Source: Paenibacillus sp.
Lineage (GTDB): Bacteria > Bacteroidota > Bacteroidia > Bacteroidales > Muribaculaceae
DNA: 36,685 bases
Assembly (NCBI GenBank): GCA_023663345.1
Contig: JAMPHR010000004.1
Location: 299,729-336,413 of the forward strand
Direction of reading: 5' to 3'
Shown here: piece by piece, positions 1-36,685 of the stretch
Numbering within the stretch: the first letter of the stretch is position 1
How the letters are laid out: every line of letters starts with the position of its first letter
Notes under the pieces: generated by a model
Seen by the model: only the letters and a program-made list of their open reading frames with translations
Database searches by the model: none
What the model was told of the DNA's origin: nothing
Position numbers and translations under genes: made by a program

Positions 1-33
1 AAACTCCAGACCCGCTTCGCCGACTACCGTTGA
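1..33 (+). CDS. C-terminal tail of a gene entering from the left
   Basis: The first reading frame is open from base 1 and ends at a TGA at 31-33, giving the ten residues KLQTRFADYR. Its GC-rich third positions match the coding style of the window, and the sequence turns abruptly AT-rich and repetitive after the stop. Ten residues are too few to identify a family, and a chance open stretch of this length is common. Confidence 0.35.
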   Translation, partial: KLQTRFADYR

Positions 34-568
34 TATTCAGCAGAGCTGAAGGTTATAAGGTTAAGAGTTTAATGGTTTATAGGTTTAGGAGTTTATAGGT
101 TTAAACGACAGCATGATAGCTAATCACTATACTCTATACTTCCCCCTCTATACTAAACTCTCAAACCTCACGGATTAAAGCTAAAGATATTTATAGAGAT
201 TATATGAGTTCCTGAGAAGGTACTGATTGATAGGCCGGTTGTTTCAGCCGTGCTTCTAAGGTAAAAAAGATTGGTTAATTAGATAGGTATAATTGGTAAA
301 AAAGTTTTCTTTTTTGGTTTTGATTTTGGTTAAATGCAATTCTTACGATAGTCCATTGACGTTAGATATTCAGCCCTGTTGCCGGTAGGCAATGGGGTTG
401 AGTGTTTTTATAGAGGTGAACCGGGCATTATGTTTCAACGAGATTACAGCCGGGGGTGTTGTAATAGGAGTGTAATAATCGTGATGGCGATGTAAAGTTT
501 TGAGCGTTAGCTGTGTATCATGAACGTGAATGAGAATTTTGTGTATTTTTTGTTAAGTTTACATTCTG
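34..568. other. AT-rich intergenic region with repeat tracts
   Basis: No gene is visible here. Bases 50-115 hold loose repeats of a GTTTATAGG-like unit. Bases 127-154 hold a CTATACT-rich tract that recurs at 36301-36328 with one difference and, inverted and shortened, at 35821-35850. Bases 280-350 are T-rich with repeated TTGGT. A terminator-like hairpin lies at 374-409. The rest, including 410-568, shows no feature I can name. Confidence 0.6.
374..409 (+). terminator. Terminator-like hairpin upstream of the sigma gene
   Basis: A 10-bp stem (374-383 with 388-397, two G-U pairs allowed) closes a GGTA tetraloop and is followed by a T-rich run ending at 409. It faces rightward, so it could end transcription from the left-hand gene or from an unseen small RNA in 175-370, and insulate the sigma-factor promoter. 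Confidence 0.5.
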
Positions 569-602
569 TTTTGTTGAAATATGTAACAGTTTTGTAACTT
601 TG
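569..602 (+). promoter_or_regulatory. Bacteroidetes promoter of the sigma gene
   Basis: The -7 box TAACTTTG lies at 595-602, and TTTTGTTG at 569-576 provides the -33 element with 18 nt between. This fits the housekeeping sigma-ABfr consensus (TTTG, about 20 nt, TAnnTTTG). The start codon is 55 nt downstream of the box. Confidence 0.7.
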
Positions 603-657
603 TATAGAGTTAATCTACTTACATCATTCTAATTTCTACTAAAAAACTGTTTTGTTA

Positions 658-1155
658 ATGAATCACTACGATAATGACCGGTTGATGAACCTGAGGAGCA
701 ATCTCCTCGATTATGCATTCTCCCTGACTTCGGACCATGCTTTGGCTCACCAGCTTGTTGACGAGAGTACGACAAGGGCCTTTGATGGTGAGACAGCGGC
801 AGGGGATGATGTTGAGTTGAAGAGGCGCGTCATAAGCCTCATGCACGCGATCTATGACCGTAAGTATTCCCGGATGTCGGGATGTGTCACTGACAACGTG
901 GAGCGCTATGACGAGGATATATATACGATAAATCTCACTGCCGGCTACAGCGCGGAGATAGAGGGTGCCGTGAGTGGCGAGGAGGCTACGCATGTGTTCA
1001 ACTCGCTTGCCGACCGCTACCGTGTGCCCGCCATGATGTATTTTGTGGGCTACAGCCACGATGAGATAGCCTCGGAGACAGGAATGTCAACCGGGGAGAT
1101 AGAGAGCCGCCTGGCGTATTGCAAAATGTGGCTCAGGACGGTGCTGTCGCTTTAG
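658..1155 (+). CDS. Sigma-70-family (ECF-like) RNA polymerase sigma factor
   Basis: The product has 165 residues. The C-terminal third (about 115-165, ADRYRVPAMMYFVGYSHDE onward) matches sigma region 4: a short helix bundle followed by the YSHDEIASETGMSTGEIESRL helix-turn-helix, which would bind the -33 element. The N-terminal part (about 10-45, LLDYAFSLTSDHALAHQLVDE) resembles region 2 of ECF sigmas but is poorly conserved. The frame is open from a TTG at 652, but ATG 658 gives a standard N-terminus. No anti-sigma factor or sensor follows: the next gene is convergent beyond a strong bidirectional terminator. The gene has its own promoter, so control may be transcriptional. Assignment to the sigma superfamily is good; target promoters are unknown. 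Confidence 0.75.
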   Translation: MNHYDNDRLMNLRSNLLDYAFSLTSDHALAHQLVDESTTRAFDGETAAGDDVELKRRVISLMHAIYDRKYSRMSGCVTDNVERYDEDIYTINLTAGYSAEIEGAVSGEEATHVFNSLADRYRVPAMMYFVGYSHDEIASETGMSTGEIESRLAYCKMWLRTVLSL

Positions 1156-1243
1156 TGCCTGGCCTCGTGTAGTGGATGACGCTTATGCTGTGGCGGATTC
1201 CTACAGAGGTGCTAAAGGCATCGTTTCAAACAATCACAAAACA

Positions 1244-1275
1244 AATGGCGCGGATCAAGAGCGATCCGCGCCATT
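1244..1275. terminator. Bidirectional terminator between convergent genes
   Basis: A perfect 13-bp stem (1244-1256 with 1263-1275) with a 6-nt loop sits between the sigma gene and the leftward OmpH-like gene. T-rich sequence follows on both strands (TATTTATTT on plus, TTTGTTTT on minus), so it can end transcription both ways. Confidence 0.8.
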
Positions 1276-1340
1276 CACGTATTTATTTGAGTGTGGATAT
1301 CTGAATCAGGGTCACACCATGGAGTAGGGAAGCGACAGGA

Positions 1341-1961
1341 TTATTTCTTGTCGGCTGCCTTGGTGTAGCGTGCGTTGAGACCCTCGATCACTTCCTTGGT
1401 GATGTCGAGAGCGGGGTTGAAATACACGCCGGCATTCTTGTAGAGGATGGCATCGTATTTGCGGGTGGCGTTATATTCCTTGATGAACTTCTCGATGGAG
1501 TCGCTGAGCTGCATCTGCTGCTGGGCGAGCTCGTTGTCGGCATTGCGTCCGAGTCCGGCGAGATAGTTCTCGGCGTCCTGCTGCATCTTCTGGAGCTTCT
1601 GCATGTCGGCGTTATAGCTTGCCTCGGTGAGATAACCGTTGGACTGAGCTTTCTGCTGTATCGAAGCGGCGAATTTCTGGATCTCCGCTCCCTTGGAATT
1701 GCGTGCGTTTTCGATGCGCTGCATTGCGCGTACAGTAGCATCCTGCACATCCTTGGCGAGCTGATACTGAGAGAGCACCGAGTCGCTGTCGATGTAGCGG
1801 ATGTTGATAGATGATGTTGTCGCGCCATCGGCCGGAGTCGCTGTGCCGGCGGCAGGAGTGGCTGAGCTGTTGTCGGCGGCAGAGTCTCCTCCGCAAGCGG
1901 TCATGCTCAAGGCCATTGCGCCAAGGAGCAGCGAGGAAGCTGACATTGCTAACTTTTTCAT
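1341..1961 (-). CDS. OmpH/Skp-family periplasmic lipoprotein
   Basis: The product has 206 residues. Start ATG at 1961 was chosen because it begins a lipoprotein signal (MKKLAMSASSLLLGAMALS, lipobox MTAC); the frame runs on to 2225 but that extension overlaps the small gene upstream. After a Ser/Ala/Thr-rich linker, residues about 65-165 form a charged, Gln-rich coiled coil typical of Skp/OmpH chaperones. The C-terminus (KYDAILYKNAGVYFNPALDIT) is the family's usual ending. Skp proteins hold unfolded outer-membrane proteins in the periplasm as trimers. A lipid anchor is unusual for Skp, so this may be a membrane-tethered paralogue; it also lies outside the usual bamA neighbourhood. Confidence 0.8.
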   Translation of the reverse strand: MKKLAMSASSLLLGAMALSMTACGGDSAADNSSATPAAGTATPADGATTSSINIRYIDSDSVLSQYQLAKDVQDATVRAMQRIENARNSKGAEIQKFAASIQQKAQSNGYLTEASYNADMQKLQKMQQDAENYLAGLGRNADNELAQQQMQLSDSIEKFIKEYNATRKYDAILYKNAGVYFNPALDITKEVIEGLNARYTKAADKK

Positions 1962-2032
1962 GTCAAAAAAATCTGTGATAAAATAGGGTAATAGAATTAC
2001 TTTTGAATCTTGTAGAGAGTATTGTATATGTT

Positions 2033-2203
2033 TCACAGGTCGTGGTGGCAACCTATGCCCCGGCGCTTCAGCTCGGCACTGTCGTGAGCATGCCCCGAGG
2101 GGAACCGGCCTCCTTTGACAAAGAACACCTTCACGCCAAGCAGCAACACAGCCATAGCCAAAAGTATAGCCGCAAGGCTTATTGAGAGTAGGATAGTCAT
2201 CAT
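2033..2203 (-). CDS. Small single-pass membrane protein (56 aa)
   Basis: Translation from ATG 2203 (or the adjacent ATG 2200) gives one hydrophobic helix at about residues 3-28 followed by KVFFVKGGRFPSGHAHDSAE and a basic tail ending in IGCHHDL. The segment VFFVKGGRFPSGH plus a C-terminal GIGC is a pattern I recognise from short uncharacterised Bacteroidales membrane proteins; no function is known to me. It has a TACATTTG -7 box 19 nt upstream and lies 71 nt before the OmpH-like gene on the same strand, so the two may be co-transcribed. The Cys and His residues in the short tail could bind a metal, but that is speculation. Confidence 0.65.
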   Translation of the reverse strand: MMTILLSISLAAILLAMAVLLLGVKVFFVKGGRFPSGHAHDSAELKRRGIGCHHDL

Positions 2204-2222
2204 CTTTAGAGCTTTTCCACTG

Positions 2223-2230
2223 CAAATGTA
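2223..2230 (-). promoter_or_regulatory. -7 box for the small membrane protein gene
   Basis: TACATTTG on the minus strand matches TAnnTTTG and ends 19 nt before the start codon at 2203. I could not find a convincing TTTG at the -33 position. Confidence 0.5.
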
Positions 2231-2374
2231 GTGATTTTGGCCTAATAATAGTGCCTATATCAATTTTATTTTATAATTTAGTGGTGCAATTAAGTATTTT
2301 TTGTACTTGATTCTCGCATGAGCTAAAAATTTCTAAAAAACACGATATATTCATTTAACACCTATTTCTGATAT

Positions 2375-3835
2375 ATGGAAATCAAAGATCTTCAGCCTCA
2401 GGCCGTGTTCTCGATCTTCGACGAGATCACCCGTATCCCCCGTCCCTCCAAGAAGGAGGAGAAGATACGCGCCTATCTTCTTGAATTTGCCGAGAAGCAC
2501 GGCATCGCATCCAAGACCGATGCGATAGGTAACGTTGTGCTCAGCGTGCCCGCTACCCCCGGACACGAGGACGCGCCCACTGTGATCCTGCAGGGACACA
2601 TGGACATGGTGTGCGAGAGCAACGACAAGAGTTTCGATTTCACAACCCAGCCTATTCCCGCTTATGTGGACGGCGAGTGGATCAAGACCAAGGGTACCAC
2701 CCTCGGTGCCGACAACGGTATCGGCGTGGCCGCATCGCTGGCTATACTTACCGACAAGAGTTTTGAGCACGGTCCGATCGAGGCCCTCTTCACCATGGAC
2801 GAGGAGACCGGCATGACCGGAGCCAACAATCTTGGCGAGGATATGATCACCGGCACCATGCTTCTCAACCTCGACTCCGAGGATGACGCCGAGATCTTCG
2901 TGGGCTGTGCCGGCGGCATCGACACCCAGGCATTCTTCACCTACAACCGCTCGTTCGCTCCCAAGGATTTCCTTTATTTCCGCATCAATGTGGAGGGTCT
3001 CAACGGTGGCCACTCGGGCGGCGACATCCATCTGGGCCGTGCCAATGCCAACAAGCTGCTCGCCCGCTTCCTGTTCCGCCTCTCGGGCAAGCATGAAGTG
3101 GTGATTTCGGAGATCGACGGTGGTAACCTGCGCAACGCTATTCCCCGCGCCGCACATGCCGTGATAGGCGTACACACTTCCAAGAAAGAGAGCATGCGTG
3201 TGGATCTCAACAACTATATCGCCGAGCTCGAAAATGAGTATGCCGGTCTCGAGCCCAACCTCAAGCTCACAATGGAGAGCGTGGATACCCCTGACTTCGC
3301 TATCGATCAGGAGACCTCCATCAACCTCGTGCGCGCCATCTACAGCGCTCCCCACGGAGTTGTATCAATGAGCCGTGACCTCGAAGGACTCGTGGAGACC
3401 TCGACCAACCTCGCTTCGGTGAAGATGGTAGCCGACAACACCATCGTGATCACCACCAGCCAGCGTAGCTCGGTGGAGTCGCGCAAGCTCGATATCGCCG
3501 GCCAGGTCGAGGCCCACTTCCTGCTCGCAGGTGCCCGCGTGGAGCATGGCGAGGGATATCCCGGATGGCAGCCCAACCTCGAGTCGCCCATCATGAAGAT
3601 CACACGCGACGCCTACAAGGAGCTTTACGGAATCGAGCCCGCCATCAAGGCTATCCATGCCGGACTGGAGTGCGGACTGTTCCTCACCAAGTATCCCCAC
3701 CTCGACATGGTATCGTTCGGTCCCACACTTCGTGACGTTCACTCCCCCTCGGAGCGTATGCACATCCCGGCAGTAGAGCGCTTCTACGGCCAGCTCAAGC
3801 GCACTCTCGAAAAGGTGGCCGAGCTTAAGAAATAA
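2375..3835 (+). CDS. pepD: Aminoacyl-histidine dipeptidase (PepD, M20C)
   Basis: The product has 486 residues, the normal length for cytosolic non-specific dipeptidase. It hydrolyses Xaa-His and other dipeptides using a di-metal centre. Visible family motifs are QGHMDMVCE (73-81, with metal ligand His75 and catalytic Asp77), GADNGIG (111-117, bridging Asp113), MDEETG (141-146, general-base Glu143 and ligand Glu144) and NLDSED (165-170, ligand Asp167). A C-terminal FGPTLRDVHSPSERMHI supplies the last His ligand. The central stretch with GGHSGGDIH is the lid/dimerisation domain. There is no signal peptide, so it acts in the cytoplasm, consistent with peptide use by a gut anaerobe. The gene appears monocistronic: the upstream gene is divergent, and a hairpin-rich element ending in a T-run follows. 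Confidence 0.95.
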   Translation: MEIKDLQPQAVFSIFDEITRIPRPSKKEEKIRAYLLEFAEKHGIASKTDAIGNVVLSVPATPGHEDAPTVILQGHMDMVCESNDKSFDFTTQPIPAYVDGEWIKTKGTTLGADNGIGVAASLAILTDKSFEHGPIEALFTMDEETGMTGANNLGEDMITGTMLLNLDSEDDAEIFVGCAGGIDTQAFFTYNRSFAPKDFLYFRINVEGLNGGHSGGDIHLGRANANKLLARFLFRLSGKHEVVISEIDGGNLRNAIPRAAHAVIGVHTSKKESMRVDLNNYIAELENEYAGLEPNLKLTMESVDTPDFAIDQETSINLVRAIYSAPHGVVSMSRDLEGLVETSTNLASVKMVADNTIVITTSQRSSVESRKLDIAGQVEAHFLLAGARVEHGEGYPGWQPNLESPIMKITRDAYKELYGIEPAIKAIHAGLECGLFLTKYPHLDMVSFGPTLRDVHSPSERMHIPAVERFYGQLKRTLEKVAELKK

Positions 3836-3862
3836 GCATCCGTTAACATTTATTATGAAACG

Positions 3863-3978
3863 CCCGGCAGAGGCCGGGAAGAGATGAAATATCCCCGTCA
3901 GGGGGGCCTGAAATGGAGGTGAGGCATGTGTCACGGCGGTAAAACCGCATGGCCCATGGCTCACTTCCAAAATTTTTT
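3863..3978 (+). ncRNA. Three-hairpin element with terminator, downstream of pepD
   Basis: Within 116 nt lie three successive hairpins. The first is a 6-bp GC stem (3863-3868 with 3873-3878). The second is a CCCC/GGGG stem (3893-3896 with 3901-3904). The third is a long terminal stem (3915-3928 with 3955-3968, two mismatches) enclosing a 5-bp hairpin (3936-3948). TTTTTT follows at 3973-3978, as in an intrinsic terminator. It could be only the pepD terminator, but the amount of structure suggests a small RNA released from the 3' end or a dispersed structured repeat. I see no clear promoter. The remaining 3979-4163 holds no recognisable feature. Confidence 0.4.
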
Positions 3979-4163
3979 CAAACCTAACACACAACAAATC
4001 GGCCACTTACTACGTTATAGAAAAATAGTGCTCTCTCCAGGGCAGGATGAAGCACGTGGCAACATGTGCCATGTATCCCGCTCCCGATAGTCGCTATACT
4101 ACAGTTATCCCCCTATGCGCCGCGACTGGCGCGCAAGGGAATTGTCGAACTAAAACCATTCTT

Positions 4164-4943
4164 ATGCTACATCGTGCAGCCCTGCTCGCAGCAACGGTGT
4201 TAGTCTCCTCAGTGATCTTCACTATGAATGGCGACGGTAATTCGCACACAGCCGATCTGCCCTCGCACGAGACACCGATTGCCCTGGCAAAACAGCTCAC
4301 AGAGCCGAATGACACTATTCACACATTGACCGAAGATGACTTCCGTGAAGTGGCCCAGTCGCTGGGCGTGGAAGTCGCAGCTATCAAGGCCGTCGTAGAA
4401 ATTGAAGCCGGCCGCACTCACGAGGGGTTTTCCGCTCCGGGCAAACCGCTCATCAATTTTGACCTCACCATGTTCCGCCGTTTTGCCACCCGGCACGGGG
4501 TCAATCTATCAAAGTATGGCAAGTCCCACTCGGTGGTGTTCAATTCCCACCGTGGGTCGCAGAAGCAGGCCAACCGCCGCCTCGAAGCCGCAAAGTCGAT
4601 ACATCCCCATGCCGCTATCGAGGGCACATTCTGGGGAATGTTCCAGATAGGCGGATTCAATTGGAAGAAATGCGGAGCCGAGAGCATCGACCAGTTCGTG
4701 GAACTGATGTCGAGATCGGAACGCGACCAGCTCGACATGTTTGCCAGCTTCATTTCCTCGACCGGCCTGCTCAAGCATCTGCAGTCCAAGAACTGGGCCG
4801 CCTTTGCCCGTGGTTACAATGGCCCGTCCTACGCCCGTCGTGCCTACCACACCCGCATGGCCTCGGCTTACAACCGCTACAGCAAGCTGGCCGACCAGCC
4901 TGCCGATGACGGGGCCGACGACCTGGCTCAGGCCGAGGGTTGA
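4164..4943 (+). CDS. Secreted N-acetylmuramidase-domain protein (DUF3380-like)
   Basis: The product has 259 residues. The frame is open from 4047, but ATG 4164 starts a clear export signal (MLHRAALLAATVLVSSVIFT), so I place the start there. The domain spans about residues 55-240 and starts TEDDFREVAQSLGVEVAAIKA, followed by VVEIEAGRTHEGF, a lysozyme-like opening helix with candidate catalytic Glu. Later come FDLTMFRRF, the signature GTFWGMFQIGGFNWKKCG, and near the C-terminus FARGYNGPSYARRAYHTRM. The pattern is that of the N-acetylmuramidase domain usual in phage endolysins, which cleaves the MurNAc-GlcNAc bond. A signal peptide and lack of phage neighbours argue for a host cell-wall or interbacterial enzyme. 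A strong terminator follows. Confidence 0.85.
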   Translation: MLHRAALLAATVLVSSVIFTMNGDGNSHTADLPSHETPIALAKQLTEPNDTIHTLTEDDFREVAQSLGVEVAAIKAVVEIEAGRTHEGFSAPGKPLINFDLTMFRRFATRHGVNLSKYGKSHSVVFNSHRGSQKQANRRLEAAKSIHPHAAIEGTFWGMFQIGGFNWKKCGAESIDQFVELMSRSERDQLDMFASFISSTGLLKHLQSKNWAAFARGYNGPSYARRAYHTRMASAYNRYSKLADQPADDGADDLAQAEG

Positions 4944-4984
4944 CAAGAACCTTCCGCGCCGCCCGGCGCGTGACATCAAAAAAA

Positions 4985-5031
4985 TATTGCCGGATATCGT
5001 GCTTATGACGACATCCGGCAATACTCTTTTT
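4985..5031 (+). terminator. Intrinsic terminator after the muramidase gene
   Basis: A perfect 11-bp stem (4985-4995 with 5013-5023, TATTGCCGGAT) is followed by CTCTTTTT. It lies between the convergent muramidase and rubrerythrin genes. Confidence 0.8.
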
Positions 5032-5058
5032 ATGAATTTAAGTCAGGTTTAAAACTTA

Positions 5059-5643
5059 TCAATAGTTCTCGGCCTTACGCTCGAAGTGGCCCTGATCCTT
5101 GCCACATACGGGGCATTTCTTGGGCGCGTTCTTGCCTTTGTGGACGTATCCGCAATGCATACACTGCCATTCCTGCTCCTCGTTGTCGCTCGAGAATTCC
5201 TGATCCTCGGTGAGACGCTCGAGCAGACGCAGGTAGCGCTTCTCGTGCTCGATCTCCACCTTGGCCACCATCTTGAAGAGAGCGGCTACATCGGGGAAAC
5301 CTTCATCCATGGCGGTCTGGGAGAAGTTGGCATAAAGATCGCTCCACTCCTCGCGCTCGCCGGCGGCGGCTTCGCGCAGGTTGGTGATAGTGTCGCCTAC
5401 AACACCGGCGGGATAGCCGGCCTGGATGGTGACAACGCCACCCTCGAGCTTGCTGAAGAACAGCTCGGCGTGGCTCATCTCCTGTTTTGCTGTAATCTTG
5501 AATATTTTGGCGATCTGACGGTAGCCTTCCTCTTTGGCCTTTTTGGCAAAGAGGGTATATCGGGAACGGGCCTGGCTTTCGCCGGCGAATGCTGCGAGCA
5601 GGTTCTGCTCGGTGCGGGTGCCTTTAAGTGATTTCTTATCCAT
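5059..5643 (-). CDS. rbr: Rubrerythrin
   Basis: The product has 194 residues, the usual rubrerythrin length. Residues 1-145 form the ferritin-like four-helix domain with the di-iron ligands in NLLAAFAGESQARSRY, KQEMSHAELFF and KVEIEHEKRY. Residues about 155-194 form a rubredoxin domain with two CxxCG knuckles (CMHCGYVHKG and CPVCGKD) that bind one iron. The enzyme reduces hydrogen peroxide to water in the cytoplasm, taking electrons through the rubredoxin iron, and is a main oxidative-stress defence of Bacteroidales. ATG 5643 begins the family-typical MDKKSLKGTRTEQNL. A terminator-like hairpin lies just upstream on the same strand, which may attenuate expression. Confidence 0.97.
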   Translation of the reverse strand: MDKKSLKGTRTEQNLLAAFAGESQARSRYTLFAKKAKEEGYRQIAKIFKITAKQEMSHAELFFSKLEGGVVTIQAGYPAGVVGDTITNLREAAAGEREEWSDLYANFSQTAMDEGFPDVAALFKMVAKVEIEHEKRYLRLLERLTEDQEFSSDNEEQEWQCMHCGYVHKGKNAPKKCPVCGKDQGHFERKAENY

Positions 5644-5674
5644 TTTGGAGTATGAGAGTTATATGATTATTTTA

Positions 5675-5708
5675 ATAAAAAATACCGGGGAGCCGATGCT
5701 CCTCGGTA
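5675..5708 (-). terminator. Terminator-like hairpin in the rubrerythrin leader
   Basis: An 11-bp stem (5683-5693 with 5698-5708, one G-U pair) with a 4-nt loop is followed on the minus strand by six T residues (5677-5682). Its T-run ends about 33 nt before the rubrerythrin ATG, so it lies within or just before that gene's leader. A separate terminator further upstream already closes the DUF1810 gene. Confidence 0.65.
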
Positions 5709-5759
5709 AATATAACAATCCATATTCTGCAATGGTTCACGCCCGAGGGGATAAATCGC

Positions 5760-5795
5760 GAAAATATTACAGGAATACCGATTCCACTGTAATAT
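5760..5795 (-). terminator. Terminator after the DUF1810 gene
   Basis: A 13-bp stem with one bulged base (5764-5776 with 5781-5795) closes an ACCG loop and is followed by TTTT on the minus strand. It sits 28 nt after the DUF1810 stop codon. Confidence 0.7.
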
Positions 5796-5822
5796 AGCCT
5801 GTTATATCCGGAGAAGAGGGTG

Positions 5823-6251
5823 TCACACTATGGATCTCGGATCGCGCTGTCCGCCATACATCGAGTCGATAACCTCGGCAAAGACGTCGCCCGGAGCGAT
5901 GGAGTCAAACAGTGTCATGCACGATCTCACTTTCGAGGCATCGATCTCCCCGAGGATGCGTTCGGGCGACCGGTCCTTATGCGTCAGCAATGCGGCTGTG
6001 ATTTCCCTGAGCCGTGGCCCCAGCACCGGATGCGAGAGATAAGCCTCAGCTTCCGCCCGATCCCTGATTCCGAAGTAGTGTGACATGCGGCTATACCCGA
6101 GTCCGCGGAGTTGTGGGAATATGTACCATATCCAATGGGAGGATTTCCGTCCGGCCTTGATCTCCTCCAGAGCGAGGTTGTAATCACACATGGCAGTGTC
6201 CTGCGCCACTACAAAGCGTTCTATTGAGTCATCAATATTGTAGGATTCCAT
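5823..6251 (-). CDS. DUF1810 family protein
   Basis: The product has 142 residues from ATG 6251, which gives MESYNIDDSIERFVVAQ, the normal family N-terminus; the open frame extends to 6302 through a terminator and was rejected. Recognisable family features are RFVVAQ near the start, WIWYIFPQLRGLGYS (about 37-51), the following SHYFGI and the Leu/Arg-rich HPVLGPRLREI. DUF1810 proteins are small, cytoplasmic and uncharacterised; no enzymatic activity can be stated. The gene is flanked by terminators on both sides and so is probably transcribed alone. Confidence 0.85.
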   Translation of the reverse strand: MESYNIDDSIERFVVAQDTAMCDYNLALEEIKAGRKSSHWIWYIFPQLRGLGYSRMSHYFGIRDRAEAEAYLSHPVLGPRLREITAALLTHKDRSPERILGEIDASKVRSCMTLFDSIAPGDVFAEVIDSMYGGQRDPRSIV

Positions 6252-6282
6252 AATAAAGGGGATAAAAAGTGAATAAAGGGAT

Positions 6283-6323
6283 AAAAAGAGGAAGGTGCTC
6301 AAGCATCAGCCTGAGCACCTTCC
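6283..6323 (-). terminator. Terminator after cyuA-like gene
   Basis: A perfect 12-bp stem (6290-6301 with 6312-6323) and 10-nt loop are followed on the minus strand by CTCTTTTTAT. It lies 41 nt downstream of the desulfidase stop and ends about 30 nt before the DUF1810 start. Confidence 0.8.
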
Positions 6324-6364
6324 CGTGTATTGATATTTTTTGGATATGTCCGGCTGAGGACTTA

Positions 6365-7654
6365 TCAGTGTTTGCTGGTCATGATCTCAAGGATCAGGCG
6401 GTCGGTTTCGTTCATGCCGTCGCGACCGATGTGGGTGAGGTTATGGATGGTGCGGTCCACGTCATCATCGATGATGCCCTCTACCGAAGTCACGCTCTGA
6501 CCCTCCATTGCCATCATGGCCGAGATGATGGCAGTGGAAACACCGCTCGACAGTTTCATGGCACAGCTGGGTTTAGCGCCGTCACAGATCATGCCGGTGA
6601 GATTGGCCACCATATTCTTGGCTGTGGCGGCAATCTGGTCGAAATCACCGCCCATCAGGTAGCATATACCGCAGGCCGAGCCGGTGGTAGCGACCACGCA
6701 TCCACACAGGGCTGAGAGCCTACCGAGGCTCTGCTTGATATATATTGCAGTGAGGTGACTCAGGGCGAGGGCGCGGATTGTCTGCTCCTCGGTGGCCGAG
6801 ATCTCCTCGGCATACACTACCACAGGCATTGTGGCGGCTATGCCCTGGTTGCCGCTGCCGCTGTTGCTCATCACGGGGATGGGAGCGCCGGCCATGCGGG
6901 CGTCACATGCGGCAGTGGTGTAGCTGAGTATGCGGGAGAAGGGGCTGTCGCCCATTATGGTGCGCTGGCGGTCGCAATGCAATGTGCGGCCCACCGAGTG
7001 ACCATAGTTGCGGGTGAGCGACTGCTCGGCTATGGCTTTATTGAGTTTCTTTGCTTCGAGGATGAAACGGAGTTCATCAATAGGAGTTGTGGTGGCAAAC
7101 TCGTACACTGTGCGCATATCCAGCTCCTCGTCCTTAGATTCCTCGGCGGCTGTAGCCGTGGAGGACTTTCCGAGCAATTCCTCGCCGTTGCGCGAGATGT
7201 GTACGAAATTGGTATGTCCACCCGATATCACGGCGGTGGCCGAATTGCCATCCTTGTCGGTAGCCTCTACCTCGACATACAGCTTCTCGGTGATACCTTT
7301 CTTAAGGTTGATCGATATGCGGCGCTCGTCGATATATTTCTTTCCGGCTTCCACCGCTTCGGGGGTAACGTCGCGGAGCACTTCAAGGTTGTATTCCGAG
7401 CGTCCGATGGTCACACCGAGGGCTATGGCGATAGGAAGGCCTATCATGCCTGTGCCTGGGATACCCACGCCCATTGCATTCTTCAGAATGTTGGCACTCA
7501 GGTGAATGTTGACCTTTTCAGGCACTGAGCCGAGCACTTCGGCACACTTTGCCGCACACAGGGCCACTGCCACGGGTTCGGTACAGCCCATGGCCGGAAC
7601 CACCTCGCGGTTCATCAGGGCGATGATTGACTGGCGTTTCTTTTCAGGAAGCAT
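6365..7654 (-). CDS. cyuA: L-cysteine desulfidase family protein (CyuA/YhaM, UPF0597)
   Basis: The product has 429 residues, normal for the family. It starts with VVPAMGCTEPVAVALCAAKC, where Cys24 in GCTEP matches the conserved Cys of the serine-dehydratase-alpha fold. A C-terminal LCGCVVATTGSACGICYLMGG and GMICDGAKPSCAMK supply Cys that would ligate a [4Fe-4S] cluster. NSGSGNQGIAATMPVVVYAEE is another family signature. By homology it breaks L-cysteine down to pyruvate, ammonia and sulfide in the cytoplasm, relevant to gut H2S output. No cysteine importer (CyuP) is beside it. It is alone in its transcription unit, with a TATCTTTG box upstream. Specificity for cysteine rather than serine or another amino acid is inferred. 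Confidence 0.88.
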   Translation of the reverse strand: MLPEKKRQSIIALMNREVVPAMGCTEPVAVALCAAKCAEVLGSVPEKVNIHLSANILKNAMGVGIPGTGMIGLPIAIALGVTIGRSEYNLEVLRDVTPEAVEAGKKYIDERRISINLKKGITEKLYVEVEATDKDGNSATAVISGGHTNFVHISRNGEELLGKSSTATAAEESKDEELDMRTVYEFATTTPIDELRFILEAKKLNKAIAEQSLTRNYGHSVGRTLHCDRQRTIMGDSPFSRILSYTTAACDARMAGAPIPVMSNSGSGNQGIAATMPVVVYAEEISATEEQTIRALALSHLTAIYIKQSLGRLSALCGCVVATTGSACGICYLMGGDFDQIAATAKNMVANLTGMICDGAKPSCAMKLSSGVSTAIISAMMAMEGQSVTSVEGIIDDDVDRTIHNLTHIGRDGMNETDRLILEIMTSKH

Positions 7655-7703
7655 GATTTTAAGGTTTTTACAGCTTAATGGAGTGTTTTGATAATATGTA
7701 GGG

Positions 7704-7711
7704 CAAAGATA
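7704..7711 (-). promoter_or_regulatory. -7 box for the desulfidase gene
   Basis: TATCTTTG on the minus strand matches TAnnTTTG and ends 49 nt before the ATG at 7654. No strong -33 TTTG is seen. Confidence 0.5.
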
Positions 7712-7787
7712 CGTTATTTATTCTGAATATCGTATTGAATGGCTCAATAAATTATGCTTATAGTTTTTCAGATAAGCATTGATTCAT

Positions 7788-7795
7788 TACCTTTG
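7788..7795 (+). promoter_or_regulatory. -7 box for the lipoprotein/PagL-like pair
   Basis: TACCTTTG ends 46 nt before the lipoprotein start. A TTTTT run at 7764-7768, 19 nt upstream, may serve as the -33 element. Confidence 0.6.
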
Positions 7796-7841
7796 TGATA
7801 TCTTTAACCGAAAACAACATACATACATATAAACACAGCAG

Positions 7842-8771
7842 ATGCTTATACGATCAATATTGCTATCTATCCTTGTCATGACGCTGTACTCATGCAATTC
7901 CGATATTTTCGTGGACGATTTCACCCCCGATGTCACCGATCTGGTGCTTGGCGGGGAGGATGATTCGCGGGTTATACGATTCCATTCCGACGACTGGAAT
8001 AATCTTACTCTGGCCTGTGGTGATGCGGGGACCGGCGCTGTCATGACAGTGACACCAGTAGGTGGCGAACCGTTCATAGGCAAGACTCTTATAGGCGACG
8101 GCTCGATAGTGCTGAAAGGTGAACTTATCGACATGTCGGTCACGCGCCGTGGAGCAGCCGTGACAGTGCATGTCAATTATGCCGTGGGGCGTGGTGATAT
8201 CCACATGATGCTTGTCGCTTCCAATGATGACACTAATGTGTCGCAGGACATAGACATGACCGTAAGTCGCATCAACGGCCTGGAGATAGAAAGCGTTGAT
8301 TATACGTTGTACTCGTGGGGATCCACAATGCACAAGGATGCTTATGAGCTCGCTGAGTTTTCGCTCCCGTCAAGTAAACCGTCGCAATCGTGGCAACCGG
8401 TATTGCCCGGCGGCTTGCTCACGTTCTATAAGATGTCGGTGTTCAGTGACGGGGAGGAGTATCTGTCGGCCCTTATCGGACAGAAAGTTCCGGTTCCTAC
8501 CAAGACCCGATTGGATTGGAGCGACTGGGAGTTGAGGGGCGATTCCGTCAAGATCATGCGCGATCTCAGCTATACTCATCTTCAGCACTATCCACCTATT
8601 CCACCGGTGGAGGTGCAACCGGGATCGACGGTGACATTGTGGAATGTGACCGAGGATATTATATTTGATTTCGAAATTAAGGTAAGAAACAGATTTACAG
8701 GCGTGACCCGCATCGTACCGATGAAACTTTCCATGGATCAGACTGAGGAATACGCATACACAACAAAATGA
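7842..8771 (+). CDS. Uncharacterised lipoprotein paired with PagL-like protein
   Basis: The product has 309 residues. MLIRSILLSILVMTLYSC is a lipoprotein signal with lipobox LYSC, and the mature protein begins CNSDIFVDDFTPDVTDLVLGG. Behind the anchor the sequence is beta-rich with alternating hydrophobic residues, suggesting Ig-like or jelly-roll domains (about 30-130 and 200-305). I recognise no named domain and no catalytic motif. The stop overlaps the next gene's start (ATGA at 8768-8771), so the two are translationally coupled and probably act together at the outer membrane. Function unknown. Confidence 0.8.
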   Translation: MLIRSILLSILVMTLYSCNSDIFVDDFTPDVTDLVLGGEDDSRVIRFHSDDWNNLTLACGDAGTGAVMTVTPVGGEPFIGKTLIGDGSIVLKGELIDMSVTRRGAAVTVHVNYAVGRGDIHMMLVASNDDTNVSQDIDMTVSRINGLEIESVDYTLYSWGSTMHKDAYELAEFSLPSSKPSQSWQPVLPGGLLTFYKMSVFSDGEEYLSALIGQKVPVPTKTRLDWSDWELRGDSVKIMRDLSYTHLQHYPPIPPVEVQPGSTVTLWNVTEDIIFDFEIKVRNRFTGVTRIVPMKLSMDQTEEYAYTTK

Positions 8772-9991
8772 AACGTTTATTCTACACTATATTCGCATCG
8801 GCATTGTCGCTGATCATCCCCTTGACCTCTGTGGCAACGGAACAGGCCGACACGCTAAAAAGTCGCGGAGTGGTCGACCCCACACTCAGCGTGGGTGTCA
8901 GAGCCTTGAAGATACTTCCTACCAATGTGTTCCTGCGCGGGTCCAATGAGAAAGGCGAGCGGTTGAACTCATCGTTTGCTCCTGTGGTTGAATTCACCGT
9001 GAGAAATGCTCCCGGTTCCCGTTATGGCCGGTGGTATCCCACTGCCTATCAGGGTATAGGAGCCGGTGTTCAGTTCTCACAGCCCGGTGGCATACTCGGC
9101 ACGCCGGCGTTGCTCTATGCGTTGCAGGGCGCACGCCTTGCGTCACTGTCACCCAGGCTGTCGCTTGATTACGAGTGGAATTTCGGTGCGGCAATGGGCT
9201 GGAAGAAACTCGACCCCGAGGATCCTGATTACATAAGGGTCTACGACGGCATCGGTTCGTCGGTTACAGCCTACATTAATCTTGGCTTGTATCTGCGTTA
9301 CAGGCTCAACTCCAATCTCAGCCTGTTTGGAGCGGTCGAGGTGACCCACTATTCCAATGGTAATACCGAGGATCCCAACCCCGGCCTCAACATGCTCGGC
9401 GCCCGCATAGGCATGAGTTATACGCTCGGTACCCCCGCCGGAACACGTCGTGCCGACTGGAGCGATTTCGAGCCTGGAATGGTCTATGACGTGTCGGCCT
9501 ACGGGGCATGGCGTAAATGGGGATACTATCCCTACCTGAATTCCGAATATGAGGAGGAGGCCAATGAGCAGTGCCTGATTCCCGGCAAGTTTGCCGTGGT
9601 AGGGTTCAGCATCAACCCCATGTACAGGTTCAATCCCATCGTGTCGGCAGGATTGTCGCTTGACGGGCAGTATGACGAGGGCGCCAACCTTTCGTCCTAT
9701 TACGTGGAGTCGACACCCACGGACGATCCACGTTTTTACCGCCCATCGTTCAGCGACCGCATCATGCTGGGCGTGTCGGCCAGGGTCGAGGCACGCATGT
9801 CGCTGTTTGCGATCAACATAGGTCTCGGTCACAGCGTGTTGGCTCCCGGCGGACCTGACCAGCGTGGATGGTACAACACATTCTCGCTCAAGACATTTGT
9901 TACTGACCGTGTGTTCCTGCTCACGGGATACAAACTGTTGCGTTTCCAGTATCCCGGCAATCTGATGCTCGGTCTTGGTTACCGTTTCTAA
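8768..9991 (+). CDS. PagL-like acyloxyacyl hydrolase family outer-membrane protein
   Basis: The product has 407 residues with a signal peptide (MKRLFYTIFASALSLIIPLTSVA). The centre contains TAYQGIGAGVQF, then GLYLRYRLNSNLSLFGAVEVTHYSNGNT with His194 and Ser196, and PNPGLNMLGARIGMSY. The HYSNGNT...PNxGLN block is the Bacteroidetes version of the PagL (lipid A 3-O-deacylase) motif, where His and Ser belong to the active site. I cannot confirm the third residue: the expected acidic position appears to be Asn. The protein is longer than classical PagL (about 150 residues), with a second half of further beta strands ending in aromatic YRF as in outer-membrane barrels. It is coupled to the upstream lipoprotein. 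Activity on lipid A is possible but not shown. Confidence 0.7.
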   Translation: MKRLFYTIFASALSLIIPLTSVATEQADTLKSRGVVDPTLSVGVRALKILPTNVFLRGSNEKGERLNSSFAPVVEFTVRNAPGSRYGRWYPTAYQGIGAGVQFSQPGGILGTPALLYALQGARLASLSPRLSLDYEWNFGAAMGWKKLDPEDPDYIRVYDGIGSSVTAYINLGLYLRYRLNSNLSLFGAVEVTHYSNGNTEDPNPGLNMLGARIGMSYTLGTPAGTRRADWSDFEPGMVYDVSAYGAWRKWGYYPYLNSEYEEEANEQCLIPGKFAVVGFSINPMYRFNPIVSAGLSLDGQYDEGANLSSYYVESTPTDDPRFYRPSFSDRIMLGVSARVEARMSLFAINIGLGHSVLAPGGPDQRGWYNTFSLKTFVTDRVFLLTGYKLLRFQYPGNLMLGLGYRF

Positions 9992-10008
9992 ACGATATAT
10001 AATTGATC

Positions 10009-10503
10009 ATGGATAAGCAAGTGGAGATACGTCATGCGTCGGTAGCTGATATCGACTCGGTGATGGCGATATACGATTATGCCCGTCAGCGCATGGCCGA
10101 GGGAGGCAATCCGTCGCAATGGATCGACGGTTATCCCTCGCGAGAGATCATAAGTGCTGACATAGATGCGGGAAACAGTTATGTTATTGAGTCGGACGGC
10201 GTGATTTCAGGAGTATTCACGTTCATTGTCGGTGATGATCCTTCGTATGCCGAAATTGATGGTGCGTGGCCAGACGATTATCCCTATGGAACCATACACC
10301 GCATCGCCGCCGCGCCGGGAGTAAGGGGGGTGGCCGATACATGTCTTGATTACTGCCTGACAAGAGGGGTGAATATCCGTATCGACACACATTCCGACAA
10401 TCTTCCCATGCTTGGCTGGATAGAAAAACGCGGATTCCTCTATTGCGGAATCATACGTGTGGCCAACGGCACTCCCCGCCGGGCATTTCAACTGAGCCTA
10501 TAA
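10009..10503 (+). CDS. GNAT family N-acetyltransferase
   Basis: The product has 164 residues from ATG 10009; a TTG at 10003 would add two residues. The N-terminus (EIRHASVADIDSVMAIYDYARQRM) is the GNAT opening strand and helix. YGTIHRIAAAPGVRGVADTCLDYC carries the acetyl-CoA loop in reduced form, and IRIDTHSDNLPMLGWIEKRGFLYCGII is the usual C-terminal strand with NxxM and the GF motif. This subfamily, common in Bacteroidales and Firmicutes, has no known substrate. It starts 17 nt after the PagL-like gene and may be the last gene of that transcription unit. Confidence 0.88.
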   Translation: MDKQVEIRHASVADIDSVMAIYDYARQRMAEGGNPSQWIDGYPSREIISADIDAGNSYVIESDGVISGVFTFIVGDDPSYAEIDGAWPDDYPYGTIHRIAAAPGVRGVADTCLDYCLTRGVNIRIDTHSDNLPMLGWIEKRGFLYCGIIRVANGTPRRAFQLSL

Positions 10504-10524
10504 GGTTTACTCAAAGGAAAATTC

Positions 10525-11316
10525 TTACCGTGATGAGGGATTGATGTATTGCCCCTTGTTGCGGGTGGCTTTGGCGAAATCGATTGCGTGGGTGGGGCAT
10601 ATATGGTAGCATCCGAGACATCCTGCACAATCCTTGCCCCAGCATGGTTTGGCCTTGGAGCCTGCGCCCGACATGGTTATATTGCCGAGCGGACACCAGC
10701 GGGCACACTTCCCGCAAGCGATGCAAGATTCCGAGACGCTGAATTTGGCCGGATCCATGGCATTGCGTACAAACCACGGATATATAACCCTGGTCTTTAT
10801 CCATGCAAAGCTCCCGCGCACTATGTCGGTAAGATAATTTCCGGTCCTGTCCGATTCCTGAATCTTGCGGGCTATCTCAGCCACGCGTCCGGGATAGGCA
10901 TTGAGCTTTTCTGTCTCCACCGCATCTGAGTCGACATCAAAGCCCTTCATGGCCACATAGTTGTTGGGCATCTGTACCGACATCACGCTTCCGGGTGTCC
11001 ATCCGCGCGACTTCACGGCCTTATGCCACATGCGGTCGGCGAGTCCACAGTCGTCACCACATGTCACAACGGCATGATGAGGTGTTGACGGATCGATTCC
11101 GTCGAGGTCGACCGAACGTATCACGTCGAGCAGATAAGGGGGAACGCCCCATGAATATATAGGGAATACCCACACGAGATGAGGGTCGGCTGAGGTGATT
11201 TCCACATTTCCGCCCCGCATTGACGGCTGTATCGGTCGGGCTGTCTCACCGAGAATTCCGGCGAGCATCTGCGCCACAGCCTTGCTGTTGCCTGTGCCCG
11301 AGAAGTAGAGAATCAT
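10525..11316 (-). CDS. EFR1-type flavodoxin/ferredoxin fusion protein
   Basis: The product has 263 residues. The N-terminal half is a flavodoxin-like domain beginning MILYFSGTGNSKAVA, where SGTGNS forms the FMN phosphate loop. The C-terminal part (about 190-240) holds two ferredoxin clusters: CIACGKCARWCP and CAGCLGCYHICP, for two [4Fe-4S] centres. This is the EFR1 (EFR1 family ferrodoxin) architecture, a cytoplasmic electron carrier of unknown partner in anaerobes. It is the last gene of the topA-RluA-Smr operon, starting 4 nt after the Smr gene, though its function seems unrelated to nucleic acids. Confidence 0.9.
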   Translation of the reverse strand: MILYFSGTGNSKAVAQMLAGILGETARPIQPSMRGGNVEITSADPHLVWVFPIYSWGVPPYLLDVIRSVDLDGIDPSTPHHAVVTCGDDCGLADRMWHKAVKSRGWTPGSVMSVQMPNNYVAMKGFDVDSDAVETEKLNAYPGRVAEIARKIQESDRTGNYLTDIVRGSFAWIKTRVIYPWFVRNAMDPAKFSVSESCIACGKCARWCPLGNITMSGAGSKAKPCWGKDCAGCLGCYHICPTHAIDFAKATRNKGQYINPSSR

Positions 11317-11320
11317 CGGT

Positions 11321-12412
11321 TCAGATAGTTACCTGTGTGGCTCCGAAGCCATATTCGCGGAACGATGCGTCCTGCACCTGATGTCCCTTGTAGCGGTGGT
11401 TAAGCTCTTTCATCAGAGCATTGCGGAGCACTCCCTCCCCCTTGCCGTGGATGAATACTATCTTAAGCCCTTTGTTCTTGAGATTGGCGTCCATCACCTT
11501 GCGGAACTCATCGATCTGCAGGTTGAGCATATCGGCCGGAGAGAGTCCGGCTGTGGAGTCGATCAGTTCCGAGATGTGGAGATCCACCTCGAGAAGTCCC
11601 GGTTTGCGTGTCTGACGGTGCTTCTGCACAGGTTGACGGCGCGGGCGGTCCACACTCTTCTTGGCCTTGATCCCCTCCTCGATGCGGCTTGAATCGAGCA
11701 CCATGCGGCGCATGGGCATGTCGTCCTTTACCAATTCGAGTGCTATCACCTCCTTGTCGAAATAAGGGTTGGAGCGGAAGCAATGGAGTTTGAAGAATTT
11801 AGTGGTGTCGAGGCGGGTTTCGACCGAGACTGGAGTCTTGATGGAGAACTCCTTGCTCTCCTTGAACGCGATGCACTGCACGGCCACGCGGTCCATTGCC
11901 GGGAGATCGGTGCCGACTATATCCTCGATATACAGCTGGATATTGGGCTCCACCATGCCGGCGTAGCGCAGGGTCCAGTCACGTGCCTCGTCGGCACGGG
12001 TCATGTAGGTGAAATAGAGGTAATAATTGGAGTCGTTGACCAGATAGGTGGCAAAGGTGGTGTCGTTGAGGCGTTTCAGATTTTCGGGCTCAAAAGCGAG
12101 CACCACATTGAGCTTGTCGCCACCGGGTGTCTCCTCGATCTCCACGGGAGCGGGAGCCTCCTCCTTGGCCGTGGCCTTGGGGGCAGGGGCCGGAGTGGAA
12201 ACTGCCGGAGCTGTGTTGGCCGGAGCCTTGAATTCGTTTACTTGTTTCACCTTGGACATGTCGGGGGCTGCCGCCACTACCACACATTCCCTGAGCAGAG
12301 TGGGGGTCTCGAATCCGTCCTCGTCTACATAAGCTATGTTGCCCTCGATGCGGCGTATCACTCCGCCTCCGGTACTGTTGAGAAATCTTACGGTATCGCC
12401 TATCTTTGCCAT
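11321..12412 (-). CDS. DUF2027 and Smr domain protein
   Basis: The product has 363 residues. The N-terminus (MAKIGDTVRFLNSTGGGVIRRIEG) is an SH3/KOW-like barrel as in DUF2027. An Ala/Pro-rich linker (about 65-95) follows, then a beta-rich middle domain (about 100-235) containing LNVVLAFEPENLKRLNDTTF, typical of the Bacteroidetes DUF2027 family. The C-terminus (about 275-363) is a Smr domain with VDLHISEL and the IVFIHGKGEGVLRNAL (HGxGxG) motif of MutS2-type nicking endonucleases. Smr domains bind or cut branched DNA or, in some proteins, RNA and stalled ribosomes. MutS parts are absent. Its place beside a pseudouridine synthase and topA fits a role in nucleic-acid metabolism. Confidence 0.9.
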   Translation of the reverse strand: MAKIGDTVRFLNSTGGGVIRRIEGNIAYVDEDGFETPTLLRECVVVAAAPDMSKVKQVNEFKAPANTAPAVSTPAPAPKATAKEEAPAPVEIEETPGGDKLNVVLAFEPENLKRLNDTTFATYLVNDSNYYLYFTYMTRADEARDWTLRYAGMVEPNIQLYIEDIVGTDLPAMDRVAVQCIAFKESKEFSIKTPVSVETRLDTTKFFKLHCFRSNPYFDKEVIALELVKDDMPMRRMVLDSSRIEEGIKAKKSVDRPRRQPVQKHRQTRKPGLLEVDLHISELIDSTAGLSPADMLNLQIDEFRKVMDANLKNKGLKIVFIHGKGEGVLRNALMKELNHRYKGHQVQDASFREYGFGATQVTI

Positions 12413-12425
12413 ATCAACCTATGGT

Positions 12426-13379
12426 TTAATCCTCGTCTTCGTAATACTCCTTGCCACCCACCATCTTGGAGAATGAGATGGGCACGGGGGTGGAGAAATT
12501 CATGTCCTTGCGTGTGATGGGGTGGACAAATCTCAGAGTCTGGGCATGGAGCGCCATGCGGTGGATCGGTGATGATCCGGCTCCGTAACGGCGGTCGCCG
12601 GCGATGGGATGGCCCAGATCCTTCATGTGGACACGTATCTGGTTCTTACGGCCGGTGTCCAGCTCCACTTCCATCAGTGAATAGCCGTTGCGGCTCTTGA
12701 GGGTGCGGTAGCGGGTCACGGCGAGCTGTCCCTCCTTGGGATCGTCGGTGGAGTACACCTCGTAGCGGGAATTTTCGGCAAGATAGCTGCGCACTTCCCC
12801 CTCGGCGGGATCGGGACGGCCCTCGACCACGGCGAGATATTTGCGCGACAGCACCATGTTGTTCCAGTTGTGCTGCAGATTCTCCTTGGCCTCGATAGTC
12901 TTGGCAAACACCATCAGGCCCGAAGTGTCGCGGTCGAGACGGTGTACGATGAATATCTTGTTGCGCGGATCCTGCCATTTCAGGTAATCGCGCAGGATTG
13001 TGTAGGCTGTGCCTTCCGAAACCTTGTCGTTGCCCATCGAAAGCAGTCCGTAGCCCTTGTTGACCACGATGATGTCGTCGTCCTCATACACGATCTTCAA
13101 CCGGCGGTTGTAGAACACGCGGAATTCGCGCGAGAGGTTGACTTTCACCTCATCCCCCTTGTGTAGCTGAGTGTCGAATTGCTTCACGGGCACATTGTTG
13201 ACAGCCACCTGGTTGTGGGCCAGATAGCCCTTCAGGGCTGTGCGCTTGCGGTCGGGCATGGCACTGATGAGGAACTCGAGCAGAGGCATCGGCTCCTTCA
13301 CCTGGTATTTTTCTATCACATCGGGCTTGAAGGGACGCTTCTCGGCTCCGGGCTTGGTATTGAAAGTCTTTCGGGGCAT
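12426..13379 (-). CDS. RluA family pseudouridine synthase
   Basis: The product has 317 residues. Residues about 35-85 form an S4 RNA-binding domain (LLEFLISAMPDRKRTALKGYLAHNQVAVNN). The catalytic domain follows with DDDIIVVNKGYGLLSM and the signature HRLDRDTSG at 146-154, in which Asp149 is the nucleophile. Later motifs include GRKNQIRVHMKDLGHPIAGDRRYG. The enzyme isomerises uridine to pseudouridine in rRNA or tRNA in the cytoplasm; which site is not predictable from sequence. It lies 6 nt downstream of topA and 13 nt upstream of the Smr gene, so it is in the same operon. Confidence 0.92.
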   Translation of the reverse strand: MPRKTFNTKPGAEKRPFKPDVIEKYQVKEPMPLLEFLISAMPDRKRTALKGYLAHNQVAVNNVPVKQFDTQLHKGDEVKVNLSREFRVFYNRRLKIVYEDDDIIVVNKGYGLLSMGNDKVSEGTAYTILRDYLKWQDPRNKIFIVHRLDRDTSGLMVFAKTIEAKENLQHNWNNMVLSRKYLAVVEGRPDPAEGEVRSYLAENSRYEVYSTDDPKEGQLAVTRYRTLKSRNGYSLMEVELDTGRKNQIRVHMKDLGHPIAGDRRYGAGSSPIHRMALHAQTLRFVHPITRKDMNFSTPVPISFSKMVGGKEYYEDED

Positions 13380-13385
13380 ATTGGG

Positions 13386-15725
13386 TTATTTTTTGCGCGA
13401 TGACGATGCGCGTCGGGTCGTGGTCTTCTTGGGGGCGGCCTCCTGTTGCTCGATCAGGGCCTTGACCTCATCGTAGGTAAGCGCCGCAGGGTCGGTCACG
13501 GTCTTGGGTATCTTGTAATTGGCCTTGTTGTAGGATATGTACACGCCATATCGGCCGTTGAGTATCTGCAGGTCGGGATCCTCATCGAAAGTCTTGACGG
13601 TCTTGTTGCTGTCGGCTGTGCGCTTTGCCTGTATCAGCTCGATGGCTTCTTCGAGAGTAATTGTGGTGGGCGAGAGATCCTTGGGGATCGACACGAACTT
13701 GCCGTCGTGGCGCAGGTAGGGGCCGAAGCGTCCCACGGCTGCTGTCACAGTCTTGTCCTCGAATGTGCCTACCTCGCGTGGCAGGTCGAAGAGCTTCAGG
13801 GCCTCCTCGAGGGTGATATCCATAATGCTCTGATCCTTGCGGAGCGATGCGAAGCGCGGTTTGGCCTCGCTTTCGGTGGAGCCGATCTGGGCTATGGGGC
13901 CGAAACGGCCTATCTTGACCGATACAGGCTCGCCGGTGGCAGGATCGGTGCCGAGTATACGCTCGCCCACCTTGTGCTCGGTGCGCTGTTCGTTGGCTTT
14001 CTCCACATTGGGGTGGAACATGCGGTAGAAATCGGCTATCTCCTGATTCCAGTTGCTGTCCCCCTCGGCTATGCGGTCGAACTTCTCCTCCATGTCGGCG
14101 GTGAAGTCGTAGTCGAGAATGTCGGGGAAGTGTCCGGTGAGGAATTCGTTGACTATGATACCGGTGTCGGTGGGGATAAGTTTTCCCTTCTCGGCTCCGG
14201 CGTTCTCGCTCTTGATCCTGTCGGAAATCTTATGTTTACTGTCGAGGGTGAGCACGGTGTAGTCGCGTTTCACACCCGGCTTCTCTCCCTTGACAATGTA
14301 TTCGCGGTTCTGGATGGTCGAGATTGTGGGGGCGTAGGTCGACGGGCGTCCGATGCCCAGCTCCTCCATTTTCTTCACGAGCGAAGCCTCGGTGTAACGC
14401 GGGGGTGCGAGGGTGAAGCGCTGGGTGGCGGTGATGTCATCGAGTCCCAGGGTGTCGCCGGTGGTCATGCGGGGGAGGGTGGTATCGCTGTCGGTGGGCT
14501 CGTTCTCGTCGTCGCTTCCCTCCATATAGATGCGGAGGAAACCGTCAAACTTGATCACCTCGCCCGAAGCGGTGAAGTGCTCGTCGCGGCCGCTGACGTT
14601 GATCTCGGCGGTCGTCTTCTCGAGCTGGGCGTCGGCCATCTGCGACGCGATGGTGCGGAGGCGTATGAGTCGGTACAGCTTCTTTTCCTGAGCGGTCCCG
14701 TCGATGGTCTCCTTGTCCATGTAGGTGGGGCGTATGGCCTCGTGAGCCTCCTGCGCACCCTTGCTCGAGGTGTGATATTTGCGTATCTTGATGTATTCTT
14801 CGCCCATCTCCTCCTTGATCAGAGCCGAGATGGATGATACGGCCAGCGATGAGAGGTTGAGTGAGTCGGTACGCATATAGGTGATGTGTCCGGCTTCGTA
14901 GAGCTTCTGGGCTATCATCATTGTCTGCGACACCGAGAATCCGAGCTTACGGCCGGCCTCCTGCTGGAGAGTGGAGGTAGTGAACGGGGGCGCGGGTGAT
15001 TTCTTGAGCGGTTTCACCACGATGTCGCCCACGGTGAACGATGCCTTGGAGCAGGCCTCAAGGAAGCTGCGGGCCGATGCCTCGTCGGGGAGACGCTTGG
15101 ACAGCTCGGCGTTGAGTGTCACATTGCCGGGGAGAATGAACCGTCCGGTTACACGGAAATAGGGCTCGGAGGTGAAGGCGTTGATCTCGTTCTCGCGGTC
15201 GACGATGAGGCGCACGGCCACCGACTGCACACGTCCGGCCGAGAGGGCGGGGCGTATCTTCTTCCACAGCACGGGCGACAGCTCGAAGCCTACGAGGCGG
15301 TCGAGCACTCGGCGGGCCTGCTGGGCATCCACAAGATTTATGTCGATCGAGCGCGGGTGCTCGATGGCATTGAGGATGGCGTTTTTGGTGATTTCGTGGA
15401 ACACGATGCGGCGGGTGTTCTCAGGCTTCAGCCCGAGCACTTCGTAGAGATGCCATGCAATGGCCTCACCCTCGCGGTCCTCATCGGATGCGAGCCACAC
15501 GGTGTCGGCACTCTTGGCGGCTTTCTTAAGCTCGGCTACGAGTGTCTTCTTATCGGCGGGAATCTCATATTCCGGCTCAAAGTCAGAATCGACGCGGATG
15601 CTGATATCCTTCTTGCGCAGGTCACGGATGTGGCCGAAGCTCGACATCACTTTGTAATCCTTTCCCAAAAACTTTTCTATCGTCTTGGCCTTGGCCGGAG
15701 ACTCGACTATCACGAGATTCTTCAT
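13386..15725 (-). CDS. topA: DNA topoisomerase I (type IA)
   Basis: The product has 779 residues. The N-terminal Toprim domain begins MKNLVIVESPAKAKTIEKFLG (Glu8 catalytic) and includes SDEDREGEAIAWHL (DEDREGE at 81-87) for Mg2+ binding. The strand-cutting tyrosine lies in GHITYMRTDSLNLS near residue 285. EELGIGRPSTYAPTI is the typical domain IV motif. In place of zinc ribbons the C-terminus has topoisomerase C-terminal repeats (VSVKIGRFGPIAQIG, AAVGRFGPYLRHDGKFVSIP, DLQILNGRYGVYISYN) and a basic KKTTTRRASSSRKK tail for DNA contact. It relaxes negative supercoils. It heads a four-gene operon running left, with a TAACTTTG box 55 nt upstream. Confidence 0.97.
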   Translation of the reverse strand: MKNLVIVESPAKAKTIEKFLGKDYKVMSSFGHIRDLRKKDISIRVDSDFEPEYEIPADKKTLVAELKKAAKSADTVWLASDEDREGEAIAWHLYEVLGLKPENTRRIVFHEITKNAILNAIEHPRSIDINLVDAQQARRVLDRLVGFELSPVLWKKIRPALSAGRVQSVAVRLIVDRENEINAFTSEPYFRVTGRFILPGNVTLNAELSKRLPDEASARSFLEACSKASFTVGDIVVKPLKKSPAPPFTTSTLQQEAGRKLGFSVSQTMMIAQKLYEAGHITYMRTDSLNLSSLAVSSISALIKEEMGEEYIKIRKYHTSSKGAQEAHEAIRPTYMDKETIDGTAQEKKLYRLIRLRTIASQMADAQLEKTTAEINVSGRDEHFTASGEVIKFDGFLRIYMEGSDDENEPTDSDTTLPRMTTGDTLGLDDITATQRFTLAPPRYTEASLVKKMEELGIGRPSTYAPTISTIQNREYIVKGEKPGVKRDYTVLTLDSKHKISDRIKSENAGAEKGKLIPTDTGIIVNEFLTGHFPDILDYDFTADMEEKFDRIAEGDSNWNQEIADFYRMFHPNVEKANEQRTEHKVGERILGTDPATGEPVSVKIGRFGPIAQIGSTESEAKPRFASLRKDQSIMDITLEEALKLFDLPREVGTFEDKTVTAAVGRFGPYLRHDGKFVSIPKDLSPTTITLEEAIELIQAKRTADSNKTVKTFDEDPDLQILNGRYGVYISYNKANYKIPKTVTDPAALTYDEVKALIEQQEAAPKKTTTRRASSSRKK

Positions 15726-15780
15726 AATACAGATATGATGTGCATCCTCGGGGCGGGGTGCTCCTCGGATTTTCAGTCGG

Positions 15781-15788
15781 CAAAGTTA
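15781..15788 (-). promoter_or_regulatory. -7 box of the topA operon
   Basis: TAACTTTG on the minus strand matches TAnnTTTG, 55 nt before the topA start. The -33 element is not clear. Confidence 0.5.
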
Positions 15789-15862
15789 GTGAAAACTCTT
15801 AATATACCGACTATTATTTAACAATTTATCACAAATAAGGTTCTTATGTGCAAAATAATCAC

Positions 15863-15870
15863 TACCTTTG
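15863..15870 (+). promoter_or_regulatory. -7 box of fabD
   Basis: TACCTTTG matches the consensus and ends 40 nt before the fabD ATG. It is divergent from the topA box about 75 bp away. Confidence 0.6.
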
Positions 15871-15910
15871 CAGTCGGAAAATTTTGAAAATAATTTTAAC
15901 AAAATACGAA

Positions 15911-16789
15911 ATGAAAGCATTTGTATTTCCCGGTCAGGGTGCCCAGTTTGTAGGCATGGGCAAAGACCTCTACGAGAATAATCCTGTGGCCAAGGAGATG
16001 TTTGAGAAGGCCAACGAAATCCTCGGTTTCCGCATCACCGATCTGATGTTCGAGGGTACCGATGAGGACCTGCGTCAGACCAAGGTGACCCAGCCCGCCA
16101 TCTTCCTTCACTCTGTGATTCTTGCCAAGACCATGGGCGAGGAGTTCGATCCCTCTATGGTGGCCGGCCACTCGCTCGGCGAGTTCTCGGCTCTTGTAGC
16201 TGCCGGCGCTCTCAGCTTTGAGGACGGTTTGCGTCTTGTATCGGCCCGCGCCCAGGCCATGCAGAAGGCTTGCGAGATCAATCCCTCCACAATGGCAGCA
16301 GTGCTCGCCCTCCCCGATGAGAAGGTTGAGGAGATCTGCGCCGAGGTTCCCGGCACCGTAGTATGCGCCAACTACAACTGCCCCGGTCAGCTTGTGATCT
16401 CGGGCGAGGTTGAGGCTATCGACGCAGCTTGCGAGAAGCTCCTCGCCGCCGGTGCCAAGCGTGCCCTCAAGCTCAAGGTGGGTGGCGGTTTCCACTCTCC
16501 TTGCATGGAGCCCGCGCGTGCCGAGCTCGCCGAGGCTATCGAGCGCACCGAGTTCCACGCTCCCTCGGTACCCGTATATCAGAATGTCGATGCCAAGCCC
16601 CACACCGATCCCGCCGAAATCAAGGCTAACCTGGTGGCTCAGCTCACCGCTCCCGTGCGCTGGACTCAGAGCGTGCAGAACATGGTGGCCGACGGTGCCG
16701 ACGAGTTCATCGAACTCGGCCCGGGCAAGGTACTCCAGGGTCTCGTAGGCAAGATCGCCCGTGGCGTTGCTACTTCAGGCAAGCAGTGA
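15911..16789 (+). CDS. fabD: Malonyl-CoA:ACP transacylase
   Basis: The product has 292 residues from ATG 15911, giving the standard MKAFVFPGQGAQFVGMG; the open frame reaches back to a GTG at 15848 through the promoter box and that extension is rejected. GHSLG at 86-90 holds the acyl-accepting Ser88, GGGFHSPCM the catalytic His, and a conserved Arg lies in SARAQAMQ. Near the end VRWTQSVQNM and FIELGPGKVLQGL are typical. The enzyme moves malonyl from CoA to acyl-carrier protein, starting each round of fatty-acid elongation in the cytoplasm. It is not next to other fab genes here, and codon use suggests high expression. Confidence 0.97.
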   Translation: MKAFVFPGQGAQFVGMGKDLYENNPVAKEMFEKANEILGFRITDLMFEGTDEDLRQTKVTQPAIFLHSVILAKTMGEEFDPSMVAGHSLGEFSALVAAGALSFEDGLRLVSARAQAMQKACEINPSTMAAVLALPDEKVEEICAEVPGTVVCANYNCPGQLVISGEVEAIDAACEKLLAAGAKRALKLKVGGGFHSPCMEPARAELAEAIERTEFHAPSVPVYQNVDAKPHTDPAEIKANLVAQLTAPVRWTQSVQNMVADGADEFIELGPGKVLQGLVGKIARGVATSGKQ

Positions 16790-16803
16790 TTTCTGTGTAA
16801 AGA

Positions 16804-16835
16804 AGTTTATGAGTTTATAAGTTTATAAGTTTATA
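16804..16835. repeat. Four tandem copies of an AGTTTATA octamer
   Basis: Four consecutive 8-bp units read AGTTTATG and then three times AGTTTATA, 15 nt after the fabD stop. Similar looser units (GTTTATAGG) occur at 50-115 near the left end of the window, so this may be a family of AT-rich intergenic tracts. Confidence 0.75.
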
Positions 16836-16897
16836 ATCCTGCGGATTTATAGGCTTGTAGACGAGCCTCGGGAGGCATTGATAAACTTACATCCCAC

Positions 16898-16942
16898 AAG
16901 CAGTGTTATTATAGTGAAGAGTCTATAATAACACTGCTTTTT
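16898..16942 (+). terminator. Strong terminator after fabD
   Basis: A perfect 16-bp stem (16898-16913 with 16924-16939, starting AAGCAGTG) closes a 10-nt loop and runs into TTTTT. It lies 108 nt past fabD and only 12 nt before the DUF2156 gene, so it should separate the two genes or act as an attenuator of the second. Confidence 0.85.
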
Positions 16943-16954
16943 ATATACACTATT

Positions 16955-17920
16955 ATGTCACCGTTTCAACTTCCACGACAATATACAGTAATCACAGCTC
17001 CCCGTCCCCGCAGGGAGCCGCAATTGCGTTTCAGGCCGTTGACACTTGATGCCGTATCTACCATACGGCCATATCTTGAGTATGCCAAATCGCGTACATG
17101 CGATTTTACGATAGGCGGACTGTTGATGTGGGCCGACTATTTCAGCTATTCCTACGCCATACACAATGACACCCTATATATTAAAGGTGTCACTGAGGAT
17201 GACGTGAGCCGTCCGGCGTTCTCATTGCCGGTGGGCAAGGCTCCGCTTTCCGAGTCGGTGGCTCTGCTCAAGGAGTATTGCCGGGCCAATGATTGTATGC
17301 CGTTGGTATTTTCAGCCGTTCCCGAGATGTATGTCGAGCCGCTCGAGCGTCTTGGTGTCAAAGAGGTGACCCCTCTTGAGGATTGGGGTGATTATCTGTA
17401 TGAGGCGGAGGCTTTGGCCACACTGTCGGGCAAGAAGCTCGGCAAGAAGCGTAATCATGTCAACCGTTTCATGGCCGATAATCCTGATTACAGGCTGGAA
17501 CCGCTCACCGCTGGGATGATTCCAGGAGTGATGGAGTTTTACCGCAACACTCATCTGCCATTGTCCAAGCCGGCATTGGCCGACGTGGAGCGCGAGCAGG
17601 TGATACATGTGCTTGAGAATATGGACTGTTATCCGTTTGAGGGTGCGGTGTTGTCGACTCCGGCCAACGGTATCGTGGCTTTCGCTCTCGGCGAGGTGAT
17701 AGGCGACACGCTGTATGTCCACATCGAGAAAATGAATCACGAGGTAGCCGGAGCGGGCGAGACTATCAATAAGCTGTTTGCCGAATATATGCGTGGCCAT
17801 CATCCCGAGGTAAGGTATATCAACCGCGAGGAGGATGTAGGCGATCCCGGCCTGCGCCACGCCAAGGAATCATACCACCCCGCCTATATCCTGGCCAAAT
17901 ACAATGTGGAGATGAAATAA
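16955..17920 (+). CDS. DUF2156 (LPG-synthase C-terminal-like) protein
   Basis: The product has 321 residues. It consists of two GNAT-like halves typical of DUF2156: LRFRPLTLDAVSTIRPYLEYAK with FTIGGLLMWADYF at the front, then SGKKLGKKRNHVNRFMADNPDY in the middle, and ETINKLFAEYMRGHHPEVRYINREEDVGDPGLRHAKESYHPAYILAKY at the end. The fold is shared with the aminoacyl-transferase domain of MprF, which moves an amino acid from tRNA to a lipid, but soluble DUF2156 proteins like this one lack the membrane flippase part and have no assigned substrate. No transmembrane helix is visible. It starts 12 nt after a strong terminator. Confidence 0.85.
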   Translation: MSPFQLPRQYTVITAPRPRREPQLRFRPLTLDAVSTIRPYLEYAKSRTCDFTIGGLLMWADYFSYSYAIHNDTLYIKGVTEDDVSRPAFSLPVGKAPLSESVALLKEYCRANDCMPLVFSAVPEMYVEPLERLGVKEVTPLEDWGDYLYEAEALATLSGKKLGKKRNHVNRFMADNPDYRLEPLTAGMIPGVMEFYRNTHLPLSKPALADVEREQVIHVLENMDCYPFEGAVLSTPANGIVAFALGEVIGDTLYVHIEKMNHEVAGAGETINKLFAEYMRGHHPEVRYINREEDVGDPGLRHAKESYHPAYILAKYNVEMK

Positions 17921-17933
17921 CAGGCGCGATCCG

Positions 17934-18443
17934 CTATTGAGCGGATGTGTGCTTGGCAAGCTCGATTACGTCGAGGTCCTTTATGACGCCGCCGTCGAGG
18001 GTGAGGCGGATGAGGGTGCGCACCTGTTGCCAGCCGTGGTATCCGGCGGCTCCGGGATTGACGTGCAGTAGACCGAGACGGTGGTCGGGCATTACTTTAA
18101 GTATATGGCTGTGGCCACACACCATGAGGTTGATGCGGTTCTGACGCAGGTTGGACTCTATACCGGGTGCATATTTTCCCGGGTATCCGGCGATATGTGT
18201 CAGCCATACGCGCACACCCTCGGTCTCGAAACACAGGTATTCGGGACAGCGCTTGTTGACCAGGCCGTGATCGATATTACCATGCACGGCACGCACCACG
18301 GGGGCTATCCCTTCGAGGCGCTGTATTATGGAGATATCGCCTATGTCGCCGGCGTGCCATATCTCATCGCATCCTGCGAAGTGAGTGGCGTATCGGTCGT
18401 CCCAGCATGAATGGGTGTCGGAAAGAATACCTATTCGTTTCAT
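17934..18443 (-). CDS. YfcE/MJ0936-type metallophosphoesterase
   Basis: The product has 169 residues from ATG 18443, where MKRIGILSDTHSCWDDRY is the family N-terminus; the longer frame to 18587 lies inside the upstream gene and is rejected. The metal-binding motifs are visible in order: DTH (9-11), GDIGD, GNID, HIAG and GHSH. These place it among the calcineurin-like phosphodiesterases of the YfcE/Vps29 group, which cleave small phosphodiesters in the cytoplasm with Mn2+ or similar; the natural substrate is unknown. The start overlaps the stop of the preceding gene by 4 nt (ATGA), so translation is coupled to it. Confidence 0.9.
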   Translation of the reverse strand: MKRIGILSDTHSCWDDRYATHFAGCDEIWHAGDIGDISIIQRLEGIAPVVRAVHGNIDHGLVNKRCPEYLCFETEGVRVWLTHIAGYPGKYAPGIESNLRQNRINLMVCGHSHILKVMPDHRLGLLHVNPGAAGYHGWQQVRTLIRLTLDGGVIKDLDVIELAKHTSAQ

Positions 18444-20473
18444 TTTTTCAGCAGATATATGTCGTGAAGGAGTATAGTGGTGCCTATGTAGGTCAGTGAT
18501 AGCTTGTTGGGACCCGCGTTGAGTGTGGTGGTGAGGGTAGATGACGGTTGGGTGGTGATCCAGTCGTTGTGGGGTCCCGGCGGACACACGAGCGTGCCCG
18601 AATAGTAACCGTTCACCTCGAGCGAGCGCAGGGCCGTGTCAGTGGTGCCGTTGGAGTACGCTATGTTTATGAAATATTCGCCGTCGGCGGGAGCCTGGAC
18701 GTAGAATGTGAGCCGCGTGTTATGACGTGCGGCCAGTTCGATATACCTTGACGCCAACTCGGGATAGGGTATCAGATGGCGGGGTGGACGGCGCGGAGTG
18801 ATGGCCGTGGCGGGTATATGTATCCGTGACTGTGACGGCGCCGAAACATGTCCACGGGGTGAGAATCCGCTCATATTTTCAACAACCGGGACTATCGACA
18901 CCACTGTGGTGCCGGTATCGGTCAGCGTGTATTCAGGCGATGAGATGTTTTCCGACAGGATGCCGTTGAGGTAGACCTCGTAAGTGGCGCCCTTGTCGAA
19001 ATTTATAATCCTGGCCCGGCGGTCATCTTCCCAATAGATGCGCGGGGTGGACGGAGCTGTCTCCTGGGACGTGAAGTATGGCGGGCGGGCATGGCCGGTG
19101 ATGTTGTTGCCCGACATAATTATGTCGATGCGGTGGTGTCCGGTGATTGACGAGTCGATGAAGGCACGGTCGGAATGGATGGAGTCGATGGCGAATGATG
19201 CTATCTTGTCACCCGATCCGTGGATGTTTATGTCGAGCACCGCATTGCGGTAGCGGAGCGAGGTCAGGGATTTCTTGCCTTGCAGTTTGCCCGGAATGAC
19301 GGGGGAGAACGATATGCCTTCGGGCGAGAGGTTGATTCCGAAAATGCCTCTTAGCAGTAATGACGGCCACTGGATGGATGGTGTCTCGTCGAGCGACATG
19401 CACCATAACGCTCCAAGTGAAGCGAGCAGTGCCTCCTCGTCGCCCACCATAGCCGCCGCAATGCCCTGGAGGGTCTGAGTCACGGGCAGAACCACATTTC
19501 CGCCATCGTTGGCAGGCGGAAACACCGTAGGCATCCCCTCGGGACGTGACGGGCGCGAGGCCATGAGGCGCGAGGCCATCTCGGGGGTGGCCACGCCGAG
19601 GATCACGGCGAGAGCGTTGGCGTAATTGTCGGCCGAGGGGGACAGTATGGGATACATGTCCCCATAGAAATATTGCCCGTAGAGCGAGGTAGCCGGCACC
19701 CAGAAATTATCGTTGATGGAATTGCGGGTGAGCGTGGCGCGGATCTCCCATTCCCGCTGGGCCTTGAGGTTGAGCCTCTCCGCCATGACTGAGGCTGTTG
19801 ACAGCGTGGAATAGTGCCACAGGTTGGTACCGAGGCTGATGGTCATGAACTCGTCGACAGGAAGCATCCATGAGGGGAAAAATGCCTGGGAGGGGGACAT
19901 GTAGGATGGGGTGCCGTGGATGAGTCCGCGTCCGGCCGAGATCGTGGAAATCTCGCGGGAGTGGGTGCGGTTGATCACCTTGTAGGCCTCCTTCAGCCAT
20001 GCTTCCGACCCGGTGGCGCAGTAGACTTGCCATGCCGCTGCCGCCCATGCTTCACGCGTGGCCCTGAGCGGATAGTCTATATGATGGATGGTGCCGTCAT
20101 CGCCTACCATGCTCCGCAGCATGGTCATGGCGCGGTCGGGATCCATGATGGCCCCGGATAGGTAAATGTCGGTGGCCGACAGGGGTGCCGAGCTGTAGCC
20201 GGCAAGGGATTTGGTGAACAGCGCGTCGGCCATTCTCGATGAGGAGTGCAGGCGGGGGTAGGGGGAATCATCGTCGGTGACAGCTGTATCCATCCATGCG
20301 TTGGTGATCTCGTGGCTGTTGACGGCGCGATACTCCACACTGCCAATGATGATGCTGTCGGGGTACACGTCGATGGCCCCGGTGTGATACAGCGCATCAC
20401 TGCCGGGTGTCGAACGGATACATGAGCACCAGCATGTAGCTATGATCAGCGATATGAGCGGAAGCCTGAACAT
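18440..20473 (-). CDS. Lipoprotein with six-hairpin glycosidase-like (MGH1/GH63-like) domain
   Basis: The product has 677 residues with a lipoprotein signal (MFRLPLISLIIATCWCSC). Residues about 75-400 have the helical pattern of (alpha/alpha)6 glycosidases: DYPLRATREAWAAAAWQVYCATG, AYKVINRTHSREI, SINDNFWVPATSLYGQYFYGDMYPILSPSADNYANALAVILG and a GMPTVFPP loop. LSPEGISFSPVIPGKLQGKKSLTSLRYR (about 405-435) is the beta-sandwich that closes such enzymes. The last 130 residues (LTFYVQAPADGEYFINIAYSNG, TDTALRSLEVNG) resemble a CBM6/35-type sugar-binding module. It is likely a periplasmic or surface glycan hydrolase, but the catalytic acids are not certain and no SusCD pair is near. Confidence 0.65.
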   Translation of the reverse strand: MFRLPLISLIIATCWCSCIRSTPGSDALYHTGAIDVYPDSIIIGSVEYRAVNSHEITNAWMDTAVTDDDSPYPRLHSSSRMADALFTKSLAGYSSAPLSATDIYLSGAIMDPDRAMTMLRSMVGDDGTIHHIDYPLRATREAWAAAAWQVYCATGSEAWLKEAYKVINRTHSREISTISAGRGLIHGTPSYMSPSQAFFPSWMLPVDEFMTISLGTNLWHYSTLSTASVMAERLNLKAQREWEIRATLTRNSINDNFWVPATSLYGQYFYGDMYPILSPSADNYANALAVILGVATPEMASRLMASRPSRPEGMPTVFPPANDGGNVVLPVTQTLQGIAAAMVGDEEALLASLGALWCMSLDETPSIQWPSLLLRGIFGINLSPEGISFSPVIPGKLQGKKSLTSLRYRNAVLDINIHGSGDKIASFAIDSIHSDRAFIDSSITGHHRIDIIMSGNNITGHARPPYFTSQETAPSTPRIYWEDDRRARIINFDKGATYEVYLNGILSENISSPEYTLTDTGTTVVSIVPVVENMSGFSPRGHVSAPSQSRIHIPATAITPRRPPRHLIPYPELASRYIELAARHNTRLTFYVQAPADGEYFINIAYSNGTTDTALRSLEVNGYYSGTLVCPPGPHNDWITTQPSSTLTTTLNAGPNKLSLTYIGTTILLHDIYLLKK

Positions 20474-20674
20474 GGATTGGACGGATACAACAATAACGAT
20501 GAGAATTTCTATTGGATAATTGAAATCCTCACCGTCATCGGTATAGTAGATGATTCAAATAATTTCAGGTGATATTGCCTTACTCGGTATGCTACCCTCC
20601 TTTCGGTTAAGATGTGGCTTACAGTGTAAAGTCGCTATGATGTGAAGCTAAGCTCGCTTGTTACCAGCAGAGGA

Positions 20675-20866
20675 TTATTCCTCGTTGGTGCGGAGCTGCT
20701 GTACGTAAACAGCCTTCATCATCTTCTTGCGGTTGGTCACCGAGGGCTTTTCGAAGGCCTGACGTGAGCGGAGCTCGCGAACGATACCGGTCTTCTCAAA
20801 TTTACGCTTGAACTTCTTCAGAGCCTTCTCGATGCTCTCACCATCTTTTACTTGTACGATGATCAT
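20675..20866 (-). CDS. rpsU: 30S ribosomal protein S21
   Basis: The product has 63 residues, normal for Bacteroidetes S21. MIIVQVKDGESIEKALKKFKRKFEKTGIVRELRSRQAFEKPS is the family signature, with a basic C-terminal half. S21 sits near the anti-Shine-Dalgarno end of 16S rRNA in the small subunit; in Bacteroidetes it helps hide that end, in keeping with the lack of SD sites here. A well-formed promoter lies about 90-120 nt upstream, leaving a leader of roughly 85 nt that could carry autoregulation. The 200 nt downstream (20474-20674) contain no gene or clear terminator. Confidence 0.97.
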   Translation of the reverse strand: MIIVQVKDGESIEKALKKFKRKFEKTGIVRELRSRQAFEKPSVTNRKKMMKAVYVQQLRTNEE

Positions 20867-20955
20867 GTTGTAGTGTTACTTTGGTTGGAAATGTTTAGAA
20901 TTTATAATTGCCGAAGTTTCATAGGGTTAACCCTAATCTCTCCGTATAAGCGGGG

Positions 20956-20987
20956 CAAAATTACAAAAAAGTTTCCTAACTGCAAAA
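20956..20987 (-). promoter_or_regulatory. Promoter of rpsU
   Basis: On the minus strand TTTTG (20987-20983) is followed after 19 nt by TAATTTTG (20963-20956), a full Bacteroidetes -33/-7 promoter. Confidence 0.7.
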
Positions 20988-21079
20988 GATTTTCAGCTAA
21001 AGTTATCAATACTAAGCTGAAAACTCTATCAAGAACACTATTGCCAATGCTCATGCACCGGCATATCGCCCGTGAAATA

Positions 21080-22012
21080 TCAAAGGTTGGACTTGATATA
21101 GTCCAGGATGGTGAAATCGGTCTTGTAGTCGGCCAGGCCGGGAGTTGTCTCCACGGTGTTCACTATATTTCCGGCCTCGAAATTGCTCACGGCGCGTATG
21201 AAATCGAGTATCTCGCCACGGTCCTCGGTCATGGGACGGGTGGCCATCTCGTGGGAGGCTCCGTTGACGCGGTGGAAACGGTGAGGCACAGTCTTTTCCT
21301 CCAGAATACCGGCAAGAGTGCTTGATCCCCACAGACCGAAATCGCCGAGCACGGCTTTCTCAAACGGTACCACTGAATCGGCATCGCCGTGGAACATGAG
21401 TATGGGGCAGGGTACACTGTCGAAGTGCGGGAATCCCTCGGAATATATGGCTCCGGCCATGGAGATCACTCCTGCGTAGTTGAACTCGGCTGGGAGGCCG
21501 AACGAGGGGAGCGATACCGTGGAGTTGCATATATCATATTCGGCCTGTAGCACTGTGATGGCTCCGGCACTGGAGCCGAGGGTGAACATGCGTTTTGGAT
21601 CGATGTTGAGCTTGGCCGAGTTGGCGTCGAGATAGGATGTGGCACGTAGCAGATCGGTGACTGCCGTGTCGATGGCTGCTATGAGCGAGGACTTGAATCC
21701 GTCGGGCGACATGAGGGTCTGGGGCGCTACATTCTTGAGCAGGGTGCGGTAGTCGATCGAGGCCACTGACACGCCGTTGTCGCTGAGATATTCAAACATG
21801 GGGATGTAGGACTGATTGTCGCGCTCGCCCCCTTTGAATCCGCCTCCGAAAGCGAATATCACCACCGGAGCGGGAGTCTCGGACACAGCCGGATAAAAAT
21901 CGAGGCGCAGAGTGTCGGTGTCGGCTATATTATATATGTAGGTGTGCTTGGTCGAGCCGAAGCCGGTGATGCACGAGAGGATGAGGAGCAGTAGTGAGAG
22001 GGCTTGTTTCAT
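21080..22012 (-). CDS. Secreted alpha/beta-hydrolase (esterase-like)
   Basis: The product has 310 residues with a signal peptide (MKQALSLLLLILSCITGFGS). The mature part has the order of carboxylesterase-type hydrolases: VVIFAFGGGFKGGERDN (oxyanion loop, FGGGF in place of HGGG), VASIDYRTLL, the nucleophile elbow GSSAG (about 153-157), MFHGDADSVVPF (acid) and NGASHEMA (His). It probably cleaves an ester, such as an acetyl or feruloyl group on a glycan, in the periplasm. It is the last gene of a four-gene operon and overlaps the HAD gene by 4 nt. Substrate not predictable. Confidence 0.85.
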   Translation of the reverse strand: MKQALSLLLLILSCITGFGSTKHTYIYNIADTDTLRLDFYPAVSETPAPVVIFAFGGGFKGGERDNQSYIPMFEYLSDNGVSVASIDYRTLLKNVAPQTLMSPDGFKSSLIAAIDTAVTDLLRATSYLDANSAKLNIDPKRMFTLGSSAGAITVLQAEYDICNSTVSLPSFGLPAEFNYAGVISMAGAIYSEGFPHFDSVPCPILMFHGDADSVVPFEKAVLGDFGLWGSSTLAGILEEKTVPHRFHRVNGASHEMATRPMTEDRGEILDFIRAVSNFEAGNIVNTVETTPGLADYKTDFTILDYIKSNL

Positions 22013-22863
22013 ATCTGTAGGTTGGAGTCAGTTGGGAAATGGGATGCGATGTCGAGCGCAACCGAAGGGAGGGTGTTGGGACCTATTACTCGCGTGGCGG
22101 CCTCCAGCACCTCGGGGAGCGCATTGGCCACAGCCACTGATTCATTGGCCACGGCAAACATTGGCAGATCGTTGAGGTGATCGCCATACACTGTCACGCG
22201 GTCGGCCCCGAGCATCTCTTTGAGCCGTAGCACCGCCGCGGCTTTTGATACACCGGAGCGGAATACCTCGATATACGATAGGTCGGGGGTGAAGAGATCG
22301 GGATAGGCCGAGATGGAAAGGCCGGGATCGGATTGCAACTGCGAGGCCAGGCTGTTGATACGGTCGGTAGAGCCGATTCCAAGCATTAGCACGGTAGGGT
22401 CGGCTGTGGCTTCGGTGCAATGTGGAGGATCAGAGAAAATGAATTTCTTAAGGTCGAGCGAACTGCGCGCCGAGTAGAATTTCTGCTCGTGTACGGTCAT
22501 GCCATTGTCGTGAAGCACCTCCATGTGGCCGTGGGGGCACAGCTTGTAGACAAACGGGCTGATTCCATGTCCTCGGAAAGCCGCTTCAAGGGATATGGAC
22601 TTATCTTCCGTCAGGACGAGCGGATCCATGAAGCTCATGGTGCTGCGGTCCCACATCGCCGCGCCGGTGAGCACAATGGCCGGGATAGTGGTGAGGGTGT
22701 CGTGAAGCAGAGGTTCTACGGTGGCCGGAGTGCGGGCAGTGGCCACCGTGATGAGCGCTCCACGGCGCGACAGTCCGGTGATTATGGCCGCGCTCTCGGG
22801 ACTCACCCGGCTGTCGGGGTCGAGCAGGGTGCCGTCCATGTCGGTGATGAAGAGGTGTTTCAT
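22009..22863 (-). CDS. HAD-IIB (Cof-like) sugar-phosphatase-type hydrolase
   Basis: The product has 284 residues. Motif I is DMDGTLLD (Asp8 nucleophile, Asp10 acid/base), followed by TVATARTP (motif II Thr). A C2-type cap lies between about 90 and 190, then KAAAVLRLKEML (motif III Lys) and VYGDHLNDLPMF (motif IV). These define the Cof/HAD-IIB phosphatases, which act on sugar phosphates or flavin phosphates in the cytoplasm; this one's substrate is unknown. It starts 9 nt after the helicase stop and its stop overlaps the esterase start. Confidence 0.9.
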   Translation of the reverse strand: MKHLFITDMDGTLLDPDSRVSPESAAIITGLSRRGALITVATARTPATVEPLLHDTLTTIPAIVLTGAAMWDRSTMSFMDPLVLTEDKSISLEAAFRGHGISPFVYKLCPHGHMEVLHDNGMTVHEQKFYSARSSLDLKKFIFSDPPHCTEATADPTVLMLGIGSTDRINSLASQLQSDPGLSISAYPDLFTPDLSYIEVFRSGVSKAAAVLRLKEMLGADRVTVYGDHLNDLPMFAVANESVAVANALPEVLEAATRVIGPNTLPSVALDIASHFPTDSNLQI

Positions 22864-22872
22864 GCGTCCTCG

Positions 22873-24186
22873 CTACAGCAATGAGATTTTCGCGCGGGTG
22901 TTCTTGATGCGTTCACGCCCAAGGAGGTCAACCAGGGCCTTCCCCTTGGCACGGGGGATGCCTACGAGCGCGGAATGGTCGCGGAGGGTGATCACGCCGA
23001 TCTCATCGGAGGTAAGTCCGCCTTTGGCAATGAGGAATCCCACGATATCCCCCTTGGAGATCTTCTCCTTTTTGCCCACGTTGAAGTAGAGCGTGGCGGT
23101 CTCGGAGCGTATCGGGTCGGCGCTGTGCCCTGTGGGGGCATAGTCGCGGTCGGTGGTTATATAATAAGGTATATCCTCCCCTTCGGCGGTTATCACATAT
23201 ATGTCCCCCTTGGCTTCCTGGCGAGCGGTACGGCCGTTGCGGTGGGTCCATGCTTCGGGAGACACGGGCATGTGGTAGTGTATCACGGCCGAGAGTTCGG
23301 GAATGTCGAGGCCACGGGCGCCCAGATCGGTGGATACGAGTATGGGTGTCGATCCGTTGGCGAGCTGTACTATGGCATTCTCGCGGTCGTTCTGGTCGAG
23401 TCCGCCGTGGTAGATGCCCACCGGCAGACCCTGTTTCTTGAGCGCGTCATATATGCGCTCCACGCTCTCGCGGTGATTGGCAAACACTATCACCCGTCCG
23501 TTGGGGAGCGAGTGAAGGAGATCACCCAGGGTATTGAGCTTGTCGCGCGACGGTGATTCGACCCTCACTATCTGCATACGTCGGCGCGGAGTATCGGACG
23601 CGCTGAAGTCGATGACCATGGGATCGGAGGCCGGGAGATAGTCGGGGATGGCGGCAAGCGGGGTGGCCGAGGTGAGTATCACCAGTTTCAGACCGGTGAG
23701 CCGACGGCACACGCGCTTCATTTCGTCGGCGAATCCCAGCTCCAGAGCCTTGTCATACTCATCAAGCACGAGCGACGACACTGTGCCGAGGTCGAGTTGT
23801 CCGCGCTTGATGTGGTCGAGCAGACGGCCCGGAGTGGCCACAATGATGTCGGGCGTCACTGCGAGTGAGTTCACCTCCTCCTGCATGGAGTGGCCGCCGT
23901 AGAAAGCCACGGTCTTCAGTCCGGTGGCTATGGGACGTATCACCTCGGCGATCTGGAGCACCAGCTCGCGCGAGGGAGCTATCACCACGGCCTGGACCTG
24001 TCCGCGTGCGGGAGCCAGGCTCTTGAGCAGCGGAATGGCGAATGCCAGGGTCTTGCCCGATCCTGTGGGTGCGAGGAGAGTGAATGTGCCGCGTACCGGG
24101 ATCTCCGACATGCGTTTCTGCATGGGGTTGAGTTCGGTGACACGGGTGCGCTTGTGTATATTGTCGAGAATTTCAGTCTGTTTCAT
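22873..24186 (-). CDS. DbpA-like DEAD-box RNA helicase
   Basis: The product has 437 residues. The two RecA domains show APTGSGKT (39-46), PSREL (71-75), TPGR (118-121), DEYD (142-145, where most family members have DEAD), SAT, STDLGARGLDIP and HRNGRTARQ. The last 70 residues (LYFNVGKKEKISKGDIVGFLIAKGGL to the C-terminus) are the DbpA RNA-binding domain, which in DbpA binds hairpin 92 of 23S rRNA. The protein should unwind short RNA duplexes during 50S assembly, using ATP. It overlaps the glucosaminidase gene by 4 nt, an unusual operon partner. Confidence 0.92.
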   Translation of the reverse strand: MKQTEILDNIHKRTRVTELNPMQKRMSEIPVRGTFTLLAPTGSGKTLAFAIPLLKSLAPARGQVQAVVIAPSRELVLQIAEVIRPIATGLKTVAFYGGHSMQEEVNSLAVTPDIIVATPGRLLDHIKRGQLDLGTVSSLVLDEYDKALELGFADEMKRVCRRLTGLKLVILTSATPLAAIPDYLPASDPMVIDFSASDTPRRRMQIVRVESPSRDKLNTLGDLLHSLPNGRVIVFANHRESVERIYDALKKQGLPVGIYHGGLDQNDRENAIVQLANGSTPILVSTDLGARGLDIPELSAVIHYHMPVSPEAWTHRNGRTARQEAKGDIYVITAEGEDIPYYITTDRDYAPTGHSADPIRSETATLYFNVGKKEKISKGDIVGFLIAKGGLTSDEIGVITLRDHSALVGIPRAKGKALVDLLGRERIKNTRAKISLL

Positions 24187-24830
24187 TCAAAAAAAGAGTT
24201 ATCAACGGGTATATCATCCTCGGCCGACAGCAGATGATCGGGTATCATCACCTCGATGGACTCCACATCCATCTTCGTGACCTTATGGGACAGCATATTC
24301 TTGTATATCGACAGGATGTTCCGGCCATAGTTCTTGTTCATGGCCCATTTGCCCGACAGTGATTCCCACGATGAGGCCGATCCGCGCTTCACAAACGAGA
24401 ATCTCGGGTCGAGCATATTCTCGCCGTGAGGTATGTCGTCGTGACAGGCGTAGGCATAGAGGTGCTGTATCATGGCGGTGACTCCCTCCCTTACCGAGCG
24501 GAACGAGCATCCGCGGTCGCCACGGCGTTTCACTCCGAGCCCGCAGTAATTGTGGGCCGAGGGCTTCACGGCAGTGCCGTTGTCGAAACGGAACCATCCC
24601 GTCTCGATCACAGCCTGGCACAAGGCGATGTCGCCACGTATGCCATACAGCTCGCCTATCTCATAGAAAGCCTGGGCGATCTCGCGTGAGAAAGCCGGGT
24701 TGCGGGCGGCCACATACTGATACATTCTTTCAGGATCGGCCTGTTGGTCACCACGTATGGGTGTGCGGGCATTGGCGCAGACTGCGGCAAGGATGAGCAG
24801 AAGTGATGTGAGAAATCGTCTTGAGTTCAT
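24183..24830 (-). CDS. Secreted glucosaminidase-domain protein (GH73-like)
   Basis: The product has 215 residues with a signal peptide (MNSRRFLTSLLLILAAVCANA). The domain includes YGIRGDIALCQAVIETGWFRF, in which the Glu of IETG is the expected catalytic acid, then NYCGLGVKRRG and the long FRSVREGVTAMIQHLYAYA helix. YGRNILSIYKNML closes the fold. Such enzymes cut GlcNAc-MurNAc linkages in peptidoglycan for growth or separation. It is the first gene of the operon that continues into the helicase by a 4-nt overlap; both this gene and lpxB are read outward from the 110-nt gap at 24831-24940. Confidence 0.88.
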   Translation of the reverse strand: MNSRRFLTSLLLILAAVCANARTPIRGDQQADPERMYQYVAARNPAFSREIAQAFYEIGELYGIRGDIALCQAVIETGWFRFDNGTAVKPSAHNYCGLGVKRRGDRGCSFRSVREGVTAMIQHLYAYACHDDIPHGENMLDPRFSFVKRGSASSWESLSGKWAMNKNYGRNILSIYKNMLSHKVTKMDVESIEVMIPDHLLSAEDDIPVDNSFFE

Positions 24831-24916
24831 GATGTAGCAATGTTGTTTGCGTGAGGTGATGCCCTAATATAACACGCAAGTTAGTGATTTTTCTTCAAAC
24901 TGTCGCAAAAAAGTAG

Positions 24917-24924
24917 TAAATTTG
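24917..24924 (+). promoter_or_regulatory. -7 box of lpxB
   Basis: TAAATTTG fits TAnnTTTG and ends 16 nt before the lpxB ATG, predicting a leader of only about 10 nt. Confidence 0.5.
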
Positions 24925-24940
24925 TGAAAACTAACCGCTG

Positions 24941-26119
24941 ATGAAGTACTTCTTTTCGGCCGGAGAAGCCTCCGGTGACATACATGCCGCGCAAGTGATA
25001 CGCTCGCTCCGGGAGCAGGATCCCGATGCGGAAATCACCTTCCTTGGTGGCGACGAGATGGCCGCTGCCACCGGTCACGATCCGCTCATACATTACAGGC
25101 GCATGGCCTATATGGGGTTCATCGATGTGGCCCGGCATCTGCCCGAAGTGCTCGGAAATCTCGCCACGGCCAAGAAGGCGATCGCCGCTATGCGTCCCGA
25201 TGCTGTGGTGCTGGTGGACTATCCCGGATTCAACCTAAAACTGGCCGAATATGCCCATTCGCTCGGAATCCCCGTACACTATTATATAGCTCCGAAGCTG
25301 TGGGCCTGGAAGGAGTACCGCATAAAGAAACTGCGCAAGTACGTTGACCGCATCTACTCCATTCTCCCGTTTGAGCCGGAATGGTTTGGCGAACGTGGCG
25401 TGAAGGTGGAATATGTGGGCAACCCATCGGTCGAGGAGGTCGACGAGGCGCTCAAGGGCCTGCCGTCGCGTGAGGAATTCAACCGTATCTACGGCCTGGA
25501 CCAGAGACCGATACTCGCTATCGTGCCCGGAAGCCGTATGGGCGAGATCAAGGCCAATCTGCCGGTGATGGATGCCGTGGCGCGCCGTCACCCCGAGATG
25601 CAGGCCGTGGTGGCCGGTGCCCCGTCGATATCGCCCGAGGTGTACAGGGAGTACACTTCGTTGCCGGTGGTACATGCCACCACTCTGCAACTGATGTCAT
25701 ACGCCCGCGCCGCGCTTGTGACCTCGGGTACGGCGTCGCTCGAGAGTGCCCTGGCCGGAGCGCCCCAGGTGGTGTGTTACAGGGCGGTGGGGTGGAAATG
25801 GGCCCACGACCTTTTCATGCACATACTGAAGATCCCTTACTGCTCGCTCCCCAATCTCATTACCGGACGCATCGACCGCCAGGCGCGTGACGAGGTGAAC
25901 CGCGAGGCTGTGAAGAGCGGGGTGCGTGGATGGATAATACCCGAGATGCTTGTCCACAACTGTACGCCCGACACTGTGGATGCACAGCTCGCCCCGCTGT
26001 TGGGGGATACCCCTCAGCGCGAAGCCCAGCTTGAGGGATACCGGCAGGTGAGGCAACGACTCGCCACCAAGCGGTCGGCCGCAACGACGGTAGCTCGGCG
26101 TATTGCCGGAAAGGAATGA
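24941..26119 (+). CDS. lpxB: Lipid-A-disaccharide synthase
   Basis: The product has 392 residues, normal for LpxB (GT19). SAGEASGDIHAAQVI at the N-terminus, VVLVDYPGFNLKLAEYA, YYIAPKLWAWKEYRIKKL, VEYVGNPSVEEV, IVPGSRMGEIKANLPVM and VTSGTASLESALAGAPQVVCYRA are all family signatures. The enzyme condenses UDP-2,3-diacyl-GlcN with lipid X to make the lipid A disaccharide at the inner face of the cytoplasmic membrane. Upstream is a divergent gene; the next gene is convergent 18 nt away. The usual partner surE is not adjacent here. Confidence 0.97.
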   Translation: MKYFFSAGEASGDIHAAQVIRSLREQDPDAEITFLGGDEMAAATGHDPLIHYRRMAYMGFIDVARHLPEVLGNLATAKKAIAAMRPDAVVLVDYPGFNLKLAEYAHSLGIPVHYYIAPKLWAWKEYRIKKLRKYVDRIYSILPFEPEWFGERGVKVEYVGNPSVEEVDEALKGLPSREEFNRIYGLDQRPILAIVPGSRMGEIKANLPVMDAVARRHPEMQAVVAGAPSISPEVYREYTSLPVVHATTLQLMSYARAALVTSGTASLESALAGAPQVVCYRAVGWKWAHDLFMHILKIPYCSLPNLITGRIDRQARDEVNREAVKSGVRGWIIPEMLVHNCTPDTVDAQLAPLLGDTPQREAQLEGYRQVRQRLATKRSAATTVARRIAGKE

Positions 26120-26137
26120 CCGCTGTCATGACCGGTA

Positions 26138-26638
26138 TCATTTCGGCCACAACCGGTAAGTGACTCCTACGGTTACGCCCGGCGCGAGTCCGCGCGATGT
26201 GGCCGTCATGCCCGCCGTCACCCCTATGCCCCAGCGAGAGACCGGTTGCGGGACAGCGATGGTGTGGGTGATTACCGGCGAGGTCCGGTAGAGGGTGAGA
26301 GAGTCGAGCGACGGTCTCACTCCGCTCACCACCGCCCTGAATGTGGAGCATGAGTAGACACGTGTCTCGGCCTGGACAGTCAGTGAGTCACTGTCGCGAT
26401 GAGCGGTGACCCATTGAGTCGGAATTGTGACTGTGCGTGAAGAGTCCATCCGCCCGGTGGGTATGGGGATGCGCAGGCGCAAAGTGTCGCGTACAGTTAT
26501 AGTCTCGGTGATGCTGACCGGGACAGGCATACACATTACCGCCGGATCGTGCCTGAGTCCGCTACCCGTCGAACTGATGATATAGCCAGCCACCGTGCCG
26601 GTGAGCAATGCGATTGCAGGGATGAGAATTCGTTTCAT
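26138..26638 (-). CDS. Membrane-anchored hypothetical protein (DUF6808-like)
   Basis: The product has 166 residues from ATG 26638; an ATG at 26650 would add MVLF. A single hydrophobic segment (MKRILIPAIALLTGTVAGYIIS) serves as signal or anchor, followed by a polar beta-strand-rich region with VSITETITVRDTLRLRIPIP and many Thr/Ser. The C-terminus (WGIGVTAGMTATSRGLAPGVTVGVTYRLWPK) resembles paired strands of a small outer-membrane barrel domain. The layout is like Bacteroidales DUF6808 proteins, often found in prophages and integrated elements; that match is from memory. Its promoter shares a 16-nt motif at identical spacing with the promoter of the unidentified gene at 36409. Confidence 0.65.
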   Translation of the reverse strand: MKRILIPAIALLTGTVAGYIISSTGSGLRHDPAVMCMPVPVSITETITVRDTLRLRIPIPTGRMDSSRTVTIPTQWVTAHRDSDSLTVQAETRVYSCSTFRAVVSGVRPSLDSLTLYRTSPVITHTIAVPQPVSRWGIGVTAGMTATSRGLAPGVTVGVTYRLWPK

Positions 26639-26670
26639 AAACAATACCATTAAAAACCATTTGACCGTCT

Positions 26671-26715
26671 CAAAATTACATCATGAAACAACCCCGGAAG
26701 GTGCGATAATGTCGC
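26671..26715 (-). promoter_or_regulatory. Promoter with 16-nt semi-palindromic motif (site A)
   Basis: On the minus strand GCGACATTATCGCACC (26715-26700) is followed after exactly 21 nt by the -7 box TAATTTTG (26678-26671). The motif holds the inverted repeat TGCGA-N5-TCGCA if one flanking base is included. It covers the usual -33 position, where no TTTG is found. The same motif and spacing occur at 36356-36400. Confidence 0.6.
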
Positions 26716-26730
26716 ATACCCTCCGGGGTT
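26692..26730 (-). terminator. Hairpin after the B12-linked lipoprotein operon
   Basis: AACCCCGGAAGGT and ACCCTCCGGGGTT form a 13-bp stem with one G-U pair on one strand and a mismatch on the other. Its loop contains the 16-nt motif of site A. The T-run after it on the minus strand is weak (GTTGTTTC), so termination is uncertain and the hairpin may instead be regulatory. Confidence 0.45.
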
Positions 26731-26779
26731 GGCAGATAAAAAGAAAAATTGTCGTCTTATGGTAGCGGTCTCCTGAGAA

Positions 26780-28549
26780 TTACATTGAGAGGTCGCGGAA
26801 GTTGAACACCTCGGTGGAGACCTCGCCCAGCCATCCGGCCTTGGAGTTCACGCCGGTCTGTACCTTTATGAAGTCGATGTACTGGAGATTTACATGCTGA
26901 CAGGTGGGATACATGGCGTTCTTGATGAGGAACCCGTTGCGCTGTCCCGCTCCGCTTGTCGCATCGCTGCCGGTGATGTTGTCGGAACCGATATTGTCGG
27001 CATATCCCCATGGGTACGCGCTGTTGTCCCAGAATCCCGAGGATGAGTCCTGGGTTGTGCGAGCCGAAAGGCATGTGCCACGCAGGGTGTAGGTGTCAGT
27101 CTCGACCCATGCGGGATAATAATAATCCTGCCTGTGGAAAGCCTTGAGATAGTCCACTGTTCCCGATGCCCCGTAATTGTCGGTCCATTGGGTAGCCATC
27201 TTGGGTCCTGATGGTCGATAGTAGGTCACGGCATAGTCCTGACGGGTATCGGCCTTTCCGGTCTCGCTTCCGCGCAGCTCATACCACTCGTCGTCGGGCA
27301 GTCCGTTGCCGTTCACATCCTGCATCACATATACGATGCCCGGCTCGTTGGATCCGCCCGATCCCGAGGCTGCGTTGAGAAACGCATTGGCCATCACTGA
27401 GAAATCATAATCACCCTCGCTGCGTGGGATACTATGGTCGAATCCCACCACTATGTATCCGCCAAATCCGCCGAGCGATACGAACAGTTGCTTGTCGAGT
27501 CTGCTCTGCGCCCACTCGTTGGCGAGCTCCGGAGTGGTCTCTGATCCGGTCATGCCTCCGGTCTGGGTCTCGTTGATATACTGTCCCGGAGCCGGTATCC
27601 ACTCATACACTGTGGTGCTTGTGGCCGAGCTTGTGGCCGTGGCCTTGCGGAAGCGTTGCGCCTCGGTAGCGTCGGGGCATATCACCTTCACGGTCGAGAT
27701 CACCGAGTGGTCCACGGTGAGGTTCACTATGTACTCTCCGGCGGTCTCGGGCGTGAATTCCAGTGTGCGTCCCTCGCACTCCACGGCCTTGCCGTTGACG
27801 CTCCACTCGTAGGAGGTAGGCTCCGCGCCCTCTATTATAGGTGTAAGGTAGACGGGACGGCCGGCAAATGTGTAGCGGTCGGTCGACTTGATGAGGTAGC
27901 CCGGGGTGGGAAATGAGATCTGTATGGGCAGTTTCTCCACTACATTCACCGTGATCTCGCGGGTGTCGCTTCCGTCGATGTTGGAGGCAGTCACGGCGAT
28001 CTTGAAAGATCCGGTCGCGGTGGCGTTGAATGTGAACGATGACTCTTCGCCCGCAGGCTGGCCGTCGAGTGTCCACTCCACCTTGAACCCCTCGATGTCG
28101 CTGTTGCTGATGTCGGGGGTGATCACATAGTCCGATCCGAGAGCTATCGTCACCTCGTCGGCCGACAGCGGGAGCGAGATCACCGGAACGGCGAGCTCGA
28201 CCACCTCGACCTTAAGCTCCTCGGTGGCCGAGCCTCCCGGCGTGGTCACGGTGATGTCGAGATAGTATTCACCCGAGGCAGCCCAGGTGTAGGTAAGGGC
28301 AGGGGTTGTGGCTATTGTCGAGCCGTCGATGCTCCACCGATAGGTGGCATCGGCGGTCACATCCTTGTAGACGGGCGAGATGGTGAGTTCGTGCCCCACC
28401 TTCACGGTGTATATGCCGTCCTCGCTGTCGATCTCTATCCCGGGAGCCACGGCGGCCTCGATCACATCGTCCTTGTTGCACGACTGGAGCATTGCTCCGG
28501 CCATGATGGCCAGGGCAATGCCGATGAATGAAAAGAGTGGTCTGATCAT
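26780..28549 (-). CDS. Surface lipoprotein with PKD/Ig-like repeats
   Basis: The product has 589 residues with a lipoprotein signal ending AMLQSC. Residues about 40-115, 120-205 and 210-290 are three PKD/Ig-like beta-sandwiches (recurrent YRWSIDGS, VEWTLDGQ, YEWSVNGK and AGEYIVNLTV motifs). The C-terminal 290 residues form a separate globular domain with SLGGFGGYIVVGFDHSIP, a Ca-binding-like DVNGNGLPDDEWYELRGSE and FIKVQTGVNSKAGWLGEVSTEV, as in Bacteroidetes surface proteins of B12-type loci. It is co-transcribed 15 nt after the DUF4465-like lipoprotein gene under a cobalamin riboswitch, so corrinoid capture at the cell surface is the likely role. It is not a BtuG-type propeller. Binding itself is inference. 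Confidence 0.75.
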   Translation of the reverse strand: MIRPLFSFIGIALAIMAGAMLQSCNKDDVIEAAVAPGIEIDSEDGIYTVKVGHELTISPVYKDVTADATYRWSIDGSTIATTPALTYTWAASGEYYLDITVTTPGGSATEELKVEVVELAVPVISLPLSADEVTIALGSDYVITPDISNSDIEGFKVEWTLDGQPAGEESSFTFNATATGSFKIAVTASNIDGSDTREITVNVVEKLPIQISFPTPGYLIKSTDRYTFAGRPVYLTPIIEGAEPTSYEWSVNGKAVECEGRTLEFTPETAGEYIVNLTVDHSVISTVKVICPDATEAQRFRKATATSSATSTTVYEWIPAPGQYINETQTGGMTGSETTPELANEWAQSRLDKQLFVSLGGFGGYIVVGFDHSIPRSEGDYDFSVMANAFLNAASGSGGSNEPGIVYVMQDVNGNGLPDDEWYELRGSETGKADTRQDYAVTYYRPSGPKMATQWTDNYGASGTVDYLKAFHRQDYYYPAWVETDTYTLRGTCLSARTTQDSSSGFWDNSAYPWGYADNIGSDNITGSDATSGAGQRNGFLIKNAMYPTCQHVNLQYIDFIKVQTGVNSKAGWLGEVSTEVFNFRDLSM

Positions 28550-28564
28550 GGAGTCAGTGAGTTA

Positions 28565-30196
28565 TCAGAAACGTACTGCCACGTCGTCGTATGCGAAATA
28601 GGCCGGCTGGCTGAAGCCATATCCGTTGTCGCTCGATCCGGTGACGTTGAAGGCTACTTTTGCTACCTTGCCGAGCACGGAAAGATCCCAGCGGGTCCAA
28701 TCCTTGACCATCAGCCCCTTACCTTTGCACATATATATTGTGGTTTTGCCCACTTCGGTGCCTGCTGCATCATATCCGTGGGCCACGAGCTGTACCCAGT
28801 CATTTTCTCCGATATTGGTGGTGAGTCCGTTGCCGTCGATATAGCAGTTGAGGGCGTAGGTAGTGGCGTTGACATACATGTGGTCGATCACGCGCTCCAC
28901 GCCGTCGTAGAATTCAAGGGTGGGCAACTTGTCCGAGAGATTGGTCCCTGAATCGTCGTTATAGCCGAAATGTATGGCAAAGTTACGAGAGCCGTTGTTG
29001 CCACCGTTGCCGTAGACTGTGAGTTGGCTCATGAAGTCGCCATGGCCCTTGATGTCGGTCGAGGCATGATTTGACACGGCATGACCTCCGCTCCAGTAGC
29101 AGTACATGCCCCACATCTCGGGCATCACGTGCATCAGTTCCGTGTTGCCTTCATCATACCAGTAGTAAGGCTCATCCATACCGTATCCATCACCGTAAAG
29201 CAGTGGATCGCCATATTCCTTGGTGGCGATAAGGTCGCTCCAGGTGTTGATACTCTTGGAGCAATAATCGAGGGTGAAGGGGCTGAACTTGGCATCGGTA
29301 TCCTCGAATGTAAGCACTCTCAGTTCGTAGACACCCACCTGGAACTTCACTATCATGCTCTTGTTTGACTCCGAAATGGCCACTACCGAGATTGTTCCGG
29401 TAGGCTCGGCATACTTGTTCTCCTCCACGGGGGCGGTTACGGTGAGCTTGCCTCCGGCGTATGACACTCTCCATCCGTCGGGCTTCTGGATAGTGTACTG
29501 GGCCACGTTGCTCTCGGTCACATTATAAGTTTGGGTGGTTCCGTAGGCTATCTTCTGAAAACCGTCGACCCCCTCGATGGCAAATATCGGTGTGTCGGCT
29601 CCGGCACGGGGCAGATTGAACTCAGTGCCGTCGGCCATCACGAAACGCACGTAATCATTGTTGCTTGCATCGACGGTCTCAAACAGTGAGCTTCCCTCGG
29701 CCACTACATCGGTCCCCTGCCATGTGGCGCCGTTGTCGGTCGAGATCTCCCACTGCTTGGTGGTGGGGTTGATCTGCACTTTGGGGGCTATGCCGTCAGT
29801 GCCGTTGGCCTTCACCTTGTTGCCGTCCACGAGCATCCATTCACCGCCCACGGTCCAGTAATACACGCCGTCGGCATCCTGCTTGGCGGCTATCTGGGGA
29901 GCGTCGAGGCCGTCGACACCGTTGGTGATCTTGGCTTCGGTTCCGTCCGAGAATTTTATGGAGTATCCGTCGGTACCGGTCACCACATCGGTGACGGTGA
30001 CATTGTTCTGCAGGGCCTCCACGATTCTCTGCAGGGCCTCGATGTCGGAATTCATTTTATCCGATGCCTTCTCAAGCGCATCCACGCGGTTGGTCACATT
30101 GTCGACGGCATTCCAGATGTCGTTGTCGTCATAGCTGCACGATACTTGCGGGAGGCAAGCGGCGGCAATGGTAAGTGAAAGTACAAGTTTTCGCAT
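28565..30196 (-). CDS. Surface lipoprotein with DUF4988 and DUF4465-like domains
   Basis: The product has 543 residues with lipobox PQVSC. Residues about 25-65 are a coiled coil (VDNVTNRVDALEKASDKMNSD), followed by DUF4988-type repeats to about 200, with blocks such as GTDGYSIKFSDGTEAKITNG and WEISTDNGATWQGTD. After a linker Ig-like strand region (205-305), the C-terminal 240 residues resemble DUF4465, with TWSDLIATKEYGD, YWSGGHAVSNH, NFAIHFGYND and the ending YFAYDDVAVRF. The gene is the first one after the cobalamin riboswitch. Bacteroidetes B12 loci encode surface lipoproteins (BtuG, BtuH) that seize corrinoids before TonB-dependent import; this protein is a candidate for the same task, perhaps BtuH-like. 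Binding is not visible from sequence. Confidence 0.78.
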   Translation of the reverse strand: MRKLVLSLTIAAACLPQVSCSYDDNDIWNAVDNVTNRVDALEKASDKMNSDIEALQRIVEALQNNVTVTDVVTGTDGYSIKFSDGTEAKITNGVDGLDAPQIAAKQDADGVYYWTVGGEWMLVDGNKVKANGTDGIAPKVQINPTTKQWEISTDNGATWQGTDVVAEGSSLFETVDASNNDYVRFVMADGTEFNLPRAGADTPIFAIEGVDGFQKIAYGTTQTYNVTESNVAQYTIQKPDGWRVSYAGGKLTVTAPVEENKYAEPTGTISVVAISESNKSMIVKFQVGVYELRVLTFEDTDAKFSPFTLDYCSKSINTWSDLIATKEYGDPLLYGDGYGMDEPYYWYDEGNTELMHVMPEMWGMYCYWSGGHAVSNHASTDIKGHGDFMSQLTVYGNGGNNGSRNFAIHFGYNDDSGTNLSDKLPTLEFYDGVERVIDHMYVNATTYALNCYIDGNGLTTNIGENDWVQLVAHGYDAAGTEVGKTTIYMCKGKGLMVKDWTRWDLSVLGKVAKVAFNVTGSSDNGYGFSQPAYFAYDDVAVRF

Positions 30197-30220
30197 TGTG
30201 TGTATTGATTGGTTAATAGA

Positions 30221-30267
30221 AATACAAAATAACTCCCGTTTGCGCTATCGGTCGCGCTAACGGGAGT
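30221..30267 (-). terminator. Intrinsic terminator between riboswitch and lipoprotein gene
   Basis: A stem of about 14 bp (30231-30245 with 30254-30267, one mismatch) with an 8-nt loop is followed on the minus strand by TATTTTGTATT. It lies 35-70 nt before the lipoprotein start and about 115 nt past the aptamer, so it is a candidate expression platform. Confidence 0.65.
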
Positions 30268-30379
30268 ATGTATTGTCTGGAGGTATGATTCATTACGAAT
30301 CAACCGATGCCGGCAATGCTGAATTGTCCTTCATCAAGTAGACCTTGGCCCATAATCCCGTAGGCATAATCGATATGAG

Positions 30380-30595
30380 GCTATGGCAGGTCTTCTGACT
30401 CCGTTCCGTCCTTTCATCGCGCCTTCTCAAGATCCGGGGTGGGCCGGTTCCCAATGGCATGGTGCGACAGGACTGTTATATGGAACTTACAGCAGCGGGT
30501 ACTGTTCCGGATTCTCACCGGATTCCCTTTTCAATCTCCTCCGGGACATAAATCATGTCCGGCAGGTCCACTCCTGGACCTGGAGATACCATTGC
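30380..30595 (-). promoter_or_regulatory. Cobalamin riboswitch
   Basis: On the minus strand the conserved aptamer blocks occur in order. First is an opening stem region (from about 30595, GGTATCTCC). Next is GGGAATCCGGTGAGAATCCGG, running into AACAGTACCCGCTGCTGTAA, the B12 core (about 30530-30487). Last is the B12 box AGTCAGAAGACCTGCC (30400-30385). Together these match the adenosyl/hydroxocobalamin riboswitch class. High cobalamin should repress the two downstream lipoprotein genes. The TonB-receptor gene lies upstream of it and would not be controlled by this copy. Confidence 0.93.
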
Positions 30596-30600
30596 GGATG

Positions 30601-30608
30601 CAAAGGTA
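30601..30608 (-). promoter_or_regulatory. -7 box driving the riboswitch transcript
   Basis: TACCTTTG on the minus strand lies directly before the aptamer, after the TonB-receptor stop. A TTTG about 22 nt upstream could be the -33 element. It implies that the lipoprotein operon is a transcription unit separate from the receptor. Confidence 0.6.
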
Positions 30609-30654
30609 TTACTTTTTTTGTTTCGTAATGCAAATAACTCCAACTTTTTTTCGG

Positions 30655-32835
30655 CTACAGCTTGAGGATGATACCGGCATTGGCCACGAATCCGTCGAGC
30701 GGGGCATAGATGTCCCTGAACTGCGGGTCGGTGATGGAGCCGGTGTATATGGTGTCGAAACGGGTCTGACGGCGGTCGGTGAAATTCTCGAAATTGACGT
30801 AAAGCGAGAACTTGTCCCAGATTTTCTGCACCATCAGTCCCATGGTCACATAGTCCTTGGCGATCATCCCGTCGGTGAGGCGCTGTTTGCCCACATAGTA
30901 CAGCTCGTAACCCACTCTCCACTCATCCTCCACCTCATACATGAGCATGGAGTTCACCTGATGCTTCGGCGTGAGGGTCTTGGTCGAAGTCATGCCGTTC
31001 TCATGCACGCGGGCATCGGTATAGGTATAGCCCGCAAAAAGGATGAAGTCGGAATACTTGACCTTTACATTGGTCTCGGCACCCTTGCTGTTCATGTTGC
31101 CCTTGATGTTGTAGAACCGGTACAGCCCGTCGGGCTCCGAGCGCAGTTCGAGCGGATGGCGCAGATAGGTGTAGAAGAAAAGTTGGTTGAGCGACAGCGC
31201 TACGCGTCCGTCGGCCAGGGCGGTGCGGTAGCTGAAATCCACGTTGGCTCCGTAGCTCCGTTCCAGCTTGTTAAGATTCTTGTCGATGGGCAGTATGTTC
31301 TCGAACTGCAGCCTCTCGCTCTCCTCCGAGAATATTGTGGGTGGCTTGTAGCCGAATCCGCCACCTATGCGGGTCGAGAACTTCTCGTTGATTTTCACGA
31401 GGGTCGAGATGCGGGGCAGGAGCACGAATCCGTAGTGATGCACATAGTCGCCACGCAATCCGGCCTCCACGGTCACGCGGTCCGACAGTGTGGTGGTGTT
31501 CTGCACAAACGCTCCGAATGTGTTGAGCGAATAATTGCGCACAGGCATCTCCGACAGCTGTTTCTCATCGAAATGCTCGGTCCATACATTCAGGCCGCCC
31601 ACCCATTCCGAGCGTCCGGTGCGGAGCAGATGGGAGAGCTCGCTGAACGATGACCATTGGTCGCCGTCAAAGCGGTAGTCGGGAATGTCGATCTTGCGAC
31701 GGAACAGCGTCACGCTACTCTTGGCGCTGAGTATGCTGTTCTCGTTGAACTCATGCCTGAACGACATTCTCGCCGAGTGGCGTTGCGAGCGGTTGCGCTC
31801 GAAGTAGGGATGCTCCTCGCTGTAGCCGTGACGCACATACTGCATGTCGCCACCCAAGCGGTCCTCCACCATGGTCTCGATACCGAGGTTGAGGGTGCTT
31901 TTCTCGTTGAAGTACAAAAACAGGCGTGGATTCAGTGTGAAGCGGTCAAACTCCGGTATGGCCGTGAATCCCACCTCCGACGGGTCGTAGGCCCAGTTGC
32001 GGTTATAGGATGCGAATATCGTGGTGCCCACCTTCCCGAACCGTTGTCCGTAGAATGTGTTTGCGTCCAGCCCCTTGGCCGTGGTGCCGTTGAGCTGTAT
32101 CTGGAAATCGCGTTTCTCCTCGGGAGTCTTGGACACGAGGTTCACGAGTCCGGCTATGGCACCTCCGCCATACAGCGTACTCGACGAGCCCTTTATTATC
32201 TCTACCTGCTTGAGATCGAGCGGTGGAGTCTGGAGCAGGCCCAGACCCGAGGCGGCGCCTGAGAACACCGGGAAACCGTCCTTAAGTATCTGGGTATATT
32301 TTCCGTCCAGGCCCTGTATCTTTATAAGCGAGTTGCCCGATATGGCCGAAGTCTGCTGGGTTTGTATGCCGGTACTCTCGTTGAGGAGCATACGTATGTC
32401 GCCCGGCTTCATGAGGCTTTTCTCTTCGAGCTCCTCACTGCCTATGAATTCCACTCGGGTGGGGATGTCGCGGAATGTGCGGGTACCGCGCGTGGCGGTG
32501 ACCACTACCTCATCCAGTTCGTTCTCCTCATCATCCTCCAGCTCTATCTCTATTATGGCATCGGGGTCGGATAGGGGAAATGTGAATGTCTTGGTCTCTG
32601 ATTCAAATCCTATGAACGAGAACACTATGGCTTGCTTGCCGTCGGGGATATTGTAGATGGTCACAAGGCCGTTTTCATCGGCTATTCCGCCGAGCTGTGT
32701 ACCCTTGACCATGGCTGACGCTCCCGCGAGAGGTTCGTCATTGCATCCGTCCTTTATCTTGGCTTTGAATGTGTTCTGGGCATGTAGCGCCACCGATGAC
32801 AGCAGTGCTATCATCGTGAATATTATATGTTTCAT
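30655..32835 (-). CDS. TonB-dependent outer-membrane receptor
   Basis: The product has 726 residues with a signal peptide (MKHIIFTMIALLSSVALHAQ). Residues about 22-105 are a carboxypeptidase-regulatory-like beta-sandwich (KIKDGCNDEPLAGASAMVKGTQLGG). A TonB box-like DEVVVTATRG follows near 110, then the plug (about 125-225, with LDLKQVEIIKGSSSTLYGGGAIAGLVNLVSK) and a 22-strand barrel to the C-terminus. It imports a ligand across the outer membrane using TonB energy. The ligand is uncertain: a cobalamin riboswitch begins downstream, arguing for BtuB, while the Cys-rich partner gene upstream suggests a metal. No SusD partner is present, so glycans are unlikely. Confidence 0.93.
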   Translation of the reverse strand: MKHIIFTMIALLSSVALHAQNTFKAKIKDGCNDEPLAGASAMVKGTQLGGIADENGLVTIYNIPDGKQAIVFSFIGFESETKTFTFPLSDPDAIIEIELEDDEENELDEVVVTATRGTRTFRDIPTRVEFIGSEELEEKSLMKPGDIRMLLNESTGIQTQQTSAISGNSLIKIQGLDGKYTQILKDGFPVFSGAASGLGLLQTPPLDLKQVEIIKGSSSTLYGGGAIAGLVNLVSKTPEEKRDFQIQLNGTTAKGLDANTFYGQRFGKVGTTIFASYNRNWAYDPSEVGFTAIPEFDRFTLNPRLFLYFNEKSTLNLGIETMVEDRLGGDMQYVRHGYSEEHPYFERNRSQRHSARMSFRHEFNENSILSAKSSVTLFRRKIDIPDYRFDGDQWSSFSELSHLLRTGRSEWVGGLNVWTEHFDEKQLSEMPVRNYSLNTFGAFVQNTTTLSDRVTVEAGLRGDYVHHYGFVLLPRISTLVKINEKFSTRIGGGFGYKPPTIFSEESERLQFENILPIDKNLNKLERSYGANVDFSYRTALADGRVALSLNQLFFYTYLRHPLELRSEPDGLYRFYNIKGNMNSKGAETNVKVKYSDFILFAGYTYTDARVHENGMTSTKTLTPKHQVNSMLMYEVEDEWRVGYELYYVGKQRLTDGMIAKDYVTMGLMVQKIWDKFSLYVNFENFTDRRQTRFDTIYTGSITDPQFRDIYAPLDGFVANAGIILKL

Positions 32836-33014
32836 TGCTGAATTTCAGTGATTGGTTTATATGAGCGTGTGAGTATTAGCTCTCACGCACACACTCTCTC
32901 AGTGGCAGTTTATCACTGCCTCTTGGTTCAAAAAATCGATTGTGGTTCAGTAGTCCCCGGTCATTTCTAACAACGACGGGGGAGACAGTTCAGCGCTTCT
33001 TTTCAGCGCATGGT

Positions 33015-33326
33015 TCAGCAATGTTTCGGAGGGGGTGAGATCACTGGAATATAAGCGGTCATAATCCCGGTAGTGGTGGGGATTATCATCCTCTGCTCGG
33101 TTTCATCAGTTCTAACAGCGGTTGCGGATGCTGAAGTCGTGAAACCTGTGCATGTGTTGCAAGCGATGAACGGCGAGCAGCAGTCGCATCCCTCGTCACC
33201 ACAGCAATCGTCGTTGCACTCCGATTCAACACAGCATGACGACATGCACCTGTCGTGTACGATCGCCGGAGCGACGCACATCATCAGGGTGAATATGGCC
33301 ATGAGTATTGAAACGTGTCTGAGCAT
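33015..33326 (-). CDS. Small Cys-rich secreted protein upstream of TonB receptor
   Basis: The product has 103 residues from ATG 33326, which gives a signal sequence (MLRHVSILMAIFTLMMCVAPAIV). The mature part begins DRCMSSCCVESECNDDCCGD and continues EGCDCCSPFIACNTCTGF: eleven Cys within about 45 residues, plus one at the C-terminus. The CSPFxxCxTCTGF block recalls short Cys-rich proteins encoded beside TonB receptors and metal-efflux genes in Bacteroidetes (DUF6660-like, from memory). Metal capture or disulfide-rich structure in the periplasm is plausible. It has its own full promoter and precedes the receptor by 179 nt on the same strand. That gap contains hairpins but no recognised riboswitch. 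Confidence 0.7.
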   Translation of the reverse strand: MLRHVSILMAIFTLMMCVAPAIVHDRCMSSCCVESECNDDCCGDEGCDCCSPFIACNTCTGFTTSASATAVRTDETEQRMIIPTTTGIMTAYIPVISPPPKHC

Positions 33327-33347
33327 GGATATTGTGATTTCCGGGGG

Positions 33348-33380
33348 CAAAGTTAAGGGAAATATAGGTTATTTGCAAAT
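33348..33380 (-). promoter_or_regulatory. Promoter of the Cys-rich protein and TonB receptor
   Basis: On the minus strand TTTG (33380-33377) is followed after about 21 nt by TAACTTTG (33355-33348). The start codon lies 21 nt further on. Confidence 0.7.
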
Positions 33381-33426
33381 TCCGCCTGTCTGTCCCGTCT
33401 GCGCCGGCCATCATCGGCACCGACGA

Positions 33427-33458
33427 TTTGTTAATCTTACCGGAAAGAGCTACCTTTG
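33427..33458 (+). promoter_or_regulatory. Promoter of the GH28 gene
   Basis: TTTG (33427-33430), 20 nt and TACCTTTG (33451-33458) form a full Bacteroidetes promoter, back to back with the Cys-rich gene promoter about 50 bp away. The predicted leader is some 25-30 nt. Confidence 0.75.
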
Positions 33459-33491
33459 CTAATATATTTCATAAAATTATACCTTAGATTA

Positions 33492-34832
33492 ATGATGAAA
33501 ACAGTAAAGTTGCTATTGGCGATGGCTATGATCATCTGCTGTGCCACGGCCCGCTCTCAGGCCATCCCCGCTGAAATAGAGCCTGTCAACGCTCCTTTCG
33601 ATATGCCTCAGCTCTCGCGACCCGTCATCCCCGACCGTTCGCTCAGCATAGCCAAGACCGGAGCCAAGCAGGGTGTGCTATCCACCAAGGCCATTCAGAA
33701 AGCCATCGACAAGCTCGCCCGGCAGGGTGGGGGCACAGTGATTGTCCCCGAGGGACGTTGGCTCTCCGGGCGCATCGAGCTCCGTAGCAACATCTGTCTG
33801 CACCTCGACCGTGGCGCCGAACTGCATTTCAGTGGCGATATAAAAGATTATCTCCCCGTGGTGCCCGCCCGCAACGAGGGTATTGATGTCAACTCGCTCG
33901 GAGCCATGATATATGCCGATGGCGTGGAGAACATCGCACTCACCGGCGAAGGTAAGCTCGTCGGCCCCGAAAAAGGCTGTGAGCTCGAGCTCCGTCAGGA
34001 GGGCGGCATCAAGGAGGAAGTGGGCCGGTTGCCCTTTGAACAACGCGTCTACGACGGTAGCGACGGCGCTCTCGTGTTTCTCCCCGTATTCTTCGGTCCC
34101 ATGAACAGCCGCAACATCCTTGTTGAGGGTGTCACCTTGGAGAACTCCATATTCTGGAACATCGTCCCCGTCTATTGCGAGAACATTATAATACGTGGTG
34201 TCAACGTGGCCAGTGCCGGACGCACCCGCACTGATGGTATCGACATCGATTCCTCAGTCAACGCCCTCATCGAGTACACTACCCTCGACTGTGGCGATGA
34301 CTGCTTCACCCTTAAGTCGGGTCGAGGCATCGACGGCGTGAAGCGTGCCCGTCCCACCGAGAACGTGGTGATACGCCACTGCCGTGTCAAGCGCGGAGTG
34401 GGTGGCATCACCATGGGTACTGAGACCGCCGCCGGTATCCGCAATGTCTACATGCACGACTGCGTGATGGAGAACCCCTCCTTCCCCTTCTACGTCAAGA
34501 CCCGCCGTCCGCGTGGCGGAGGTGCCGAGAATGTGCTCGTAGAGCGTGTCACCGTCGAGAACAGCCGTAAGACCGTGTTCAAGTTCGACATGCTGGGCTC
34601 CGTCGAGTGGCTCGGTCCGCTTGCCGAGCGTTACCCTGCCGATATGCAAGGTTCCCTCAAACCTAAGTTTGCCAACATGACCTTCCGCGACATCACCATC
34701 AACTCATGCCCCGCGCTCATAAATGCCAAGGGCCTCCCCGAACAGCCCATCGAAGGCCTCGTGTTCGAGAATATCAAGTCGCCCAACATGGACATTCAGC
34801 TTCAGGACGTGGGCACGCTCATATTCAAGTAA
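33492..34832 (+). CDS. GH28-family glycoside hydrolase (polygalacturonase-like)
   Basis: The product has 446 residues from ATG 33492 (or the adjacent ATG 33495), with a signal peptide ending near RSQA. Residues about 55-130 are the usual pectate-lyase-superfamily opening (AIQKAIDKLARQGGGTVIVPEGRWLSGRIELRSN). The helix follows, with TDGIDID (Asp248, Asp251), CGDDCFTLKSGR (Asp269, Asp270) and YVKTRR (Lys336, Arg338), the GH28 catalytic Asp triad and substrate-binding residues. The usual GHG histidine is missing: the sequence reads RGVGGITMG with Val303. It should cut galacturonic-acid-containing polysaccharides in the periplasm. There is no SusCD pair or other pectin gene beside it. Confidence 0.9.
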   Translation: MMKTVKLLLAMAMIICCATARSQAIPAEIEPVNAPFDMPQLSRPVIPDRSLSIAKTGAKQGVLSTKAIQKAIDKLARQGGGTVIVPEGRWLSGRIELRSNICLHLDRGAELHFSGDIKDYLPVVPARNEGIDVNSLGAMIYADGVENIALTGEGKLVGPEKGCELELRQEGGIKEEVGRLPFEQRVYDGSDGALVFLPVFFGPMNSRNILVEGVTLENSIFWNIVPVYCENIIIRGVNVASAGRTRTDGIDIDSSVNALIEYTTLDCGDDCFTLKSGRGIDGVKRARPTENVVIRHCRVKRGVGGITMGTETAAGIRNVYMHDCVMENPSFPFYVKTRRPRGGGAENVLVERVTVENSRKTVFKFDMLGSVEWLGPLAERYPADMQGSLKPKFANMTFRDITINSCPALINAKGLPEQPIEGLVFENIKSPNMDIQLQDVGTLIFK

Positions 34833-34880
34833 CGCCCGCCCCCTCTCGGACTGTCCGAAAAAATGTTGATATAAATCTCT

Positions 34881-34905
34881 AAGAGGCTGTTTTTAACAGC
34901 CTCTT
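34881..34905. terminator. Hairpin after the GH28 gene
   Basis: A perfect 11-bp stem (34881-34891 with 34895-34905, AAGAGGCTGTT) has a TTT loop. No T-run follows, so termination is uncertain, but the position 49 nt after the stop codon fits that role. Confidence 0.5.
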
Positions 34906-34918
34906 ATACGTGACCTCT

Positions 34919-35106
34919 TAAGTAAGTCGTAAAAATTAATGCACAAATAAATCGCAGTTATTTTTGTGGTATTTTGTCTGCGGAATGAAGGAGCATAGCG
35001 AGCTATGCGACTGAGTGACAAAGTCAAAATAGCCAAAAAGAACAAGATTTATTGGGCAAGCTCTTTAGGACTTACATATGGCGTTTAATTTTTTAAGACT
35101 TACTTA
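34919..35106. mobile_element. MITE-like element between GH28 and mtgA
   Basis: The 188-bp segment is bounded by imperfect terminal inverted repeats of about 20 bp: left 34919-34938 (TAAGTAAGTCGTAAAAA...) and right 35086-35106 (...TTTTTAAGACTTACTTA). One mismatch and one extra T separate them. A second GGACTTAC lies at 35068-35075. Inside is a palindrome GCATAGC/GCTATGC (34993-35008). It has no coding frame and is AT-rich compared with the flanking genes. I recall near-identical tracts as dispersed repeats in Bacteroidales but cannot check. Its right end lies only 11 nt before the mtgA ATG, so it may carry or displace that promoter. Confidence 0.55.
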
Positions 35107-35117
35107 TTTTCTGTTGA

Positions 35118-35783
35118 ATGAATCTATTGGTAAGGATATTGAAATGGGTGTTGGCGCTCTTCATCGGTAGCACGCTACTTGCTGTAGTGGCCTACCGCTA
35201 CATCCCCGTCTACGTCACTCCGCTCATGATCATCCGCGCGATCAATCCCCATGGCACCGAAAAACAGCAACAACGCGAGCGGCACTGGAAACACCATTGG
35301 GTGCCGCTCGATGAAATATCCTCATGGATGCCCAAGGCGGTCGTAGCCTCCGAGGACGGTCATTTCTACTCCCACCACGGATTTGACTTCGAGGCCATAA
35401 GCAAAGCCGTTGAGGAAAAACGCGCCGGAAAGCGCGAGCGCGGAGCAAGCACCATCACACAGCAGACAGCCAAAAACGTATTCCTCTGGCCCGGCCACAG
35501 CTGGGTGCGCAAAGGTCTTGAAGCCTACTTCACGGTCCTGATAGAGATATTCTGGTCCAAGGACCGCATAATGGAAGTCTACCTCAACAGCATCGAGATG
35601 GGCGCGGGCATATATGGCATCTCAGCCGCGTCCGACCATTACTTCTCCACCGCCCCCTCCCGCCTCACCAAGCGCCAGTGTGCCCTCATAGCCGTCACCC
35701 TCCCGTCCCCACTCAAGCGCGACCCCGCCCACCCCTCCCCCTACCTCCGCAAACGCGCCACCCAAATCATGCGATACATGTAA
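35118..35783 (+). CDS. mtgA: Monofunctional peptidoglycan glycosyltransferase
   Basis: The product has 221 residues. One N-terminal membrane helix (about 7-28) anchors a periplasmic GT51 domain. Motifs in order are VVASEDGHFYSHHGFD (Glu79 catalytic), RGASTITQQTAKN (108-120), RKGLEAYFTVLIEIFWSKDRIMEVYLNSIEMG (with Glu153) and GIYGISAASDHYF. The enzyme polymerises lipid II into glycan strands without a transpeptidase domain. Length is normal for MtgA. The end of the gene lies 6 nt before a large palindrome. Third-position G/C use and long runs of C are strong near the 3' end but the frame is intact. Confidence 0.96.
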   Translation: MNLLVRILKWVLALFIGSTLLAVVAYRYIPVYVTPLMIIRAINPHGTEKQQQRERHWKHHWVPLDEISSWMPKAVVASEDGHFYSHHGFDFEAISKAVEEKRAGKRERGASTITQQTAKNVFLWPGHSWVRKGLEAYFTVLIEIFWSKDRIMEVYLNSIEMGAGIYGISAASDHYFSTAPSRLTKRQCALIAVTLPSPLKRDPAHPSPYLRKRATQIMRYM

Positions 35784-35788
35784 TTTTG

Positions 35789-36346
35789 GTATAGAGTTTT
35801 TTAGTATAGAGGTATTTAGAAGTATAGAGGGGGAAGTATAGGGATTAGATTGTTGGTCTGGGGAATAGACCAGAGGACCAGAGGGATTTGGGTTTGGACC
35901 AGAGGTCAGGAGGGTGGTTGTTTATATTGTTTTTTCAGTTATTTAGCAAGGATGGCGCGGGGGATTATAGGACGTCTTCGACGCCCATTTGGGTATGCGA
36001 TTCGTTTTCTCCCAACAAATCAGGCATAAACATCCCGCAGGCCACCCACCCACTAAGCCTCGAAGAGGCGATGTAATTGAAGCCCCATCACGAGCCTGAC
36101 AAGCAAATCGCCCGCCAGGGCAGATTTGCGCCGTCAGGCGAGGCATGGGGAAAACGAAACGCATACCCAAATGGGCGTCGAAGACGTCCTATAATTCCCC
36201 GCGCTCCTCCTCCCTAACCTCCTATACTCCACCAATATACTCCCCCCCCTAAAACCCCTCTTGTCCTCTGGTCTAAACCCTCTGACAAAAAATCTAATCC
36301 CTATACTCTATACTTTCCCCTCTATACTCAAAAAAACTCTATACTT
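35789..36346. repeat. Large imperfect palindrome (about 558 bp)
   Basis: The inner arms 35955-36013 and 36147-36204 are near-perfect inverted repeats of about 58 bp (two mismatches, one indel), with an exact 36-bp core centred on GACGTCTTCGACGCCC. They flank a 133-bp centre. The outer arms (35789-35930 and 36215-36346) are weaker inverted copies sharing TAGACCAGAGGAC, GGGATTAGATT and TATAGAGTTTTTT. The centre has its own nested stem (GCCTGAC/GTCAGGC and CAAATC/GATTTG, about 36093-36139). Open frames inside are accidental readings of the palindrome. No transposase is present. It could be a non-autonomous mobile palindrome, a nucleoid or replication site, or a folded RNA. Confidence 0.75.
36301..36328 (+). 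repeat. CTATACT-rich intergenic repeat
   Basis: This 28-bp tract differs by one base from 127-154 near the left end of the window. An inverted copy lacking 6 bp occurs at 35821-35850 within the palindrome's left arm. Three copies in one window indicate a dispersed intergenic repeat. Confidence 0.75.
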
Positions 36347-36355
36347 AAAAACAAC

Positions 36356-36400
36356 GCGACATTATCGCACCATTTCCCCGACAAAACTAACCTACCTTTG
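36356..36400 (+). promoter_or_regulatory. Promoter with 16-nt semi-palindromic motif (site B)
   Basis: GCGACATTATCGCACC (36356-36371) is followed after exactly 21 nt by TACCTTTG (36393-36400). The motif contains GCGA-N5-TCGC. It is identical in sequence, orientation and spacing to site A (26715-26671, minus). No TTTG is present at the -33 position, so the motif may replace it. Confidence 0.65.
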
Positions 36401-36408
36401 CCGGTGAT

Positions 36409-36685
36409 ATGAAACCAACGAGCCACAAGGTAACCCACCTACGCAAAAGAATCCGTCGCCCAGACATCTGGTGCCACCCATTCTCACGTTTTCTCGGCCG
36501 GGAACTAACCCCAACCGAGAAAACCGTCATATCCCGGCTCGAACGCGCCCGCCGACTCTCCCGGCCTCGCCCAATCGTAATCGTAGATCCAAAAGGCTAC
36601 GATTCCACCGAACTCCTCAGGAGCTACCTCGACTACCGCCTCGCCACCTCCCCCGACGGCGCAACCGCACTCCTCTACCTCTCCC
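36409..36685 (+). CDS. Unidentified gene, 5' part (runs off the window)
   Basis: An ATG at 36409 opens a frame of 92 complete codons to the window end. It begins MKPTSHKVTHLRKRIRRPD, then CHPFSRFLGRELTPTEKTV, then ARRLSRPRPIVIVDPKGYDS, then ELLRSYLDYRLATSPDGATA. The first 60 residues are very basic and the later part alternates strand and helix (IVIVDPKGYDS then a helix). I do not recognise the family. A phage terminase-like or nucleic-acid-binding protein is conceivable but unsupported. The ATG lies only 8 nt after the -7 box TACCTTTG, so the message would be leaderless or nearly so unless the real start is elsewhere. Confidence 0.6.
   Translation, partial: MKPTSHKVTHLRKRIRRPDIWCHPFSRFLGRELTPTEKTVISRLERARRLSRPRPIVIVDPKGYDSTELLRSYLDYRLATSPDGATALLYLS

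Follow-up and report, generated by a model that had tools for sequence, protein, structure and literature searches.

A conserved promoter motif joins dispersed phage-type genes in Muribaculaceae: putative activator site of a candidate gene transfer agent

The motif in the window and across the genome

Muribaculaceae is a dominant family of the mouse gut. The window studied here, that is the whole analysed stretch of 36,685 nt, lies on contig C17 of a genome of this family (G000, 2.64 Mb in 22 contigs, 87% complete). Two of its promoters carry the 16-nt motif GCGACATTATCGCACC, and the following features were assigned.

26138..26650, minus strand: DUF6808 gene, 170 aa counted from the first ATG (PF20647, phrog_26448)
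26671..26678, minus strand: -7 box TAATTTTG, 21 nt downstream of the putative DUF6808 operator
26689..26731, minus strand: very stable hairpin (fold compared with shuffles) enclosing this operator
26700..26715, minus strand: putative operator GCGACATTATCGCACC of the DUF6808 gene, kept at orthologs
36356..36371, plus strand: putative operator GCGACATTATCGCACC belonging to the 36409 gene; variants of the motif precede some family members
36393..36400, plus strand: -7 box TACCTTTG, 21 nt downstream of the operator, with the start codon 8 nt further
36409..36684, plus strand: 5' part of a gene of the multi-copy 36409 family, continuing past the window edge

The coordinates bear out the initial annotation, according to which the same motif stands at the same distance, 21 nt, upstream of a TAnnTTTG box at both promoters. 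In a scan of the window these were the only two exact copies. A third match, with three mismatches, was located at 29223-29238 on the minus strand, within reading frame 28565-30196. Three matches at up to three mismatches are mildly unusual for the window (at least three occurred in 2 of 100 shuffles), and since these statistics are mild, the reality of the motif is decided by the genome counts.

The DUF6808 operator sits inside the hairpin behind the PKD-domain gene. This hairpin (26689-26731, minus strand) has a folding energy of -31.7 kcal/mol and a z of -5.6, and none of 200 shuffles was as stable. It follows the upstream gene with PKD domains and is terminator-like, without a clear U-run.

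A search of the genome and its relatives, which the initial annotation had proposed, recovered both the motif-box spacing and orthologous sites. In the own genome GCGACATTATCGCACC was found 26 times exactly, 14 times with one mismatch and six times with two. The resulting 46 places compare with 3 for the reversed pattern; at up to one mismatch the counts were 40 and 0, respectively. The box was looked for at 45 of the 46 places (C19:21019 was left out) and was found 20-21 nt downstream of 26/26 exact, 13/14 one-mismatch and 3/5 examined two-mismatch sites. The sole one-mismatch site without a box runs off its contig. Of the 42 boxed sites, seven lie in front of phage-type genes, 13 in front of genes of a family named lisrk and 15 in front of the 36409 family; seven could be assigned to no group. 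The earlier suggestion of a regulon operator or activator site is thus strengthened by the 42 boxed sites and by their retention at orthologs. Among the 36409 copies, between close lisrk paralogs and in a duplicated pair on C16 the spacers are alike; elsewhere they vary from gene to gene. The C16 pair (L025) consists of a duplicated promoter at 2978 and 5192, both on the minus strand and 2.2 kb apart, one of them without a recognisable gene.

With the start point placed from the box, the motif covers roughly -49 to -34. Its CACC end falls at the position expected for a Bacteroidales -33 element. The annotation's remark that the motif lies over this place, with the -33 element otherwise absent, holds, the absence being judged by eye. 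The promoters thus show what is expected of class II activation, namely a site over the -35 place at a fixed distance from a housekeeping box, with no -35 element of their own.

Conservation and co-variation of the site

In the genus, the pattern CATTATCGCAYC-N21-TANYTTTG was recovered with up to two mismatches in 24 of 27 genomes, and the reversed control gave 0. G001, G006 and G018 had no match to it. Sites at orthologous genes were counted strictly upstream and with no more than three mismatches in the 12-base core. They were present at 21/26 loci of the capsid operon, 10/11 of DUF6808 and 8/8 of the AAA-HTH gene, which makes 39 sites at these 45 loci versus 0 for the reversed motif. Among the capsid misses, G006, G011 and G019 have less than 220 nt of upstream sequence, and G001 and G003 showed four and five core mismatches, respectively. 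For the terminase operon the site was found at an 806-aa gene, 2.4-2.7 kb ahead of the terminase match, in 11 of the 14 genomes examined (in G009 by a 16-mer search alone, with the box unchecked). It was missed in G012, G019 and G020, and in G020 its place would fall past the contig end.

The window's motif had also been described as holding an inverted repeat, GCGA-N5-TCGC. At the capsid promoters this palindrome was confined to G000, G009, G010, G014 and G015. The other species keep CATTATCGCACC or near variants and have TCGG, TTTTG, GACTA/GCTA, TTGA or GGAT in place of GCGA. Because GCGA is lost while CATTATCGCACC is kept, the palindrome is not required; the repeat stands for a few species, and a palindromic operator as the rule was rejected.

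The motif of the own genus was not found as such upstream of capsid genes in other genera, where ATCGCA-like and TTGATATGGTG-like elements were seen by eye. At L291, L293, L296, L297, L298 and L303, all from other genera and two of them titled Sodaliphilus, a TTGATATGGTG-like element lies some 20-22 nt before TAnnTTTG upstream of the capsid gene. These elements are perhaps the equivalent operator.

The site was compared over 33 promoters of three genes at chosen loci. The 12-base core was near-invariant and the spacing was 21 nt in 32 of them. The bases 5' of the core vary by species and match between separate promoters of one genome. Between capsid and DUF6808 promoters of 10 genomes, 54/80 flank bases were identical against a permuted mean of 30.8 (0/5000 permutations), and between capsid and AAA-HTH promoters of eight genomes 48/64 against 26.5 (1/5000); the permutations ignore relatedness, so that these figures are optimistic, and the independent flank switches number perhaps six. 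For the core, capsid and DUF6808 promoters agreed at 100/120 bases versus a permuted 94.1 (204/5000). In G003 the variant CCATTATGGT was present at the capsid and DUF6808 promoters alike. Since the flank switches in parallel at separate loci, the co-variation can be read as the mark of one trans-acting protein whose specificity drifts and which co-evolves with its sites. The parallel 5'-base changes in about 20 related species would then offer a natural series for the joint change of a regulator and its many sites.

Target genes, their distribution and dispersal

The mobile-element flavour that had been ascribed to the two window genes can now be made specific: the motif serves domesticated phage genes and two amplified families. 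The seven phage-type targets are the capsid gene (behind a small gene), the portal operon (a 177-aa gene and portal), the terminase operon (the 806-aa gene and terminase), holin, amidase, AAA-HTH and DUF6808. For portal, terminase and full-length capsid the scans used the G010 and G008 orthologs. Capsid matched SU10_MCP (2.6e-45 in G008, and 8e-10 in G000), and portal matched P22_portal (2.9e-20) and phrog_156 (4.9e-37) in G010. Terminase was recognised by PHROGs only (phrog_2, 4e-19 in G010), with no terminase family in Pfam. The amidase matched phrog_822 (1.1e-58) and the holin was assigned with an E of 1.4e-07. No Pfam family was found for the 177-aa, 133-aa and 36409 proteins, and no family for the 806-aa protein in a scan of PHROGs alone.

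The DUF6808 protein matched PF20647 (1.7e-25) and phrog_26448 (6.6e-15). Relatives occur in eight phage records, including those of the Bacteroides phages BF1-TP2, BS-TP4 and BKO1-TP3. Its N-terminus is hydrophobic by eye, and in BF1-TP2 the DUF6808-like gene is the second after the endolysin; on these two grounds a role in lysis or in the envelope may be guessed. The AAA-HTH gene resembles replicative helicases in Pfam and PHROGs. It was rejected as the master activator, being present in 8/27 genomes.

The lisrk family comprises proteins of about 150-240 aa with the pattern LPISRKAY...AFxFLRxxIDxAIxRSRRARERAR. Thirteen motif-driven copies were found in the own genome (L010, L011, L012, L018, L020, L021, L023-L026, L033, L034 and L038). 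G041 has about as many copies, and in G008, G010 and G041 the gene also stands behind a site. A weak resemblance to DUF6291 was detected (E 0.07), and a scan of viral contigs with one pattern confirmed no lisrk gene.

The 36409 family gave 14 matches in the own genome and was found in 5/27 genomes of the genus. In each of G000, G010, G014, G016 and G022, motif variants lie upstream of some, not all, members. The 15 motif-driven copies were recognised by blastx (10) or by their start sequence (5, cut or masked). About 15 copies of the own genome have similar spacers and an identical gene start, from which it follows that they must have spread as a unit with the promoter. When nine regulon protein families were compared by hhalign (36 pairs), only 36409 and terminase stood out, weakly (P=0.001, probability 21%; the next pair had P 0.039). 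The 36409 family (36409-36684; L379-L398) shows a weak collinear alignment to the ATPase domain of terminase but seems to have lost both Walker regions; it is possibly a degenerate form of this domain.

The capsid gene was detected in 26/27 genomes of the genus with a 191-aa query and in 27/27 with a 404-aa query. In the family it was found in 265/297 genomes and 29/30 genera (a minority of the matches being weak, mainly in one genus), and in an order-wide sample in 22/295 genomes, 18 of them outside the family. No capsid match was obtained in 16 of 204 high-quality family genomes. About 240 of the 265 positive genomes have a single match, as counted from the listing. Distances of capsid and terminase were correlated with those of rpsA (Mantel r 0.69, n=17, and r 0.72, n=16, respectively) and with each other (r 0.89, n=20), with 0/2000 permutations in every case. 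For the five closest pairs dN/dS was 0.03-0.11 in capsid and 0.07-0.15 in terminase, values above that of rpsA (about 0.01-0.02), several dS being near 1.

Relatives of the capsid occur in 3 of 50,697 phage records. A peptide-pattern scan retrieved nine of 2.9 million viral contigs; applied to genome contigs, this method gave 208 stretches. Of the nine, four are close relatives but span just 6-10 kb; the gene order of the host clusters was seen in three of them, and the fourth holds an inverted duplicate. These IMG/VR entries (L340-L343, the inverted duplicate being in L343) are short 'viral' contigs that resemble host clusters of the element, not phages. The other five measure 27-68 kb and share 33-42% identity. 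Second, diverged copies of terminase and capsid stand next to each other at G002:C15:23737-26820, G041:C1:2073600-2076722 and G007:C3:36784-39390; these are probably true prophages of the same lineage.

In the own genome the capsid frame is split between G000:C4:863-1435 on the minus strand (L009) and G000:C15:250251-250937 on the plus strand (L332). The break falls in a highly conserved stretch, both breaks are AT-rich, and the C15 side also has a 141-bp tandem repeat. The split could reflect an insertion, a rearrangement or an error of assembly, and the strain may make no particle. An intron was rejected, since three Rfam matches were all below the gathering score and none was an intron.

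The seven phage-type targets of the own genome are spread over C4, C15 (at four places separated by more than 140 kb) and C17 (two). The phage-type genes either occupy separate contigs or have over 100 kb between them. Ten scanned neighbours of the sites were host genes, including uvrC, uvrA, thioredoxin and DNA polymerase III alpha as well as methionine synthase (homocysteine methyltransferase) and a radical SAM gene. In G008 capsid and portal are separated by 17-20 kb, where 9/9 genes scanned were of the host (FKBP isomerases, a lumazine-binding protein, cobalamin adenosyltransferase, a tRNA synthetase and QueG). Distances from capsid in this genome are 63 kb for the terminase match, 177 kb for the holin site and 427 kb for the amidase site. 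Separate phage-gene loci were likewise found in G010 and G041.

Clusters were observed elsewhere. The capsid loci compared number 99, mainly from other genera but with some from the own genus, and many are too short to tell; 53 of them contain portal, in most cases directly after capsid and the 177-aa gene. Terminase and the 806-aa gene are nearby in L240 and L243, terminase in L245, and all of them in L325 and L336. Beside the clusters of L325, L331 and L329, in other genera, ten genes were scanned; they were host-type, including an efflux pump, a LpxA-like acyltransferase, a DNA polymerase III tau-like protein, DNA polymerase I and a HipA-like protein; no integrase was found among these ten. 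The clustered state would be ancestral and the dispersal derived.

The putative activator, its alternatives and the closest known systems

The motif is probably the site at which one dedicated activator turns on a domesticated phage whose genes are dispersed and which is a candidate gene transfer agent. Such a protein would bind at about -49 to -34 and replace the missing -33 element. Most likely it would contact the housekeeping sigma factor and recruit RNA polymerase; this class II mode is suggested by the position of the motif over the missing element and by analogy with Caulobacter GafY. The targets would be ancient phage genes (capsid, portal, terminase, holin, amidase and probably DUF6808) that an ancestor shared by Muribaculaceae and some related families of Bacteroidales had domesticated. 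Scattered over the chromosome in the window's genus and clustered in many other genera, they would here be united by their promoter, which would also drive the lisrk and 36409 families. Their product would most likely be a gene-transfer-agent-like particle that packages host DNA, and the regulon list would predict which genes build, fill and release it. As a counterpoint, 28 of the 42 boxed sites drive the two amplified families. The helicase resemblance of AAA-HTH, a gene of 8/27 genomes, is odd for an element that has lost replication.

A gene transfer agent has been defined by six features, as set out in part of the source (PMC9662315). Three of them were found here, from genes alone: similarity of capsid, portal, terminase, holin and amidase to proteins of tailed-phage ancestry, endogenization over several loci (G000, G008, G010, G041) and mostly vertical inheritance (265/297 genomes; the Mantel r of 0.69-0.72 in 16-17 genus genomes). 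The set is thus regarded as a candidate and not as a member. The further features in that part of the definition are encapsidation of mostly random host DNA, an element that its own particle cannot package in full and delivery of DNA to other cells (PMC9662315). Dispersal over hundreds of kb suggests that the element is not fully packageable in its own particle.

It is unlikely that the regulon puts a domesticated phage head to some other use, for example as a protein shell or a killing particle. Neither a tail nor a receptor-binding protein was identified among the element genes, as such a product would have it, but terminase and portal are kept along with capsid, and the low terminase dN/dS points to DNA packaging.

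The initial annotation had offered an alternative sigma factor beside an activator as the protein reading the element. Of the two, the activator gained support; the sigma factor fared less well, the -7 box being of the housekeeping type, and is rather unlikely. The near-invariant core and its fixed distance to the box over the 33 promoters would suit it, as would an ECF sigma factor gene (L022:3404-3904, plus strand) that adjoins the terminase operon promoter in the own genome. Nevertheless, the box stays TAnnTTTG, the site reaches about -49, which is far for a -35 element, and the bases of its 5' part vary between species. The ECF gene as the regulator was rejected, since it had no match at the corresponding terminase loci of six other genomes (G008, G010, G041, G014, G063 and G134).

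A repressor that silences particle genes from this operator is quite unlikely. The site overlaps the -33 place and is palindromic in the own species, and published particles of this kind are under tight control in the parts of the reports considered. Against it, no -33 element lies beneath the site, so that unaided promoters should be weak, and the palindrome is not conserved. We therefore infer an activator in preference to a repressor.

It is improbable that the motif marks the late promoters of ordinary prophages, whether temperate or cryptic. The named products are of phage type, phages related to the element are known, and G002, G041 and G007 harbour the second adjacent capsid-terminase pair. 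However, prophage genes should be contiguous, whereas in G000 and G008 they lie far apart among host genes; the capsid match is single in most family genomes, its divergence tracks rpsA, and the scanned cluster flanks (L325, L331, L329) held no integrase.

A dispersed repeat or promoter-carrying mobile unit behind the copies is most improbable, since the common start and similar spacers of about 15 36409 copies and the duplicated pair on C16 would fit it but the other 27 boxed sites mostly differ in spacer and gene and sites are kept at orthologs in other species. A larger dispersed repeat, which had been named at the outset as able to explain both window copies, thus applies in part to the copy at 36356 and is accepted for the 36409 copies only; it is rejected for the copy at 26700 and the other phage-type genes, whose spacers differ.

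The activator reading has its closest parallel in Caulobacter crescentus, where, according to part of the report, one activator, GafY, serves about 20 promoters of a main cluster and scattered accessory genes, and is modelled to contact domains 3-4 of the housekeeping sigma factor at promoters with a degenerate -35 (PMC11150451). One activator, here putative, many promoters and a weak or absent -35 element are common to both. By contrast, in the present genome, which is of another phylum, a separate copy of the site stands before each of the capsid, portal, terminase and lysis genes (PMC11150451). In RcGTA of Rhodobacter capsulatus, as far as the portions of the sources go, genes lie at five loci and the direct activator GafA also binds the promoter of the lysis cassette (PMC6363796, PMC9662315). 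Genes at several loci and one activator, here putative, reaching the lysis genes are shared features, but RcGTA retains a main structural cluster (PMC6363796, PMC9662315). FpGTA of Faecalibacterium, in the part of its report considered, has two operons about 125 kb apart with the lysis genes in the second, and its particles were shown (PMC12946183). It resembles the present case in its gut bacterium, its short-tailed-phage-like head genes and its dispersed operons. It differs in belonging to Bacillota, in having two operons only and in its demonstrated particles, the element described here being known from genes (PMC12946183). The word promoter is absent from the main text of that report (PMC12946183).

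No gene transfer agent of Bacteroidales was found in the open-access literature, as judged by title and abstract start among the best-ranked records on broad topics. The chances appear about even that the present set is the first gene transfer agent of Bacteroidota, an old particle of Muribaculaceae and allied families that one genus has divided into single-promoter loci under one activator with a species-varying site, with the 36409 protein perhaps as a packaging modulator or decoy.

Among phages, BF1-TP2, BS-TP4 and BKO1-TP3 of Bacteroides have a related capsid protein (33-35% identity) together with the DUF6808-like gene, as in the genome studied here. Unlike the scattered element, these are phage records of 64-68 kb.
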